A stretch of DNA of 64,000 nucleotides, from assembly GCA_016795485.1 (NCBI GenBank), contig JAEUHM010000025.1:1-64000 (forward strand), given 5' to 3'. Positions 1 through 64,000 of the stretch are shown piece by piece; the stretch's first letter is position 1; every line of letters starts with the position of its first letter. The notes beneath the pieces are model-generated. The model was not told the DNA's origin, ran no database searches, and worked only from the letters and a program-made list of their open reading frames with translations. The translations under genes and the position numbers were made by a program. This DNA comes from Verrucomicrobiaceae bacterium. GTDB lineage: Bacteria > Verrucomicrobiota > Verrucomicrobiia > Verrucomicrobiales > Verrucomicrobiaceae.

Positions 1-3000
1 GCGCTTGCGGCCTTCTGCACCAGCTTGCGCACCCGCCGTCCCTGCCAGTCATAGGTGAACTTCAAGCGCAAGCGCTCAACACCTGCCGCTACTGCACTGG
101 ACGTCGTTTCCATGGAGATCAACCGGTTCTCTGCGTCCCAAACATATACCCAACGCCCGTCCTGGATCAAGTTCCCATCGTCATCGTAGAGCATGACCTC
201 GTTCTTGGGCGGGAAGTAGACAAAGCCCGTGAGTTTCTTCTGCACGGTGCCTCCTCCAGGACCTATGCCACCCTGGCTGGCGCTGACCTCCACCTTCCTC
301 CAGGCTGGGCCTGTAGCCACAGGCGCAGATGCCTCCGTGGCAAAGTCTTTTCCTTGGCGCGGTTTCATCGGCATGACGTCTGTCGCCGCTCCTGTGGCCG
401 TGCTCGACTGCTTGGCGCTCACTGACGCAGCTTCATTGGCCTGCCCCAGCAACCACCGGCGGGATGGATCAGGGTTAGTGCGGCCAAGCAGTTCATTGGC
501 GTCGTTGGCCACATAAAGAGTCACGTCGTCCCCGCCGTCAAAGCGGGTCTCGGTGGACGCCAGCCGGTTCCCAATCTCGTCATAGGCGTAGCCAAAGTCC
601 CGGCCAGGGTCTGCCGGGTCAGTGGCGGTGCTGCCTACAGGCCGCCTAGCTGCTCCCTCCACCTCCCCACGGTCATTGTACGCAAAACCCCATGCGGAGG
701 TGCCCCGCAACGCTGTGTCCCGACGGTTATTGGCGTCATACGTGTAACTCACCGTGGGGAGCGGATAACTGCCAGAAGCCAGGGGCGCGTTGCTGGTCCA
801 CGCTGCGGAGTTAATTCGGCCTCCGAGTCCAAAGTTCGTCGTTCCGCGAATCATCTCCGCGCCGTTGGCACCAGAGGAGGTCACCGTGCGGTACACGGTG
901 CTTCTTACTGCCGTGCCTAAGCCCTCATAGCTGGCCCGCGTGGTTCCTATCGTTACGTTGGACAGCAGTGAAGTACCAGGCACGTACTCTAGCGTAGTGG
1001 CACCACTCGGCATTCCTCCGCCCGTCACTGCAACAGTCTTTACACGGCCGCCATTGTCTGCGGTCCGCGTCACCGTCAGGCCTTTCAGAAGATTAGCGGC
1101 CACATTGGCATGGACAACTGCAGACATTTCTCCAGGGCGTTTGGCACTGGCATACTGGAGTGTGGTTTTGCCCACTGCGTCACTGATGACCGTGGGCTGG
1201 CCGTCGATAGCCCGTGTGATGGTGACGTCAGGCGTGGCGTCGCTGTACAACACTTTCGTCATGTTCCCAGCCAGATCATATTCATAGCGTGTTTCAATCC
1301 CACGCCCGCCGGTACGCGTCTTCATCTTGCCGGATGGATAGTAGGAGTAAGACACTGCGGACTGCGAATCCGTTTTTGAGATAAGCAGGCCAGTTGCCGG
1401 GCTGTAAGTCCACTCCGTCTGCCCGCTATTGTTTTCGTCCCGAGCAGTCACTAGAACTGTCATCATGCCGAACTCATCGTAGCCTCTGCTGATGGGATAG
1501 GTGGCAGTCCCGTTCTCATTGAGAACGTTGCCAAACCCATCGTAGTCGTACGTGATGAATGCACCGTTGGGCAAGGTCTTCTTGAACAAGCGGCCACAGC
1601 TGAGGTCATTAGTCGGATAGTACTCGTAGAGGGTCGGAGGGTTGGTCCCAACCGTCTCAGACAGCAACTGTCCGGTGGCCAAGTCATACTCATACGTGGT
1701 GGTCCCCGAAGCCGACTCTGTCACCTGGACAAGATCACCGAAGCCGTTGTAGCCGTACGTCGTCGTTGAGTTGCCCACGGTGTCTTTCCGCAGGACCAAG
1801 TGGCCTGCCAGATAGTAAGAAGTCATCACATGAGCGGCCTCTGTAGGAAGGCCCTTGCGCTTGGTGGTCACGGTTTCCGTTTTAACTCCAGTGGCCCGTG
1901 ATACCACGATCTCTGTCGTGATGATGGCTCCATCCGGCGTTTCCACCGTGGTGATGACAGGACCCGGGCCAACTGCCTCTGCAGTGATGGTCTTCATTTC
2001 CACCCCACTGGCACTCGATCCTGCCCCTGGACGAATGTCCGTGGTCACTCTCCACCACCTGCTGCCCTGCTTCACATAGGCTGTGCTTGTGGTGTGGTAC
2101 GGATCCGCAGCAGTGCGTGTACCTGTATTGTCCACGTCGAGGTATTGCCCCAGTTGCTCGTCATTCACCGGGTTCCGGATGATTCGTTGAGGTGCCATTC
2201 CAGGGCTGATCGTCGCCTCAAGGTTCCCCTCAGAGTCATAAAAAAACCGCGTCCTCACAGTAGACTCTTCATTCTCGGGGTTAGGCCTTATCTCATGCAA
2301 CACTCTGCCAGATGAAGTCTCCAGTCTTTTCACAAACCGTGGTCCTCCATCGGTGCCGTAGTAGATGGTGTGAGCGATCACGTCCAACAACCCAACGCCG
2401 GATGACTCCGCCGCGTAGTGATGGTACTCTGCAACGACACCATCGCCTTCTATGCTGTGGAGACGTCCATCACGAAAGCGCTTCACGGTTTTCTGGTGTC
2501 CGCCCGTCGTTACCTCAGTGTCAATGATGTAACCGCCGTCATAACTACGTGTGTAATCGGTTTGCACACCCATTTCGTCTGTGGTCCTGACCAAACGTCC
2601 GGCTGCGTCGTAAACATTCGTTTTGCCACGGGACACACCATGAGCTTGCCGGTGCGTTTCCACGGCAGAGTGAAAATCAGCGTATCCCCTTGCAGTAGCA
2701 CTGACGACCTGTGGAAGCTGGAAAGTTTGCCCTTCAATGGTGGCTGTAGCCGCAGTCCGCGTGGCACTTGAGCTACCGGCACTTGCCCCCGCCACCTGGA
2801 CTGTGTTCACGCCGTCGCGGTCCACATGCACGGTGGTGGAAGCGTCTGGGTAGCCCCAGGTTTCCACAACCTCACCGTTGATGTCGCGCGTCTCGATCAA
2901 CCTTCCTTCCGAGTCGTAACGGTAAGCTTCCCCTTCAAGCATAATCCATTCGAACTCACTCACGTTGGAAGTTGTTGGAACCGTGGGGAACGATTCAATG

Positions 3001-4949
3001 AAGCGCCCACGACCGAGGAGTTTGCCATCTTCGGAAAACGCGGTGATTGAAGCCAAGTTGCGATTTCCTTCGCCATCAAGGGGTTCCCAGTGTTCGGAAA
3101 TCTTGACTACGCCCCACACATCACCCGTGGAACCTGGGCCATCCTTTGTTAGCGCCCTGAGTAGCTCAACCATCGGGTCTGCATCTGCAGGAACTATGGA
3201 TTCACCTTGTTCGATATTGTTCGTCTTTCTCCCTTTGGTATCCGTTGAAGTCAAAGGTCGAAACTGACCAAACTCCATTCCCAAAGTTTCACTGGCAGTA
3301 GTGTTAGTTTGCACGAAACCCACGGCGTTTGTTGGGGAGCTAGCCAACATTAACTCAGTAGCATCACGATCCCGCAGAACCAGAGTAACATCAGTTTCCG
3401 TGATGGTCTCCTGGCTTACAATCCGGCCAAGATTGCCATCGGGAACAACGGCTCTCTTCTGGATATTGGTGGCATATCCGTCCCATGTGCGAGAAATTGT
3501 TTCCACCCAACAGGGAGAAACCAGCGCCGCTTGGGGTGACGAAGGTGAATTGAGCCACGGTTTGTACGTTGCCACCACCTCCCCGGTCACCGTATCGTAA
3601 GCATACCGGGTCCACGAGCCATCAGAGCGACTCTCCCAAATCGGTTTACCAAAGCTTGGCTTCGAACTATCCCACTCATACTCCGTCGAGCTGGTTTCCC
3701 AGGTGGTCACGGACGTTCTAACCCGATGTTCGGTCACAAAATCCTTCAATGTTGGCGTCCCCGTTTGCGTGGTGTTTAGTCGCTTGAGGACGTCAACTGT
3801 TTCGCGAACTGGCGTCCATGTGTTTGCGGCAGAGAGTCGAAACACTTTTGACGTCCGCTCAAAGGTGTTTGTGCCCCCGGTTGGAATCTCAGATACTTCA
3901 GTGCGTTCCTGCCCGTCAGCAACAAACGTTGTGGTAAAACTTCCGGTCCCGGCGTCCTTAATAGACTCATACTGTGTGGAAACTGCCTTGCCATTTACAA
4001 CCCCCGTCACATCAAACTCAAAGAAACCCGGACTCGCTTGGCGTGTGAATGTCAGATGAGTTGTGGCAAGAGTAGGGTCTAAGACAGTGAATCCGGTCGT
4101 AGTGGCAGATATCGCCGACAGAGGGTAGCACCGCATTTCAAGTTGGCCAGACGCGTTTACGCGAACGTCAACAGCCATGGCGTCGGACACGAACTGTTTC
4201 TCGGTCGCCGATGCGTATTCCGTGACGGGATCGCCAAATGCCCCGAAGTTGTCATGTTCCTGTCTCGACACTTGATTGAGTGTGAATCCATTGACCGCTT
4301 CACCGGGATCGGGAACGATAATGTTGCCCATGTGAGCGTCTAACACTTCACCGTCCAACGCTACCTTCTTGGTTCCCAGCCCAACTCCAATGATTGAACG
4401 ATCTTGGATCGTATTGCATGACGAGCACGAAGAGCTGGTGGACTCTTTCCGTACTCCTTCCCCCCGAGATACTCGCCTCTGGGATCCCTTGACGAACGAG
4501 CTGGGAGATGGTGACGCGAGGATGGCGGACGGGTCGGTTGGATCATACCTAACATTTTCCCACGGTTCGCCCCATGTCTCTCTCGCTGTGCCTGAAGTGC
4601 GTGTCCAAGTATAGTAGATAGACGCCCCGCCCCCACATCCGCCGGACAAACAATTCGGATCGGGCTTTGTTCGGACCCTGGCTCTAGTCCTCGTGTTCGT
4701 ATGTTCATTTCGGAAGGTATGATTCGATCCCCTCGCCCACTTGAGCATCGCCGCCTTCTTGTGGTATGCGCTGCTGTCACCAGGACAGCCTGCATTCGAT
4801 TCCCCGGCTATCATCGAAAGGATTAACGCTGCACGGATACTGTTAACACCCAATGCCTTTGCTAGATCGTTGATGCATCTGGCCACGTCTTGGCTCGAGA
4901 GCCTCCGCTTGTGGGGCACTGGAAGCTGGTGATTTAGGTGGCGGTTCAT
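1..4949 (-). CDS. RHS/YD-repeat protein, 3' end beyond the window
   Basis: The frame is open without a stop from an ATG at 4949 to the left edge, about 1,650 codons, so the C-terminus is missing. Many YD-type repeats are readable in the second half, such as YRYDSEGRL, NVYDAAGRLVRT, YGYNGFGDL, YEYDLAGNM and YAYDEIGNR, and FTYDWQGRRVRK lies near the edge. Such repeats form the shell of RHS proteins, which in many bacteria encapsulate a variable C-terminal toxin; here that tip lies outside the window. The N-terminal 350 residues lack clear YD repeats and include a Cys/Gly-rich patch (NCLSGGCGGG, about residue 100). A hydrophobic stretch (IRAALILSMIAG) about 38 residues in suggests a signal peptide and a later start: GTG at 4886 or TTG at 4853 would place it near the N-terminus. 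The gene lies 57 bp downstream of the Ig-repeat protein on the same strand, so co-transcription and functional pairing are likely. Export is inferred. Confidence 0.88.
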   Translation of the reverse strand, partial: MNRHLNHQLPVPHKRRLSSQDVARCINDLAKALGVNSIRAALILSMIAGESNAGCPGDSSAYHKKAAMLKWARGSNHTFRNEHTNTRTRARVRTKPDPNCLSGGCGGGASIYYTWTRTSGTARETWGEPWENVRYDPTDPSAILASPSPSSFVKGSQRRVSRGEGVRKESTSSSCSSCNTIQDRSIIGVGLGTKKVALDGEVLDAHMGNIIVPDPGEAVNGFTLNQVSRQEHDNFGAFGDPVTEYASATEKQFVSDAMAVDVRVNASGQLEMRCYPLSAISATTTGFTVLDPTLATTHLTFTRQASPGFFEFDVTGVVNGKAVSTQYESIKDAGTGSFTTTFVADGQERTEVSEIPTGGTNTFERTSKVFRLSAANTWTPVRETVDVLKRLNTTQTGTPTLKDFVTEHRVRTSVTTWETSSTEYEWDSSKPSFGKPIWESRSDGSWTRYAYDTVTGEVVATYKPWLNSPSSPQAALVSPCWVETISRTWDGYATNIQKRAVVPDGNLGRIVSQETITETDVTLVLRDRDATELMLASSPTNAVGFVQTNTTASETLGMEFGQFRPLTSTDTKGRKTNNIEQGESIVPADADPMVELLRALTKDGPGSTGDVWGVVKISEHWEPLDGEGNRNLASITAFSEDGKLLGRGRFIESFPTVPTTSNVSEFEWIMLEGEAYRYDSEGRLIETRDINGEVVETWGYPDASTTVHVDRDGVNTVQVAGASAGSSSATRTAATATIEGQTFQLPQVVSATARGYADFHSAVETHRQAHGVSRGKTNVYDAAGRLVRTTDEMGVQTDYTRSYDGGYIIDTEVTTGGHQKTVKRFRDGRLHSIEGDGVVAEYHHYAAESSGVGLLDVIAHTIYYGTDGGPRFVKRLETSSGRVLHEIRPNPENEESTVRTRFFYDSEGNLEATISPGMAPQRIIRNPVNDEQLGQYLDVDNTGTRTAADPYHTTSTAYVKQGSRWWRVTTDIRPGAGSSASGVEMKTITAEAVGPGPVITTVETPDGAIITTEIVVSRATGVKTETVTTKRKGLPTEAAHVMTSYYLAGHLVLRKDTVGNSTTTYGYNGFGDLVQVTESASGTTTYEYDLATGQLLSETVGTNPPTLYEYYPTNDLSCGRLFKKTLPNGAFITYDYDGFGNVLNENGTATYPISRGYDEFGMMTVLVTARDENNSGQTEWTYSPATGLLISKTDSQSAVSYSYYPSGKMKTRTGGRGIETRYEYDLAGNMTKVLYSDATPDVTITRAIDGQPTVISDAVGKTTLQYASAKRPGEMSAVVHANVAANLLKGLTVTRTADNGGRVKTVAVTGGGMPSGATTLEYVPGTSLLSNVTIGTTRASYEGLGTAVRSTVYRTVTSSGANGAEMIRGTTNFGLGGRINSAAWTSNAPLASGSYPLPTVSYTYDANNRRDTALRGTSAWGFAYNDRGEVEGAARRPVGSTATDPADPGRDFGYAYDEIGNRLASTETRFDGGDDVTLYVANDANELLGRTNPDPSRRWLLGQANEAASVSAKQSSTATGAATDVMPMKPRQGKDFATEASAPVATGPAWRKVEVSASQGGIGPGGGTVQKKLTGFVYFPPKNEVMLYDDDGNLIQDGRWVYVWDAENRLISMETTSSAVAAGVERLRLKFTYDWQGRRVRKLVQKAAS

Positions 4950-5006
4950 ATTGAGTTTTAAAGGATGTGATTAGTGAGTCGCGGTCTACTGTCATTCCAG
5001 AGGCCT

Positions 5007-7811
5007 CTAAGGACCGGCAGTCTCTTCTTCGGTGCTTTCCACGACCGTAGACACTGAAAAACCCAACAGCGATGCTGCATAACTTTGCCCATCAAGCGGA
5101 TCATCCCCGACGGTTACCTCAGTGCCATCAACAACACCATCTCCATCCGTGTCGGCTAACAGTGGATTTGTTCCAATCTGGCGTTCAAAACCATCCGTTA
5201 ATCCGTCCCCGTCAGTATCAACCACGTCGGGTGCGCTGCCGTTCGCGATCTCGTCGGCATCTGAGAGACCATCCCCATCTGTATCTGAGCCTCCTCCCAA
5301 CCGCATCCCAGTCGTCTCGCCGTTTGTGGAGAGGGCTGAGAAAGTAGCGCTGACCAGCAACGGCAGCGGTGCCGAAGTCTCGTAGGCTAGGCGAGCCTCG
5401 CCTTGGGGACTGGTCACTAGTTGGGCAGAATGGCCATGACCGGGTGTATGCCCGTCGAATGGCCAGATTTGACTGGCGTAGTTCTGCCCGTCCACCTGAA
5501 TTTCAGCGCCACCTGCAGGTCCCCAGGTTTCATTAGCGCCTCGGATTTCGGTTGAACCTCTGCGCTTCTCAATCGTCCACGTTCCGTACTCCGCACGTGT
5601 TATGATGACGGGACGGTCACTGTCCTCATCTTCCAACGTTAGACGGAGGCCCTCGCCCTCTCCCACGGCATACCACTCCGGTTCACCATTACTGGGTGGG
5701 ACAAGTTGGAAGACCGTCGTTGCTGTCGTAGCTAGGAAGTTGGCGGTGACTTGTATCCGGGCCGAGTCATACCCCATGGTGACAGTGGTGCTGGCGCTGC
5801 CGTTCTCATCTGTTGGGATGTTAGTGGTGGCGGACAAACTGGCATTGGCATAAGGACTCGGCAGCATATCCTCTGGATGCACGGCAAAGCTCACAGTGGC
5901 ATCCAGAGCGGTGCCGTCTGAGATGAACCGGCGTTGCGGTGGGCTGCCACGATTTCCAGTCCAAATCTCCCATTCCGTAAAATGCACTGTCACTCCAAGT
6001 TCAGCGGTGGCGTTTTCTGCCAGTTCGATGGGTCCTTCATGACTGCGCACCAGTGTTATGGTCGTTTCGTTACCCGCTAACTCCCAGAACTCACCTTCTT
6101 GCACGGTGATATTTGCGATGAGGGTGTCCCCTGGATTTTCGGGATTGGGTGCTGACACCTGCACCGTAGCCGTGCCGGAGTTCACCGCGCCCATGGTGAA
6201 CACCTTGCTTCCTGGAATGGCGATGTAGTCCTGCGCTCCCTCGTCCCATGGGTCTGAAAGACCAGCCGTCCCGGAAGTAACCGTGAAGGTGATGTTCTCA
6301 GTTGTAGTGCTGCCGCCTTCGAGTGGCTCGGTGTAAGTGTTGCCCAAGTTGCTGGTCCAGGCACGAGTCCAAGTGGTTTGCACCTCTGCGCTAAGTGTGG
6401 TGCTCTCGCCGGGTGACACCTCTGTATTGGCTGAGGTAACGAGCACGGTATTTGATGAATCCACATAGTCGTTCCACGTCTCTTCAGCCGGTGAGAAGGT
6501 AATCGGCTCAGTAGCAAGGCTTCCCAGAACAAATGCGGCATTCACTTCAGATGCCAGTTGTCCCATGGTCAGTGTAGTGCTGAACGTCCCGTCGTATTCT
6601 GTCAGAGGACTTTCATTGGAGAGCGTGGCATCTCCTCCAGTAGCTATGCTAAAATCAATACTGACTCCGGGAGCGGGTTCCCAGAGTTCATCGGTAGAAG
6701 TGTTGCCGTATTGGTCGGTGTAGGTGTTGTAGGTAACCCAGAAGAGCGTGCCCAGCACTTGGCGTGTCTGATTGGGTATGACATCTCCCATGCTACCATC
6801 TGACCAGAGGCCAGAAATCACCCATTGACTGGTGGTGTTAGTCAACTGCCAGTTGGATTCTGGCTGGCCTTGCATCACGACGGAGGTGCTCGTGGAGTCT
6901 GTTCCCGCATAAATAACTTCCAACTGCACCAAGGTGGGCAAATCTCCCATCGTAAAGGTGGTGGATGACGTCCCATTGGGCTCCGTGCTATTGGAAAGAG
7001 TGCCGCCTACGTTGATGGTTGCAGCGGTGGAATCTGCCAGTGTCCCAAAAGTGCCAGGATGCTCAGACGGGTTGTATTGAGGATCACCCGGAGCCAACGA
7101 CCAGGACACACTGGCACTCGAAGCATCCGCTGTGTTGTAGTTCACACTGCGAGTGTTGCCAAAGTTGGAGGTCTGGACGGTGAAGGTGGTGTACTGCACA
7201 TGCACGGTCATCTGGCGCTGGTCGCCATAGGAGAGATTTGCCGTGCCTCCATTCACGGAGAGATTGGCGGTGACGTAGCCCTGCTGTGCGGTATCAGTCC
7301 ACTCTTCCTCCGGCGCGGGAGGCGTGAAGGTAGCAGAGGCCGTGGCACTGGCCCCGTCCTTGGTGGCGGTGATCTCCAGCACGGACTCCGCATTTCCCAT
7401 GGTGAAAGTGGTGGCATGCTGCCCCTGGGCATCACTCTCGGTCGCTGCGGATGTAGCGCTGCCATCTGCTGAGACGGAGGCACTGATGGAGGCACCCTCC
7501 ACTGCCACAACGGTTTCTGGTCCACTCACCCAAATACCGTTTTCAATCCAAGTCAGCCAAGTGACACGCTCCACCAGGGCTGTGACCGTGCGAGTGTTTC
7601 CTGCGGGAACTTCTGCTGCTGACCCACCACCGATGGTGAGGGTGACCCGCAGCAGAGATTCCTCAATAGGATCATCCGCCTGCAAACCACCACTAACAGG
7701 CAGCAGGCAAAGTGTGCCGATCAAGTAGCCGTGCAGTAGCCAAGCACTGCGGGATAACCTCCGAAAAAACGGCAATGGTGCTGGAGACCGATGTCTGTCA
7801 GGTAAGTTCAT
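5007..7811 (-). CDS. Secreted Ig-like repeat protein with C-terminal TSP3-type calcium repeats
   Basis: This is a 934-residue protein from the ATG at 7811. The frame is open 54 codons further upstream, but the N-terminal signal (FFRRLSRSAWLLHGYLIGTL, cleavage near GGLQA-DD) fits the start at 7811. The body consists of about six tandem modules of 100-130 residues. Each ends with a strand carrying a T-M-G motif (TTFTMG, TTLTMG, KVFTMG, TTVTMG), and the next begins with a W-rich strand (EEWTD, SNWQL, ETWND, EFWEL, PEWYA), as in bacterial Ig-like (Big/invasin) folds. The C-terminus has three DxDGDGxxD-type repeats (DTDGDGLSD, DTDGDGLTD, DTDGDGVVD), calcium-binding thrombospondin type-3-like motifs. 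A surface stalk or adhesin is the natural inference. It lies immediately upstream of the RHS gene and is probably transcribed with it. No enzymatic motif is visible. Confidence 0.85.
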   Translation of the reverse strand: MNLPDRHRSPAPLPFFRRLSRSAWLLHGYLIGTLCLLPVSGGLQADDPIEESLLRVTLTIGGGSAAEVPAGNTRTVTALVERVTWLTWIENGIWVSGPETVVAVEGASISASVSADGSATSAATESDAQGQHATTFTMGNAESVLEITATKDGASATASATFTPPAPEEEWTDTAQQGYVTANLSVNGGTANLSYGDQRQMTVHVQYTTFTVQTSNFGNTRSVNYNTADASSASVSWSLAPGDPQYNPSEHPGTFGTLADSTAATINVGGTLSNSTEPNGTSSTTFTMGDLPTLVQLEVIYAGTDSTSTSVVMQGQPESNWQLTNTTSQWVISGLWSDGSMGDVIPNQTRQVLGTLFWVTYNTYTDQYGNTSTDELWEPAPGVSIDFSIATGGDATLSNESPLTEYDGTFSTTLTMGQLASEVNAAFVLGSLATEPITFSPAEETWNDYVDSSNTVLVTSANTEVSPGESTTLSAEVQTTWTRAWTSNLGNTYTEPLEGGSTTTENITFTVTSGTAGLSDPWDEGAQDYIAIPGSKVFTMGAVNSGTATVQVSAPNPENPGDTLIANITVQEGEFWELAGNETTITLVRSHEGPIELAENATAELGVTVHFTEWEIWTGNRGSPPQRRFISDGTALDATVSFAVHPEDMLPSPYANASLSATTNIPTDENGSASTTVTMGYDSARIQVTANFLATTATTVFQLVPPSNGEPEWYAVGEGEGLRLTLEDEDSDRPVIITRAEYGTWTIEKRRGSTEIRGANETWGPAGGAEIQVDGQNYASQIWPFDGHTPGHGHSAQLVTSPQGEARLAYETSAPLPLLVSATFSALSTNGETTGMRLGGGSDTDGDGLSDADEIANGSAPDVVDTDGDGLTDGFERQIGTNPLLADTDGDGVVDGTEVTVGDDPLDGQSYAASLLGFSVSTVVESTEEETAGP

Positions 7812-8325
7812 AGCGCGGAATAGGCTGACGGTGGCGTAGGACGCAGTCCCCGCAGAGGCGCAAGTGACGCCCGAACGGGGCGATGACGTGCTAAAGAAAT
7901 GAAATTTCTGGTTAAATTGCAAGACTCTTTTTGTGAAAAGATGGATTTTGGTCTCAGTGCCTTGTAAAATCAAGCAAGGGGAGAGGTTCCTGCCGCTCCG
8001 TTCTAGCTTGTTGAGTTATCTTGATTGGTGAATGGTCAGCCAGGATGAAGCCGACGGATCGTGGTTCGGTCCCGCCCTGTGCGAGACGCTTGCGGGAGGG
8101 CAAGGTTGTCCGCGCTCCTTTAAATCAGCGAGACACCTGTTCCCCATGCTTTGTTCCATGCTGTTTCTGAGGAAGAAGGGCCTGGGGTTTTTGTTATTGG
8201 TTCGCCGGCGGGACGCCAGCGCTCCCTTTTCTGCGAGGGTTCGCATTCTTGACGTGGGCGTTACAAACGAAGGGGCTTGACGGGCTGGCGGGGGCTTGGA
8301 ATGGGCTTTTCAGCGCGCTGGCTTG

Positions 8326-8404
8326 GGTCTCAAACGATTTTTAAGACCTTTGGATTGAGAAATACGAGCTATGGAAAATGAAATCAGAGGTCTCAAACGG
8401 TTTT
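8326..8404. repeat. Two copies of a 16-bp near-identical repeat flanking the tandem array
   Basis: GGTCTCAAACGATTTT at 8326-8341 recurs as GGTCTCAAACGGTTTT at 8389-8404, with one mismatch. The offset is 63 bp, exactly three periods of the adjoining 21-bp array. The second copy ends just before the array starts. Function unknown. Confidence 0.6.
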
Positions 8405-8409
8405 CCATG

Positions 8410-8667
8410 GGTATTGCTCGGCGTCCGATAGGTATTGCTCGGCGTCCGATAGGTATTGCTCGGCGTCCGATAGGTATTGCTCGCCGTCCGATGGGTATTG
8501 CTCGCCGTCCGATGGGTATTGCTCGGCGTCCGATGGGTATTGCTCGCCGTCCAATAGGTATTGCTCGCCGTCCGATGGGTATTGCTCGCCGTCCGATGGG
8601 TATTGCTCGCCGTCCAATAGGTATTGCTCGCCGTCCGATGGGTATTGCTCGCCGTCCGATGGGTATC
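8410..8667. repeat. 21-bp tandem repeat array, 12 units plus a partial unit
   Basis: Twelve contiguous 21-bp units run from 8410 to 8661, with a 6-base remnant to 8667. Each unit is GGTATTGCTCG, then S (G or C), then CGTCC, then RATR. Units 1-3 are identical (GGCG, GATA type). Later units are mostly of the GCCG, GATG type, with CCAATA at units 7 and 10. Units 7-9 and 10-12 are identical 63-bp blocks, so the array has also grown by three-unit duplication. There are no spacers, so it is a minisatellite and not a CRISPR. Translation would give heptapeptides (PIGRRAI on the minus strand), but no ribosome site or family supports a product. Confidence 0.9.
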
Positions 8668-8865
8668 AGACCCATGGGGTATCCGTAGCGAGTATGACGG
8701 ATCATGATTGAATGAAAAGCGGGGGCTCGCTTCTCAAGCAGGATAGGCATGGGCGGGTGAGAGCGACGAAGCAGTAGCGAGGCTAGGCGTTAGCGGAGTT
8801 TGTGCGCTCAGGGAGCGTAGCCTGCCAAGTGCCCTGTATTGACTCAGCCGTAGGCGGCTGGTCTT

Positions 8866-8903
8866 TGCTTCAAGCTGCCTGAAGGATCAGGCAGCTTGAA
8901 GCA
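8866..8903 (-). terminator. Hairpin downstream of sodA, probable transcription terminator
   Basis: A perfect 17-bp inverted repeat (8866-8882 with 8887-8903, 4-base loop) begins 10 bp past the sodA stop. It is strong enough for a terminator stem or an mRNA 3' stabiliser. Neither side has a clear T-run, so intrinsic termination is inferred, not shown. Confidence 0.6.
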
Positions 8904-8912
8904 GGAGTAACT

Positions 8913-9524
8913 TTACTTGGCAGCCGCAAAGCGCTCTGCCACGGCGGTCCAGTTCACCACATTCCACCATGCGGCGATGTAGTCAGGACGCTTGTTCTGA
9001 TACTTGAGGTAGTAGGCATGCTCCCACACGTCCAAGCCCAGCAGTGGAGTGCCGGAGCCGTCCATGAGCGGATTGTCCTGGTTAGGAGTGGAAGTGATGG
9101 ACACTTTGCCATCTTTCGCCACGAGCCATGCCCAGCCGGAGCCGAACCGGCCCACGCCTGCCTTGGCAAAGGCTTCCTTGAACGCATCAAAGGAACCGAA
9201 AGCGGCATTGATGGCGTCTGCCAGAGCACCTGACGGAGCACCGCCTGCATTGGGGCCCATGATGTTCCAGAACAAGGTGTGGTTGTAGTGACCGCCACCG
9301 TTGTTGCGAACCGCTCCACGGATGTCTTCAGGCACGGAGTTGATGTTTTTGCAGAGGTCTTCAATCGACATCGCTTCAAGGTCAGCCTTGCCAGCAATGG
9401 CATTGTTCAGATTGGTCACATAAGCATTGTGATGGCGACCATGATGGATGTCCATCGTAGTAGCGTCGATATGAGGCTCGAGTGCGGCCTTGTCATAGGG
9501 AAGTGCGGGTAAAGTGTGGGCCAT
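8913..9524 (-). CDS. sodA: Superoxide dismutase, Mn/Fe family
   Basis: This enzyme converts superoxide to oxygen and hydrogen peroxide in the cytoplasm. From the ATG at 9524 it has 203 residues, the family's normal length, and starts with the typical [10 protein letters not shown]. The frame is open 18 codons further upstream, but that part is not conserved. The metal ligands are visible: His in the first helical hairpin ([10 protein letters not shown]), His in NHTLFW, and Asp and His in [20 protein letters not shown] and [10 protein letters not shown] resemble Mn-type (SodA) enzymes more than Fe-type, although metal use cannot be fixed from sequence. A hairpin follows the stop codon. The gene is divergent from the permease/DUF1980 operon across a 117-bp intergenic space in which I could not recognise a Fur or Zur box. 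Confidence 0.95.
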
Positions 9525-9641
9525 GGTAATTGATATTGGGTGAGGGTGGGTTGATAGCTGCATTACGAGCGCGGGCAAGCGCAGGATGTGAGCGAAATGC
9601 CTGCTTGAAGCCTAGCCAGGGGCGCGTTTTGGTCAGGTCAC

Positions 9642-10619
9642 ATGTTTCTATTTGCCGCATTGCCAGAGCCGAGTCCCGCTGGGGACGTATACAAAGCCTT
9701 CTTGAGCATCTTGTTCGAAGGCGCGCCCTACATTTTGCTCGGCACCGTGTTTTCCGGATTTATCGGTGTGTTCTTGAAGAATGAGCATCTCAGCCGAGTG
9801 ATGCCAAAAAACGCAATGGTGGCCACTTTCCTTGGCGGACTGCTGGGTTTGGTATTTCCCGTATGTGAGTGTGCGATCGTTCCTGTGATTCGCCGCTTAG
9901 TGGAGAAGGGTCTGCCTCTTGGTTGTGCTGTGGCTTACATGCTAGCGGCCCCCATCGTGAATCCCATCGTCATGATAAGTACGATGACTGCGTTTGGTGA
10001 GTTCAAGACTATCGCCGCCGCAGGGACACTCGCCGCAGCGCCCATGATGCTGTCACGTGCATCATTGGGTTATGCAGTAGCTGTGCTGACAGGATTGATC
10101 CTTCTGCGGTTCGGTGTGCGCCAAGTATTGAGAGACCGGCTGGCGGACAGCATTGAGCGCCCTTCCGGCGGCGGCTCTGGATCTTCTGCAAACTTGAACT
10201 TCGACCAGAAGCTTGTGCATGCCATGCGCGCCGCCATGCGAGACTTCCTGGACACTGGCATGTATTTCACCATCGGTGTGGTGCTCACCGCCTTATTCAA
10301 TACTCAGGTCAATCAAGCCATTTTTGGCCAACTAGCGGCGCAACCTACCATTGCTCTCCCAAGTCTGATGGGCCTCGCGATGGTGCTGTCTTTGTGCAGC
10401 ACTTCCGATGCCTTTGTGGCCGCACCCATGGCGGCATTCAGTCAGGCGGCCAAGCTCGCATTCCTTGTTTTTGGCCCGATGATGGACATCAAACTGCTGT
10501 TTATGTACTCCAGCATCTTCAAACGTAAAGTCGTGCTAGGCTTGCTGCTCTGGCTGTTCATCATCATCAGTCTGGCCGCGACTCCCTGGTGGACCATGAT
10601 ATCCTCCCTAGCCAAGTAA
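9642..10619 (+). CDS. YraQ/DUF318-type permease
   Basis: A 325-residue polytopic inner-membrane protein of the UPF0718/DUF318 (YraQ, YcgR) family. The family signature is visible near residues 70-110: a CxC-containing segment (FPVCECAIVPVIRRL) followed by GLPLGCAVAYMLAAPIVNP. The second half repeats the pattern (SLCSTSDAFVAAPMAAFS). The substrate is not firmly established for the family; metal or small-ion movement is usually suggested. The ATG at 9642 follows an AGG-containing leader. The next gene starts 21 bp after the stop and belongs to the TIGR03943/DUF1980 family, the recurrent partner of this permease type, so the two probably form one complex. Confidence 0.85.
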   Translation: MFLFAALPEPSPAGDVYKAFLSILFEGAPYILLGTVFSGFIGVFLKNEHLSRVMPKNAMVATFLGGLLGLVFPVCECAIVPVIRRLVEKGLPLGCAVAYMLAAPIVNPIVMISTMTAFGEFKTIAAAGTLAAAPMMLSRASLGYAVAVLTGLILLRFGVRQVLRDRLADSIERPSGGGSGSSANLNFDQKLVHAMRAAMRDFLDTGMYFTIGVVLTALFNTQVNQAIFGQLAAQPTIALPSLMGLAMVLSLCSTSDAFVAAPMAAFSQAAKLAFLVFGPMMDIKLLFMYSSIFKRKVVLGLLLWLFIIISLAATPWWTMISSLAK

Positions 10620-10640
10620 ACCTTAGTTCCTGATCGTCTT

Positions 10641-11822
10641 ATGAGCGCTCAAAAAACCGTTCTGCACCTTATCAGTGTTGCTCTACTCCTCGTGTGGGGT
10701 GGAGTGATGCTCTATTTTTATGTCAGTGGCCGCATCGTCAACTACCTGCCGCCATTGTCCGAAGGCTGGTTCCGCCCGATGGCGCTTGCCGGTGGGATCG
10801 GGCTCATTTTGCTCGGGGTCTTCAACCTTGCCACGTTGGGTTCAACTGATGAAGGAACCTGCTGTGACCACGATCATGGCCACGATCATGATCATGATCA
10901 CCCTCATGACGAGTGTTGCGGGCACGAACATAAGCACGAAGAGCATGCTTGCAGCGATCATGACCACAAACACGCACACCACGGATGTTGTGCTCACGAC
11001 CACGACCATCATCACGACCACAATCACTCTCACGAAGAACATGCGCATGGCATTCTTGAGGAATCCGGGCCGATAGGTCGCACCGTGGCAATCTTGATCC
11101 TCGGAGTGCCTGTTCTGCTGGCTGCGGCACTCACTCCCGACAAGTTCAGTGGTCGAGCAGCCGTGAACAAAGGTCTCTACAGCCCCAACTACGCTGACAC
11201 CAGCCGCGCAGAGCAGTTTACACTAAGGAAAGAAGCCACCAAGGAAGCAGCCAAGCCAACCCAAAAACAAACGGCTGCTGTGACACAGGATACGCCTCCC
11301 GGGACGGTGGTGAATCCGGACGGCATTACCGCTAAGCCGACGGATCAACCTCCTGCAACGGCCGCCAAAGCAGGTTCACCTCCACCGGCCAAGAGCAGTA
11401 GCCAGAGTTTTGGTGAGTTCACTCTTGAGGACCTCAAACAACAAGTTCCGATGAGCAAAGACGGCAACTTTGTCCTTGAGGTTCCAGAGCTGTTCTACAC
11501 CGCTGGAGATCTTGAGGTGCAAAAAGTCCTCGCAGGGCAGCCGATCGAGACAATCGCGCAAGTGATGCCAGAAAAGGTCAACAATGCTGATGGCAAACGT
11601 TTGCGGATTCTCCGTCTTCTCGTCCAGTGCTGTGCGGCAGACGCTCGCCCTTACTCAGTGCCCGTGGAGTTCGATGACAAGGCTCCTACGTTCAAGGACA
11701 TGACGTGGGTTAAGGTCGTGGGCAAGATGGGCTATGAGAAAGAGGGCGATCAAACGATTCCCTTGGTCAAGGTCAGCAAAATCGAAGAAACCACAGCTCC
11801 TGACCAATCCATGCTCTACTAG
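10641..11822 (+). CDS. TIGR03943/DUF1980 permease partner with His-rich loop
   Basis: A 393-residue membrane protein. Two N-terminal membrane segments (about residues 7-28 and 44-66) are followed by an unusually long His/Asp/Cys-rich loop (about residues 73-137, with repeated HDHDH, DECCGHEH and HHGCCAHDHD blocks). A third membrane segment follows near 147-163, then a low-complexity linker, then a soluble C-terminal domain with the family signature CCAADA and a WVKVVG strand. The family partners DUF318 permeases such as the gene just upstream. The His-rich loop resembles metal-buffering loops of zinc, nickel and cobalt transporters, so binding of a divalent metal (zinc most likely) is a reasonable inference. 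Transport direction is not predictable. It converges on murG with a 63-bp gap. Confidence 0.82.
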   Translation: MSAQKTVLHLISVALLLVWGGVMLYFYVSGRIVNYLPPLSEGWFRPMALAGGIGLILLGVFNLATLGSTDEGTCCDHDHGHDHDHDHPHDECCGHEHKHEEHACSDHDHKHAHHGCCAHDHDHHHDHNHSHEEHAHGILEESGPIGRTVAILILGVPVLLAAALTPDKFSGRAAVNKGLYSPNYADTSRAEQFTLRKEATKEAAKPTQKQTAAVTQDTPPGTVVNPDGITAKPTDQPPATAAKAGSPPPAKSSSQSFGEFTLEDLKQQVPMSKDGNFVLEVPELFYTAGDLEVQKVLAGQPIETIAQVMPEKVNNADGKRLRILRLLVQCCAADARPYSVPVEFDDKAPTFKDMTWVKVVGKMGYEKEGDQTIPLVKVSKIEETTAPDQSMLY

Positions 11823-11885
11823 CTGGGCATGCGGGATGTGAGTTTGGTCTATGACCAGCAAATGGAGTGCCGCCGGGGCCTTATC

Positions 11886-13001
11886 CTAGCGTTCACAGAT
11901 CAAGTCAGCGATCACTGAGGCACTTTCCTTGACTGCGAGACTCTGAGCCGCAGCGCTCATGCGAGCAGCTGCGGATTTATCCAAAAGGATTTCTCTCACA
12001 GCTTTCACAAGCGTCTCAGACGTCAGCCCAGACTCTGGCATCAGCCTTGAAGCACCAGCCCGATCAAAAATCTCTGCGTTCCGAGTCTGGTGATCATCTG
12101 CGGCAAACGGATACGGCACCAACAAGCTAGGAACTCCAAAGAATGCCAACTCGGTAAGGCTGGAAGCCCCAGAACGTGCGATCGCGAGATCCGCTAAGGT
12201 ATAGGCCAGTTCCATCCTGTGACAGAACGATATCACCTCTGCTTTGAGTTCAGGCACTGCTGCATAGGCAGACTTTACTTCCTCGTACTCAGAGGGCCCG
12301 GTAATATGGAGAACTTGTAGGCCCAAAGCAGCTAGTTCCCGTGCAGCAGTTGTTACGGCACGATTCACCCCACGCGCGCCCTGACTTCCGCCCATAACGA
12401 GCAATGTCTTGCGCCCTGGCTCAAGGTTGAAGAAACCATTAGCATCTTCTGTGACAGGTTTTGTCATACCGGTTCGGACAGGTGTGCCGACGGTACGCAC
12501 ATCTTTGTGACGAAAGTGCTTGTTACACGCTTCTAGTCCAGTCAGCACGGTCTTGCTGAAGCGCGCGTTGACTTTGTTAGCCTTTCCCGGCACCGCGTTT
12601 GATTCATGAATATAAGTGCGGCACTTCTCCAGCCATCCAGCCACAAGGGGTGCCAACGAGGTGAATCCGCCCATGCCGAGCACGACCTGAGTCTGATGTT
12701 TCCGAATCAGTTTCCGACAGTCACGCAGTCCTTTCCACAAGCCCCAGAGAAATGGTATCATTTTCGGGGACCAGGGCTTTGGCATTGCCAAGAACGGCAT
12801 TTTCTCAAACTTCAAATGCGGGTGCCCAGACGCTGCAAGCTCATCAATCTTCTTTTGGCTAATCAGCAGCGTGACATCATGCCCCCGCGCCGAGAGCACT
12901 TCCGCGACAGCAATGCCTGGAAACAAATGACCCCCGGTGCCTCCACAGGCAACGAGGGCGTGAATCGGATGGGATGAACTGGGTGTGTCTGGAAAAGTCA
13001 T
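11886..13001 (-). CDS. murG: Undecaprenyl-PP-MurNAc-pentapeptide GlcNAc transferase
   Basis: MurG adds GlcNAc to lipid I to make lipid II on the cytoplasmic face of the inner membrane. The N-terminal glycine loop (ACGGTGGHLFPG) and the second glycine-rich loop (LVMGGSQGARGVN) of the GT-B fold are present, as is the nucleotide-sugar region (ARSGASSLTELAFFGVPSLLVPYPFAADDHQ). The ATG at 13001 lies one base after the ftsW stop; a GTG at 13034 overlapping ftsW is possible but less convincing. The length of 371 residues is normal. It is the last gene of the cell-wall cluster here. It is followed by a convergent operon and not by murC or murB, so the canonical dcw order ends at this point. Confidence 0.95.
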   Translation of the reverse strand: MTFPDTPSSSHPIHALVACGGTGGHLFPGIAVAEVLSARGHDVTLLISQKKIDELAASGHPHLKFEKMPFLAMPKPWSPKMIPFLWGLWKGLRDCRKLIRKHQTQVVLGMGGFTSLAPLVAGWLEKCRTYIHESNAVPGKANKVNARFSKTVLTGLEACNKHFRHKDVRTVGTPVRTGMTKPVTEDANGFFNLEPGRKTLLVMGGSQGARGVNRAVTTAARELAALGLQVLHITGPSEYEEVKSAYAAVPELKAEVISFCHRMELAYTLADLAIARSGASSLTELAFFGVPSLLVPYPFAADDHQTRNAEIFDRAGASRLMPESGLTSETLVKAVREILLDKSAAARMSAAAQSLAVKESASVIADLICER

Positions 13002-13002
13002 G

Positions 13003-14205
13003 TCATACGGGCGGTGCCTCACGGTTGCGACCACGGAGGATTCCTAGATCGCTAATGCGAGCCTTGCCGCCCAGGCGGTGAATGTTGCACAAGACACCTA
13101 TGCAAACCATCGCCATGAGCAAGTTCGACCGTCCATAACTAACGAAAGGAAGCACCAAGCCTTTGTTGGGCAGTAACGACGTAACCACGCACATGTTGAC
13201 CAATCCCTGGATACTCAGAAAGAAGGTAAGGCCAAAGGCCAAGAGTCGACCAAAGTGGTCGGGTGCCGTCATGGTAATGTGAAAGCCAGCCAAACTGAGC
13301 AGGATGAAGCAAAAAACCAGCCAGAGCGTACCCTGCAACCCCAACTCTTCTCCCACCATGGCGAGGATAAAGTCTGTGTGGGCCTCTGGAAGAGAATAGA
13401 GCTTCATCCGGCCCATACCGGGTCCCACTCCTTCTTCTCCTCCAGAACCAAAGGCAAGAGATGCGTTTACCTGCTGGGTCTTCTTGGCTGCGATCTCCTT
13501 CTTTTGTTCAGCGGTAAGTCTGGAGAAGTCGATGTGCTTAGCAATCCACGGTATGCCGGAGCCGAAGCTCACGACACGGGCAAAACGATTGGGGTTATTG
13601 GCCACCGCCAGAATCAAAAGGACTAAAGCTGCCCCAGCGAGGATGGGCATGTATCGAAGTTTCGATCCAGCCACAAACATGATTCCAAGACCCACTGCAC
13701 AGGCAATCGCTGCACCTCCAAGATCCATCTCTCCGGCGATTAGGCCCGCAATAACGGCCATGATGCATGCTGGGATGACAAATCCGCGCCAGAAGGCTCG
13801 CTGATGCCCCTCGTGTCTCGAATACCAAGCCGCCATGACGATGATAAGGGCAACTTTTGCGAACTCTGACGGCTGAAGCCGTGCACTCTCAGTGCCAATC
13901 CACCGAGACGAGCCGTTTACCTTCACTCCTATGCCTGGAACGTAGCAAAGTATGAGGCTAACGACCGCTACCAAGAAAAGCGGCCACCGCCATGAGAGCC
14001 AACGATGGTAGTCCCAATTAGCACAGAACAGCGTAAGCCCAAACCCCACAAGTAGGCACCAAAACTGCCTTCGAACCAGACCATACTCCGTATCACCACC
14101 ATTGTCTGCGGTGAAATAGCCTGCACTGCCTAACATCACAAAGCCAACCATGAGCAGTCCCACAACTGCGATGGACAATGCGATGATACTTCGGCGGGAA
14201 GACAT
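13003..14205 (-). CDS. ftsW: Peptidoglycan glycosyltransferase FtsW (SEDS family)
   Basis: A 400-residue polytopic SEDS protein that polymerises lipid II at the division septum with its partner PBP (ftsI, same cluster). The catalytic loop SLPEAHTDFILAMVGEELG (about 271-289) retains the key Asp. Family regions NGSSRWIG and QPSEFAKVAL are clear. Two features are odd. The large extracytoplasmic loop carries an extra lysine-rich stretch (about residues 216-247, including SRLTAEQKKEIAAKKTQQ) where typical FtsW proteins are shorter. The late motif usually read as PFxSYGGSS is PFVSYGRSN here. Both could be lineage traits. FtsW is preferred over RodA because of the cluster context. The start lies 68 bp after the LysM gene. 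Confidence 0.93.
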   Translation of the reverse strand: MSSRRSIIALSIAVVGLLMVGFVMLGSAGYFTADNGGDTEYGLVRRQFWCLLVGFGLTLFCANWDYHRWLSWRWPLFLVAVVSLILCYVPGIGVKVNGSSRWIGTESARLQPSEFAKVALIIVMAAWYSRHEGHQRAFWRGFVIPACIMAVIAGLIAGEMDLGGAAIACAVGLGIMFVAGSKLRYMPILAGAALVLLILAVANNPNRFARVVSFGSGIPWIAKHIDFSRLTAEQKKEIAAKKTQQVNASLAFGSGGEEGVGPGMGRMKLYSLPEAHTDFILAMVGEELGLQGTLWLVFCFILLSLAGFHITMTAPDHFGRLLAFGLTFFLSIQGLVNMCVVTSLLPNKGLVLPFVSYGRSNLLMAMVCIGVLCNIHRLGGKARISDLGILRGRNREAPPV

Positions 14206-14273
14206 AACGGGAATGGGTAAGTTTCGAATCAGGGCTGTGGTTTCAAGTCAAAGGAGGCAATTGGCATGCTGAC

Positions 14274-15269
14274 TCACTTCGGAATCAGCAGCTTGGCTCC
14301 AAGAGAGATGTTGTTTGGGTTTTTGATGCCGTTGGCTCTCATGATGGCCTCCGTGCTTGTCTTGTAGCGTTTTGCGATGGCACCCAGTGTGTCACCTTTG
14401 ACAACCGTATGGCGGCCAGAACCGCTGCGCGCAGTTGCCGGTGCAGCCGTTGCTTTGGAAGCAGTTGTTGTGCTATTCGACTTCGTGATCGTTGGGGCCG
14501 TTCTCATCTGAGACTTAGGCTTGGTCTCCGTTTTGGCGACAGGCTTTTGTTCAGGCGCTTTTGCTGGAGCTTCTGCCTTCACTTCTTCAGTGGTAGTAGG
14601 CGGTGTATAAGGAGCAGTCGAAGCCTCGGACTTAGATACCATGGCGAGATCAATTTTCTGATCTGCGGGGAGGGCACTTTGAACTTCCGTGATGGTGACT
14701 GGCGTTTCGGCTGCAACGCTCTGTGGCTCCAACGCTGCTGCCAAATCCACTCGGGCTGAGCTTGGGCTCAGTGTCGGCATCCCGGATGAACTCGAAGCTG
14801 ATTCAACAGGCTGACTCCCAGCTGTGATCGCAGGCGTAGTGCTGACAATTGGTAGAGGCGGAATGGCAGCAGTCGTCCCAGCTGGCTTGGTGTCAGGCTC
14901 GGACTCGAGATTCTCCAACCTTGCTGGTGCAGCAGGGACAGCGGGAGTATCATTACGAGGATCTACCGCGCTGACGCCACTGGAGGAAGGTGCGTTCTCA
15001 GGCTTCATGCTGGCAGACTCGGATCCCGACGATACCGGTGCTTCGGTGATCGTCTGAGTGGAACCGCCAGAAGCGAAATCATAGATGATCAAACCAGCAA
15101 CGACGAGGATGTGAACGACAAGCATAACGACGAATATCTTGGCGACACCGCGATTGGGTGTTGTGGGAGCCGACCACTCGCTGGAACGAGGATCGGAGAT
15201 GGATGCTGCTACGCGATGCCGCTCATGTTCGATCATGCTCAGCAGACTTGGTTTGTTCTTTTTGCTCAT
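14274..15269 (-). CDS. Membrane-anchored LysM-domain protein in the cell-wall cluster
   Basis: A 331-residue protein with a short cytoplasmic N-terminus, one membrane segment (about residues 43-65, KIFVVMLVVHILVVAGLIIY), a long Ser/Thr/Pro/Ala-rich linker of about 210 residues, and one C-terminal LysM domain (about 285-330, from HTVVKGDTLGAIAKRY to LLIPK). LysM domains bind GlcNAc-containing glycans, so the protein probably reaches through the periplasm to peptidoglycan. It sits between murD and ftsW, on the same strand with gaps of 48 and 68 bp, which points to a role in septal wall synthesis or hydrolase recruitment. No catalytic domain is visible. FtsN-like logic (membrane anchor, linker, peptidoglycan-binding tip) is a possible analogy, without homology. 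Confidence 0.88.
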   Translation of the reverse strand: MSKKNKPSLLSMIEHERHRVAASISDPRSSEWSAPTTPNRGVAKIFVVMLVVHILVVAGLIIYDFASGGSTQTITEAPVSSGSESASMKPENAPSSSGVSAVDPRNDTPAVPAAPARLENLESEPDTKPAGTTAAIPPLPIVSTTPAITAGSQPVESASSSSGMPTLSPSSARVDLAAALEPQSVAAETPVTITEVQSALPADQKIDLAMVSKSEASTAPYTPPTTTEEVKAEAPAKAPEQKPVAKTETKPKSQMRTAPTITKSNSTTTASKATAAPATARSGSGRHTVVKGDTLGAIAKRYKTSTEAIMRANGIKNPNNISLGAKLLIPK

Positions 15270-15317
15270 GGTTGTTTAGGGTGTGGGTTGGTTGTTGTGG
15301 GAAATGGAGAAGGCTCT

Positions 15318-16658
15318 TTAAGACAGTGACAAGACAGCGTTTCGGAAGTGTTCGCCTCGCTCTGCATAGCCTGAGTACATGTCGAAGGAAGACGTACCAG
15401 GGCTCAATACGACGGCATCACCGGCCTGAGCCATTTTTGCAGCCTCTCCGACTGCATCCGCCATATTACCAGCACGTTTGCAAGGAATCATCTCACCAAA
15501 CTGCGCTTGGAGGGCGGAAGCAATCTCGCCGATCAATACCATGGCTCTAACACGGCCCTCAATCACTTGCTTCATCGGTGAGTAGTCCAATCCCTTCTCT
15601 TTTCCTCCAACGATCAGGACGAGTGGGCGGTCAAGTGAGCGAACACAACTTTCAAGGGCGTGAAGGTTCGTTGCTTTGGAGTCATTGATGAACTCTCGGT
15701 CGTTCCACGTGCGCACCCACTCGCAGCGATGACGTGGTGGCTCGTATGCAGCGACTGCTGAAAGCATCGCACTGTGATTCAATCCAAATGCAGCACCGGC
15801 TGCAAGAGCTGCCATTACATTCTCCATGTTGTGCCGCCCACGGAGGCGTATTGAGCTAACGTCACCAAGGCACTGCCCTCGGAAAAAGAACGCACCGTTG
15901 GAAAATGTGTAGTCCGCTGAGTCGCCCACCTGAGCACTAAACGTGACCACCTTGGGTCGAATGGCCTCGAAACGCCGAACCTCACGCGCATGGATGATGG
16001 CGAGATCATCAGCCGTCTGATTCATGAAAATACGCTTCTTGGCTTCAAAATAAGCGCTCTCGTCAGGATAGCGATCAAGATGATCCGGTGCAAAATTGAG
16101 CCAGATGCTCACCTGGGGGCGGAAGTTCTCAATGGTCTCCAGCTGAAAACTACTCACTTCCAGAGAGAGCACATCGTATTCCTCGGTACCGACCAATACC
16201 TCGCACAATGCCTTTCCATGGTTTCCGCAAGGCAATGAGCGCTTACCACAACGGTTGAAAATCTCGGCAATGATCTCAGTTGTTGTGCTTTTGCCATTCG
16301 TACCGGTGATGGCGACAATTGGGGTGGTGCAACGATTGAATCCAAACTCCATTTCCCCGGTCATCGGGGTGCCAACTGCGGAAAACTTGGCAGGAAGTGG
16401 CCAGTGGATGTCCAGCCCAGGACTTAGGATGGCAAGGTCGTAATCCCCCGGCTTCACGACTGCGTTCTTGGCCTCATCGCCGACAATACAGTCAAAGCTC
16501 TCGGCCCGGGCACGGTCTACAGCCGCCGCCATCTTCTCAGGAGGAGCTTCATCGAACAATGTGACTGCGGCCCCTTCCTTAGCAGCAAGGCGCGCCGCTG
16601 CAAAGCCGCTACGAACGGCTCCAAGGACTGCTATGCGTTGCTGTGGCTGGATTGACAT
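15318..16658 (-). CDS. murD: UDP-N-acetylmuramoyl-L-alanine--D-glutamate ligase
   Basis: MurD adds D-glutamate to UDP-MurNAc-L-alanine in the cytoplasm. The ATP-binding loop AITGTNGKSTTTE, the central Mur-ligase region (LNFAPDHLDRY) and the C-terminal domain signatures (NDSKATN, LIVGGKEKG, LSPGTSSFDMY) are all visible. The ATG at 16658 is 5 bp after the mraY stop and gives 446 residues, the usual length. The frame continues 31 codons further up, but that would overlap mraY by about 90 bp and is not family-like. The gene is probably translationally linked to mraY. Confidence 0.95.
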   Translation of the reverse strand: MSIQPQQRIAVLGAVRSGFAAARLAAKEGAAVTLFDEAPPEKMAAAVDRARAESFDCIVGDEAKNAVVKPGDYDLAILSPGLDIHWPLPAKFSAVGTPMTGEMEFGFNRCTTPIVAITGTNGKSTTTEIIAEIFNRCGKRSLPCGNHGKALCEVLVGTEEYDVLSLEVSSFQLETIENFRPQVSIWLNFAPDHLDRYPDESAYFEAKKRIFMNQTADDLAIIHAREVRRFEAIRPKVVTFSAQVGDSADYTFSNGAFFFRGQCLGDVSSIRLRGRHNMENVMAALAAGAAFGLNHSAMLSAVAAYEPPRHRCEWVRTWNDREFINDSKATNLHALESCVRSLDRPLVLIVGGKEKGLDYSPMKQVIEGRVRAMVLIGEIASALQAQFGEMIPCKRAGNMADAVGEAAKMAQAGDAVVLSPGTSSFDMYSGYAERGEHFRNAVLSLS

Positions 16659-16663
16659 GTTGG

Positions 16664-17827
16664 TTAGCGTATTTTCAAGGTGGCAAGTCCCACAAAGGCG
16701 CAAATCAGCGAGAGAATCCAAAAGCGGGTGATGACTTGCGTCTCTTTCCATCCCTGAATCTCAAAGTGGTGATGAATGGGTGCCATTTTGAAGATTCGCT
16801 TTCCGCGTAGTTTGAAACTGCCAACCTGTAGCATCACGCTGACCGCCTCCATTACGAATACACCGCCTACAATGACAAGCGCGAACTCCTGACGGCTTCC
16901 AATTGCTAACGAAGCAATACAACCACCTAGCGCAAGAGAACCAGTATCGCCCATGAACATGGCTGCTGGATGAGCATTGAACCAAAGAAATCCGATGCAT
17001 GAACCTACCAGCGCCATCGCTACAATAGCTAGTTCTGCTGCTTGCGGATGATGTCCCACGAAAAGGAAATCTGCATAACGCAGTGACCCTGCCACATAGC
17101 AGAAAGCCGCATAGGCGAGAGCAGTGCTAGTGGCACAACCACTCGCAAGGCCGTCAAGACCATCGGTCACGTTGACAGCATTTGATGTGCCCTGCATGAT
17201 GAAGGCGTAGAAGATCACCGCAAAAAAGCCCATATCGGCGATCAACGGCTCTTTGATGAACGGAAAATGCAGATCCCTCATGTTGGATACATATTCAGGC
17301 TGATTTCCACCCAATGCATTGACACCATAGGCGAATCCAAATCCAACGATCAAACCTGTGATGCCCTGCCAGACCAACTTGAAGCGCGCACTTACTCCTT
17401 TGGAGTTCTTTTTCGCAACTTTTTGATAGTCATCAAGGAAACCGAGTAAACCAAGGGCAAGGGTGGCAAACAAGGTGTTCCAGACCATGACGTTGCTCCA
17501 CTGACAGCATACCAGGGTGCTAATCATGAATGTAGCAATGATCAGGACACCACCCATCGTCGGAGTACCTGCTTTCTTCGCGTGGCTGTTCAGAAGATTA
17601 TTCAGTTCCTCAGCCGTACGAATTGGTTGACCGATCTTGAGCGAAATCAGACGACGTATGACATACCGCCCAAACATCAGTGAAAGCACAAACGCGAGCA
17701 ATGCCGCCGTACCAGCACGGAACGTGTGGTAGCGAAATAGGTTCAGGAACTTGAAGAGCGGACTTTCTTCTCCGCCCATCCAGTTCCATGCGAACCACTC
17801 GCGATGCTCAAACAGCCAGTAGATCAT
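16664..17827 (-). CDS. mraY: Phospho-MurNAc-pentapeptide transferase
   Basis: MraY is the integral membrane enzyme that transfers phospho-MurNAc-pentapeptide to undecaprenyl phosphate, forming lipid I. At 387 residues it is slightly longer than many homologues. Characteristic motifs are present: FLDDYQKVAKKNSKGVS (Asp-rich, metal/substrate), NAVNVTDGLDGLASG, and the histidine loop MAPIHHHFE. About ten membrane segments are apparent. The start overlaps the murF stop by 4 bp (ATGA), consistent with coupled translation. Confidence 0.96.
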   Translation of the reverse strand: MIYWLFEHREWFAWNWMGGEESPLFKFLNLFRYHTFRAGTAALLAFVLSLMFGRYVIRRLISLKIGQPIRTAEELNNLLNSHAKKAGTPTMGGVLIIATFMISTLVCCQWSNVMVWNTLFATLALGLLGFLDDYQKVAKKNSKGVSARFKLVWQGITGLIVGFGFAYGVNALGGNQPEYVSNMRDLHFPFIKEPLIADMGFFAVIFYAFIMQGTSNAVNVTDGLDGLASGCATSTALAYAAFCYVAGSLRYADFLFVGHHPQAAELAIVAMALVGSCIGFLWFNAHPAAMFMGDTGSLALGGCIASLAIGSRQEFALVIVGGVFVMEAVSVMLQVGSFKLRGKRIFKMAPIHHHFEIQGWKETQVITRFWILSLICAFVGLATLKIR

Positions 17828-19191
17828 GCGTTTTGAAGTAGATTGATCACCTTTTCCATGGCGGAACTGCGACTTCCTTTCACCAGAACCAAATCACCTG
17901 GGAGCAGCCAGCGACCTAGAGCCACTGCGCACTCTTCGTGGTTCGGATGATGAGAAACATAACCACAACCAGCTGAAGCAGCGCGCGCGATTCGGTCTGC
18001 CTCAGCACCCACAGTAAACACAGCGTCGAGCCCCAGAGAAGCCGCATGCTCGCCCACCTCTGCGTGACCGCTCTCAGCATGGACTCCAAGTTCACCCATA
18101 CGGCCCAGTACAGCCACCCGTCGACCTTCACAGTCGAGGCCGGCCAGGGTTGAAAGGCCTGCTTTCATCGAGTCCGGGTTAGCGTTGTAGCTATCATCAA
18201 GAAAAGTGATTCCGTTCAACTTCCGGACATCAAGACGGCCCTTGGTGATGCTGGCGTTTGCAAGTGCGTCAATGGCAGCATCAATCGCTACTCCGCTTTG
18301 CCAAGCAACCCCAAGTGCGAGGGTAGCATTGACAACCATATGCTGCCCTGGAACAGGGACAAAAGCGTCCCACTGTCTGCCTTCAATTTTCACCGTAAAC
18401 CGGGTGCCATCTGAAGCGATGCTTAACTCACTGGCCACCACGTCACCTCCAGTGAGTCCGGCTCGGACAACCCTAGCTGCCGTGCGTGCCGCTATCGAAG
18501 GCGTGAACTCATCGTCTGCATTCAACACGACAAAGCCGCCGGGACTCACCGCTTCAGCCAGCATTCCCTTCTCGAGCGCTATTGCCTCACGCGACCCCAT
18601 GTACTCAATGTGAGCGACTCCGATATTGGTGATCACAGCGCCATCTGGCTTTGCTAGGGCCGCAAGGGGAGCGATCTCACCTGGGTGGTTCATTCCGATC
18701 TCAAATACGCCGCAGTCATCGCCCTCGCGCAGTGACAAAAGGCTCAACGGAAGGCCAATGTGGTTGTTGAGGTTGCCAGCAGTAGCCCTCACATGGTACT
18801 TAGGACTCAATGTAGCAGAGATGAAGTCTTTCGTGGATGTTTTGCCATTACTTCCCGTGATGCTGACGACGTGGGGGTCATGCCAGTCTCGATAGGCACC
18901 CGAGAGACTTTGTAAGGCGGAGAGCGTGTCATCACATTTAATGACGCCACACCCAAGCGAGAGCCATTGTGAATCAATCTGATGCACCAACACCGCAGTT
19001 ACTCCCGAGGCAGCCGCCTGCTTAACAAATGAGTGCCCATCAAACCTTTCTCCAGCAAGTGCGACGAACAACTTACCGGCAAGATCTTCCCGCGAATCAG
19101 TACTAACTTCAGACACACATGCTGCTGGATCGCCTGCAATGAGTTCCCCACCACAGTAAGAGGATACTGTTTTTAGATCGACAGGTTTCAT
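17824..19191 (-). CDS. murF: UDP-MurNAc-tripeptide--D-alanyl-D-alanine ligase
   Basis: MurF adds D-Ala-D-Ala to the UDP-MurNAc tripeptide, completing the pentapeptide precursor. The 455-residue protein has the N-terminal domain with STDSRE, the ATP loop SITGSNGKTSTKDF, and the C-terminal motif DDSYNANPDSMKAGL typical of MurF. It overlaps murE by 4 bp upstream and mraY by 4 bp downstream. All three overlaps in this part of the cluster are of the ATGA type. Confidence 0.96.
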   Translation of the reverse strand: MKPVDLKTVSSYCGGELIAGDPAACVSEVSTDSREDLAGKLFVALAGERFDGHSFVKQAAASGVTAVLVHQIDSQWLSLGCGVIKCDDTLSALQSLSGAYRDWHDPHVVSITGSNGKTSTKDFISATLSPKYHVRATAGNLNNHIGLPLSLLSLREGDDCGVFEIGMNHPGEIAPLAALAKPDGAVITNIGVAHIEYMGSREAIALEKGMLAEAVSPGGFVVLNADDEFTPSIAARTAARVVRAGLTGGDVVASELSIASDGTRFTVKIEGRQWDAFVPVPGQHMVVNATLALGVAWQSGVAIDAAIDALANASITKGRLDVRKLNGITFLDDSYNANPDSMKAGLSTLAGLDCEGRRVAVLGRMGELGVHAESGHAEVGEHAASLGLDAVFTVGAEADRIARAASAGCGYVSHHPNHEECAVALGRWLLPGDLVLVKGSRSSAMEKVINLLQNA

Positions 19192-20771
19192 GGCGGGCCG
19201 TCTTCACCTCCCCAGCCGGCATCCATATTCTGACGTTCCCACTCCTTCATCTGCTGCTCTCGCAGTTCTCTCTCACGTATTTTCTCGAGTCGCTCTTGAC
19301 CCCGGATGTCTCGCAGATTGCGCATAAAGCCTGCCGCGACCTTGCGATCATCAAATGGGTGCTTGATGCCCTGAATCTCCTGGTAGTCCTCGTGACCTTT
19401 GCCAGCGAGCACGATTACATCCCCTTCCCTCGCGTTTTCAATGGCTGTTCGGATTGCTTCACGTCGATCCGCGATTTCCACGAAACTCTTGCCCACAAAC
19501 CCTTTTCGAGCATCAGCGATGATGGCTTGAGGATCTTCTGATCTTGGATTGTCAGACGTTAACACGCAGACATCGCTTCCATCTTCAGCGGCCCTCGCCA
19601 TCAAGGGCCTTTTGGTGCGATCACGATCACCACCACAACCGAACACCGTTATAATGCGGCGTGGTTTCAGCCCCCGAACTGATTGCAAAACATTGATCAG
19701 TGCGTCTGGAGTGTGAGCATAGTCGACAAATACAGAGAACCTCGCTTCCTCCAAAACTCGCTCCAATCTCCCTGGCACCTGGGGTGCAGTTTTCATGTGC
19801 TGGATGGACTCGCGAAAGTTCAGGCCCATGGCATCTGCGGCGGCCAAAGCAGCGAGCGTGTTATAGACATTGAAGGCACCGATTAGCGGTGTCTTTACAA
19901 GAAAGAGTCTGCCTTTGGCTTCCAACTCAAACTGAGTCCCAGATGCATCATAGCGAACATTCACTGCTCGCAGTTCATTCTGCACAGCCATACCGTAGCG
20001 AATCACCCTTCCTGTGCTCTCAAATCGCTGGTGCAACTTGCGTCCGTATAGGTCATCTCCATTGATGATCATCTTCCCTTTCTCGCCCGCCGCAGTGTCT
20101 TCGAACAACTTGGTCTTCGCCTCAAAGTAGCGATCCATCGTGCTATGATAGTCAAGATGGTCCTGCGTTAGATTTGTAAAGACGGCGGCACGAAATGAAA
20201 GGCCATAGACACGTCTCTGGTCTAGCGCGTGAGACGACACTTCCATAGACAATGCACGGCAACCATTACCTACCATCGTGGCCAGATGCTGCTGAATCTC
20301 AAGAGACTGCGGGGTGGTGTGGGTCGCTGGGACGACTTTACCGCCGAGGTCATAGAACATTGTTCCTAGCAGCCCACATCGCACTTGACCCTGATTCAGC
20401 AAATAATGAACCAGATAGGCGATCGTGCTTTTTCCATTGGTTCCCGTCACGCCACAAAGTGAAAGTTCATCAGCCGGATAGCCACAAAGAGCAGCGGCCA
20501 TGGCTGCCAAGGCCACTCGAGTGTCAGGAACGTGCACCCATGGAACTTCACAATTGTCGGGAGGAGCGGTCTCTGCGACGATCGCCGATGCGCCAGATTC
20601 AATTGCTCGCTCAATGTAGTCGTGACCATCGACCTTGGTGCCTCTCAGTGCCACAAATGCGATACCTGGCCCTGCGTGCCGAGAGTCATAAGCCAAGCCG
20701 GATATTTCTGCCCGTGCGTTCCCCGCGATGAGAGCGCGACTGAGACGTTCGGTCATGCTGGAAAGGGTCAT
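19188..20771 (-). CDS. murE: UDP-MurNAc-tripeptide synthetase, meso-DAP type
   Basis: MurE adds the third stem amino acid. The ATP loop is GVTGTNGKSTIAYL and the C-terminal signature VDYAHTPDALINVL is clear. The specificity loop reads DNPRSEDP, the DNPR form that in characterised enzymes marks meso-diaminopimelate rather than lysine, as expected for a Gram-negative wall. The C-terminus carries a charged tail of about 40 residues (rich in R, E and Q, ending near AGWGGEDGPP) beyond the usual end. It may be coiled coil and has no assigned role. Total length is 527 residues. It overlaps ftsI and murF by 4 bp each. Confidence 0.95.
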   Translation of the reverse strand: MTLSSMTERLSRALIAGNARAEISGLAYDSRHAGPGIAFVALRGTKVDGHDYIERAIESGASAIVAETAPPDNCEVPWVHVPDTRVALAAMAAALCGYPADELSLCGVTGTNGKSTIAYLVHYLLNQGQVRCGLLGTMFYDLGGKVVPATHTTPQSLEIQQHLATMVGNGCRALSMEVSSHALDQRRVYGLSFRAAVFTNLTQDHLDYHSTMDRYFEAKTKLFEDTAAGEKGKMIINGDDLYGRKLHQRFESTGRVIRYGMAVQNELRAVNVRYDASGTQFELEAKGRLFLVKTPLIGAFNVYNTLAALAAADAMGLNFRESIQHMKTAPQVPGRLERVLEEARFSVFVDYAHTPDALINVLQSVRGLKPRRIITVFGCGGDRDRTKRPLMARAAEDGSDVCVLTSDNPRSEDPQAIIADARKGFVGKSFVEIADRREAIRTAIENAREGDVIVLAGKGHEDYQEIQGIKHPFDDRKVAAGFMRNLRDIRGQERLEKIRERELREQQMKEWERQNMDAGWGGEDGPP

Positions 20772-22654
20772 CGATTACCTCCTTGGCCAGCCAATGTGAT
20801 TCCTACCTGCCGCTGAGATGAAGCTTCCAACTGGATCAATGCTTCCTTCATTACTTGCGAGAAAATGGGGGCCGCGAGTTTTCCACCGTAAAGCATGCTT
20901 TCGTCTTTTGACTTCGGATCCTCCAGAACGATCAGACACGCCAGCTTCGGATTGTCCGCTGGAGCCACACCAACGAAGGACACAGTGTAGTGGCCATCCA
21001 AGTAGCGAAGTTTGCCTTTTGCTTTGGGATCGTAGAGCTTAGCCGTGCCCGTCTTTCCTGCCACAGGCACACCTGGTATCGCCGCCTGCGATCCAGTTCC
21101 ATCGTCGACGACTCCACGCATCAACTTCATCACCTGACCAGCGACCACAGCACTGCACACTTGACGCAATGCGACTGTTGGCTGGCGCTCTTGAGTTTTG
21201 CCGTCAGCCGAAACGATGCTTTCAACAAGCCTCGGCTTCATGAGCGTACCATGGTTGGCGATTGCAGCCACAGCCATGACCAGCTGTAGCGGCGTTACAG
21301 AGATCTCGTAGCCCATTGCCACGCTGGAGAGTGATGGACCATGCCACTTTTCTACCGGACGAAGAATCCCTGCCGATTCGCGGGGTAGGTTTAACTCGGT
21401 CTTGCTACCGAAGCCAAAGTTCTTCAGGGCAGCATAGAGCCGATCCTCATCAAGCTTCTTTGCAATCTTGTACGCTCCAATGTTACTCGACTCAGCCAGT
21501 ATCTCCTGAATACTGGCATACCCCAGGGCCTTGTGGTCTCTCAACTTGACGTCATTTTCTTTCTCCTCATACAAGCCATTGTTACAAAACAATGTGGAGG
21601 TGGGTTTGATAACCTCGGCCTGCAAACCAGCAGCAACGGTGAAGATTTTCATCGTAGATCCTGGCTGATAAGCGTCTGTGACGACCAGATTCCGATACTC
21701 AATGCCACCCTCTATGGACTGGGCCTTCGGCACGCCAGACATCGCCAAAATGTCTCCTGACGATGGTTCTACCAAGATTGCCTGCGCACTCCTACAGTCA
21801 TAGTCCGCTTTGGCCTTGAGCATCGTATCTTCAAGAAAGTGCTGGAGATCCATGTCTACCGTCAGCACCAAATGGCGCCCATGCTGCGGCTCTTGACGAC
21901 GTGCGACTCCTCCTGGCAACACTCGCTGACGCAGTGCATCCATTTCCATCTCTTCAGCGCCATCAAGGCCCTGCAAAGTCACATTCATCAACTGCTCTAC
22001 TCCTTCCACCCCATCCTTGTTCGAGTTAACACGTCCGAGAATGTTGATCATCCGTTCCTCGGCAGGAAAGAAGCGTTTGGTGAATGACCTTAGCCGTACT
22101 ACTCTCACTTCATTCTCTTTGAGGAAGTCTTCCCAGGACTTGGCTTCGTCCTTTTCAAGCCATGGTAGTAACGTCGGCGCACTACGTCCACCTGGGCTTA
22201 ACTCAGCAATCATGGACTCTACGCTTCGGTTAAGCCGTGGAGCTATCAGCCTAGCAACATGCTCTCGATAGATGCGGACGATTTCATTCTCTGGATACCG
22301 AGCGTTCAACTCGGAGCGTTTCACTCCGAGCACCTTGGCAAGCGGCGAACGCACTACATTGACATCCCCGATGTGGTTTTTGTCTGCATAAAGTTGATAG
22401 ATCGTGCGATCCTGAGCCAACAACTCCCCATCTCGATCATAGATTGAGCCACGGAGTGATGGTATCTCAACTCGCTGCAGCCTCAACTTAGCGGCAGTCT
22501 CGGTAAGTGACTTAGCATATACGCCTTGAAGGAAAACGAGCCGTGTACCGACGGTGACGAACCCAACGATAAGACACGCGGCGACCCACACGACACGGCG
22601 AGACAGCGCCCGTTCCTCACCACGCTTTCCATGGCCAAACTGCGACCAGTCCAT
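20768..22654 (-). CDS. ftsI: Division transpeptidase, penicillin-binding protein 3 type
   Basis: A 628-residue class B penicillin-binding protein that cross-links septal peptidoglycan in the periplasm. A cytoplasmic tail and one membrane anchor (about residues 20-42) precede the pedestal domain with RGSIYDRDGELLA. The transpeptidase motifs are complete: SxxK at about 333-336 (GSTMK), SSN at about 389-391, and KTGT at about 534-537. No PASTA domain follows. The start overlaps the upstream ftsL-like stop by one base (TAATG). The position between ftsL and murE, and the ftsW gene in the same cluster, support the divisome assignment. Confidence 0.94.
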   Translation of the reverse strand: MDWSQFGHGKRGEERALSRRVVWVAACLIVGFVTVGTRLVFLQGVYAKSLTETAAKLRLQRVEIPSLRGSIYDRDGELLAQDRTIYQLYADKNHIGDVNVVRSPLAKVLGVKRSELNARYPENEIVRIYREHVARLIAPRLNRSVESMIAELSPGGRSAPTLLPWLEKDEAKSWEDFLKENEVRVVRLRSFTKRFFPAEERMINILGRVNSNKDGVEGVEQLMNVTLQGLDGAEEMEMDALRQRVLPGGVARRQEPQHGRHLVLTVDMDLQHFLEDTMLKAKADYDCRSAQAILVEPSSGDILAMSGVPKAQSIEGGIEYRNLVVTDAYQPGSTMKIFTVAAGLQAEVIKPTSTLFCNNGLYEEKENDVKLRDHKALGYASIQEILAESSNIGAYKIAKKLDEDRLYAALKNFGFGSKTELNLPRESAGILRPVEKWHGPSLSSVAMGYEISVTPLQLVMAVAAIANHGTLMKPRLVESIVSADGKTQERQPTVALRQVCSAVVAGQVMKLMRGVVDDGTGSQAAIPGVPVAGKTGTAKLYDPKAKGKLRYLDGHYTVSFVGVAPADNPKLACLIVLEDPKSKDESMLYGGKLAAPIFSQVMKEALIQLEASSQRQVGITLAGQGGNR

Positions 22655-23022
22655 TAGTTGGTCCCTCCGGGTTTGCCGGTAGTGACAACCGCCACCGGAG
22701 ATTGAATCGAAATGACTGAAGAAGGATGGATCTTCTTCATTTCCACACCCCGCTTCTCAAGCATCTCCAGGACAGAGTCTCGCGTAATGAGTGCCGAAAA
22801 CCTGCCTTTAAGATCTGTTATATCACGCCGAAGTTCTTGAATCTCGCCCTCCAGACGCCGTTCGTCTGAAGCCAGTCGATGCACGTCATGATTTACCTGC
22901 ATCTCACGCATCCACCTGCCGCCAACGAGAGCCCCTACAAGGATCAGTCCAAGCATTAAGGGAAGACGAAAGCCACTTCCGGTCCTGCGTTGATTTTTTA
23001 TCCCTCTACGTTCTGCGATCAT
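22654..23022 (-). CDS. ftsL: FtsL-like small divisome protein
   Basis: A 122-residue bitopic protein with a basic cytoplasmic start (AERRGIKNQRR), one membrane segment (about residues 18-37) and a periplasmic coiled coil (about 42-92, heptad-like LASDERRLEGEIQELRRDI). FtsL sequences diverge widely, so the assignment rests on size, topology and its location between rsmH and ftsI, where FtsL is found in dcw clusters. The start overlaps rsmH by 4 bp (ATGA). The C-terminal 30 residues are not recognisable. Confidence 0.75.
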   Translation of the reverse strand: MIAERRGIKNQRRTGSGFRLPLMLGLILVGALVGGRWMREMQVNHDVHRLASDERRLEGEIQELRRDITDLKGRFSALITRDSVLEMLEKRGVEMKKIHPSSVISIQSPVAVVTTGKPGGTN

Positions 23023-24260
23023 GCGTTAGCTCCTTTCTCTGGCAACTTCTCAGCCACCCGAAGACGAGCGCTTCGGCTTCTTGGATTGCGCTTTACTTCT
23101 TCCTCTGAAGGTTCTACTGGCTTCCGGGTTAACACTTTGAGGCAATACTCTGGATTGGGCCGTGGCGCCGGCCACTCAACTTTGTCAATCTCAGGGGTGG
23201 ATAGCCGCTGGAAGGCTCTTTTAACAAGGCGATCTTCAAGCGAATGAAAACTTAGAATAGCAAGCCTACCACCTGGTTTCAGCCAACGTGGAGCTGCATC
23301 CAAAAAGTCCACCAAGGCACCAAGCTCATCATTTACGGCGATTCTAAGCGCCTGAAACGTAAGCGTAGCAGGATGGCGATGGCCTTTTCTAAAACAAACG
23401 GAGGAGACTACATCTGCGAGATGTTTTGTGGTTTCAACTGGCCTCTTCGTCCGCTGTTCAACAATGGCTCGGGCAATACGACGCGCCTGAGGCTCCTCGC
23501 CAAACTCAATCAAGATCCTGAGAAGCTCTTCAAATGGCAAGGTATTGACCAAATCGGCTGCCGACTTGTCCGCGTCTGGATTCATTCGCAGATCCAACGG
23601 ACCATCATGCATAAACGAGAAGCCTTTGGCTGGGTCATCAAGCTGCCTGGAGCTAATGCCAAGATCAGCAACAATGCCATCAAAGCGGTCCACACCAATC
23701 TCCTGAAGCATCTCGGGAAAATCACGGAAGTTACCACGCAAGGCGCAGAACTTTGTAGAAAAGCCGCGCAGACGAGCAGTAGCATGGGCGATTGCGCCAG
23801 GATCCTGATCCAAACCAATCACATGACCTCCACGCTGCAAAATACCCTCTGAGTGACCGCCACCCCCAAGAGTGACATCTAAGTAGCGTCTGCCGTCGGC
23901 CACTTGAAGATAAGCCATGATCTCCTCCAGCAAGATTGGTTCATGGTAAAACGGAAGTCCTGCTCCAGTCGGTTCCTGGCTGCCACCACCGCTCGAAATC
24001 AAACGACCACCACTCCACCCCGCTGAGCCTGATCGCCCTTCATCAGCATGTGATTCCGCACCTCCAAACCAAGGCCATGTGCCCATCTGGAAGCAAGGCT
24101 CAGCCCGTCTCGAATTGGATCGGAGGCCTCCAAAAAACAATCGCAATGATCGCCCAAGCTTGTACCCCGCAATTGCCTCGCTCAGTGGCGACACCGCAAC
24201 TCTCCGTCTGGCGCCGAGGCACCGGATGGTGAGCGTTTGGCTTCCAATGAGATAGGACAT
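23019..24260 (-). CDS. rsmH: 16S rRNA (cytosine-1402 N4)-methyltransferase
   Basis: RsmH (MraW) methylates N4 of C1402 in 16S rRNA using SAM. The homologous part begins with FYHEPILLEE at about residue 104 and includes the SAM site YLDVTLGGGGHSEGIL, GLDQDPGAI, VADLGISSRQLDD and the C-terminal LSFHSLEDRLVK. The ATG at 24260 gives 413 residues, about 90 more than usual. The extra N-terminus is Gly/Ser/Arg-rich and unrecognised, and the ATG lacks a Shine-Dalgarno site. A TTG at 24002, with GGAG ten bases upstream, would give a normal 327-residue protein, so the true start may be there. This is the first gene of the cell-wall cluster; the usual upstream mraZ is absent. Confidence 0.9.
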   Translation of the reverse strand: MSYLIGSQTLTIRCLGARRRVAVSPLSEAIAGYKLGRSLRLFFGGLRSNSRRAEPCFQMGTWPWFGGAESHADEGRSGSAGWSGGRLISSGGGSQEPTGAGLPFYHEPILLEEIMAYLQVADGRRYLDVTLGGGGHSEGILQRGGHVIGLDQDPGAIAHATARLRGFSTKFCALRGNFRDFPEMLQEIGVDRFDGIVADLGISSRQLDDPAKGFSFMHDGPLDLRMNPDADKSAADLVNTLPFEELLRILIEFGEEPQARRIARAIVEQRTKRPVETTKHLADVVSSVCFRKGHRHPATLTFQALRIAVNDELGALVDFLDAAPRWLKPGGRLAILSFHSLEDRLVKRAFQRLSTPEIDKVEWPAPRPNPEYCLKVLTRKPVEPSEEEVKRNPRSRSARLRVAEKLPEKGANA

Positions 24261-24313
24261 AATGAGAGTCGGGAGAAGTCAGTTGGTTCCTAAAATGCCT
24301 TCAGGGAATGATG

Positions 24314-24335
24314 ATATTTAATGGAACTTAAATAT
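24314..24335. promoter_or_regulatory. Palindrome upstream of rsmH
   Basis: ATATTTAA (24314-24321), a 6-base loop TGGAAC, then TTAAATAT (24328-24335) form a perfect 8-bp inverted repeat 54-75 bp upstream of the rsmH ATG. It overlaps the candidate -10 region, so it could be an operator for a dimeric regulator. AT-richness makes chance occurrence fairly likely. Confidence 0.35.
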
Positions 24336-24536
24336 CGACGTTCTAAGTCCATGGCAATATTTTATTTAGCTTTTCCGAAAAAAGTTATTAACACTAGAAA
24401 GCGCTAAATGCCAGTAAGAGCCGGTTTTGCCGCATTTGGAATGTCCGGAGAAACCTGTCTTTACTGATTTTGGCTAGTCGAACCTTTCAGATCAAGTGAA
24501 ATTATAGCATTGTGAATAAATTTCAGCTTCTAGAGC

Positions 24537-24568
24537 AAAAAAGCCCACCGTGCGTTCTGAGACAGGGC
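24537..24568 (-). terminator. Possible weak terminator after creC
   Basis: On the minus strand, GCCC (24568-24565) can pair with GGGC (24546-24543), followed directly by six T residues (24542-24537), just past the creC stop. The stem is short and the loop long, so this is a tentative call. Confidence 0.3.
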
Positions 24569-24582
24569 CATCAATCCGGCCA

Positions 24583-26028
24583 CTATGCCAATGGCAAGGA
24601 GAGGCGTGCCACGACCCCTCCAGAAGGAGCATTAGCGATGCGCACCTCACCACCATGAAGTTCCACGACCTCTTTAACGATGCACAAACCCAGTCCACTG
24701 CTTTTGCGACCAGTCGTAGGCCGTTGAAGTGAGTAGAATCTCTCAAACACCCGCTCCAAAGCATAGTCAGGGATACCCGCTCCAGAATCGGCCACAACCA
24801 GCACTGCCGTGTTGCTCTCTTTTTTGATCGCCACGCTTACGTGCCCAGCTCCGGGCGTAAAATCCAAAGCATTCTGAAGCAGATTCTCCACGGCCATTCC
24901 AATTAAGGTGGCATCCCCACGGACCAGCACATTGATTTCAGCCTCAAAAGTCAGTCTAACGCCTTTATTGCCGAAAGCGGGCCGATTCTCCTCAGACAGC
25001 TGGGCCACCAGCCCTCCGAGATTGATCACCTCTTTATTCTCCAGCTTCTTTCGGCTCTCAAGCTCGGAGAGGGCTAACAGCGAATCAATGACTCGCTGCA
25101 TCCGACTACATTCAGCTGAAATGTTCATGAGAAATCTCGCGCGGTCTTCGGCTGTCACCTGCGGCTCTCCGGCAAGTTCAGCCGCTCCCCGAATGGCCGC
25201 TACGGGGCTTTTGATTTCATGAGTCAGCCCACGGATGTAAGTCTCAACGTATTGCCGGTTCTCAAGAGCATCTTTCATCGCATCAAAAGCGCTGCCCAGG
25301 GCTACGGCCTCGCTTCCAGCCATTTCTGGGAGAGCCGCTCGCTCACCATGGCTCACTCGAATCGCATAGTCTTTGAGCTTTCTTAATGGACGCAGCAACC
25401 ACCAACTCAGTACCACAATACCTACTCCAATGACACTCATCATGGACCAACCAGCGGTCGCAATGACTCTGCTCGTCTGGGCGATGAACTCAAACATGCT
25501 CCGCTGAGGTTTGATGACGCTTACGGCCGCTACGATCTGGCCATCCTTACGAACGGGAGCCCCGACATACATGACGGAGCTACGGTCATCATCTTCATTC
25601 ATTCGTGTCGACCGTGCTCCGTATGCCCCCGCAAGGGTCAGAGCCACATCACGTTTGCTGCTGAGGTCTTCTCCTTCCTCAATGCCTCTAGAGTCAAAAA
25701 TGCACTTCCCAGTCGAGTCGACCACATAGACGTTCATGTCCGCGGTTGTCTTGACGACCTCATAGATTTTAGCCTTCACCTCTCGCTGGGGGATGCCGGC
25801 CCAAGCCTTCTTTAGCAAGTCCACATCCACAGTGCCGTTACCCTTCAATGTGCCTTCGACAAAACTGGCTACCACGTGAGCCGCGTCCACCATTGGCTCT
25901 TCAGCAGCCTCCAGATACTGACGCTCTACACGCTGCACCAATCGATCAATCAACAAGTAAAAGCCCGCGAACAACAGTGCCAATACGGCAATGACAATGC
26001 GCAAGGTGGTGGACATGATTCGGAGCAT
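24583..26028 (-). CDS. creC: CreC-like sensor histidine kinase
   Basis: A membrane sensor kinase with an N-terminal membrane segment (about residues 5-27), a periplasmic sensing domain of about 160 residues, a second membrane segment (about 190-213), HAMP, HisKA and HATPase domains. The phospho-acceptor motif LTHEIKSPVAAIRGAAEL and the region GIPDYALERVFERFYSLQRP...KSSGLGL closely match E. coli CreC. The ATG at 26028 (481 residues) is chosen because the frame above it, up to a GTG at 26106, is not protein-like. The CreB-like regulator lies 5.8 kb away on the opposite strand, an unusual split since creBC are normally adjacent. The kinase directly precedes the cell-wall cluster. In Pseudomonas aeruginosa CreBC responds to PBP4 inhibition, so wall stress is a plausible input (inference). 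Confidence 0.88.
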   Translation of the reverse strand: MLRIMSTTLRIVIAVLALLFAGFYLLIDRLVQRVERQYLEAAEEPMVDAAHVVASFVEGTLKGNGTVDVDLLKKAWAGIPQREVKAKIYEVVKTTADMNVYVVDSTGKCIFDSRGIEEGEDLSSKRDVALTLAGAYGARSTRMNEDDDRSSVMYVGAPVRKDGQIVAAVSVIKPQRSMFEFIAQTSRVIATAGWSMMSVIGVGIVVLSWWLLRPLRKLKDYAIRVSHGERAALPEMAGSEAVALGSAFDAMKDALENRQYVETYIRGLTHEIKSPVAAIRGAAELAGEPQVTAEDRARFLMNISAECSRMQRVIDSLLALSELESRKKLENKEVINLGGLVAQLSEENRPAFGNKGVRLTFEAEINVLVRGDATLIGMAVENLLQNALDFTPGAGHVSVAIKKESNTAVLVVADSGAGIPDYALERVFERFYSLQRPTTGRKSSGLGLCIVKEVVELHGGEVRIANAPSGGVVARLSLPLA

Positions 26029-26111
26029 GGCGATCCACCAGTGGCACAGATTAGACAAACAAGCTTGTCGATTGAAAGCTAGGGGACTTCCCGCTAGCTT
26101 TCCCACTACTC

Positions 26112-28139
26112 ATGCGGCTGACCTTGCGCAACGCGGCCCTATTTGCCATCGGGCTCCTGCTGATTTGCTGGCCAGCCCTAGATGGCGATTGGGTGTGGGA
26201 TGATGCGGCCTGGACGACCCAAATAAGCCACCTGACCAAGGGCTCGCACGGCCTGATCACCATGTGGACGTCTGCCACCGCGCTCCAGCAATACTTTCCC
26301 GTGACTGGGACATCCTTCTGGTTGGACAAACATCTCTGGGGCACATGGACCACGCCGTATCACGTGGAAAACGTTCTGCTCCATGCCTGTAGCGCCGCAC
26401 TCCTCGGATTTATGCTCAGCAGGCTGCAAGTTTCTGGTGCCTGGATAGCCGCCACTTTGTTCGCCTTTCACCCAGTGATGATTGAATCCATAGCCTGGAT
26501 CACGGAACGCAAGAATGTACTATCTCTCGCCCTATCACTAGGATCCATCGTCTGCTTTGGGCATTATTGCAGACTCTGGCAACACCAGGAGATAACTCGC
26601 CCGCCAATCTGGTGGGTGGCGTCATTCATACTCGGAGTTGCCGCGCTTCTGGCCAAGATCACTGCCTTTGTCATCATTCCAGCTCTATCACTGATGATTT
26701 GGTGGCGAGTCGACACGACTAACAGACGATTAGGCTATCTTCGTTCCCTCATACCTTTGACCTTGGCCGCCATAACGTTCGGCGGGCTCACACTATGGTT
26801 GGAAGAACATCACGTTGGAGCTGATCCAAATCTCTTCACTCACTCACCTGCTAACCATCTGTTACTGGCTTCTCGCATCGCTTGTTTTTATGCGATGAAG
26901 CTCATCTTGCCGGTGGGATTGATGGCCATGTATCCCAAGTGGGACATCCAACCCACGCTATGGTGGCAGTGGCTTTGGCCTTTCCTGCTCGTGACTGGCT
27001 TTGTCGTGTGTTGGAAGTATCGGAGTAGGCTGGCACGCGGCTCTATCGTGCTTACTGCCATCTATTTCGCCGCGTTACTGCCGGTGTCTGGCATTCTGCC
27101 TGTGTACGGCATGACTTACTCTTATGTGGCAGATCGTTGGTGCTACACGTCATCCGTTCCTGCTTTGGTCGGAGTCGCCTGGATACTCTCCACCCGTCTC
27201 TCCACAATCACATTGCGGTTCACGACGGCTATCGTTGTCCTGTTATTCGGTTTCCTCGGATGGCAACGCGCTCATGACTTCACTGGACTCAAGGACTACT
27301 GGGAACGTGCTCTCCAAAAGAACCCCTTATCCTGGCTTGCGTGCCAGGAACTCGGACAACTCCATCAAGCCAGCGGTGAAACGGACAAAGCCCTGGAATA
27401 CGCCAAGAAAGCTGCCTCACTGGCTCCAGAAGTCGCCCAACTCCACTTCAATCTCGCAACAACTCTCCTCCTTCAGCAACAGCATGATGAGGCGCTCTTG
27501 GCACTACTGAAAGCGGAGGAGCTAGATCCTTCACTTGGTGGTCTCTATGCCTCTTTTGGCCAAGTTTGGCTTCACAAGAACGACCTCACTCTCGCAAAAC
27601 AATATCTGGAACAGGAACTGAGCCGTCAGCCTGATCACGCCGATGCCCTCAACAATCTCGGTGTCATTCATCTGAATCAGGGCCGTCCAGACCTTGCCCT
27701 TCCATTATTTCAGAAGCTAGCCGCTCAAACCACAGCCAAGGCAGCGGTCTTTACCAACATCGCTACGGCCGAACTGGCACTCAATCACATTCCCGAAGCT
27801 TTGAATGCTTACGAACGCGCCATGTCGTTAGGCAATCCGTCAATCGAGTTGCTAAACGACTACGCGTGGTTTCTAGCGACCATTGATGAATCGTCGGGTC
27901 GAGATCCCGCAAAGGCGCTGAAACTTGCTCAACAAGCCGTTCAACAAGTCTCAAAAGCAAGACCCGAGGTCTTGCGCACTCTAGCCGCCGCTCAAGCCGC
28001 ACTCGGAGACTTTACATCTGCCACGAACACCGCAAAGCAAGCGCTCGAGTCAGCAAAGAAACTGAACGCCGATCTAACAGCCGCCAACATTGAATCCGAT
28101 CTGCGCCAGTTTGCTCAACAAAAGGCGCTCTACCGCTGA
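26112..28139 (+). CDS. TMTC-like membrane protein with GT-C core and C-terminal TPRs
   Basis: A 675-residue protein with about ten membrane segments in residues 8-400 and tetratricopeptide repeats from about 400 to 660 (e.g. NPLSWLACQELGQLHQASG, HADALNNLGVIHLNQG). The segment AFHPVMIESIAWITERKN corresponds to the conserved loop of TMTC/PMT-like proteins (FHPVxxExVAW), and the early WDD after the first membrane segment fits a GT-C acidic motif. A lipid-linked-sugar glycosyltransferase acting on secreted proteins or glycans is the family-based inference; activity has not been shown for most bacterial members. It is divergent from creC across an 83-bp gap. Its stop lies 7 bp from the convergent dehydrogenase gene. 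Confidence 0.75.
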   Translation: MRLTLRNAALFAIGLLLICWPALDGDWVWDDAAWTTQISHLTKGSHGLITMWTSATALQQYFPVTGTSFWLDKHLWGTWTTPYHVENVLLHACSAALLGFMLSRLQVSGAWIAATLFAFHPVMIESIAWITERKNVLSLALSLGSIVCFGHYCRLWQHQEITRPPIWWVASFILGVAALLAKITAFVIIPALSLMIWWRVDTTNRRLGYLRSLIPLTLAAITFGGLTLWLEEHHVGADPNLFTHSPANHLLLASRIACFYAMKLILPVGLMAMYPKWDIQPTLWWQWLWPFLLVTGFVVCWKYRSRLARGSIVLTAIYFAALLPVSGILPVYGMTYSYVADRWCYTSSVPALVGVAWILSTRLSTITLRFTTAIVVLLFGFLGWQRAHDFTGLKDYWERALQKNPLSWLACQELGQLHQASGETDKALEYAKKAASLAPEVAQLHFNLATTLLLQQQHDEALLALLKAEELDPSLGGLYASFGQVWLHKNDLTLAKQYLEQELSRQPDHADALNNLGVIHLNQGRPDLALPLFQKLAAQTTAKAAVFTNIATAELALNHIPEALNAYERAMSLGNPSIELLNDYAWFLATIDESSGRDPAKALKLAQQAVQQVSKARPEVLRTLAAAQAALGDFTSATNTAKQALESAKKLNADLTAANIESDLRQFAQQKALYR

Positions 28140-28146
28140 ACAATCT

Positions 28147-30912
28147 TCACTTATTCAGCGGCACCTGTGTTGGATACATCAAGTAAGCAATCAGGTCACG
28201 GCGTGCTTCATCTGGCAGCGCAATCAGAAGCCCTTCCGGCATCATCGACACTGGGGGCGACTCTTGTTTGGCAATCTCTGACTTCTCTACAGTTAGTTCC
28301 TCGGTCAACTGCCGTACGGTCAATGTGCGATCCGTCTGCTCTTTGATCATTCCACTAACGACTCTGCCATCTTTGAGCGTGATCATCTGCATCCTGTAGT
28401 CGGCACTGACTACAGCACTCGGATCCACAATGTTCTCAAGCAGGTAATCCAAATTGGCACGGCCAGAGCCTGTCAGATCTGGTCCCACTTTTCCTCCCTC
28501 ACCGTACATGACATGGCAAGAGCCACATAGAGCCGTGAACATCAACCGTCCGTTTCCAAGGTTGGCTTTGGCAAGTTCCGCAGCGGAAAGCTGAGTCTTC
28601 AGCTTCTTCATCAGCTCATGTTTGTCGGCAGAAGAGTCTCTCAACTCTCCCCACACTTCGATTAGTTTCTTAGTAAGCGCTTCATCCTTGAATCCACGAA
28701 TCTGGCGGGCGTGAAATGCAGTCAACTCAGCTCGTGGCACCGCTTTTTTGTCTCCGACTTGATCAAGCAAAGCATGCACAAAGGCCGGACGAGATACCAG
28801 CACATCCAGAACCGCCGTGCGATCTGTCTGTGAGAACTTTCGGTATTGCTTAGCGAGCTTCACGCCAATTTCAGGATCGCCAAACAACGCCAAACCCTTA
28901 ACGGCGACTCCATTTACCGCACGATCATCGAGCAATGATTCACAGAACTCACGAAGATCGGCTGGGCGAGCATCAATCAACGTCCTGAGAGCTGCTTGAC
29001 GACTGGCTGCATCCGTTTCGGCATCCAGCGCGGTCTTCTTAACATCATTCAGCGCACGACCATCGCCAAACAAGATGCTCAAGTCGCGAACAAGAGGCGA
29101 TCGCGACATCCTCGCCACGTTGTCCCAGTTTGAAGGTTTCGGAGCCTTGCGAATACCCTTGAATGCCTCACTAACGCCTTCGATCACAGCGTCTGAGCTG
29201 TTGATGTTAAGAAGCTGATTCAAAGCCTGCGGGTCAGTGGCGAGCTTCCGTGCAATCCAGCGGTTCACTTTGGGCCACGTGCAATTCTTTGCCACCTCAA
29301 GCAGTGCATCAGCAGGCAAGGGCGAGATTCCAAACCAGATCATGTTGGGCAAGAAGGGGTCTTCGGCGTCCTCAGTTCGGGAAAGAAGCGCGATAGCAAG
29401 CTCAGCGCGATGCAGGAGCGGTAATCTCTGCAACACTGATGCTAGTTGTAGCCGAACGAGGGATGATTTGTCTGATTTCGCGAGACTTACCAATTGCTTG
29501 AACATGGCCACGTCAATCGGTTCCAAGTTAGGATCAGCCAACGGATGTTGCGCACCAGTAATGAGATCCAGCGGCCAAAACTGCACCATCTCGCGGATAG
29601 CGAGTGCCCGTTGATGCTCATCTCCATTCAAATCGGCTTTGGGCCATGGCATACGCCAAGCAAACGGCTTCTCGGGCTTCTTTGGGTCACCGTAACTGAT
29701 GCGGAAGATGCGTCCGCTTGTGCGATGCACCCCAGTTGACTCATGACACTCGCCCGTGTCACTCCAGTCCAGAATGAAGCCACTTCCATCAGGTCCGGTG
29801 CTGATTTCGATTCCGCGAAACCACGGATCATCGCTCAAAAACACATCAGGCTCGTGCTTGCCCACGTAACCGCTGCCGTTTCGCTCCAAGCGCTCCACAT
29901 TTGCACGACGTCCATGCATGTTCAGGGTGAACAGCTTATTTCGATACTGCTCTGGCCATTGATCCGCCTTGTAGATCATCATGCCGATGTGCGCATGACC
30001 ACCACCGAGGCTGTTAGCTTTGCCATCACGCGACTCCGACCAACTTCCGCTGCGGTCGTAGTGGTAGTGATCCGCAATCGTATCTAGCTTTTCATAGATC
30101 AGCGGATTGGGCGTATTGGAGTCCACCAGATGCGCACCATGAATCAAGTGCCAGAGATGGCCTGTCACGGTGTTGATGAAAAACATCTCTCCGTTTTCAT
30201 CCCAATCGTGTCCCCAAGGATTGGTGGTGCCGTGTGTGAGCACTTCCACGATTTTCTTCTCCGGGTGATAGCGCCAGATGCCGCCCTTCATAGGCACGCG
30301 TTTGTCGTCGGGTGTACCCGGCACGCCAATGTTTGCTGGACACGAATGCCCACAGCGCCCGTAGAGCCAACCATCTGGCCCAAATCGCAATCCATTGGCG
30401 AAGTTGTGATAGTTGTCCTTCGCCACCGTGAATCCGTCCAAGATCACCTGCGGCGGTCCGTCTGGTTCGTCATCATGGTTTGCATCTGGGATGAAAAGGG
30501 CCTGTGGCGGGCACATCAGCCACACTCCAGCATCTGTGACTTCAATGCTGGTGAGCATCTGCACGTCTTCGGTGAAAACTTTGCGGCTTTCCGCCTTTCC
30601 ATCCCAATCTTTGTCTTCCAAAATGATCACGCGATCACGGAGACTCAGGTCGAACCGCTTCTGGCGCTCGGCATAAGTGTAGTTTTCTGCCACCCACATG
30701 CGACCCTGTTTATCCCAAGACAGCGCTATCGGATTCTGAACGTCCGGCTCATAAGCAAACAGCGTGGCCTTGAAGCCCTCCGGCAAATGCAATGCAGCTA
30801 ATGCCTGCTCTGGTGTGGTGGGCCGAGGTTCTCCAGGCTCGGAGTTGTATACCTTGGGAAAGTCCGCGTGGACAACTCCCGAGAACAGGAGAAACAGAGC
30901 GAGGCGCATCAT
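28147..30912 (-). CDS. PVC-type membrane-bound dehydrogenase/cytochrome c protein
   Basis: A 921-residue secreted protein of a type abundant in Planctomycetes and Verrucomicrobia. A signal peptide (MMRLALFLLFSGVVHA) precedes a beta-propeller sugar-dehydrogenase-like domain (TIGR02604 type, about residues 35-420, with MWVAENYTY, FANGLRFGPDGWLYG, GGHAHIGM and GFILDWSDTGECHE). A helical HEAT-like middle (about 430-770) follows, then a C-terminal putative heme-binding domain (TIGR02603 type) with a single CxxCH (CGSCH) and a likely distal Met in PPVSMMPEGLL. It probably oxidises a sugar or polyol and passes electrons to a c-type heme outside the inner membrane; the substrate is unknown. The DUF58 gene is 15 bp upstream on the same strand. 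Confidence 0.87.
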   Translation of the reverse strand: MMRLALFLLFSGVVHADFPKVYNSEPGEPRPTTPEQALAALHLPEGFKATLFAYEPDVQNPIALSWDKQGRMWVAENYTYAERQKRFDLSLRDRVIILEDKDWDGKAESRKVFTEDVQMLTSIEVTDAGVWLMCPPQALFIPDANHDDEPDGPPQVILDGFTVAKDNYHNFANGLRFGPDGWLYGRCGHSCPANIGVPGTPDDKRVPMKGGIWRYHPEKKIVEVLTHGTTNPWGHDWDENGEMFFINTVTGHLWHLIHGAHLVDSNTPNPLIYEKLDTIADHYHYDRSGSWSESRDGKANSLGGGHAHIGMMIYKADQWPEQYRNKLFTLNMHGRRANVERLERNGSGYVGKHEPDVFLSDDPWFRGIEISTGPDGSGFILDWSDTGECHESTGVHRTSGRIFRISYGDPKKPEKPFAWRMPWPKADLNGDEHQRALAIREMVQFWPLDLITGAQHPLADPNLEPIDVAMFKQLVSLAKSDKSSLVRLQLASVLQRLPLLHRAELAIALLSRTEDAEDPFLPNMIWFGISPLPADALLEVAKNCTWPKVNRWIARKLATDPQALNQLLNINSSDAVIEGVSEAFKGIRKAPKPSNWDNVARMSRSPLVRDLSILFGDGRALNDVKKTALDAETDAASRQAALRTLIDARPADLREFCESLLDDRAVNGVAVKGLALFGDPEIGVKLAKQYRKFSQTDRTAVLDVLVSRPAFVHALLDQVGDKKAVPRAELTAFHARQIRGFKDEALTKKLIEVWGELRDSSADKHELMKKLKTQLSAAELAKANLGNGRLMFTALCGSCHVMYGEGGKVGPDLTGSGRANLDYLLENIVDPSAVVSADYRMQMITLKDGRVVSGMIKEQTDRTLTVRQLTEELTVEKSEIAKQESPPVSMMPEGLLIALPDEARRDLIAYLMYPTQVPLNK

Positions 30913-30927
30913 AAAAAGCTTGGGGAG

Positions 30928-31848
30928 TCAGACCGAACCAAGCAAGGCACCCCGCATGAGCAACTCAAGGAAACGCTCTTCAAACGGGTCGTCGGATCGG
31001 CACTGCACAAAATCAATCTGTCGGCTCGCACAAGACGCAGCCGTAGCTTCTGCAAACGCATCAAACGCCTCCGTGTAGCGTGCGACATCTCGCTTAGTGA
31101 GCCAAAAGCGACGTCTTTCGCCCGTCTCAACTTCAGCTAGTTCAACCTCACCATCGAGATCAGGCTCACGCTCTTGCGGATGAAAAATCTGCACAAAGTG
31201 ACTCTCTCCGGGCCAGACCGAAGCACGGGTCACTGCCTGGGGAGTCGTCTCTGGGTCACGTCCATAGAAGTCGGAGATCACAAAGATGACTCCGTAGCGC
31301 TGACGACCGGGATTGAAGTCATTGAAGCAACGCTCCAGGTCTGTCACCCCACCGAAGTTCACCCGCATCAGTGCGTTCATGATTTTCTCCATGTGCCCTT
31401 GTCCACGCAACGGTGGCAGTTCTTGCTTCACCGTGTCGCACATCGTGTGGAGGTTCACACGCTGCTGGCCAGTCAGCCCAAGATACGCTAGCGCTACTGC
31501 AAAACGCAGAGCTTGCTTGCGCTTCTCAGGGTGCGGTTTGGCCATGGAGGCGCTTGTATCGAGAAGGATGTGGAGATTGAGCTCCTGCGTCTCCTCATAC
31601 AATCTGACGAACAACTTGCCCAATCGTGCGTAAAGCCGCCAGTCAATCGCACGATAGTCCTCTTTCGGCGTGTAATGCCGATAGTCTTTGAACTCCCGGG
31701 TGAACCCAGTGGCTGGTGTCGACTGACTCCCGCGCTTCATGAGTTCACGGCGCTTTCTCAATCGCAAAGCAAGCATCCGCAGCCTTTCGAGAAAGGCTGT
31801 GTCGAACAAATCCTCGCGCTCTAACGTGTTCAGCATGGGGCTCAGCAT
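30928..31848 (-). CDS. DUF58 / von Willebrand factor A-like protein
   Basis: A 306-residue soluble protein with the DUF58 signature FKDYRHYTPKEDYRAIDWRLYARL (about residues 52-75, quoted in two overlapping parts in the family as DYRxYxxxDxxRxIDW) and a vWA-like metal site LDTSASM (DxSxS) near residue 92. DUF58 proteins usually act with a MoxR AAA ATPase in protein or complex maturation. No moxR gene is in the window, although the coiled-coil membrane protein at 36761 is of the kind found in such loci. It is the first gene of a probable two-gene unit with the PVC dehydrogenase and is divergent from creB. ATGs at 31848 and 31836 are both usable starts. Confidence 0.85.
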   Translation of the reverse strand: MLSPMLNTLEREDLFDTAFLERLRMLALRLRKRRELMKRGSQSTPATGFTREFKDYRHYTPKEDYRAIDWRLYARLGKLFVRLYEETQELNLHILLDTSASMAKPHPEKRKQALRFAVALAYLGLTGQQRVNLHTMCDTVKQELPPLRGQGHMEKIMNALMRVNFGGVTDLERCFNDFNPGRQRYGVIFVISDFYGRDPETTPQAVTRASVWPGESHFVQIFHPQEREPDLDGEVELAEVETGERRRFWLTKRDVARYTEAFDAFAEATAASCASRQIDFVQCRSDDPFEERFLELLMRGALLGSV

Positions 31849-31926
31849 GTTGGAGCAAAACTATGTCCTGGGCGAGACGATTCTTCGTAGTTGAAGCCTC
31901 GGCGGAATCCGCCATGCTCGTCCGCA

Positions 31927-32613
31927 GTGAAACCACAAAGGGTCCTGGTAGTAGAAGATGAGCCGTCCATCCTGGACAGTGTTCTCTATGCCTTGCACAC
32001 GGAGGGATTTGAGCCCATAGGACACGGAACGTGCAGAGATGCCATCGCGTGGATGCGGCAGGAGTCTGCCGATTTGGTCATTCTCGACGTGGGCCTACCA
32101 GACGGCAGCGGAATGGAACTGTGCAAGACGATCCGAGCCGCCTCGAACGTGCCTGTCATCTTCCTCACTGCCCGCGCCTCTGAAGTGGATCGCATCGTGG
32201 GCCTTGAGATCGGCGCGGATGACTACGTGGTGAAACCTTTCAGTCCCAGAGAGCTAACCGCAAGAGTGAAAGCAGTGCTGCGGCGCTTCGGAGAGGGCAG
32301 CAGAGTAAGCGCTAAGCCCACTGTGGCCTCTGGACTGGCATTTGATGAGGAAAGCTGCCAAGCCTCGTTCCACGGCAGCGCTCTCGGATTATCAGCAACG
32401 GAATGGAAACTCCTCCGCGCTCTGGCAGGGCATCCAGGTCGCGTCTTTTCTCGTGAGCAACTGATGAACCTAGCCTGGGATGACCCAGGTGCGGCCATGG
32501 AACGAACTGTCGATGCTCACATCAAGAGCTTGCGTCACAAAATGCGAGCCATCCGTCCTGATGTAGATCTCATTCAAACCCACCGTGGCTTCGGCTACTC
32601 CTGCAGCGCATGA
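31927..32613 (+). CDS. creB: CreB-like response regulator
   Basis: An OmpR-family two-component regulator of 228 residues. The receiver domain (residues 1-115) has the acidic pair in VVEDE, the phospho-acceptor Asp54 in VILDVGLPDGSGMELC, the Thr of FLTARASEVDRIVGLEIGADDY and Lys in VVKPFSPREL. The winged-helix DNA-binding domain (about 130-228) ends with TVDAHIKSLRHKMRAIRPD and THRGFGYS. These blocks match E. coli CreB well. The GTG at 31927 is preferred because it begins at the receiver domain; a TTG at 31891 would add 12 unrelated residues. The probable kinase partner is the CreC homologue at 24583-26028. The stop overlaps the AEC transporter start by 4 bp. Confidence 0.88.
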   Translation: MKPQRVLVVEDEPSILDSVLYALHTEGFEPIGHGTCRDAIAWMRQESADLVILDVGLPDGSGMELCKTIRAASNVPVIFLTARASEVDRIVGLEIGADDYVVKPFSPRELTARVKAVLRRFGEGSRVSAKPTVASGLAFDEESCQASFHGSALGLSATEWKLLRALAGHPGRVFSREQLMNLAWDDPGAAMERTVDAHIKSLRHKMRAIRPDVDLIQTHRGFGYSCSA

Positions 32614-33539
32614 TGATGGTGCTGAAGCTCTTTACGGAAGTGTGCCTTCCGCTCGTCATGGTGGCTGGCACTGGCTGGGTGATGGACCGCAAGTTCAAGC
32701 TTCATTTAGAGACTCTAGTGAAGCTGAACCTCTACCTCATGGTGCCAGCGTTCATTTTTGTGAGGCTCCTGGATACCCCAGTCGGCGGAAAAGAGGCCGG
32801 CTGGATCATGGCCGGAGCATTCTCCACGATGCTGGCCTGCGGAGTGCTGAGTTTCATCTGCTCACGCGTCTTGAAACTCCGGCTGGAGACCGGAAAAGCC
32901 CACGCACTAGCATCCATGGTGGGAAATGCAGGAAACTTTGGCATCCCACTCATCACGCTGGCCTTCGGTCCAGAAGCTGGCTCCGTCCAGGTCTACGTTT
33001 TGGTGACGATGAACATCTCTGTGTTCACGTTTGGAGTGTTTTTGGCTAATCTCCAGGCTGGAGGCGGCTGGAGCGCTCATCGCCGAGCCCTCACGGCCAC
33101 ACTGCGTCAACCCTCCATCTATGCGGTAGCCTCGGCAGTTGTCTGCAAGTGGTTGCACATTCCCGTGCAGTCTGTGGGTTGGATCTGGGAGCCACTTCAA
33201 ATCACCGCTGGTTGCCTCGTGGGTTTTGCCTTGCTCACACTTGGCGTTCAGCTTTCACAGACCAAACCCGCCCCACTCCGACCACCATTGGTCACAGCGC
33301 TTGTTGTGCGTCTGATCGGTGCCCCCCTTCTAGCCTGGGGCATTACTCGGCTGATCCCTGTGCCACCCGCAACCGCTTCGGTCCTCATTCTCGCCGCTGG
33401 AGCTCCTACTGCCGTGAATACGGCTCTACTGGCACACGAGTTTGGCGGAGATCGAGAGTTTGCTACTGCCAGCGTGTTCTACTCCACCTTGCTCAGCCTC
33501 GTGACAGTCACCATCACGCTGGCTTTGCTCAAAGCGTGA
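32610..33539 (+). CDS. AEC-family (auxin efflux carrier-like) transporter
   Basis: A 309-residue inner-membrane protein with about ten membrane segments. The N-terminal half contains NAGNFGIPLITLAFG, the half-repeat signature of AEC carriers; the C-terminal half has ILAAGAPTAVNTALLAHEFGGD, the matching segment. Bacterial members such as MdcF-like proteins are thought to move organic acid anions, but the substrate cannot be deduced. The start overlaps the creB stop (ATGA-type), so translation is coupled and CreB may control its own operon. Confidence 0.85.
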   Translation: MMMVLKLFTEVCLPLVMVAGTGWVMDRKFKLHLETLVKLNLYLMVPAFIFVRLLDTPVGGKEAGWIMAGAFSTMLACGVLSFICSRVLKLRLETGKAHALASMVGNAGNFGIPLITLAFGPEAGSVQVYVLVTMNISVFTFGVFLANLQAGGGWSAHRRALTATLRQPSIYAVASAVVCKWLHIPVQSVGWIWEPLQITAGCLVGFALLTLGVQLSQTKPAPLRPPLVTALVVRLIGAPLLAWGITRLIPVPPATASVLILAAGAPTAVNTALLAHEFGGDREFATASVFYSTLLSLVTVTITLALLKA

Positions 33540-33583
33540 CACTTGAGCCAGCCTCACCTCAGTGCCATCGTCCGCACTTCATC

Positions 33584-34930
33584 ATGTCAGACGATTTGTT
33601 TCAGGAGCGCAATCCATCCCCCGTCGGTCAGGCGTGGTCTGGCAGCATGCCCCTGGCCGCCAGGATGCGCCCCCTGACACTGGCAGACTATGCGGGCCAA
33701 AAACACATCCTGGGAGAGGGAAAACTCCTCAGACGAGCGATTGAGGCGGATCGGTTCTCATCTCTGATTTTCTACGGGCCTCCAGGTGTTGGAAAAACGA
33801 CTCTGGCACAAATCATCAGTCGCGAGACCAAGTCGCGCTTTGTCACCCTGAGCGGAGTTGAGAGCAATGTGGCTGACATTCGTTCAGCGGCGGAAGCTGC
33901 GAGTAATCTCCAGCGACTTCATAGCCAGTCGACCATCCTGTTCGTGGATGAGATTCATCGCTTCAACAAAGCTCAGCAAGACGTGCTGCTACCGCACATT
34001 GAGCGAGGCACGGTCCGATTCATCGGAGCCACGACCCACAATCCCTTTTTCTACATCAACAGTCCGCTCGTTAGCCGCTCCCAAGTGTTCACACTTGAGC
34101 CACTGACCATTCAGGATCTGGAAGACCTCATCGATCGCGCTCTCGCCGACACTGAACGCGGCTTGGGCACCTTGAATGTGACCATCACACCAGATGCACG
34201 TCTCCACCTCGCCACGGTAAGCGATGGAGACGCAAGGAAATGCCTCACTGCGCTGGAACTTGCCGCACTCACCACCAAAGATGACGAGAATGGAGCACGA
34301 ATCATCGACCGCACGGTAGCTGAGGAGTCCGTACAGCAAAAAGTCATCGTTTATGACGGAGATGGAGACGCCCATTACGATACCATAAGCGCCTTTATCA
34401 AGAGCATGCGAGCCAGCGACCCAGATGCTGCCATCTACTGGCTGGCAAAGATGCTCTATGCCGGAGAAGACATCCGTTTCATCGCCCGCCGCATCGTTAT
34501 CGCCGCAAGTGAAGATGTAGGCATGGCTGACAGCAATGCACTGAGAGTCGCCATTGCTGCTCAGCAAGCTGTCGAGTTCATCGGCATGCCAGAAGCACGC
34601 ATTCCGCTCGCCCACGCCACGATTTACGTCGCCACCGCTCCCAAGAGCAATCGCGCTTACGCCGCCATCAATGCCGCACTCGACGATGTGAAGAATGGCC
34701 GCACACTTCCTGTGCCAAAGCATCTCCGCTCGGCCTCTTACTCGGGAGCCAAACAGCTTGGCAACGGCGAGGGCTATCAATACCCGCACGATTTCGAGGA
34801 TGGTTTCGTCCCTCAACGATGCCTACCGGAGGGCGAGGGACGTGTTTACTACGAACCCACCAATCATGGACTCGAGGCACGGATCAAGGAGCGACTTGAG
34901 CATCTTCGCCGCCAGTTTGAAGGCAAGTAG
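33584..34930 (+). CDS. rarA: Replication-associated recombination protein A (MgsA)
   Basis: A 448-residue AAA+ ATPase related to clamp-loader subunits that acts at stalled replication forks and interacts with SSB. Walker A is GPPGVGKTTLA, Walker B is ILFVDEIHRFNK, and sensor 1 is FIGATTHNP. The C-terminal family block LGNGEGYQYPHDFEDGFV and a YYEPTNHGLE segment are intact. The ATG at 33584 starts a typical MSDDLF N-terminus. The frame is open much further upstream, antisense-free but overlapping the AEC gene, and that part is not conserved. It lies 44 bp after the AEC gene. Confidence 0.95.
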   Translation: MSDDLFQERNPSPVGQAWSGSMPLAARMRPLTLADYAGQKHILGEGKLLRRAIEADRFSSLIFYGPPGVGKTTLAQIISRETKSRFVTLSGVESNVADIRSAAEAASNLQRLHSQSTILFVDEIHRFNKAQQDVLLPHIERGTVRFIGATTHNPFFYINSPLVSRSQVFTLEPLTIQDLEDLIDRALADTERGLGTLNVTITPDARLHLATVSDGDARKCLTALELAALTTKDDENGARIIDRTVAEESVQQKVIVYDGDGDAHYDTISAFIKSMRASDPDAAIYWLAKMLYAGEDIRFIARRIVIAASEDVGMADSNALRVAIAAQQAVEFIGMPEARIPLAHATIYVATAPKSNRAYAAINAALDDVKNGRTLPVPKHLRSASYSGAKQLGNGEGYQYPHDFEDGFVPQRCLPEGEGRVYYEPTNHGLEARIKERLEHLRRQFEGK

Positions 34931-35048
34931 GCATCTCGCAAAGGCAGTCGAGGCTACTTCCTTCAGTTTGGAACGTTCTATTGCAATGGTCGATTGAGCA
35001 GGTGCAATTGTCGTTGAACTGGCTAAAGCTCGCTTCCCCAAAACCCCC

Positions 35049-36671
35049 ATGCGTCATCCCGTTCTACTCATCCTCGCCGCCTGGGCCTTGCTTTTCCTGC
35101 CAGGCCTCGGGAGCCGTGAGTTGCAGGGTGAGGAGGCCCGCCGTGTCCTCCCAGGTCGCACCATGCTCCAGAATGGCGACTTCATGCTTCCTCGCAGTGG
35201 GGGACAGGTCTACAACCGCAAACCACCGCTGGTGAATTGGATCAGTGCAGCCGCCATCACAGTCAGTGGGAAGATGGACGAGTGGACGGTACGACTGCCA
35301 TCCGCCCTTTTAGTTCTCTCGCTGGCGCTAGCGGCGTTTTTCTCGCTCAAGCCCTGGTTGGGAAAGCGCACGGCAGCACTCACAGCATTTATCTTGCTCA
35401 CCAATGTTGGATTCATTGAGAAAGGGCGCCTCATCGAGATCGAAGCCCTGTATTTCTCGCTCTACGGCATCTGTATTCTCTTGTGGCTATCCCTTTGGCA
35501 CCAAAACAAGCCAGTAGCTGCATGGTTCACCGCAGCGATTGTCAGTGGCTTAGCATTCTTGGCCAAGGGTCCTCCGCATCTGATTTACTTCTACTTTATC
35601 GTTGTCTGCGTCTTGAGAGCCGAGGGACGCATCAAGGATCTGATCCGCTGGCCTCACTTGGCATCCATCGCTTTGTTCGTTGGCACATGGCTTCCGTGGG
35701 CGATGCTTAACATGCAGCGCAATCCATACAGGGACTCCACGAGCGAATGGTCTGAGCAGATCACGCACCGATTAGGCCTCGTCGAGTTCAACTTCATCAA
35801 CTACCTGCTTCAGATACCCCAGAGTCTGGTCAACTTTTTGCCTTGGGCATTGTTCATTCCCCTGTGGTTCAAGAAACATAACAGTCCACACGAGCAAGCG
35901 ATTCGCGCCATCACCTGGGGCACGATTTGGGGTTTCATCATCATCGCTGTGCTCCCTTCTTCACGGCCAAGATTCATGCTTCCTTGCAATGTCACCGCTG
36001 CACTTCTCACAGCCCACTCACTGGTGCTTGCCGGACCAGAGTGGATCAAGCGCGCGAGCGTGATCTGGCGTTGGCTGGCCATTTTTTTAGCCGCGGGCTC
36101 AACCGCTCTCCTCATAGCCAAAACCATAACGCCGACCCACGGTGCATCGCCGTCAGCCATGTGGCTGGCACTTCTAGCTTCGTTTGCGGCTGTCATTTAC
36201 CTCACGGTGCGTAGACGACATCGCCAGGAGTCGCCATTGCGCCTCGCTTCTTACATCGTGCTTGCTCTTGGCTCGTGTAGCATGGCATTTCATGCCGTTG
36301 CGGTGCCCCTGATGATTCAGCAGGAAGAACTTCGCCCTTTTGCAGAAAAAATCCGCTCTATCACTGGGCCAGACGAAAAGATTGTTCTCTTTCGAGTCGG
36401 CGAGCGCATGTGGCCATTTTACCTGGGAATGAACTGCGTGGAAATCAGCACCATCCGTGACCGCCCGCGCCCCACACGCTGGCTCATCACGCCGAAGGAC
36501 TATTGGGAATCGAAAGAAGGACGAAGCAGTTTGCTCGAGAAGCTTGATGAACCGCGGCAGATCCATGTAATGAGCCAGCCCAAAGGGGATCCCCCTGTCG
36601 TCCTTCTTGAGTTCAGCCTGTCTCCGCGCCCGTCCAAAGAAGAAAGAGCTCAACAATCGCCAAGCAACTGA
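35049..36671 (+). CDS. ArnT-like (GT39/GT83, GT-C fold) glycosyltransferase
   Basis: A 540-residue integral membrane protein with about twelve membrane segments. The first periplasmic loop has ELQGEEARRV, and about 40 residues on NRKPPLVNWISAA; these correspond to the acidic and KPP blocks of the ArnT/PMT family (usually D/E-E-A-R and Y-x-KPPL). Members transfer a sugar from a polyprenyl-phosphate donor to lipid A, proteins or other acceptors in the periplasm. The acceptor here is unknown. AFLAKGPPHLIY is another family block. The window also contains a TMTC-like GT-C protein, so periplasmic glycosylation seems prominent. It probably has its own promoter in the 118-bp gap after rarA. Confidence 0.85.
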   Translation: MRHPVLLILAAWALLFLPGLGSRELQGEEARRVLPGRTMLQNGDFMLPRSGGQVYNRKPPLVNWISAAAITVSGKMDEWTVRLPSALLVLSLALAAFFSLKPWLGKRTAALTAFILLTNVGFIEKGRLIEIEALYFSLYGICILLWLSLWHQNKPVAAWFTAAIVSGLAFLAKGPPHLIYFYFIVVCVLRAEGRIKDLIRWPHLASIALFVGTWLPWAMLNMQRNPYRDSTSEWSEQITHRLGLVEFNFINYLLQIPQSLVNFLPWALFIPLWFKKHNSPHEQAIRAITWGTIWGFIIIAVLPSSRPRFMLPCNVTAALLTAHSLVLAGPEWIKRASVIWRWLAIFLAAGSTALLIAKTITPTHGASPSAMWLALLASFAAVIYLTVRRRHRQESPLRLASYIVLALGSCSMAFHAVAVPLMIQQEELRPFAEKIRSITGPDEKIVLFRVGERMWPFYLGMNCVEISTIRDRPRPTRWLITPKDYWESKEGRSSLLEKLDEPRQIHVMSQPKGDPPVVLLEFSLSPRPSKEERAQQSPSN

Positions 36672-36760
36672 GCTCGGTCTCAAGATTACCGTTCTCACCA
36701 GTAAAGTTTCGTGACGAGAAGACCGATTTCGTGCATCAATAAGCACGTTTCCATCAGGTC

Positions 36761-38614
36761 ATGACCTTCAGCAGCATCGCCCCACGCATTCAGCAGCGCA
36801 TTGTGTTGCGCCGTTGGCTGCTTCGTCTCGCAAAGGGCCTCACTTGGATAACCGGGGTGATTGTTCTAGCTCTTTTCGCCGCATGGTTGGGCTGGTTGCC
36901 CGATTGGGTTCCGCTAGCCGCTTTTCTGAGTTGGATCGCGGGCTGCGGCATCATCGCTTGGCGCTCACGTCCAAACGAGTATGAGGCTCTGGCACAGTGG
37001 GACAAAGTGGCCAAGCGTCGTGAGGCATTCGCTGCTGCGTGGTGGTTTGAGCGTCAGTCTCAGCCCACTCTTTTACAACAGCTTCATCTCCAAAAACAAC
37101 TTCCACTTCTTCCCACTGCGCTTCAGCAGCTCCCTCGCGATCTTCCGTTAGGATTCAAAAAAGCTCTCAGTCTCACTCTTGTCCTTGCCGTAGCACCTTT
37201 GGTCTACCATCCAGGCGATGACGCCCCAGAACCCGCGTTTGGAGAGGATGCCACCTTGGCTACGGCAAGCGAAGTAGCACGATTGGCTGAGAAACAGCAA
37301 AACATCACGCAACTCCAAGGTCTGACTGAACAGGAAAAACAAGCGCTGGCAGCATTGCAGAAGCAAATGCAGGCGACTGCTGCCGACCTAAAGGAAAAGG
37401 CCAGCCAAGCCAGCGCGCGCGATGTCATGGGCGCTCTGGACAAGGATGCACGAGCGCTGGAGGATTTGTCCAAACGCCTTGGCGCTGAACTTGGCGACTG
37501 GGCTAGCAAGGCAATGATCGCCGAACTTCAGCGGCATACTGACACGGCTGACCTTGGAGACGCCACCGCCAATCGCAAAGCCGAAGCTGCTGCGTTGGCA
37601 GCAAGTGCACTAGCCTCTCAACTTCGCCAATCAGAAATCCCACAGTCGACCTTGGACAGAATCAGCACTGCCTTTGATGATGCTGAAAGCAAAGCAGAGC
37701 CATTGGATAAAACGCGCATCGTAGGCAAACCCGTGCTCGCTGCCGCAGAAGCGCTCGCAGACAACCACGCGGACATCGCCGCTGGACATTTAGAATCACT
37801 CGCTCAGCGGATGAGGGAGATTGCTCAACGTGAATCCACACAGAAGGAACTACAGAAACTGGCCCAGCAGTTGCGCAACTCCGCAAGTCAGCGGAACAAC
37901 AACACGAACGATGGCGGCAAAGGCGGCATGACCCAAATGCAGGCCAACGCACAAAACACCAATACCCAAACACCAACGGGCCAGATGCCAAAGATGGATC
38001 AAGCATCGCCCAACGCCGTGCGTCAGGCCCAAAGCAACCTTCAACCGCCAGGACTTGGCCGCTCATCGCAAGGTGCAATGCAGCAAGGAACCATGGGAAA
38101 CGCTCAGCCAGGCCAGCAAGGAACCCTTTCTCAGTCACAAGGCATGCGTTTACAGAAAGCAGAAGGCTCGCAACAAGGTACACAAGGACGCCCTCGCTTA
38201 ATTGCACCCATCCCAGGCAAGTCTGACCAACTAAAGCCGCCGGAAACCCTTTTGATGACGCCCAATCAACCACCGCCGCCAGGCAGTCAAGGCGTCATGG
38301 TACCAATAGCGGGACGTGATCCAGGTGTCGGCACAGCTGAGCTCAATAGCACTCCAACCGAACAGCAAAAAGCAGGACAATCCTCAGTGGTGAACGCGAA
38401 TGCTGGCACTGATGGCACATCCACTACGCGCTCCGTTCAAGGCAAAGAAGTGCGGGACGAAGCCGCAACCCGAGGCACGTCCAACGACACTCTTCAGCAG
38501 ATCCAGCGTGAAGAATCAGGCCTCGACGACCTCGCACTGCCTCCAAGTCGCCGCGAACACATCCGCCGCTACTTCCAGCAACTCCGGAAGCAGTTCGAGA
38601 AGGACAATGAATAA
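36761..38614 (+). CDS. Membrane-anchored coiled-coil protein of unknown function
   Basis: A 617-residue protein. The N-terminus has two or three membrane segments (about residues 28-48, 52-66 and 131-146). Residues 165-380 are helical and rich in A, E, K and Q, consistent with long coiled coils. Residues 385-580 are Gln/Gly/Asn/Pro-rich low complexity, and the tail (LALPPSRREHIRRYFQQLRKQFEKD) is basic and conserved-looking. The tail and layout resemble large membrane proteins that accompany DUF58/MoxR loci in PVC bacteria. A DUF58 gene does occur 5 kb away, but I cannot name a family. The low-complexity part probably spans the periplasm. Confidence 0.7.
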   Translation: MTFSSIAPRIQQRIVLRRWLLRLAKGLTWITGVIVLALFAAWLGWLPDWVPLAAFLSWIAGCGIIAWRSRPNEYEALAQWDKVAKRREAFAAAWWFERQSQPTLLQQLHLQKQLPLLPTALQQLPRDLPLGFKKALSLTLVLAVAPLVYHPGDDAPEPAFGEDATLATASEVARLAEKQQNITQLQGLTEQEKQALAALQKQMQATAADLKEKASQASARDVMGALDKDARALEDLSKRLGAELGDWASKAMIAELQRHTDTADLGDATANRKAEAAALAASALASQLRQSEIPQSTLDRISTAFDDAESKAEPLDKTRIVGKPVLAAAEALADNHADIAAGHLESLAQRMREIAQRESTQKELQKLAQQLRNSASQRNNNTNDGGKGGMTQMQANAQNTNTQTPTGQMPKMDQASPNAVRQAQSNLQPPGLGRSSQGAMQQGTMGNAQPGQQGTLSQSQGMRLQKAEGSQQGTQGRPRLIAPIPGKSDQLKPPETLLMTPNQPPPPGSQGVMVPIAGRDPGVGTAELNSTPTEQQKAGQSSVVNANAGTDGTSTTRSVQGKEVRDEAATRGTSNDTLQQIQREESGLDDLALPPSRREHIRRYFQQLRKQFEKDNE

Positions 38615-38617
38615 ATG

Positions 38618-38646
38618 GAGTGGGGCTAGACCAAACCGCCCCACTC
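38618..38646. terminator. Hairpin between convergent genes
   Basis: GAGTGGGGC (38618-38626) and GCCCCACTC (38638-38646) form a perfect 9-bp GC-rich stem with an 11-base loop, starting 4 bp after one stop codon and ending 20 bp before the convergent stop. It is placed to act as a bidirectional terminator. There is no T-run on either side. Confidence 0.6.
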
Positions 38647-38666
38647 ACTCTACGAAACTAAGGCGC

Positions 38667-39101
38667 TTAGGATTTAGAAGCAGAGCCCGCTTTGGCCAGA
38701 ACACCATCAAGTGTCTTCGCAAATGCTTCAGGCGAACTGCTACCCACCTGCTTGTCGATGGGATTGCCTTGAGCGTCGAGGAACTGGATGTGCGGAATGC
38801 CGCGCACACCGTATTTCTCGCCTTCTCGATTGTTCCCTGAATCATCAACATCCAGGTAGGCCCAGATAAACTTGTCGTGATAGGCTTTAATCGCCTCGCT
38901 CGGGTAGACTTCCTTCTTCATGGTCTGGCATGGAGGACACCAGCTAGCCGAGAACACCAAAATGACTGGCTTGCCTTCCTTTTTGGCCGCCCCGAGGGCA
39001 ACCCCGGCGGACGATCTGAACTTGGGACTTCCTTTTGGAAAGTCACTGGCGAGCAGCGTGACGGTGACTGCGGTAAGAATGAGTGCGATCAACTTTTTCA
39101 T
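38667..39101 (-). CDS. Periplasmic thioredoxin-like protein
   Basis: A 144-residue exported thioredoxin-fold protein. The signal peptide (MKKLIALILTAVTVTLLA) starts at the ATG at 39101; 14 additional upstream codons are not signal-like. The active site is WCPPC within FSASWCPPCQTMKKEV, and the cis-Pro loop is RGIPHIQFLD. The WCPPC spacing and the Y-P after it resemble the thioredoxin_7/DsbD-gamma type, so disulfide reduction or cytochrome maturation in the periplasm is likely. It is convergent with the coiled-coil protein, with a hairpin between them. Confidence 0.87.
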   Translation of the reverse strand: MKKLIALILTAVTVTLLASDFPKGSPKFRSSAGVALGAAKKEGKPVILVFSASWCPPCQTMKKEVYPSEAIKAYHDKFIWAYLDVDDSGNNREGEKYGVRGIPHIQFLDAQGNPIDKQVGSSSPEAFAKTLDGVLAKAGSASKS

Positions 39102-39214
39102 AGCGATGGTAGATGTCGTTTGTCTTCTCTTGGATGAACCCATCTTTTGACAGGCTACCTAACATCCTACGTCCATCCCCTTACGAAGGTCAACTGTTTG
39201 AGAAACTTTGTCTA

Positions 39215-39742
39215 TCACCCCTCACCCAACAGAGCGCCAACTCCCGCCCCCAGCACTGGCACTGCTAGGTGCAACCAAGGATGAATCACCCCCTGCCGCG
39301 CTATCTCCCGCCCAAACTCCGTGCTCATGTAGTAAGGATCAGGCACAGCGCCCACGCGCCCTAAATCCAGCCGATCTGCATCCCAACAAGTGCCAATCGT
39401 CGGATCGCTGTGATGCAAGGCTTCCGTGTGCCGCTCACAGGCCAGATAGAGCCGCTGGAAGTCTGGGTCAGGCAGGTCAAACCACTTGCCCCTCACTTTC
39501 GCTGCAAACTCCCCACCGCGGCGTCCATGTCCAGGATCATGCCCATCATTCTCACGCTTACAGTCGTGAAATATGGCGAACAACCTCACGACATCCACAT
39601 TCGCGCCCGTCCGTGCCGCAAGAATACAGCCATTTCGCTCCACACGTCTCCAATGGTCGGGACCGTGGACAGAAAAAACGTCCCGCTGGTGAGGTTCATT
39701 GATCACCGCATGCCATAGAGACTCGAAGTCGATGGCGCTCAT
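39215..39742 (-). CDS. HD-domain hydrolase
   Basis: A 175-residue protein with a complete HD metal site: His in HGPDHWRRV (about residue 26), His-Asp in FAIFHDCKRE (about 58-59), His in ERHTEALHHS (about 103), and Asp in WDADRLDLGR (about 121). HD proteins of this size are phosphohydrolases of nucleotides or related compounds; the substrate is not predictable. It is 11 bp downstream of a small unknown gene on the same strand and is probably co-transcribed. The C-terminal tail is Gly/Ala/Val-rich and mildly hydrophobic. Confidence 0.82.
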   Translation of the reverse strand: MSAIDFESLWHAVINEPHQRDVFSVHGPDHWRRVERNGCILAARTGANVDVVRLFAIFHDCKRENDGHDPGHGRRGGEFAAKVRGKWFDLPDPDFQRLYLACERHTEALHHSDPTIGTCWDADRLDLGRVGAVPDPYYMSTEFGREIARQGVIHPWLHLAVPVLGAGVGALLGEG

Positions 39743-39753
39743 GGCCCTTCAGT

Positions 39754-40032
39754 TCAGTCCGTCGTAATCCCCGTGCCATCCAAGTCGGCAATGATCTTGT
39801 CCAGCCCCTCCACAAACTTGTAGGGCAATCTCTTCCTCTGATACTTCCGCCAGATCACATCGCGCAAACTCTTCCACAGTTCCAGGTCCGGATTCTCCAC
39901 TGGCTTCCAGTCCTCATCCTCCGGCTCCAACATGCCTATCCGCCACGCTCTACTGTCCCAGTAGCCACGAAACTTGCGCTTCACGCCGTCTTCGCCCTGC
40001 TCGCGCCATTCATGAATCTGGTTCTTGGTCAT
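39754..40032 (-). CDS. Small uncharacterised protein
   Basis: A 92-residue charged, Trp-rich protein (seven Trp) starting at the ATG at 40032. I recognise no domain. The composition (blocks such as RKFRGYWDSRAW, EDEDWKPVENPD, VIWRKYQRKRLPYKF) looks like a real soluble protein. It lies 11 bp upstream of the HD hydrolase, so the two probably form one transcript. It is divergent from the CPBP protease gene across a short gap. Confidence 0.6.
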   Translation of the reverse strand: MTKNQIHEWREQGEDGVKRKFRGYWDSRAWRIGMLEPEDEDWKPVENPDLELWKSLRDVIWRKYQRKRLPYKFVEGLDKIIADLDGTGITTD

Positions 40033-40087
40033 TCGATGTTAAAAACTATTGCCTGTCTCACGCCGAGAATGCGCTAGATTGGCCGCG

Positions 40088-41074
40088 GTGCAACCCTCTG
40101 ACTCGCCTGCTCAACGTTCTTCCCTCTGGAAGCTCCTCGGATGTGTAGCGCTGATCCTTGTCATCGGATCAGCGATTTCCCCTCTGCTCTATTGGTTCGG
40201 CAAAGGTCTGCTCAAAAGCCTCCATGAGTCTGGTTTCGCTTCCTACGCCCAGCAAAAGCAACACTGGCTCTGGTCAGAGATCGCACGGGCAAATTTCCCT
40301 CGGTTTTTCAATCGCTCCATCTTGGTTGCTGCCGTCGTTGTCCTGCCTTTTTACATTCTTCGTTCAGGCATGGATCGCACACTCCTGCCCAGCTTGAAGC
40401 CCCAAAAGAGCGACATGCTCCAGATGGGAGCAGGCTTTGTTCTGGCAGCGGTCTTCTTGCTCGAGATGGGCTACTTGATGGTCAAATATGGCATCTACAC
40501 CTGGCGGACCGATGCGCCATGGCTCGGGCTGGGACCACCTCTCACCGCTGCCCTCAGTGTGGCCGTCGTGGAAGAGATCGTGTTCCGTGGATTCATTTAC
40601 GGTCTGTTAGCTCGCTCCATGTCAGCCACGGGGGCCTTGTGGTGGACCACTGGCATCTTCGCCGCCGTTCACTTCATGAAACCCGCAGATGGCATCATGC
40701 CGTTGGGCAGTGAAGTGCATCTCACGACAGGCTTTTGGCTAGCTGGGCAGATCCTGGCCAACTTTGCAAAAGTAAACTTCCTCCTCGCCGAGTTCCTCAC
40801 TTTGGCAGCCGTGGGCTGGGCTTTGACCAAAGCACGCGCGGTCACCGGCACTCTATGGCTCTCCATCGGGCTTCACGCCGGTTGGGTTTTTGGTCTCAAA
40901 TACTTCAGCGCTCTCACCAAGACGAGCAAAGCCGTCCGTCTGGGCGATCACATGCCTTGGTTTGGTGAAAACCTGCGAGTGGGGTTGGTTTCATTCCTCG
41001 TGGTGACGCTCACCGGTTGGCTTGCTATCCAAGCGGCCCCGCATCTCAGAAGAAAACAGCCTCCGATCTCCTGA
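40088..41074 (+). CDS. CPBP-family intramembrane metalloprotease
   Basis: A 328-residue membrane protein of the CPBP/Rce1-like family (CAAX protease-like). Motif 1 is VVEEIVFRGFIYG (EExxxR), motif 2 is FAAVHF (FxxxH) and motif 3 is GLHAGWVFG. These supply the acidic and His residues of the active site in the membrane. About eight membrane segments are seen. The GTG at 40088 is chosen; a TTG at 40049 in frame is an alternative, and neither has a good ribosome site. Bacterial members act in peptide processing, immunity or regulation; no partner peptide is evident here. It ends 66 bp before the tRNA-Leu gene. Confidence 0.83.
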   Translation: MQPSDSPAQRSSLWKLLGCVALILVIGSAISPLLYWFGKGLLKSLHESGFASYAQQKQHWLWSEIARANFPRFFNRSILVAAVVVLPFYILRSGMDRTLLPSLKPQKSDMLQMGAGFVLAAVFLLEMGYLMVKYGIYTWRTDAPWLGLGPPLTAALSVAVVEEIVFRGFIYGLLARSMSATGALWWTTGIFAAVHFMKPADGIMPLGSEVHLTTGFWLAGQILANFAKVNFLLAEFLTLAAVGWALTKARAVTGTLWLSIGLHAGWVFGLKYFSALTKTSKAVRLGDHMPWFGENLRVGLVSFLVVTLTGWLAIQAAPHLRRKQPPIS

Positions 41075-41140
41075 GCAAGCCACAAACCGGTTGCTCCCTT
41101 CACCAGGAGACGCAACCTTGTCCCCCTTCATGCAACCCAG

Positions 41141-41225
41141 GCCCGGGTGGCGGAATTGGTAGACGCGCCAGACTTAGGATCTGGTTTGGAAACAAGTGCA
41201 GGTTCGAGTCCTGTCCCGGGCACCA
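41141..41225 (+). tRNA. tRNA-Leu (anticodon UAG)
   Basis: An 85-base tRNA including the encoded CCA. The acceptor stem is GCCCGGG paired with CCCGGGC. The anticodon stem CCAGA/TCTGG encloses the loop CTTAGGA with anticodon TAG, a long class II variable arm follows, and the T-arm contains GGTTCGAGTCC. The D-arm has the Leu-type GGCGGAATTGGTAGACGC. Its last 39 bases are repeated exactly at 53801-53839, showing that it served as an integration site. The gene remains complete at this end. Confidence 0.98.
41187..41225 (+). repeat. Island attachment site, left copy (within tRNA-Leu 3' end)
   Basis: These 39 bp (variable arm, T-arm, acceptor 3' strand and CCA of tRNA-Leu) are identical to 53801-53839, in the same orientation. 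The flanking bases differ on both sides. Direct repeats of a tRNA 3' end are the typical trace of tyrosine-recombinase integration. Confidence 0.93.
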
Positions 41226-41309
41226 CCAGAAGTGCGGCGCGGTGAAGTGTTTTTGCACGAAAGCACCTGTGCCATTTTTTGCTTAAGCCACTGGCACGAT
41301 TGCCACAGC

Positions 41310-42014
41310 CTACAGGTCCATTGCTGCTCCGTTTGTGCGGAGCCAATCTTTGCGTTCGCGGTAGTCAGGGATCAGCTTGTCCACCTCGTTCCAAAACGCC
41401 TCCGTATGGTCAAGGTGGTGCAGGTGGCACAGTTCGTGAACTACGATGTAATCAATGACGCTTGCCGGTGCCATTATGCACTTCCAGTGGAAGGCGAGAT
41501 TGCCATTGGCCGAGCATGAGGCCCAGCGGTTCTTGAGATCGCGGACCGCAACCCGGCGGGACGCCACGCCGACTTTGGGTGCGAAGTAGGCCACACGCTG
41601 GCTAATGCGTTCAAGGGCGCGCTCAGTGAGATAGTGGCGCAACGCTTCCTTTGCGCGCGTCGCATGGCCAGATTCCACAAGGTCGCGTCGCATACAGAAG
41701 CGACCACTCTTTAGCTGCACAGGTTCCTCCTGATTAGCGACCAGTAGAAGGCGATACGAGCGCCCCAGATAGAGAAAGCCTTCGCCGTTGCGATACCCGC
41801 GCAAGACGCGTGTAGCGTTGGCATCCCGCCATTCGGCCAGGGTTTTGTAAATCCATAGCTTTCGTGACTCCACAATGGTCCGAATCCGTCGGTCCGTGAG
41901 TGCTTTTGGTGCACGCACCAAAACCCGCCCGTCGCGCTCAACAACGATGTCTGCTGTCTTGCGACGACTCCGGATCACCGTGTAGCTTAGATCTTTGTCA
42001 CAAGTAACGGTCAT
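41310..42014 (-). CDS. YgjP/DUF45 (SprT-like) zinc metallopeptidase
   Basis: A 234-residue protein with the zinc-protease motif VVHELCHLHHLDHTEAFW (HExxH plus downstream His) near residue 190, preceded by the family block KNRWASCSANGNLAFHW. These are hallmarks of the YgjP-like M48/DUF45 family. Such genes are often found next to type I restriction genes; why is unknown, and control or clean-up of the restriction complex has been suggested only by association. The start overlaps hsdR by 4 bp (ATGA), so translation is coupled. It is the last gene of the island's operon, 84 bp from the tRNA. Confidence 0.88.
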   Translation of the reverse strand: MTVTCDKDLSYTVIRSRRKTADIVVERDGRVLVRAPKALTDRRIRTIVESRKLWIYKTLAEWRDANATRVLRGYRNGEGFLYLGRSYRLLLVANQEEPVQLKSGRFCMRRDLVESGHATRAKEALRHYLTERALERISQRVAYFAPKVGVASRRVAVRDLKNRWASCSANGNLAFHWKCIMAPASVIDYIVVHELCHLHHLDHTEAFWNEVDKLIPDYRERKDWLRTNGAAMDL

Positions 42015-45000
42015 TGGATCAGCTCATTGTGGCGTTTCTCTGCCAGTTTCACGATTTCCACAGCGATGCGCTCTTGCTTGGCCATCATCTGCGGTATTCC
42101 CGAGCACAAAATCTCGGTGCCGATGCTGCCTCGCAGCTTCTTTACTTCGATGGGCTTCTTCCAGAAGTCGATGATGTCGATAGTTGATTGCAGAGTCTCG
42201 ACCACGTTTACCACGAGCGTTTTCAGTGATTCACAGTGCTCGGATGGAACCTCACCATTCTCGAAGCCGATCTGAACCACGAACTCATAAAAGGTAGTCG
42301 CCTCCCGGCTCATCCCGTCGTGGGTGTATTTTCGGCCTTCGACGGCTTTCAGGCGCAGTTTTTCATACTCTTGCACCAGCACCTTCCAGTTGTCCTGATG
42401 CTCTTGAATCAGCCGCTCCAGCTTCTCACTGAGCTTTTTATAGAAGGCGGGATCTTCGTCAAAGTGGACCGTGCAGTGCTTGCGGATGGCGTGCTCCATC
42501 TCGCTGGCCTTCGCCTCAGGATCACCTTGGGAATGCCTCTGCACATTGGCGATGAAGTCGTCGGACAGCAGCTCAATCGGCGGGATCTTGGGATTGATAC
42601 CCAGGTCGATCAGGTGCTCGTTGATGAGCGCCTTCACCTTGGCTCCGGCATCGGCGATGTTCAGTGATTCATCCTTGTAGCGTTCTTTCACCATGCGCAG
42701 CAAGTAACCAAATCGCCGGGCAGGGCCACGATATGGATGCCCTGCGGCATTGGGCAGTATGAGATTCAAGCTCTGGAGAAACCGACTGAGATACACCTCG
42801 AAATCGGCTCTTCGCTTGATGTCCTTCATGGCCGTGACTGCCGCATGGATCACTGCCACATCAGCCTCGGGGCTGGCTAGCGTGCCTTTGACAAAGGCTT
42901 CAATCTCTCTCACTCCGGCGGCGCGGAAGTGTTGCAGCAGGCGGGTGTAGCGCTCTTCAAGAATCGGCAGTTCCGTCAGCAAATCTTTGAGACCGTTTTG
43001 CAGATCGGCGGCATCTTCCTCGGCATAGATGGAGAGCGCGCCAGAAAGGTGGTTGGCCAGACCGATGTAATCGACAACGAAGCCTCGCTGCTTGCCTCGT
43101 GTTACCCGATTCACGCGGGCGATGGCTTGCAACAGATTGTGCTCGCGGAGGCGCTTGTCGATATACATCACCTGCTCGACCGGCGCATCGAAGCCGGTTA
43201 GCAGCATGTCGCAGACGATCAAAAAAGCGATACCCGTCAGTTCCTTGTCTGGGTCCTCCAGATCGAACGGCTTGCAGAAGTTCTCCACGGCATTCCAGCG
43301 CCGCGCCTCTTTGCGCGCCTCGGTGATGGACGCCAGTTCATTGGTCGCATCTGACGACACCACGACCACCGTCTTCAGGAAGGCGATGCGCCGGATGAGA
43401 TCGGCGTCTGGCTGCGGCTTCAGCTTCTCGTTGTCGAGTCTTTCGCAGAGAGCTGCGCGGATCGCTTTTTGATACCGGATAGCGGCCAGTTTCGAGTGAC
43501 ACACCACCTGCGCCTTGAATCCGTCAGGCAGGATGTTGTCGATATAGTGTGCCACGAGATCATCCGCGATTGCCTGGATGCGCTTCTCCGCCTCAAGGAT
43601 GTCACCGCCGGCACCATACTTCTTCTTGATCGCCTCGATCTCCGCAGGTGTGCGATAGCGGAAGAGGTCTTCAAATTTCGTGTCAAAGCCATGTTTGTCC
43701 CTCAGCGCCGTATCCGCCGTTCGGCCCTCGTAGAGGATTTGAAGCGTCGCGCCGTCATGCACGGCGTCCATCAGCTTGTAGGTGTCAATGTATTCGCCGA
43801 AGCGTTTCGTGGTGCGCTTGTTGCCGTGTTGCTCGGTGATCAACGGCGTGCCGGTGAAAGCAATGCGCGTAGCGTTGGGGAAAGCCTCGAAGATGTTGTC
43901 TCCGTAGTCCGAGCCCTGCGTTCGATGCGCCTCATCAATCATGAGGAGAATGCGCTCGGAGCGATTCACCACGCCGAAGGTATCGCCAGAAGGCGGCGCT
44001 CCGTAAGTCACTAGCGCCTCGCGCAGGACCATGGGCACCTCTTCGACGCGCTCCATGAACTTGTGCGTCATCACCATGTTGATGTCAGAGGCACCGCCGC
44101 CCAGGTGCTCGCGGAGCTGGGCCGTGCTTTCAATGACATTCACCTTGCCGCCGATGAGCTTCGCAGTGGCGGCGAGCTGCTCTTCCAGGTCGATGCGATC
44201 ATTGATCAGGAGGATCTTGAAATCAGCCAAATCAGCCGCCGCTCGCATCATTCGAGCTACAAAGACCATCGTCAGCGACTTCCCCGATCCTTGCGTATGC
44301 CAAACCACACCCGAGCGCGCTTCTGGGCTCTTGCCCGCGCGCAAACGCTCGATGATCCGGCACGCTGCCCGGTATTGCTGATAGCGGCAGACCACCTTCA
44401 CTCGCTTGCCATCGTCCGTGTCCATGAACACGGAGCACGTTCGCAGCAGATGTAGCAGAGTCGCTGGTGGCAGCATTCCCTGGATCAGCCGCTCTTGCTC
44501 GCGCTCCACGCCCAGCGGCGGCGTATATTGGCGGTTGGACTCCGGCCAGATGTCCTTCCAGGCATAGAAGTGCTCGTAGCCAGAACTGATGCTGCCATAC
44601 GCAGCCTTCTCCCCGCAGGTGGAGATCAAGAGCAAGTTTGTGTGAAACAGGCGCGGCTCGCCTTCGCGCAGACCGGCGGCTTTCGTCTCCTTGCGGCCGT
44701 CGCGGTAGCGCAGCAGTTGCTCAAAAGCCGCGTGCATTGGATTGGCCGTGGTAGCATCGCCGATCTTCGCCTCCACAAACACCAGCGGGATGCCGTTCAC
44801 AAAGAGCACGATGTCCGGGATGATGAACTCCTTCACACAGCCCGGCGTGTCGATGCGGAACTGGTTGATCGCATGAAAAGTGTTCCGCTCCGGGTGCTCG
44901 AAGTCGATGAGCTTCACCACGGGGTCAGGCTCGCCGGTTTCCTCGTTGCGATCCACCTGCGCTTTGAACAGCAGCTTCTGGATCTCCTCATTCGCTTCGA

Positions 45001-45247
45001 GCAGTGTCCGGTTGGGTTGCCGAAGGATCTGGCTGCGCAGGTCGTCGAGTTGCCGGTCCGTCAGCCAGGGATTGATGGCCTTCACTGATTCACGAAAGAC
45101 CTCAGGTAGCAGCCACTCGCGAAAGGTCTTCCGCAGGCTCTTGGCCGGGTCACACGGGATCATGCCATTCACTTGCTCCACCACCGTCCACCGCAGCGCC
45201 GCAAGCTGGTCGAGGAAGGGCTTTTCGACGTGGAGGTATTCCGACAT
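42011..45247 (-). CDS. hsdR: Type I restriction enzyme, R subunit
   Basis: A 1,078-residue motor/nuclease subunit that cleaves unmodified DNA together with HsdM and HsdS. The N-terminal nuclease domain shows PDIVLFVNGIPLVFVEAK (PD...EAK, Mg-binding). The helicase motor has Walker A in HTQGSGKSLTMVF, the DEAH box IDEAHRTQ and motif III FTGTPL. The C-terminal helical domain has the length expected for binding the methylase. It is separated from hsdM and hsdS by four genes. Its start lies only 7 bp after the AbiEii-like toxin stop, which puts it in the toxin-antitoxin transcription unit. No frameshift or missing motif is seen, so it is probably active. Confidence 0.96.
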   Translation of the reverse strand: MSEYLHVEKPFLDQLAALRWTVVEQVNGMIPCDPAKSLRKTFREWLLPEVFRESVKAINPWLTDRQLDDLRSQILRQPNRTLLEANEEIQKLLFKAQVDRNEETGEPDPVVKLIDFEHPERNTFHAINQFRIDTPGCVKEFIIPDIVLFVNGIPLVFVEAKIGDATTANPMHAAFEQLLRYRDGRKETKAAGLREGEPRLFHTNLLLISTCGEKAAYGSISSGYEHFYAWKDIWPESNRQYTPPLGVEREQERLIQGMLPPATLLHLLRTCSVFMDTDDGKRVKVVCRYQQYRAACRIIERLRAGKSPEARSGVVWHTQGSGKSLTMVFVARMMRAAADLADFKILLINDRIDLEEQLAATAKLIGGKVNVIESTAQLREHLGGGASDINMVMTHKFMERVEEVPMVLREALVTYGAPPSGDTFGVVNRSERILLMIDEAHRTQGSDYGDNIFEAFPNATRIAFTGTPLITEQHGNKRTTKRFGEYIDTYKLMDAVHDGATLQILYEGRTADTALRDKHGFDTKFEDLFRYRTPAEIEAIKKKYGAGGDILEAEKRIQAIADDLVAHYIDNILPDGFKAQVVCHSKLAAIRYQKAIRAALCERLDNEKLKPQPDADLIRRIAFLKTVVVVSSDATNELASITEARKEARRWNAVENFCKPFDLEDPDKELTGIAFLIVCDMLLTGFDAPVEQVMYIDKRLREHNLLQAIARVNRVTRGKQRGFVVDYIGLANHLSGALSIYAEEDAADLQNGLKDLLTELPILEERYTRLLQHFRAAGVREIEAFVKGTLASPEADVAVIHAAVTAMKDIKRRADFEVYLSRFLQSLNLILPNAAGHPYRGPARRFGYLLRMVKERYKDESLNIADAGAKVKALINEHLIDLGINPKIPPIELLSDDFIANVQRHSQGDPEAKASEMEHAIRKHCTVHFDEDPAFYKKLSEKLERLIQEHQDNWKVLVQEYEKLRLKAVEGRKYTHDGMSREATTFYEFVVQIGFENGEVPSEHCESLKTLVVNVVETLQSTIDIIDFWKKPIEVKKLRGSIGTEILCSGIPQMMAKQERIAVEIVKLAEKRHNELIQ

Positions 45248-45254
45248 GAGAACA

Positions 45255-46082
45255 CTAAGCTAGCAGCGCTTCAGCGAGCGTCACGCACTGCTGGCGGATT
45301 TGCTGGGAGGCCTCAGCGAACTCGGCGGACTCATGCTCCTCGCCAAGACGAAAGGCGGCGCATGACATCGGGCCAAGAGCGTCCGCCGAGCCAAAGTAGT
45401 TTTGCAGCGCATGGATCGCATGCGGCACTCCACGATTTCCCGCTTCCTTCTCCGCCTGAAATCCGGCCACCGCAGCCCGATGCCCATCAAGATATTCCAT
45501 TCCCAGATACAGGATGTCATGCATGTCCTTCGGAGCCTTGCGCCCCACCGGACCACCGAAGGCATTCAGCTTGAGCACCAGCATCGGCCCCACCTCGGCC
45601 ACCCGAATTTGCTCGTGCTGCTCGACTCCCACTAGGTTCATGCCTGACACCGCCACCCAGCGGCTGCACTCCCTGGCCCGGTCGATTCCGGGCACGATGC
45701 CCACCGGCAAGCCATCATCTACGATGGCCGTGCCCGTGTCCGCCTTGGCGTCATCCGTCAGCAGGTCCACAAACAACTCCATCTCAGGGAAACGGCGCAC
45801 GAAACGGTTTCCGGCCCAGCGAAATCCGTGAGCGGACAAGGTGTCCTTGATACTCCCATACATCCCGCTAGAGGCCCCCACACTGATACCGAAATCCACG
45901 TCCAGTGTCACAGGACCGGGCATTCCTTCCATGGGAGGCTTTGTCAGATGCCTGACGGCCAGACCTCCCACGAGGACTAAGTCATCGCGGTAGGCCGCCA
46001 GGCAATCCCAAACCGTCAGGAGCGCCCGCTGAGGCAGGTCCATGCTGCCGGGTGGGTATTGGGTGAAGGTTTCGTATTTCAT
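45255..46082 (-). CDS. AbiEii-like nucleotidyltransferase toxin
   Basis: A 275-residue protein of the nucleotidyltransferase AbiEii/AbiGii kind. The NTase signature is readable: LVGGLAVRHL (GG helix start), then TLDVDFGI (DxD metal ligands), and further on LVLKLNAFGG...RKAPKDMHDI, matching the Lys/KDxxD block of AbiEii. Such toxins modify tRNA or other targets and can block phage growth. The start at 46082 overlaps the antitoxin stop (ATGA); an ATG at 46100 is possible. The gene order of antitoxin first, toxin second, with 4-bp overlap, is typical of AbiE. hsdR follows after 7 bp. Overall identity to known toxins is uncertain, hence moderate confidence. Confidence 0.72.
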   Translation of the reverse strand: MKYETFTQYPPGSMDLPQRALLTVWDCLAAYRDDLVLVGGLAVRHLTKPPMEGMPGPVTLDVDFGISVGASSGMYGSIKDTLSAHGFRWAGNRFVRRFPEMELFVDLLTDDAKADTGTAIVDDGLPVGIVPGIDRARECSRWVAVSGMNLVGVEQHEQIRVAEVGPMLVLKLNAFGGPVGRKAPKDMHDILYLGMEYLDGHRAAVAGFQAEKEAGNRGVPHAIHALQNYFGSADALGPMSCAAFRLGEEHESAEFAEASQQIRQQCVTLAEALLA

Positions 46083-47116
46083 CGGGCAAATCCTTCCCAT
46101 TGACGGAGAGCCTCAGCCTGGTCCGGGCCGCGCTGGCCCACTTGGAGCAGGTCGAGGTAAATCTGCACATCTGCAACCAATGGAAAGCCACGCACTTGCT
46201 GTGTTTCTCGAAAGACGCCGTCATCCGCAGGATGAATAAGCCACAGGTTGCCGCCACTGCTCACTTTCCGGCCCAGTGGTTGATTCAGCCGCTGCGGTTC
46301 GGTGACGTAGGCAGAGACAACCGGTGGCGTGGTGTAGGGAAAGCGCAGATGCGCGGCGAACCACTGAGTGAACGCTGTTTTGCCGGTGCCCACACACTCT
46401 ACGATGTCCCGCGCAATCTCCTCCGCATTGGAACTCAGCACGGAATACTGCTGCACAGTTACCCTACCAGCCCAGCGGTCTGACGACTTCCAGGCATCCA
46501 GCAAGCGGTCAAAGGCACTCACACGATAACGGGCAGCGGTTTGGCGTGTGGCCGCTGCTAATTGCTCCAGAACGCCATCCTCTTTCAGCACCTTCAGAAT
46601 GCGGGAAACAAGGCCTCTCGACACCCCTGTTCGCGTAGTGAGTTCCTCCTGGGTCCATTCACGGTCCCGATGGGACAGCAGCGCCCTGACCAGCCGGGAG
46701 GTTTTCAGGGAGAACGCATCTGGCGCGGATTCAGGATTGCGGAAGTGGGTCGCCGATGGTCGGCGATCAATGACCAGCCAAGGCGTTTGAATGAAGAGCC
46801 GTCCGTTGAGATCCGCGTGACACAGTCCTGCCGTTCTCAAATCTGCCGCCAAGGCCTCGGGCAAATGTGGGCTGAGTAGCAGGCGCTTCTGTTGGAGCGG
46901 GTCGTTGCCGGTCGAGAGCCATTTGCGGGAAGGATGCAGCAGTGGCAAGATGGGCAGCGCCGTTTTCTCTCCTTTGGCTTCCAGCCGCACCTCGGTAGCC
47001 CCGTCGCGCACGGGAGAGAATCGCAACGAGTAGGCTTCGAGGCTCTCATTCGGAGCCTCTTGCACATAGGTCGCCAGCAGCTTGGCTGGGTCAATGATGG
47101 AAATTGTTTTACTCAA
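46079..47116 (-). CDS. AbiEi-like antitoxin/autoregulator
   Basis: A 345-residue protein with a central winged-helix domain (about residues 150-200: WTQEELTTRTGVSRGLVSRILKVLKEDG) and a larger C-terminal domain with a YxxTEPQRL-like segment, as in AbiEi-family type IV antitoxins. Known AbiEi proteins both neutralise the toxin and repress their own promoter by binding inverted repeats. Here the octamer AGTAAAAC/GTTTTACT occurs three times across the start codon region (47106-47144). The N-terminal 145 residues are not assigned. It is longer than canonical AbiEi (about 200-280 residues), so it may be a distinct subfamily. Confidence 0.7.
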   Translation of the reverse strand: MSKTISIIDPAKLLATYVQEAPNESLEAYSLRFSPVRDGATEVRLEAKGEKTALPILPLLHPSRKWLSTGNDPLQQKRLLLSPHLPEALAADLRTAGLCHADLNGRLFIQTPWLVIDRRPSATHFRNPESAPDAFSLKTSRLVRALLSHRDREWTQEELTTRTGVSRGLVSRILKVLKEDGVLEQLAAATRQTAARYRVSAFDRLLDAWKSSDRWAGRVTVQQYSVLSSNAEEIARDIVECVGTGKTAFTQWFAAHLRFPYTTPPVVSAYVTEPQRLNQPLGRKVSSGGNLWLIHPADDGVFRETQQVRGFPLVADVQIYLDLLQVGQRGPDQAEALRQWEGFAR

Positions 47117-47144
47117 AATGTTTGTTTTACTGGTCTAGTAAAAC
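47106..47144. promoter_or_regulatory. Operator-like repeat cluster upstream of the antitoxin gene
   Basis: GTTTTACT (47124-47131) and AGTAAAAC (47137-47144) form a perfect 8-bp inverted repeat with a 5-base spacer. A third copy of the octamer (47106-47113) coincides with codons 2-4 of the antitoxin gene, 18 bp from the middle copy. An AbiEi-type repressor would be expected to bind such a site for autoregulation. The binding is inferred from family behaviour. Confidence 0.6.
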
Positions 47145-47346
47145 ACCTTTACCGAGTGAAATCAACAGCGATTCGGGCTCCAGAACACGAGGATTCCACA
47201 ACACAAAAACGAGGGAATCAGAATAGGCCATGCTGTGGGCAAAATCAGATGACGGAGGAAACTTCGCTTCTCTGAGTTCGCTCCTTTTCATGGATGGACT
47301 TGGTCTCATCAATCGCAGGCTGGCCCGAAATAATGGCGAGAAGCCA

Positions 47347-49185
47347 TTACCCATCCATCGGCGTGATGGACCAGATCTCCTTCGCCAGTGCAGTCAGGAG
47401 TTCCTGCCGCTTGTCGATGCTCGCGGCGGTCCACTCCTCGAAAGCGGCGAGCTTGGCGTTGATGCGGCTGATGGAGGTGTTCTGGCCGCCCTCAGCGAGG
47501 CGCACGAGGCTGCGGGTCAGATAGGAGCTGCATTCCAAATACTTGGCCTTCTTGAGGGCAAAGAAATCGTTTCCGGCGATGATGTTCAGGGGCTTCTCCA
47601 GCAGGGTCAGATTGCCCAGTCGGAGTTTTTCCAGCTCGTAGTCGCGGTCCTTGTTCTTCTCTTTGAAGTCCGCCCTCAGCATCGCCTCGGGGTTGTTCGG
47701 CAGGATGTGCTCGATCTCGAAGCCTTTGTATTCGTCCAGGGAGCCGGGCTCTTTGAGCCCCTTGAAGGCCATGTCCACATGCTGGGCCAGCTTTCGAAGC
47801 AGGTAGCGGGTGCGATACTGCTGCATCGAGTAGAAGTGATAGCGTTTCAGCGCGTCGGCCAGTTCGACCTCCTTGGCGTTCAGTCCCGCTTGCAGCCGGT
47901 TCGTGAGGAAATCGTTGAACTTCGTCCGCTGGGCTGCCGCATCGGTGGTGGCGGCGATGGCACGCAGATCATCGGCCCAGATCGAGAAGAGGCGCTCGAC
48001 CTCCTTCGACTGGGTCTTGGTGAAGATGTTGTAGAACAGGTAGCTCTCCAACTGCACCACGAGGTGATTGAAGAGCGCCGGGGGAAAGCTGCTGGCGGCG
48101 AGGAGCAGCACGTTATGCAGGCTGAAGGCACCGCCGGTGAGCTGGGCCAGGTTAGCGATTGCCACGCTGGCTTTGCCGTCATTGCCGAGTCCCTTGCCAA
48201 AGTTCACGTAGTGCTCCACGGCCCGGATGATCTTACGGACAAAGGTGAAGGGATCTGCCTTGTAATTGCACAGGGCTTCGTTCTCCTTCTTCACGAACCA
48301 GTCGTAAATCTCGTCCTCGCGCAGCACGCCGTCCTTTTGGGCGCTGTCGATCTTGTAGCTGGCCATGAGGAAGTAGCGCAGGAAGCGCAGCGGCTTCTCA
48401 CCGGCCAGGGCCAGAGGTTTTGTCACCTTCTCCCACTCGGCCTTCAGTTTGGTGAAGTCATCCTTCTTCACCTGGGTGAAGAGCAGGTTCTTCAGCAGGT
48501 CCATGGGGTTCAGGCCCACACCACGCTCGTTGATGGTCTCAAAGATCTTGAGCGCGCTGCTTACATCGGTGGAGATCTGGATGAAGACCACGCTGTTCGC
48601 CAGGTAGCCCCAGTATTTCTTCAGCGCCTTCAGGTCCTGGTAGTTGTCTTTCAGGTAGTTCCAAATCGTGCCGTAGGCGTTCACCAGGTTCTCCAGCGAG
48701 CCAAAGCTCTTGATGCCCGCCGCCTGAATACCGGCCCGCGTGGCCTCGGGATCGGTGGAGAGCGCCACGATGCGCTGCATCACCTCACCAGCGTTCTCGT
48801 AGCGCGGTTCCAGCTTCAGGCTGTCCTGGGTGTCACCTTCGGCAGTGGTGTAGCTGGTGGAGATGAGGGTGCCGATGCTCTGCGCCTGCGGTTCCTTTTG
48901 AAACCACTGCTTTAGGGCGCAGAGCACCAGGAAGAGCGTCGTGAGACGCTGCTGGCCGTCGATGACCTCAAAGTGCTGCTTCTGCGCCTCCACCGGAGAC
49001 ACCAGCACCGTGCCGATGAAATACTCCCGCGTGCGGTTGCCGTCGATCTGCTCGTTGATGTCATTCAGGAGCTGGAGCACCTCCTTCTCTGTCCAGACGT
49101 ATTCACGCTGGAAATCCGGGATGATGTAGAAGCACTCCCGGAAGGCCTGCTCAATGGTGTATTTGTGGTTCTCGATTCTGGCCAT
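47347..49185 (-). CDS. GmrSD-like DUF262/DUF1524 restriction-type protein
   Basis: A 612-residue protein with an N-terminal DUF262 (ParB-like NTPase) domain, IIPDFQREYVW at about 21-31 and FEVIDGQQRLTTL at about 72-84, and FETINERGVGLNPMDLLKN near 210. The C-terminal DUF1524 HNH-type nuclease has EIEHILPNNP and LGNLTLLEKPLN. This is the domain plan of GmrSD/type IV enzymes that cut modified DNA, and of related phage-defence proteins. Both halves look intact. It follows the unknown 176-residue gene by 42 bp and is followed by a 230-bp non-coding gap before the antitoxin gene. Together with the type I system it would cover both unmodified and modified incoming DNA (inference). Confidence 0.88.
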   Translation of the reverse strand: MARIENHKYTIEQAFRECFYIIPDFQREYVWTEKEVLQLLNDINEQIDGNRTREYFIGTVLVSPVEAQKQHFEVIDGQQRLTTLFLVLCALKQWFQKEPQAQSIGTLISTSYTTAEGDTQDSLKLEPRYENAGEVMQRIVALSTDPEATRAGIQAAGIKSFGSLENLVNAYGTIWNYLKDNYQDLKALKKYWGYLANSVVFIQISTDVSSALKIFETINERGVGLNPMDLLKNLLFTQVKKDDFTKLKAEWEKVTKPLALAGEKPLRFLRYFLMASYKIDSAQKDGVLREDEIYDWFVKKENEALCNYKADPFTFVRKIIRAVEHYVNFGKGLGNDGKASVAIANLAQLTGGAFSLHNVLLLAASSFPPALFNHLVVQLESYLFYNIFTKTQSKEVERLFSIWADDLRAIAATTDAAAQRTKFNDFLTNRLQAGLNAKEVELADALKRYHFYSMQQYRTRYLLRKLAQHVDMAFKGLKEPGSLDEYKGFEIEHILPNNPEAMLRADFKEKNKDRDYELEKLRLGNLTLLEKPLNIIAGNDFFALKKAKYLECSSYLTRSLVRLAEGGQNTSISRINAKLAAFEEWTAASIDKRQELLTALAKEIWSITPMDG

Positions 49186-49227
49186 GTGGAAAGGGATTGA
49201 TACTCATGGAAACGCCAGGACGCTGGC

Positions 49228-49758
49228 TCAGTCACACTCAAACGTAGGTAGTTGAATTGCTTCAGTGACCTGCGCTCGGAGCTTGCGCAAATCCTTGCAC
49301 CTGATGCGTGACACGATTTTGCGCTTCTTGTATAGGTATCCAGTTCCCAGATGCAGCTTCAGACCGTTCTCCAGGTTGTGGGCGTGAGGACTGGATGGGA
49401 ACGGGTCTGCATCATTCTGGTGGATTCGCCATATTTCGCCGCCTTGAGGGAGGGTCTGTTCTTCGAGAAGCCTGAGCCAGTCTTCTGGCAGGATGGATTC
49501 CGTCAGCGTGATGGTTTGCAGCGGTTCAACCAGAGGCGGCTCAAAGGGGTAGTCCTTCAGTTGCTCGATGATCTCATCCACGGTGGGAATCGGCGTGGAA
49601 AGCATCATGAGTTGGTTCTCAGCGCCCCAGAGTTCGCGCACGGCTTCGGTGAACTCTCCGCTCTCAATCACACGACCGTGAAGGGTGGCAAGCCGTTGCC
49701 GTGCTTCAGCGGAGAAGGCGTTCCAGGCGTTCAGCCACTGTGACATATCATCGTCCAT
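49228..49758 (-). CDS. Uncharacterised protein between hsdS and the GmrSD-like gene
   Basis: A 176-residue soluble protein from the ATG at 49758. The C-terminal half holds a striking motif, IWRIHQNDADPFPSSPHAHN, followed by LKLHLGTGYLYKKRKI, which looks like a conserved domain core with possible metal or nucleic-acid-binding His/Asp residues. The N-terminal half is helical and acidic. I cannot name a family. The tight spacing (25 bp after hsdS, 42 bp before the GmrSD-like gene) ties it to the defence operon, where it may be a partner or control protein. Confidence 0.7.
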   Translation of the reverse strand: MDDDMSQWLNAWNAFSAEARQRLATLHGRVIESGEFTEAVRELWGAENQLMMLSTPIPTVDEIIEQLKDYPFEPPLVEPLQTITLTESILPEDWLRLLEEQTLPQGGEIWRIHQNDADPFPSSPHAHNLENGLKLHLGTGYLYKKRKIVSRIRCKDLRKLRAQVTEAIQLPTFECD

Positions 49759-49783
49759 GGTCGTGAGGGGCGAGGGTTGGCAA

Positions 49784-51079
49784 TCACACGGGCACCCGGC
49801 CCGTCAGCAGGTCCTGCATCAGGCCTTGTTTTTGGTGGCGGAGTTTGGCGAGGTGGGTGGTTTCGTCAGCGAGAGTTTGAGTGGCTTGCGCGACGCACTC
49901 TACGATTCTGTCGATTTCATTCTGAATTTTGGGCCAGCCAATCAGCATGCGATCCACAACGGTTATGTAGATGTGCTTGATTGTGGAACCTCCTGCATCG
50001 GCGATCATTTTATCCTGCCAACGAGGAGAGCTGAGAAGCGCCGCCAGAAAGGTTGAATGGCGAGTCTCTTGCGGCCGCAAGACTGCGACCGATTGGTTTA
50101 TGCAGACATCTTCTCGGTCAACGACTGCGATTCTGCCAAGCGTTCCGTCTTTGGTTAGCAAGACATCACCGACAATCGGACGACTTTTCTTCGTGAGCAA
50201 TTGATCAAAGGCACTGCGCGTGGTTCGTCTGCAAGTTTCATATTGGATCCGGCCTCCATTTATGTCGGCCGCTGTCACCATATAAGGACCGTCTTCGGCT
50301 TCCGGCATGGGGTTGGTGAAGCCGTAGGAAATGAATGAAAGTTTGGACCGCAGTTCGCACGCGTCCCACTCCTTCGGGAGCCAGCCGAGAGGGGTTTCGT
50401 GGTAGAGGTGGGGGGCTTCTTGGCGGCTGGGGCGGAGGTGACCGTCGGGGGTGACGCCGCGCGTGAACAGGTCGTGCATCAGCCCCGCCTTCATCTGCTC
50501 CAGCTTCCCCACCAGCGCCTCCGTCTGCTCCATCGCCTCGTCCACCGTCGTCAGGATTTCGGCGATCCGGCGCTGTTGAGGCGGAGGTGGAATGCGTGTC
50601 CGAATAGCAAGATAGGAACCTTGCGAGATATTCTTCATGCTACCGCTGGTGCCAGTCGCGGCGCGTGAAACACCTGCGCGAAACTCTGGTGATTGGACCA
50701 CAAAGCTTAGCCACTTCGTCGAGGTCTCAAGGCCACCACGGAGGACCGTCTGCCATAGTCTGTCAGGCACGAACAGGTTCGGAAAATCTCCTCCCACATA
50801 AGCAGTCTCACCGACGAGATCGAACGTGTTCATTCGGCTAATGAGAACCGAATCGGCTCGCGGGTTCAGTGCCGCGCGGACTATTTCATTGGCTACGATT
50901 ACCTTGTTTTGGCTTGGATCGAACTTACCGCCATTGACACAACTGGTTTTGAGAATGCCGAACTCATCTGGCGCACAGGGTTTATCCTCGGAGTTGACGC
51001 TGACACCAGATTCAAGTCTCTCAACCAAGGTCGAAAGCGGTTCATCCTTCCAGCCTTGTGGCAAAGGGAGGTTACTCAT
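49784..51079 (-). CDS. hsdS: Type I restriction enzyme, specificity subunit
   Basis: A 431-residue HsdS with two target-recognition domains (about residues 8-165 and 225-385), each followed by a helical spacer: [31 protein letters not shown] (cited as the QRRIAEIL region) after the first and [16 protein letters not shown] after the second. The ends of the spacers are similar ([20 protein letters not shown]), the usual internal repeat. The recognition sequence would be bipartite and cannot be read from the protein. The start overlaps hsdM by 8 bp. The gene is intact. Confidence 0.94.
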
Positions 51080-53588
51080 ACCCCAGCTCCTCCAAGAACG
51101 TCTTCAGCTTCGCCGCTGCGGTGTCGCGTTTGGCTTCGATGGCCTTGGCGGTGACGGCGTATTTGGCGTGCAGGTTTTCCAGGGCGGCGAGGCAGGCGCG
51201 CTGGTCGGCGCGGAGGTAGCTTTCATACGTTTCGATGAGGACGCGGTGCAGGCGGTCGAGGATGACGCGCTTGGCCTCGTCGGTGTCGATCTTGGCACGG
51301 GCGGCGGTGACGAGTTCCTCCTGCTTCTTCTCGGTGGCGCGGAGGGCAGCCTTCAGATCGCGGACCTCATCCTCCAGGGCCTTGTGCTTGAGCAGGCGCT
51401 GCTCGATCTCGGCGGCCTGGGCGGTGTAGCTGCTCCAGTCGCGTTTGCGGCCTTCCTTTTTCGCCAGCTTGGCCTGGGCGTTGAGTTCCTTCAGCTCGGC
51501 CTTGAGGCGCTTCACCTCGTCGCCGGGGAGCACGCCGGTGTCGTCGCTGTCCTCGTAGTCCTCCTCATCCGCAGCGGCGAAGAGGGCGGCCAGCTCGGCC
51601 AGGCGCAGGCGGTTCTTTTCCATCTCGGCCAGCACCTCGGGGAACTGGCTTTGCAGAATGTCGTCGTCCGGGATGAGTTCCGGTCCCCAGCCGGAGAAGG
51701 CGATGGATTTGAACTCCGGCTTGAAGAACTCGAAGTAACGGGCCAACGCGCCGCGAATCTGGTGTGGCGTGAGCAGGGAAAAAGTGGTTGCGGCTTCAGC
51801 CGCATCAGAAGCAGCACTTCGGCTAAAGCCGAAGCCACTTTCTACAATGCTGCTGAAGAGCAGGCGGCGGAGTTCATACACGTTGCCCTTGTTTCCATCC
51901 ACGGGCGCGAGGGCCTCGACATGTGGGAGGTTGTGGCCCCACCAGGTCTCCAGCGTGCTGCGGAAGGCGGCGTGTGCGGTGGCGATGCCGGGATCGCTTT
52001 TCACCAGATCGGCGAGGGCGCGTTTGTCCGTGACGGCGGGGGTGAAGTCGGCGTAGCGGGCATCTGACGGGCGTGGAGCGAAGACGCGCTCCCGCAGTCC
52101 GGCGTAGTTCGCCCAGTAGCGACCGAGGCCCTCGACCTCCGCGACGGGCACACCGCCATGCAGATGGGCGCGGACATCGTGCGGCTCCGGTGGCGGGGCA
52201 TTGTCCACATAGCGGCGGATGTTGCAGTTCCAGTCCTCGGCCTCGATCTCGCTGACGGGCACGAGGCGGGCGTAACCCTCCACGTCCTGTTGCTGGCGGT
52301 AGACGTGGACGATTTTGCCGATGTCCTCGGGGCGGAGGAAGTTCTGCGCCTTGCCCTCGCGGTATTCGCGGTCGGCATTGATGAAGAAGACGTGCTTCCG
52401 GTCGGCCGCGCCTTTTTTGTTCACCACGAGGATGCAGGCGGGGATGCCGGTGCCGTAGAACAGCCCGGCGGGCAGACCGATGACGGCCTCCAGCCAGCCA
52501 CGCTCGATGAAGTGCTTCCGCGCCTCCTTTTCCTCGCCACCACGAAACAGCACGCCATGCGGCATGACGGTCGCCATTTTTCCGTCTGCCTTCAGCACGG
52601 CGATCATGTGCTGCACGAACATGAGGTCGGCCTTTTTCCCTTTCTCCGGCAGCCAGACGGCGAAGCGGCCGGGATACTCGATGTCTTTCTTGATGTAGTT
52701 CTGCGAGAAGGGCGGATTCGCGGCCACACGGTCGAAGCGCTTCAGCTCGCCGCCCTCGGCCTTGTGCTGCGGATGGCGCAGGGTGTCCTCCTGCCGGATG
52801 TCGGCGTGCGGGATGCCATGCAGGAGCATGTTCATTTTGCAGATGGACCAAGTGGTGCCGATGCTCTCCTGCCCGGCGAGGGCGAGGTCACGTGGATCAC
52901 CACCGCACTCGCGCACGTAGTCGCGGGTCTGGATCAACATGCCGCCAGAGCCGCAGGTGGGGTCATACATGCTCATGCCCGCCTCTGGGGCCAGAATCTC
53001 CGTGATGACGCGCACGACCTCCGCCGGGGTGTAGAACTCGCCCGCCTTCTTGCCTGCGGAGTCGGCGAAGAACTTGATCAGGTATTCATAAGCCGCGCCG
53101 AGGAGGTCGGGGAACTCGAAGTTCTCATCCCGCAGCGGGATCTTCTCGAAGTTCTGGACGAAGTTCGAGAGCGTGTCGTCATCCAGGGTGCGCTGGCCGA
53201 TCTTGCGGTTGAAGTTGATGTGCTTCAGCACGTCCTCCAGCGTGTCCACATTGGCGTCCTCGATGGCTTCGAGGGCTTTGTTCAGGGCGGTGCCGACATT
53301 GTTCTTGAGGTGGCGAACATGGTTCCAGCGTGCCTCTGGCGGGACGAAGAAGGTGTATTTGTCGGGATTGGCGAGCTGAGCCTGGATGATCTCCGGCTTC
53401 ATGCCGCGTGCCTGGAGGTCCTTCGCCAGCTTTTCCTGCTCCTGGTCGAAGAGGTCGCTCAGGCGCTTCAGGAACAACATGCCGAAGATGTATTCCTTAT
53501 ACTCCGAGGCATCCATGTTCCCCCGCAGGTCATCGCAGGCGCGGAAGAGGAGGCTGGAAAGCTGGGAGAGGGTAAGTTTCCGGGACAT
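51072..53588 (-). CDS. hsdM: Type I restriction enzyme, methylase subunit
   Basis: An 838-residue N6-adenine methyltransferase subunit. The helical N-terminal domain begins at the ATG at 53588 ([20 protein letters not shown]). The SAM motif is [12 protein letters not shown] and the catalytic motif is [10 protein letters not shown]. The long C-terminal part includes [19 protein letters not shown], an acidic linker ([12 protein letters not shown]) and coiled coils. It is longer than classical HsdM but matches a common extended subtype. The frame continues above 53588 to the island border, but that stretch reads the complement of the tRNA fragment and is not coding. Around 51781-51841 the gene contains an in-frame palindromic insertion (about 20 residues, near [19 protein letters not shown]) just before the conserved [11 protein letters not shown] block. 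Confidence 0.95.
51781..51841. repeat. REP-like multi-hairpin palindrome inside hsdM
   Basis: Three nested stems are visible. The outer arms are AAAGTGG (51781-51787) and CCACTTT (51835-51841). Hairpin A, TGCGGCT-TC-AGCCGCA, spans 51789-51804. Hairpin B, CTTCGGCT-AA-AGCCGAAG, spans 51817-51834. The layout is a three-way junction of the kind made by REP/RAYT-type mobile palindromes. It is translated in frame within hsdM. Confidence 0.75.
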
Positions 53589-53800
53589 CAGAGGCGGGGG
53601 GATCAGAGGAGATGGGCAAATCAAAGCGGCTCCGACCTCGAATGGCAAGGGGATCGACAAGTGGGGGCCACAATCATGAGAACCGGTTGTCTGGAGCCAG
53701 TTCCTCAACTGAACCGAAGCAGAATGGCTCGTGCTCGCTACCCCTCGTCTTGGCCTCAAAATGAATGAATCACACCGTGCCACTAGCCCAGTGTTGGGTA

Positions 53801-53839
53801 TGGAAACAAGTGCAGGTTCGAGTCCTGTCCCGGGCACCA
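53801..53839 (+). repeat. Island attachment site, right copy (tRNA-Leu 3' fragment)
   Basis: An exact 39-bp copy of the tRNA-Leu 3' end (41187-41225) in direct orientation. The preceding bases do not complete a tRNA, so it is a fragment left by integration. The 211 bp between the hsdM start and this site carry no gene and presumably include the hsdM promoter. Confidence 0.93.
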
Positions 53840-53882
53840 TTCAATGCAACGCTGAGGCTGCGTTAGGCGTTTGCTCTCCTGC

Positions 53883-56219
53883 ATGAAGCGTCTGGCTCTC
53901 CTTCTCTCACTCCTCGGACTCTCCGCACACGCTCAACTCCGTGTCGACGTCTCTCGTGATTTGTGGATTTCCGCTTACTCCAAGGAAGTGGAAGGCAACA
54001 ACGGTGGCTCTCACAAGCTCAAGCTAAAAGGCATCCAGGAGTTCTTTCTCATCGACTTCGATCCGACATCCTTCAAAGGCAAGCGCGTGGTGAAGGCCCA
54101 GCTTCATCTGCATCTCTCCTCGCCTGACGCTCCTCTGCGGAGAACCACAGTATCCTCCATTTCTCAGGACTGGGTGGAGGGCACGGGCAGTAGCTACAGC
54201 AAGGTCGATGGTGCCAGTTCATTCGTTTGGGCTAAGACAGGTCAGACTCGCTGGGGAAACGATGACCCTGACATCACCAGTGTGGTCTGTGGTGAGGGTG
54301 GTTCCATTTGGGGCTTTGCCGATGCCACTTCACCCGATACCGAAGGCTGGCAAATCGTTCCCATTTCGCCAGAAGTCGTCCAGGCACGTCTGGAGGATCG
54401 CTCCCACGGCTTCTATGTCATTGATGATGTTGGTAACGAATACTCACGTGACGGCAACACGTTCAAATACACCAACTTCGTCAATCGCTACGTCTCCAGC
54501 CGTGAAGACAAGAAGGCGCACCGACCCTACTTCACGCTCTGGCTTGAAGATGGTGCCGTGGCCACTCCAAAACTCACCGAGAAAGCCAACCCGGTCACTC
54601 CCGCCACCTTACCTGCGATTCCCCAACTCAAGTCCGTCAAGCCCACCCTGCCCTGCAAAGACATCTTCGGCACAGAGCTCTCCTCCACACACTTCTACGC
54701 GGCAAAAGGCGAATCGATCGGTTTCTCGGTATCTGGCAAAGCCCAAGTCGATGCTCCGACGTTGAGAGTGAAACTCTACTCGATGCCAAAGGTCGGTGGA
54801 TTCCATGATCCGCTGGTGCCTGCGGACTTCGATGCCGGAGTAGGAGATGGCGAGGAGACATTCATCGACTTGTACATCCCAAAAGACACACCAGCAGGTG
54901 ACCTCGAAGGTAAAATCACTGTGAATGGCACCACGATGCCGTTCACCGTCACGGTGTGGAACTTCACGCTGCCAGATCGCCTCTCATTCCTGCCGCAGAT
55001 GAATGCCTACGGCCTGCCAGGGCATGCGCGTGACTACTACCGTCTGGCACATGAGCATCGCGTTGTGCTGAATCAGTTGCCCTACGGTTGGACAGGCAAG
55101 GTCGATGAGCCCGCACCCAAGCTCGGAGGTGACGGCAGGTGGGACTGGACCAAGTTTGATGCGGAGTTTGGCCCGCTTCTCGATGGCAGCGCCTTCAGCG
55201 ATCTTCCGCGTGGAGCGGTTCCAGTCGATGCCTACTACCTCTTGCTGAACGAGAACTGGCCCATGAAGCATGACGAGCACTTTAAAGGCGGCTACTGGGT
55301 CGAGAACGCGTTCGACGATGCTTACTGGACGCAGTTTCGCGACATGGCGGCAGAGATTGCCAAGCACTTCGAGGCGAAAGGCTGGACGGAGCCGATGTTT
55401 GAGTTCTACCTCAACAACAAGGTATACTTCAAAAAGGACGACTGGCGCAAATGCACCGCCGCATGGATCTTTGACGAGCCCGTTCACACCCAGGACTTCT
55501 GGGCCATCCGCCACTACGGCAGGGAGTTCTGGAAAGCCACCAGTCCTTACCAAAACGTGCATCTCACCTACCGCGCTGACATTTCCCGCCCCCAGTGGCA
55601 ACGTGAGCTGCTAGATCACTGCGTGAATGTCGAAGTCGTCAGCGGCGTGCTTCGGCAATATTGGCCGCGCATCCAACGCCGAGCCAAAGACTGCGGCAAC
55701 CTCTACTACATGTATGGCGGTGCTAATGCGATTGGCACACCCAACGTCGCAAACGCCGCGTGGTGCATTGAAGCCTGGGCGCTTGGTGCTGATGGAGTGG
55801 TGCCGTGGAACACCATCGGCAAGCCCGAAGCTTGGCAGACGCCGGATGAACTCTCAGTGCTGTACCCCACCGCCAACGGGCCGGTCCCCAGCATCCGCCT
55901 GAAGACTTTCCGTGCCGGTCAGCAACTCGTGGAATATCTAACCCAATACTGCGCCACCACGGGCGATAGCCGCGATTCTGTTATGGCTGCCCTGCGAGCC
56001 ACTCCCGGCCTCAGCGCCACTCTCGTGAAGAAGAACGAAGAGGACGCTGGCAAATCCAAGTTCGGAACCGATACCCAGCCCGCGTTCGAGTCGCTGAGAA
56101 TACGTCTCGGTGCCTATCTCAACGCCAGAGCTCCCGCATCAAAAGACCGCTGGTATGATCCACGTCCCAAGCGGCCTGACTTGAGCAAGGCGATTGAAGT
56201 TGCACCGTTGCCTCATTGA
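53883..56219 (+). CDS. Secreted DUF4091 (GH123-like) glycoside hydrolase-type protein
   Basis: A 778-residue exported protein starting at the ATG at 53883 with a signal peptide (MKRLALLLSLLGLSAHAQ). Residues 20-220 resemble a DNRLRE/CBM96-like carbohydrate-binding beta-domain (EFFLIDFDP, VVKAQLHLHL). A linker and a beta-sandwich (about 250-360) lead to a TIM-barrel-like DUF4091 catalytic region with RLSFLPQMNAYGLPG, TAAWIFDEPVHTQDFW (the acidic DEP motif, probable active site) and GADGVVPWNTIGKPEAW. DUF4091 is related to GH123 N-acetylgalactosaminidases, but the substrate here is unknown. It starts 43 bp after the island border and so belongs to the old chromosome. Its end overlaps the convergent kinase gene by 7 bp. 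Confidence 0.8.
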   Translation: MKRLALLLSLLGLSAHAQLRVDVSRDLWISAYSKEVEGNNGGSHKLKLKGIQEFFLIDFDPTSFKGKRVVKAQLHLHLSSPDAPLRRTTVSSISQDWVEGTGSSYSKVDGASSFVWAKTGQTRWGNDDPDITSVVCGEGGSIWGFADATSPDTEGWQIVPISPEVVQARLEDRSHGFYVIDDVGNEYSRDGNTFKYTNFVNRYVSSREDKKAHRPYFTLWLEDGAVATPKLTEKANPVTPATLPAIPQLKSVKPTLPCKDIFGTELSSTHFYAAKGESIGFSVSGKAQVDAPTLRVKLYSMPKVGGFHDPLVPADFDAGVGDGEETFIDLYIPKDTPAGDLEGKITVNGTTMPFTVTVWNFTLPDRLSFLPQMNAYGLPGHARDYYRLAHEHRVVLNQLPYGWTGKVDEPAPKLGGDGRWDWTKFDAEFGPLLDGSAFSDLPRGAVPVDAYYLLLNENWPMKHDEHFKGGYWVENAFDDAYWTQFRDMAAEIAKHFEAKGWTEPMFEFYLNNKVYFKKDDWRKCTAAWIFDEPVHTQDFWAIRHYGREFWKATSPYQNVHLTYRADISRPQWQRELLDHCVNVEVVSGVLRQYWPRIQRRAKDCGNLYYMYGGANAIGTPNVANAAWCIEAWALGADGVVPWNTIGKPEAWQTPDELSVLYPTANGPVPSIRLKTFRAGQQLVEYLTQYCATTGDSRDSVMAALRATPGLSATLVKKNEEDAGKSKFGTDTQPAFESLRIRLGAYLNARAPASKDRWYDPRPKRPDLSKAIEVAPLPH

Positions 56220-58519
56220 TTTGAGGCGGACGTATCTTTCTTTACAGGCCGGTGCTCGCGAATGAAGTCCGACGGTGCCCAGTAGTTCTTCGTGCTCTTC
56301 TCATACTTCGTCTGCTCAAGGCCCATGCCGGGCGTTTTGCGCAGTTCAAAGTGCAGGTGTGCAGGATAGAGACCATTGTTGTTCCCTAGCGTGCCAATCT
56401 TTTGCCCTCGTTTGATACGCTCGCCAGTTCGCACCAAACGCTGCTGAAGGTGATGATAAGACGACTCGCAAACCTGCAACCGTCCTTTAGGGTCCCAGTA
56501 GTTGTGCCGAATGATGATCACATTGCCGTGACCAACGCTGGTGTTCTCAGAGAACACGACCAACCCATGCGCGATGGCATGCACCGAGGCACCGAGGTCG
56601 CTGTTGGCCTCACCATCGCCATCCCAATCCTCACCTGCGTGCGGGTTGTCTTTGCCAAATGCCTCGCGCGTAAGGTGGTAGCCCTCCCCGTCAGGAGCAC
56701 CTACAGGGAAGTCAAATCCGTCCGCCACATCCGCTGGACCGGGTATCTCTACCTGAACCGCTGTTTGCCGATCCTTCAATGCCTGTGACACGTCTCTGCT
56801 ACTGATCCAGACACCCAGCATCACGAGCAGCAGAACGAGTCCGAGAATGCAGATCGTCAGCAACAATCCACCACAGCCCATTTTCCGACCAGGAGGACGC
56901 CCACCATGCCAGAGGGCAAGACCAGCGATAGGAAAGAACACTGCCCCTATGAATGACACAGGCACCAGGAATGCCTCCGAGGGCGTGGGATTCCACCCTC
57001 CACTCTCTTGCGTCATCGCATAGACGAAGAATCCGCCAATCAGAAGGCATGGCAGTGCCAGAATGAAGGCGCTGACCGCAAAACCACGCATCCATTTGCC
57101 ACGTAGTATGCCGGTAATGACAGGCGCGGTGCCTGCGAGCATTGCGGCTAACAAAATCATGCCCTCGCTACGCATCCCATCACGAATCACCTCGACGAGA
57201 AACACGATGCCGAGCGCCGCAAGCGCCAGCCCAACCCAAACGGCCGCGCTAATGGCTCCAGCACGCAGCGAACCTTTCTCAGGATTGTCAGGGCCGCCCT
57301 CGCCATGCCATTCAGTTCGATGAGGTTTGACTCCATGGCAGGCGGGGCAACTCATGAGCTTGATGGGCTTTCCTGAAGCACCGAAACGAATACCACCACG
57401 GTCCCAAACTGATGTCGCATGGCCACACTCGCACACGAGGTGCCATTTTTGCGATTCAGCTTTCATCGCCTCAAACCAATGCTCGGGCATCCAGCGCTGA
57501 AAGGAGCTTTGTGTGGCGCTGAGCGGCTTATCGGAGGGGTGGGTGACCGCCTCGACCTGCGAGCGAAACTCCGCTGCCGTAGAGAACCGCAACTCCGGCG
57601 TCTTCTCCAGTGCTCGTAGCACGATCTCGTCGATGCGCACATCGACCTGCACCCGTTTGGAGGGAGCTTCGATTTTCTCACGCGGGCGTTCGCCAGTGAG
57701 CATTTCATACAAGACCACGCCAAGGCTGTAGATGTCGGCTCGGTGGTCGGAATAGCCACCTTGCTGCTCCGGAGCCGCATACGCGGGTGTGCCAAGCCCC
57801 ATCGTGCCCTGAGCCACAGATGTTTGCTCCGGCCTGTCGACTTCACCCACGATCTTCGCTACTCCAAAGTCTGCTATCTTCACGACTCCACTCTTGTCGA
57901 TGAGGAGGTTCTCCGGCTTGATGTCGCGGTGGACGATGCCGTGATCGTGCGCGCATTGCAGCGCGTCGCACACCGGCGGCACGATGCTTAGCGCTTCTTT
58001 TGGTGTGAGGCGCTTTGTTGTTAGCAACTGACGCAGATTCACTCCATCCACGTACTCCATCAGGAGGAAGTAAAGAGTGTGGGTGGGTCCTCTAGACGCA
58101 TCTGAGGGCAGTCCAGAGGACTTCACTACACTCCCGAAATCATGCACCGCGACGATGTGAGGATGATTCAGCGCGGCTAGCGCTTGCGCTTCTTTTTCAA
58201 ATCGTGTGGCGAACTGTGGATCGTCCGCACGCTCTGGTGCAAGCAGCTTAAGAGCGACCAGGCGGTTGAGAGACTTCTGCCTTGCTTTGTAAACCACTCC
58301 CATCCCACCACGACCGAGGCACTCAAGGATCTCCAGTTGTGGAAAACTTGGTGCGAGTTCCTCAGGGGTCATTGGTGGCAGGTGTTCTGCACGCGATTCG
58401 GCCTGAGTCGGTTGCATTGCTTCACCCATCAGGCACTTGGGACACAATCCGTCAGTTGCCAGAGGCATGACAGTGCCACAGCGGGAACAGTGTCGTGAAT
58501 GAGAAGAGTCAGTGCTCAT
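56213..58519 (-). CDS. Ser/Thr protein kinase fused to a periplasmic M23 peptidase domain
   Basis: A 768-residue protein from the ATG at 58519. Order: a small zinc ribbon (CSRCGTVMPLATDGLCPKC, residues 11-29); a Hanks-type kinase (about 57-330) with GRGGMGVVY, VALKLL, HRDIKPENLLI, ADFGVAK and GTPAYAAPEQ, all catalytic residues present; a second zinc ribbon (CECGHATSVW...SCPACHG); five membrane segments (about 420-600); and an M23/LytM endopeptidase domain with HAGED (HxxxD), SSYHHL and HLHFEL (HxH), a complete zinc site. With five segments and a cytoplasmic kinase, the peptidase faces the periplasm, where it would cut peptidoglycan cross-links. The ECF sigma gene is 61 bp upstream on the same strand. 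Kinase plus wall hydrolase in one chain is uncommon. Confidence 0.88.
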   Translation of the reverse strand: MSTDSSHSRHCSRCGTVMPLATDGLCPKCLMGEAMQPTQAESRAEHLPPMTPEELAPSFPQLEILECLGRGGMGVVYKARQKSLNRLVALKLLAPERADDPQFATRFEKEAQALAALNHPHIVAVHDFGSVVKSSGLPSDASRGPTHTLYFLLMEYVDGVNLRQLLTTKRLTPKEALSIVPPVCDALQCAHDHGIVHRDIKPENLLIDKSGVVKIADFGVAKIVGEVDRPEQTSVAQGTMGLGTPAYAAPEQQGGYSDHRADIYSLGVVLYEMLTGERPREKIEAPSKRVQVDVRIDEIVLRALEKTPELRFSTAAEFRSQVEAVTHPSDKPLSATQSSFQRWMPEHWFEAMKAESQKWHLVCECGHATSVWDRGGIRFGASGKPIKLMSCPACHGVKPHRTEWHGEGGPDNPEKGSLRAGAISAAVWVGLALAALGIVFLVEVIRDGMRSEGMILLAAMLAGTAPVITGILRGKWMRGFAVSAFILALPCLLIGGFFVYAMTQESGGWNPTPSEAFLVPVSFIGAVFFPIAGLALWHGGRPPGRKMGCGGLLLTICILGLVLLLVMLGVWISSRDVSQALKDRQTAVQVEIPGPADVADGFDFPVGAPDGEGYHLTREAFGKDNPHAGEDWDGDGEANSDLGASVHAIAHGLVVFSENTSVGHGNVIIIRHNYWDPKGRLQVCESSYHHLQQRLVRTGERIKRGQKIGTLGNNNGLYPAHLHFELRKTPGMGLEQTKYEKSTKNYWAPSDFIREHRPVKKDTSASNQ

Positions 58520-58580
58520 ACCTGGTTCTGAAGCAACGAATGCCGATGGTAACACAACTTCGTGAAGAACTCGCGACTCA

Positions 58581-59288
58581 TCAGGTCAGCGCATGAAAAA
58601 GGCTCTTCATCTCCGCCTCGACCATTGCTTGATTTTCCAACGTGGAGCTGATCTCTGCCTTAACGCACTGCCTAAAACGTTGTTTCAGGCGCTGAATGGC
58701 CATCTTGAAGGCTGGCACAGTCATTCCACTTTCAGCAGCCAGCAATGACTGATCGCCATACTCTCCCTCGCCCGTCAGCCAGGGCTTAGCTTTCTCGAAG
58801 AATGAGCCGCGGCCATCTTCCTCACACTCCGCTTTTAGAGCCTGAAGCGCGTGACCGAGCACTGTCAGCGCCCATTGCCGGTCAAACTCAGCATCGGGTG
58901 TCAGTTGGCGGGAATCGGCCACGAGCAAGGTCTCGTCTTCCAATGAGACGTGCTCCTGATCACCTCCACGCTTCCTAGCACGTGCAGTTGCACGCTGGTT
59001 GAGCAAAAAGTGCTTCAAGCTGCCTAACAAGTAAGCTCTGAACCGTCCTCGCTCGCGATCGGCTGAATCAAACCCGCCACCGCGGAGAAGATTGGCAAAA
59101 AAAGCATGCGCCATATCACGGGCAGCATCTGCTTGTCGCAACTCACACCTCAACCAAGCCAGTACAGGCTCATAATAGGCATCACACAGCTCCGCCATAG
59201 CCGCCCTCCCATCGTCAGAATCACACTTGGCCAGACACACGCGCGTCCAGCGAGTGGTGAGGAATGAAGAGTCGGATGTCTTTTTCAT
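58581..59288 (-). CDS. ECF-type RNA polymerase sigma factor (PVC kind)
   Basis: A 235-residue sigma-70-family protein. Region 2 lies in about 30-100 (AYYEPVLAWLRCELRQADAARDMAHAFFANLL; the family has the D-A-x-D-x-x-Q-x-x-F pattern) and region 4 in about 165-215 (YGDQSLLAAESGMTVPAFKMAIQRLKQRFR). It is of the larger ECF type that in PVC bacteria is linked to Ser/Thr kinases, where phosphorylation replaces an anti-sigma factor. The ATG at 59288 (KKTSDSSF) is preferred over codons 21 bases upstream. The next gene is such a kinase, so the pair is probably one regulatory unit. No anti-sigma gene is nearby. Confidence 0.88.
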   Translation of the reverse strand: MKKTSDSSFLTTRWTRVCLAKCDSDDGRAAMAELCDAYYEPVLAWLRCELRQADAARDMAHAFFANLLRGGGFDSADRERGRFRAYLLGSLKHFLLNQRATARARKRGGDQEHVSLEDETLLVADSRQLTPDAEFDRQWALTVLGHALQALKAECEEDGRGSFFEKAKPWLTGEGEYGDQSLLAAESGMTVPAFKMAIQRLKQRFRQCVKAEISSTLENQAMVEAEMKSLFHALT

Positions 59289-59352
59289 GAACCGTGTGCC
59301 CTGCCACACGGCTGATGCTGACAGAATGGACCGAAAAGGTAACGCGGAGATT

Positions 59353-60972
59353 TCACCGCCGCCCGTGATTGAAATCGACGGGCTTCTTCACGGTCTTTGC
59401 TCCGAGATTGCCTTCGATGGTGCTGCGGGTGCAGGTGGGATCGACGACGATGGTGGCGGGCTTGTTTTGGAAGGTGTTGCCGGTGAAAATCAGGTCGTGG
59501 CCGTTTGGGGCGAAGGTGACGACTTCCTCGGGGCAATGATCGCCGAGCTGGAAGATGTTGTCCTTCACGATGATGGGGCCGTAGGTGGCGCCGGGCTCGT
59601 AAAGAGTGAAGTAGAGCTCGGGGAACTGGCCGGGCTGAGCGGTGCGGTAGGCGATGCGGCCAATGCGGGGATCGGGGTCGTTTTTCGTGGTGTTGTTGAT
59701 GAAAACGTTGCCAGTCATGATGAAGTTCACCGGCTGGTTGATCCATGCGCCGCGACCGCCGCCGCGGAAGGTGTTGCCGATCATGGTGACGTCCGTGCAG
59801 CTTTTCTCGACGCTGATGACGCGGCTGCCATTCGTGCCATCGACGAGATTGCCGGTGATGGTGGCGTTCTGGCAGAACTCGGCCAAAAAGAACGCTCCCA
59901 TGCGGCTGCCGAGGATGTGGTTGTTCGCGAAGACGATGTTCCGGCACCGCTGGATGTGCATCGTGTCGCCAATGGCGCTGACCTGGCAGCCAATGACGCG
60001 CACATCGCGTGCGCCGACGATGTCGAAGGCTCCTTTGCCGGGTCCGCTGCCGGTCGGCGCATAGGCTCCGAGGTAGGCGGCATTGATGAGGAAGATCAGC
60101 GAGCCTGCTCCCGCTTTGCCAAACTGCACCGGTGCACCTCCGAGAGTCTCCGAAACACGCACAAACTCCGGAGTGGACTCGATCACGAAATACTGGCGGC
60201 CGCGCACGAGACTCTTGGGCAGGTCTTTGCCCGTGAAGGTGATGACCTCCTGCGGCTCGTCCGATTTGCTCACGACCAGCGGACGCTTGGTGTTGTCGAA
60301 GCGCACCTGATCACCACGAAAGGTCACATCGCGCATCAGATCCGTGCGGAAGTATTTTTTGGCCCGCTCGACCTCCCAAAGCTCGTAGTGCTCGGGAAAA
60401 GTGATGATCTGCCACAGGTAGCCGTAGTCCCACATGAACTTCCCGCTCCGCAGCAGCGTGCAGCTTTCGAGCGCCACACGCTCTGCGTAGTGCTCAACCT
60501 CGCTTTCGCTCTTCTTGCCGTATTTGCCATGCACGCCGATGACCGCAGCGGCCATGCCGTTCGACTTAACCTCACGAAAAAGCAGGTCATGCGTGCCTCC
60601 GGCGACCGTCGTGGTGATCTCGATGCCCTTCGTGTTCGCGTTCGGCTCCCACTTGTTATCTTTTTTGGCCGGATCAAACACATGCCCGATGAACTCCCCG
60701 CCATGCCACGTGAAGTGCGCGATGTTTTCCGCGGCAAAAAGCACCACACGAGCCTGGTCCGGAAGTGTTTCCGGCAAGATGAAGCGTGCGCCATGCGCCA
60801 TGACCGTCGTGTTCGACTTCAGCGGGATCGGCTTCGAGCCATCAAGATGGTAATCACCGGCCGGAATCGTCACGACGCCATCTTTCGACAATAGCGCGGT
60901 GAGTTGCGCCGAATCATCGGCAAAGACGAATCCGATCGAAACGAGGAAAGTGAAATAGAGGCGGGAAATCAC
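59353..60972 (-). CDS. Secreted right-handed parallel beta-helix protein
   Basis: A 539-residue protein with a signal peptide (ISRLYFTFLVSIGFVFA) from a GTG at 60972, then GVVTIPAGDYHLDG, the usual first turn of pectate-lyase-like beta-helices. From about 300 the sequence shows regular coils such as DVRVIGCQVSAIG, IVFANNHILGSRMG, ATITGNLVDG and VTMIGNTFRGGGRG. The fold suggests a polysaccharide lyase or hydrolase, or a glycan-binding surface protein. No catalytic triad can be assigned with confidence. It is 64 bp upstream of the sigma factor on the same strand and may be part of that transcript. Confidence 0.82.
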   Translation of the reverse strand: MISRLYFTFLVSIGFVFADDSAQLTALLSKDGVVTIPAGDYHLDGSKPIPLKSNTTVMAHGARFILPETLPDQARVVLFAAENIAHFTWHGGEFIGHVFDPAKKDNKWEPNANTKGIEITTTVAGGTHDLLFREVKSNGMAAAVIGVHGKYGKKSESEVEHYAERVALESCTLLRSGKFMWDYGYLWQIITFPEHYELWEVERAKKYFRTDLMRDVTFRGDQVRFDNTKRPLVVSKSDEPQEVITFTGKDLPKSLVRGRQYFVIESTPEFVRVSETLGGAPVQFGKAGAGSLIFLINAAYLGAYAPTGSGPGKGAFDIVGARDVRVIGCQVSAIGDTMHIQRCRNIVFANNHILGSRMGAFFLAEFCQNATITGNLVDGTNGSRVISVEKSCTDVTMIGNTFRGGGRGAWINQPVNFIMTGNVFINNTTKNDPDPRIGRIAYRTAQPGQFPELYFTLYEPGATYGPIIVKDNIFQLGDHCPEEVVTFAPNGHDLIFTGNTFQNKPATIVVDPTCTRSTIEGNLGAKTVKKPVDFNHGRR

Positions 60973-61034
60973 GCAGTATCATAACAACTTCAGAGCCTGC
61001 ATTTCCACATCAATGTCTATGCGATAAACAACTC

Positions 61035-64000
61035 TCAAGGCCCAGGGGTTGTATAGCGCAGTCTGAAGTATCGCCTCATTGCGGCATCGGGCAGTGTTTC
61101 AATGCTGAGCTGCTGTGTGCCAGCTTCTGGATCAGCCCCGATCACAAGCCACGGTTGGACTATGTCTTGGAATGCCTCGGTGCCGAGATGGTTGGTGAAC
61201 TGTAGTATCAGCGGATGATTCCGTGCTGCCTGCGTGCGGACGACGTCGAGGGCAAAGCCACCGTTGACTACTTCGCGAATGTGCAGGCTTGGTGGTGCCA
61301 AGCTGTCTGCGGTGTGGGGATCGCCTCCGAAGAGATATTCCTCATGGTTGGTTCGAGCATCGCCATCACTGTTGTCAGATCCGGCAGCGAGAGTGAGTTG
61401 GTGATAATCGGCCCACTCAGCGTAGGTCATGGGAGCGGAGGGGCTGCCGCGTTCGAGGCGTTTCGCAGTGAGGTTAGAGATCGAAGCATAAGGACCTGGG
61501 AGACTGCCGGGCACGGTGGCAAGTGTGGCAGTGGTGTGGGAGATCGTTTCATTCCCAAGGTAGCGCCACGATGGCGAGGGGATGTCGATGTCCCAGTTGC
61601 CGGAGGTGAAGTTATACACGCTGGGTTGCAGGTATTTGACGATCGCATTGGTGCCGGCTCGCAGTGGCACGGTGCCGTCATAGGGCAGCTTCATGAGCTG
61701 TGTGATACTGCCATTGCCATTGCTCAGACTGCCCAGGGAGCGAGTGCTCCCAAGCTGCACGATGCCTTCCTCGGTGGGCATGATGGCAAAGGGGATGTCT
61801 TCAAGCGAGGCTCCTTCATGCGTGACCATCCAGCGCACGCTTAGTTTTTCCGTCATCATCATGGAAAAGGGAGCACGCTGATCGCCCAGACCGGTAGTGC
61901 CACAAATGGCTAGGCCACTAGGAGTCCATGCAATGTCAGTGGCACGATCATACGGTGTTAGGCCGGCATCAGGGATGTGGTCCGTGATGGGATTGGGCGT
62001 TGACGGGTTGTTAACCGCGCCTTTGTCATTCGCCATCGCTTCACCAATGTTCACGATGGCACGCGGGACACCTTCGGCATCGTGCGAGCCGACCGTAAAT
62101 GCGGGTGTGTCTACAGTGATGAAGGGAAACACGTTCCCGCTGGTGTAGAGGGTGCCGTCGGGTCCTTCGACCACGCTGCTCCAGAAGATCGCGCCGATGG
62201 AGCGCTTTGACCACAGGATGTCGCCGAGGGGCGTAACCTTCATGAGCCAACCGCCAACGGTGGAGCCTGCGGCTGGCGGTGAGCCGTCGGAGTTGCCCTT
62301 GGCTTCACCGGCGAGCACCAGATTGCCATCACGTAGCAGGATCATGTCCTTCACGGTCTCGATCATGTTGGGCGTGGGGAAGCGTTTGCTCCATTGCAGC
62401 GCGCCTGCATTGTCGAACTTCATCAAATACGGGTCAGCATCGGCAGAGGAGAGGTTGTTGTTCTGTTCGCCACTGACGAATATCTCGATCTGTCCGCCGC
62501 CAAGCTCTCGCACCACGAGGCCGCCGATCTGGTAAAACATCTGGTCTCCGTTCGGCTCTGTCGCTCGCACACTGCTCGTCCACATCACATTGCCCGCGCC
62601 ATCAATCCGCGTGAGGAGCAGGCTTTGGCTGTAGTAGCTTAGCACCACCAAACCACCATCTGCGGTTCCGGCGAGTTTGATGGGACTGGCCAATTGCGAC
62701 CCGATGGCCCAGATGACATCACCACGCGGTCCCACCCGCATGATGGGCGGACGCACATCCGCAGACGACGGCAGCGCCATGAAAAAGTCTTCCGCAGTGC
62801 CGCGCACCTTTTCCAAAATACCGCCGGAGGGCGAGGGATCATCCGCCCATCTCAGGAGCCGTGCCCAGCGTGCATTGCCGCCCTCGACAGGGTCCAGCGG
62901 ACCGGGCGGCGTTCCGCCGGGCAGGCCGCTGCCATGCGTTGGTGGGCCACTGGCGTTCTGGGTGGGAATGGGCACACTCGGGAAGAGCGGAACCGACAAG
63001 TTGGCAAAAGTGTAGCCAAGCACTCGAATCTCAAATCCGCCATAGACCGCCAGATTCGCGTTCATGTTCCACCAAGGGTCGCTAAGCGGATTGGCGGTGA
63101 ATGTCTCACTCACGCGCAGACCCGCATAGGGACCGATGACATCATTCACGATGAGTGATGCACCCCCTTCGGCCCACATTTGCGCCGTTACGCCCAACGA
63201 GTCAGCGAGCTGCGGATTACTCAGGCCGAGAGGTTTGATGATGGTCACAGGTTCAAACGTCACCTTCTCGCCGGGTGGCAGCGACTCGTCCCAAACGAAC
63301 TGCATTCCCGCCTCGAACGATCCCTGAAACGGAATCACCACATCCATTGGCGCACTGACATTCATGCCGACCTTCAGTGTAAAGAAGGGCTGAAACTTTA
63401 CCGGCACCTGCCCGATTGGAATGAAAAGCGGTGGCCCAGGGATGCTCGCGATCTGCTTTTCTTTGTCGATCAAGCTGGTGCCCGTGTTGTTCGCACCGAG
63501 CTTTGCCGTCATGCGCAAACTCAACTCCACCTTGCTGGTCAGACGCAGCCGATATGTCGGCGGCAGATTGGGACGATGAATCACCTTCATCTTGATGTTT
63601 ATCCCATCGAGCAGCAGCTCACCATCCAGCGTCAGTCCACTGCTGAACTTGAGGTGGTTGATGGGAACGTGCGTACAAAACAGTCCGTTGAGATCACTCA
63701 GATCCTTTATCCGAACCTTTCCAGCCCCGATTAGGTCACTGCGACCGTCCTCGCGAACAAGGTGCTCAGCTGAGCCAAACACGGTGTTGCCGACCGGTGG
63801 ATCAATAGGGTCGCGCGCGGCTCCGTCGAAACCATCGTTTTGATCGAGGATCTCCGTGCCCACTCGCACGTTGTCGATGAAGCCGCGAAAGCGCGCATCG
63901 GTTTGGATGCTTTCAAACGACGGTGGAAACACAAAGGGATGAATCTCCCCTCCGTGGGGCTGGCAAACTAGATGCACCTCGCTGCCGACCGTGGATTTGG
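61035..64000 (-). CDS. Large secreted repeat protein, 5' end beyond the window
   Basis: The frame is open to the right edge, with about 988 codons visible. A GTG at 63977 is possible, but the reading frame continues upstream, so the true N-terminus is probably outside. The visible N-terminal end resembles the tail of a LamG/concanavalin-type domain (FRGFIDNVRVG). Residues about 400-780 form propeller-like repeats (e.g. GNLVLAG, GNVMWTSSV, ILWSKRSIG), as in proteins that report recorded or transported values. The C-terminus contains DNSDGDARTNHEEYLFGGDP, a dockerin/EF-hand-like calcium motif typical of Verrucomicrobial secreted proteins, then a terminal beta-domain. Function unknown; an extracellular or cell-surface location is likely. 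Confidence 0.8.
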   Translation of the reverse strand, partial: KSTVGSEVHLVCQPHGGEIHPFVFPPSFESIQTDARFRGFIDNVRVGTEILDQNDGFDGAARDPIDPPVGNTVFGSAEHLVREDGRSDLIGAGKVRIKDLSDLNGLFCTHVPINHLKFSSGLTLDGELLLDGINIKMKVIHRPNLPPTYRLRLTSKVELSLRMTAKLGANNTGTSLIDKEKQIASIPGPPLFIPIGQVPVKFQPFFTLKVGMNVSAPMDVVIPFQGSFEAGMQFVWDESLPPGEKVTFEPVTIIKPLGLSNPQLADSLGVTAQMWAEGGASLIVNDVIGPYAGLRVSETFTANPLSDPWWNMNANLAVYGGFEIRVLGYTFANLSVPLFPSVPIPTQNASGPPTHGSGLPGGTPPGPLDPVEGGNARWARLLRWADDPSPSGGILEKVRGTAEDFFMALPSSADVRPPIMRVGPRGDVIWAIGSQLASPIKLAGTADGGLVVLSYYSQSLLLTRIDGAGNVMWTSSVRATEPNGDQMFYQIGGLVVRELGGGQIEIFVSGEQNNNLSSADADPYLMKFDNAGALQWSKRFPTPNMIETVKDMILLRDGNLVLAGEAKGNSDGSPPAAGSTVGGWLMKVTPLGDILWSKRSIGAIFWSSVVEGPDGTLYTSGNVFPFITVDTPAFTVGSHDAEGVPRAIVNIGEAMANDKGAVNNPSTPNPITDHIPDAGLTPYDRATDIAWTPSGLAICGTTGLGDQRAPFSMMMTEKLSVRWMVTHEGASLEDIPFAIMPTEEGIVQLGSTRSLGSLSNGNGSITQLMKLPYDGTVPLRAGTNAIVKYLQPSVYNFTSGNWDIDIPSPSWRYLGNETISHTTATLATVPGSLPGPYASISNLTAKRLERGSPSAPMTYAEWADYHQLTLAAGSDNSDGDARTNHEEYLFGGDPHTADSLAPPSLHIREVVNGGFALDVVRTQAARNHPLILQFTNHLGTEAFQDIVQPWLVIGADPEAGTQQLSIETLPDAAMRRYFRLRYTTPGP

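What the first reader, a model, noticed from the sequence alone, without database searches (positions are those of the whole stretch)
42011..47144. hsdR placed under a toxin-antitoxin autoregulated unit
The AbiEi-like gene, AbiEii-like gene, hsdR and the metallopeptidase run with 4-bp overlaps or a 7-bp gap, while hsdM and hsdS are in a separate upstream block behind a 230-bp non-coding gap. The only promoter-sized gap before hsdR carries operator-like octamers at the antitoxin start. The antitoxin could therefore time restriction after methylation, a built-in delay on entry to a new host. This layout is an inference and I do not know of it as described.
Basis: inference. Interest (0 to 1): 0.72.

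Follow-up and report, generated by a model that had tools for sequence, protein, structure and literature searches.

The report
Restriction gene inside an antitoxin-controlled operon
In a small mobile DNA island, the gene for the DNA-cutting part of an anti-virus enzyme sits third in the operon of a self-repressing toxin-antitoxin pair, and this arrangement with its DNA switch is kept in many bacteria, so the antitoxin probably sets how much cutter is made rather than delaying it.

Summary
On the minus strand AbiEi-like (46079-47116), NTase (45255-46082), hsdR and ygjP run with a 4-bp overlap, a 7-bp gap and a 4-bp overlap. They follow a 230-bp gap that separates them from hsdM-hsdS-p176-GmrSD. 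The 'octamers' are an operator-like array of four TTTTACTG half-sites (47107-47161, spacing 18/11/18), unique in the genome and found at 23 of 24 homologous AbiEi genes, so it belongs to the AbiE pair. Predicted folds match MenT/AbiEii toxins and the AbiEi C-domain. Among HsdR orthologues (at least 64% identical), hsdM-hsdS-[slot]-hsdR-ygjP is constant and the slot is swapped. This AbiE lineage fills it in 13 of about 66 loci; 17 of 18 known members lie, or lay, before hsdR. One (L150) lost the toxin but keeps AbiEi and operator; two lost hsdR and keep the pair. The island is flanked by a 43-bp tRNA-Leu duplication. Closest precedent: the RptR/DarTG2 island (PMC12255303), where a repressor controls the whole operon from hsdM. 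Placing hsdR under an AbiE autorepressor is a new variant of that kind. The proposed delay is not supported: a self-repressor absent on entry gives early, not late, HsdR.

The parts
41183..41225 (+). 3' end of tRNA-Leu (41141-41225); attachment-site-like copy 1 of a 43-bp direct repeat
41310..42014 (-). YgjP-like zinc metallopeptidase, 4-bp overlap with hsdR
   Evidence: PF01863, E 2e-59; follows hsdR in nearly all orthologous loci
42011..45247 (-). hsdR, type I restriction subunit R, 1078 aa, intact
   Evidence: (TIGR00348 423 bits)
45255..46082 (-). AbiEii/MenT-type nucleotidyltransferase (toxin of the pair), 275 aa; invariant GG, DxD, K, R..KD..D residues
46079..47116 (-). AbiEi-type antitoxin/regulator, 345 aa: extra N-terminal domain, winged HTH about 133-213, AbiEi-like C-terminal domain 233-345
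47107..47161 (-). operator array: half-sites 47161-47154 (TTTCACTC), 47143-47136 (TTTTACTA), 47132-47125 (CAGTAAAA), 47114-47107 (GAGTAAAA); spacing 18, 11, 18 bp; the last lies in codons 2-4 of AbiEi
47117..47346 (-). 230-bp gap that must hold any promoter of the AbiE-hsdR unit; no sigma-70-like match or intrinsic terminator called in it
47347..49185 (-). GmrSD/DUF262 protein (slot cargo, also upstream of AbiEi in L120)
49228..49758 (-). 176-aa protein of unknown family
   Evidence: no match
49784..51079 (-). hsdS, specificity subunit
51072..53588 (-). hsdM, methyltransferase subunit (start MSRKL; the longer ORF to 53840 runs into the repeat)
53797..53839 (+). attachment-site-like copy 2 of the tRNA-Leu 3' end (42/43 identical)

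Best explanation
[quoted passage not shown] The cassette splits the operon: hsdM-hsdS-p176-GmrSD upstream, and AbiEi-NTase-hsdR-ygjP downstream from a promoter in the 230-bp gap. AbiEi most likely binds the four half-sites and represses that promoter. HsdR, the toxin and AbiEi are then made together at a low, self-adjusting level while methylase is made separately. When AbiEi falls (phage takeover, host shut-off), HsdR and toxin rise together. Shown: gene order, coupling, operator conservation, predicted folds, slot swapping, island ends. Inferred: promoter position, repression, effect on HsdR level, derepression in infection.
For: Operator array in 23 of 24 AbiEi loci, linked or unlinked to hsdR, with an 18/10-11/18 geometry. 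Arms with a 2-3-bp centre match the published S. agalactiae AbiEi operator (two 23-bp repeats, N3) and the two-pair Rv2827c promoter (PMC3985639, PMC7319586). Both arms change together (TTTTGCTG...CAGCAAAA in L150, TTTCACTA...TAGTGAAA in L087). Hsd-linked AbiEi plus two exceptions form one clade, support 98. NTase-hsdR gap of 7 bp or near it in relatives. AbiE loci have about 90-320 bp or more before AbiEi, whereas most DarTG-type loci have about 25 bp between hsdS and darT. L150: NTase reduced to ATGAAACACGGCACCTAA, AbiEi and operator intact, hsdR 18 bp on. AbiEi dN/dS 0.13-0.18. AbiE directly before hsdR also in three divergent pairs L026, L041, L068 with other HsdR types.
Against: No expression or binding data. 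No sigma-70-like promoter was called in the gap, and no terminator after GmrSD, so read-through from hsdM is open. hsdR is tightly coupled to whatever cargo fills the slot, so coupling to AbiE may be incidental. L056 and L164 kept the pair after hsdR broke. The toxin-less form is a single contig of a metagenome-assembled genome.
Confidence: 0.6

Rival explanations
1. Passive cargo slot: the hsdS-hsdR interval is a recombination hot spot for defence and toxin-antitoxin cassettes. AbiE is one guest that regulates itself; hsdR is mainly fed by read-through from hsdM, and AbiEi control of HsdR is incidental.
For: The slot holds DarTG, Schlafen-like, canonical AbiEii, Xre-IrrE/PIN, TIR, YhcG, helicases. 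AbiE needs at least 6-7 changes on the HsdR tree. L086 and L088 share hsdR at 95% DNA identity but carry different AbiE pairs, with the break in the last ~60 bp of the NTase gene. The same hot spot was proposed for RRDM (PMC12255303).
Against: This AbiEi clade lives almost only before hsdR (17 of 18). It brings its own gap and operator. L150 kept the regulator and lost the toxin.
Confidence: 0.25
2. Addiction: AbiE stabilises the mobile restriction island, and hsdR placement only makes loss costly.
For: The island has tRNA-Leu repeats at both ends and no recognised integrase among its genes. The pair outlives hsdR in L056 and L164.
Against: In L150 the toxin went and the rest stayed. AbiE is absent from most orthologous systems.
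Confidence: 0.08
3. One reading: AbiEi delays HsdR until the chromosome is methylated.
For: hsdR and hsdM can be under separate promoters; EcoKI has separate promoters and its hsdR lags hsdMS by about 1 h after subculture (PMC12707154).
Against: A self-repressor is absent on entry, so expression starts high; the model gives t50 0.08 vs 1.0 generation. C proteins that time the nuclease of type II systems activate it at low level (PMC12255303, PMC12707154).
Confidence: 0.05

Closest known systems
RRDM island of enteropathogenic E. coli: RptR-hsdM-hsdS-DarTG2-hsdR-M48 (PMC12255303)
   Same: Toxin-antitoxin pair between hsdS and hsdR, an M48-type peptidase after hsdR, a self-repressing regulator with repeated operators; many HsdR orthologues found here carry DarTG in that slot
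   Different: There a separate 79-aa repressor at the hsdM end controls the whole operon through TAGCTA repeats. Here the repressor candidate is the antitoxin, in mid-operon, ahead of hsdR only; no ORF of that size on the minus strand ahead of hsdM and no TAGCTA there
AbiE type IV toxin-antitoxin systems (S. agalactiae AbiEi/AbiEii; Rv2827c/MenT4)
   Same: Antitoxin gene then toxin gene, wHTH plus AbiEi C-domain, MenT-fold nucleotidyltransferase, paired inverted repeats with a short centre at the promoter
   Different: Extra N-terminal domain of about 130 aa before the wHTH; other half-site sequence; two more genes (hsdR, ygjP) in the unit
C proteins of type II restriction-modification systems
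   Same: Regulator gene directly before the restriction gene, acting at its own operator
   Different: C proteins are small HTH activator-repressors that hold back the nuclease at first; AbiEi is a 345-aa wHTH protein expected to repress
EcoKI hsdR/hsdMS separate promoters (PMC12707154)
   Same: Separate transcription of hsdR and hsdMS
   Different: No toxin-antitoxin pair between them

Membership tests
Type IV toxin-antitoxin (AbiE) | Bicistronic, antitoxin gene first, directly followed by toxin gene | tested here: met
   46079-46082 ATGA overlap; same in relatives
Type IV toxin-antitoxin (AbiE) | Antitoxin with wHTH and AbiEi-type C-terminal domain | tested here: met
   wHTH 133-213; residues 233-345 match 6y8q, Z 7.5, rmsd 2.6 over 104 aa; AbiEi_2 18.6 bits, below cut-off 21, in the window, 22.7 in L091
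Type IV toxin-antitoxin (AbiE) | DUF1814/MenT nucleotidyltransferase toxin with GG, DxD and K/R..KD..D motifs | tested here: met
   Invariant columns; MenT1 Z 14.5, MenT3 11.7-11.8, MenT4 11.5; no PF08843 match
Type IV toxin-antitoxin (AbiE) | Paired inverted repeats at the antitoxin promoter | tested here: met
   geometry as in PMC3985639 and PMC7319586; promoter itself not mapped
Type IV toxin-antitoxin (AbiE) | Toxicity, antitoxicity, autorepression | not testable with these tools
   needs experiment
Type I restriction-modification | Intact hsdR, hsdM and hsdS | tested here: met
RRDM island (RptR type) | rptR ahead of hsdM with TAGCTA repeats | tested here: not met
RRDM island (RptR type) | DarTG2 between hsdS and hsdR | tested here: not met
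   Slot holds p176, GmrSD, AbiE
C-protein-controlled restriction-modification | Small HTH controller protein ahead of the nuclease gene | tested here: not met
   345-aa wHTH/AbiEi fold

The most novel reading that the evidence does not exclude
This AbiEi lineage has become the dedicated transcriptional controller of hsdR in a type I system, a counterpart of C proteins with opposite sign, kept even when the toxin is lost (L150), and able to raise restriction and toxin together when it is depleted during infection.
Probability: 0.35. Interest if true: 0.65.

Novelty: new variant of a known kind. Interest (0 to 1): 0.5.

Why it matters
How type I systems keep HsdR in check at the transcript level is little known; RptR is a recent example at the hsdM end. 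If AbiEi controls hsdR alone, an antitoxin sets the ratio of cutter to methylase and ties classical restriction to abortive infection through one switch. The natural variants found here (toxin lost, hsdR lost, cassette swapped on the same hsdR) make that testable.

Tried and rejected
Viral contigs: no relative of AbiEi. Plasmids: distant relatives only, at most 31% identity. Sigma-70 and terminator scans of 45100-47500: 0 promoters, 1 terminator-like site inside the NTase gene, both at or below chance; uninformative. Foldseek alone for AbiEi found mainly the wHTH. An activator (C-protein-like) run of the toy model settled in its low state and was not used. Minus-strand ORFs in the gaps of L102, L088, L107 as proof of separate transcription: no family match, dropped. 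AbiEi dN/dS in L150 cannot separate before from after toxin loss, dS near saturation.

Full report
Observation. The layout is as described. On the minus strand, AbiEi-like 46079-47116, nucleotidyltransferase 45255-46082, hsdR 42011-45247 and a YgjP metallopeptidase 41310-42014 follow a 230-bp gap (47117-47346). Upstream are hsdM, hsdS, a 176-aa unknown and a GmrSD/DUF262 gene, so hsdS is not the neighbour of the gap. HsdR, HsdM, HsdS, YgjP and GmrSD are clear family members.

The pair. AbiEi_2 scores just under its cut-off in the window protein and above it in the orthologue L091. Models were made from 37 and 35 relatives. AbiEi has mean pLDDT 92: a wHTH at about 133-213, and a C-domain that matches S. 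agalactiae AbiEi, 6y8q, Z 7.5, rmsd 2.6 over 104 residues; a Z in this range alone is modest, and the match gains weight from the partner and the operator. The NTase model (pLDDT 95) matches MenT1 (Z 14.5), MenT3 and MenT4 and keeps the GG, DxD, K and R..KD..D residues. An extra N-terminal part of about 130 aa sets this AbiEi apart from the 195-aa chain of 6y8q.

The operator. The octamers belong to four half-sites, consensus TTTTACTG, spaced 18, 11 and 18 bp, two in each direction (47107-47161). The palindrome occurs once in the window (0.01 expected) and once in the genome. With a fixed geometry, 23 of 24 AbiEi loci beat all 200 shuffles; the exception, L087, has a TTTCACTA palindrome that lay partly outside the stretch scored. 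Several loci hold two arrays, like Rv2827c. Arms vary together: L150 TTTTGCTGggcCAGCAAAA, L087 TTTCACTAgcTAGTGAAA. The arrays also stand before AbiEi genes not linked to hsdR, so they belong to the toxin-antitoxin module. The size and short centre match published AbiEi operators (PMC3985639, PMC7319586).

The slot. A genome-wide scan with HsdR gave 66 orthologues at 64% identity or more in many phyla. Where the contig allows, hsdM-hsdS-[slot]-hsdR-ygjP is the rule. The slot holds this AbiE pair in 13 loci including the window, DarT/macro pairs in about 14, Schlafen/AlbA_2 proteins in about 9, and canonical AbiEii, Xre-IrrE/PIN, TIR, YhcG, helicase or protease genes elsewhere (families of clusters were assigned from representatives). 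AbiE needs at least 6-7 changes on the HsdR tree. L086 and L088 share 95% identical DNA from the last ~60 bp of the NTase gene through ygjP but have different AbiE pairs. The slot is therefore a recombination site, as proposed for RRDM (PMC12255303).

Specialisation. Yet the AbiEi proteins before this hsdR form one clade (support 98). With later finds L168, L169 (hsdR present) and L164, I count 18 members: 15 before hsdR (in L106 with a short ORF between), two (L056, L164) where hsdR is broken within its first codons by a deletion or an inserted element, and one (L055) without any. L106, L164, L168 and L169 were placed by identity and neighbourhood, not on the tree. Gaps before AbiEi are about 90 to more than 300 bp, while most DarT genes follow hsdS by about 25 bp. 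L150 has lost all but five codons of the NTase, while AbiEi, operator and hsdR stay. Three more distant AbiE pairs stand 8-33 bp before hsdR genes of other types.

Mobility. A 43-bp repeat of the tRNA-Leu 3' end (42/43) flanks the locus at 41183-41225 and 53797-53839. None of its eight genes is a recognised integrase; the nearest match in the genome is about 190 kb away on the contig. L057 has a similar 63-bp repeat at a tRNA-Arg. Entry into new hosts is therefore likely to have happened, and the timing question is fair.

Mechanism. AbiEi autorepression is established for two family members (PMC3985639, PMC7319586). Applied here it gives low, self-adjusted HsdR with its toxin partner. On entry the repressor is absent, so a delay is not expected: in a minimal model the self-repressed unit reaches half level in 0.08 generation against 1.0. 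A delay would need activation. Type I systems of families IA and IB already have post-translational protection (ClpXP on HsdR; PMC12707154). Control of HsdR, the promoter position and derepression in infection remain inferred.

Novelty. RptR/RRDM (PMC12255303) already shows a toxin-antitoxin pair within a type I operon under a self-repressor. What is new is the AbiE kind, the split ahead of hsdR, the dedicated clade and the natural variants. I found no paper describing it in the library searched.

Noticed in passing
window 41183-41225 and 53797-53839: 43-bp direct repeat of the tRNA-Leu 3' end brackets the eight-gene locus: a 12.6-kb tRNA island without a recognised integrase.
   Followed up: yes
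L057/L085, L053, L054, L025, L145, L055: tRNA-Arg or tRNA-Gln genes lie close beyond ygjP (or beyond the NTase in L055); L057 has a 63-bp tRNA-Arg duplication about 25 kb away.
   Followed up: partly
L150:2340-3420: Toxin gene reduced to five codons while AbiEi and its compensated operator remain in front of hsdR.
   Followed up: partly
L164:7400-8000 and L056:11180-11560: AbiE pair intact, hsdR broken just after its start (inserted element in L164, deletion into ygjP in L056).
   Followed up: partly
L093:4503-4766, L138:5688-5920: A second copy of an hsdR segment lies upstream of the slot cargo, as if cargo entry had duplicated part of hsdR.
   Followed up: no
about 60 HsdR-orthologue loci: ygjP directly follows hsdR almost without exception, whatever fills the slot; its role in restriction is unknown.
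   Followed up: no
window 49228-49758: 176-aa protein between hsdS and GmrSD without any family match.
   Followed up: no
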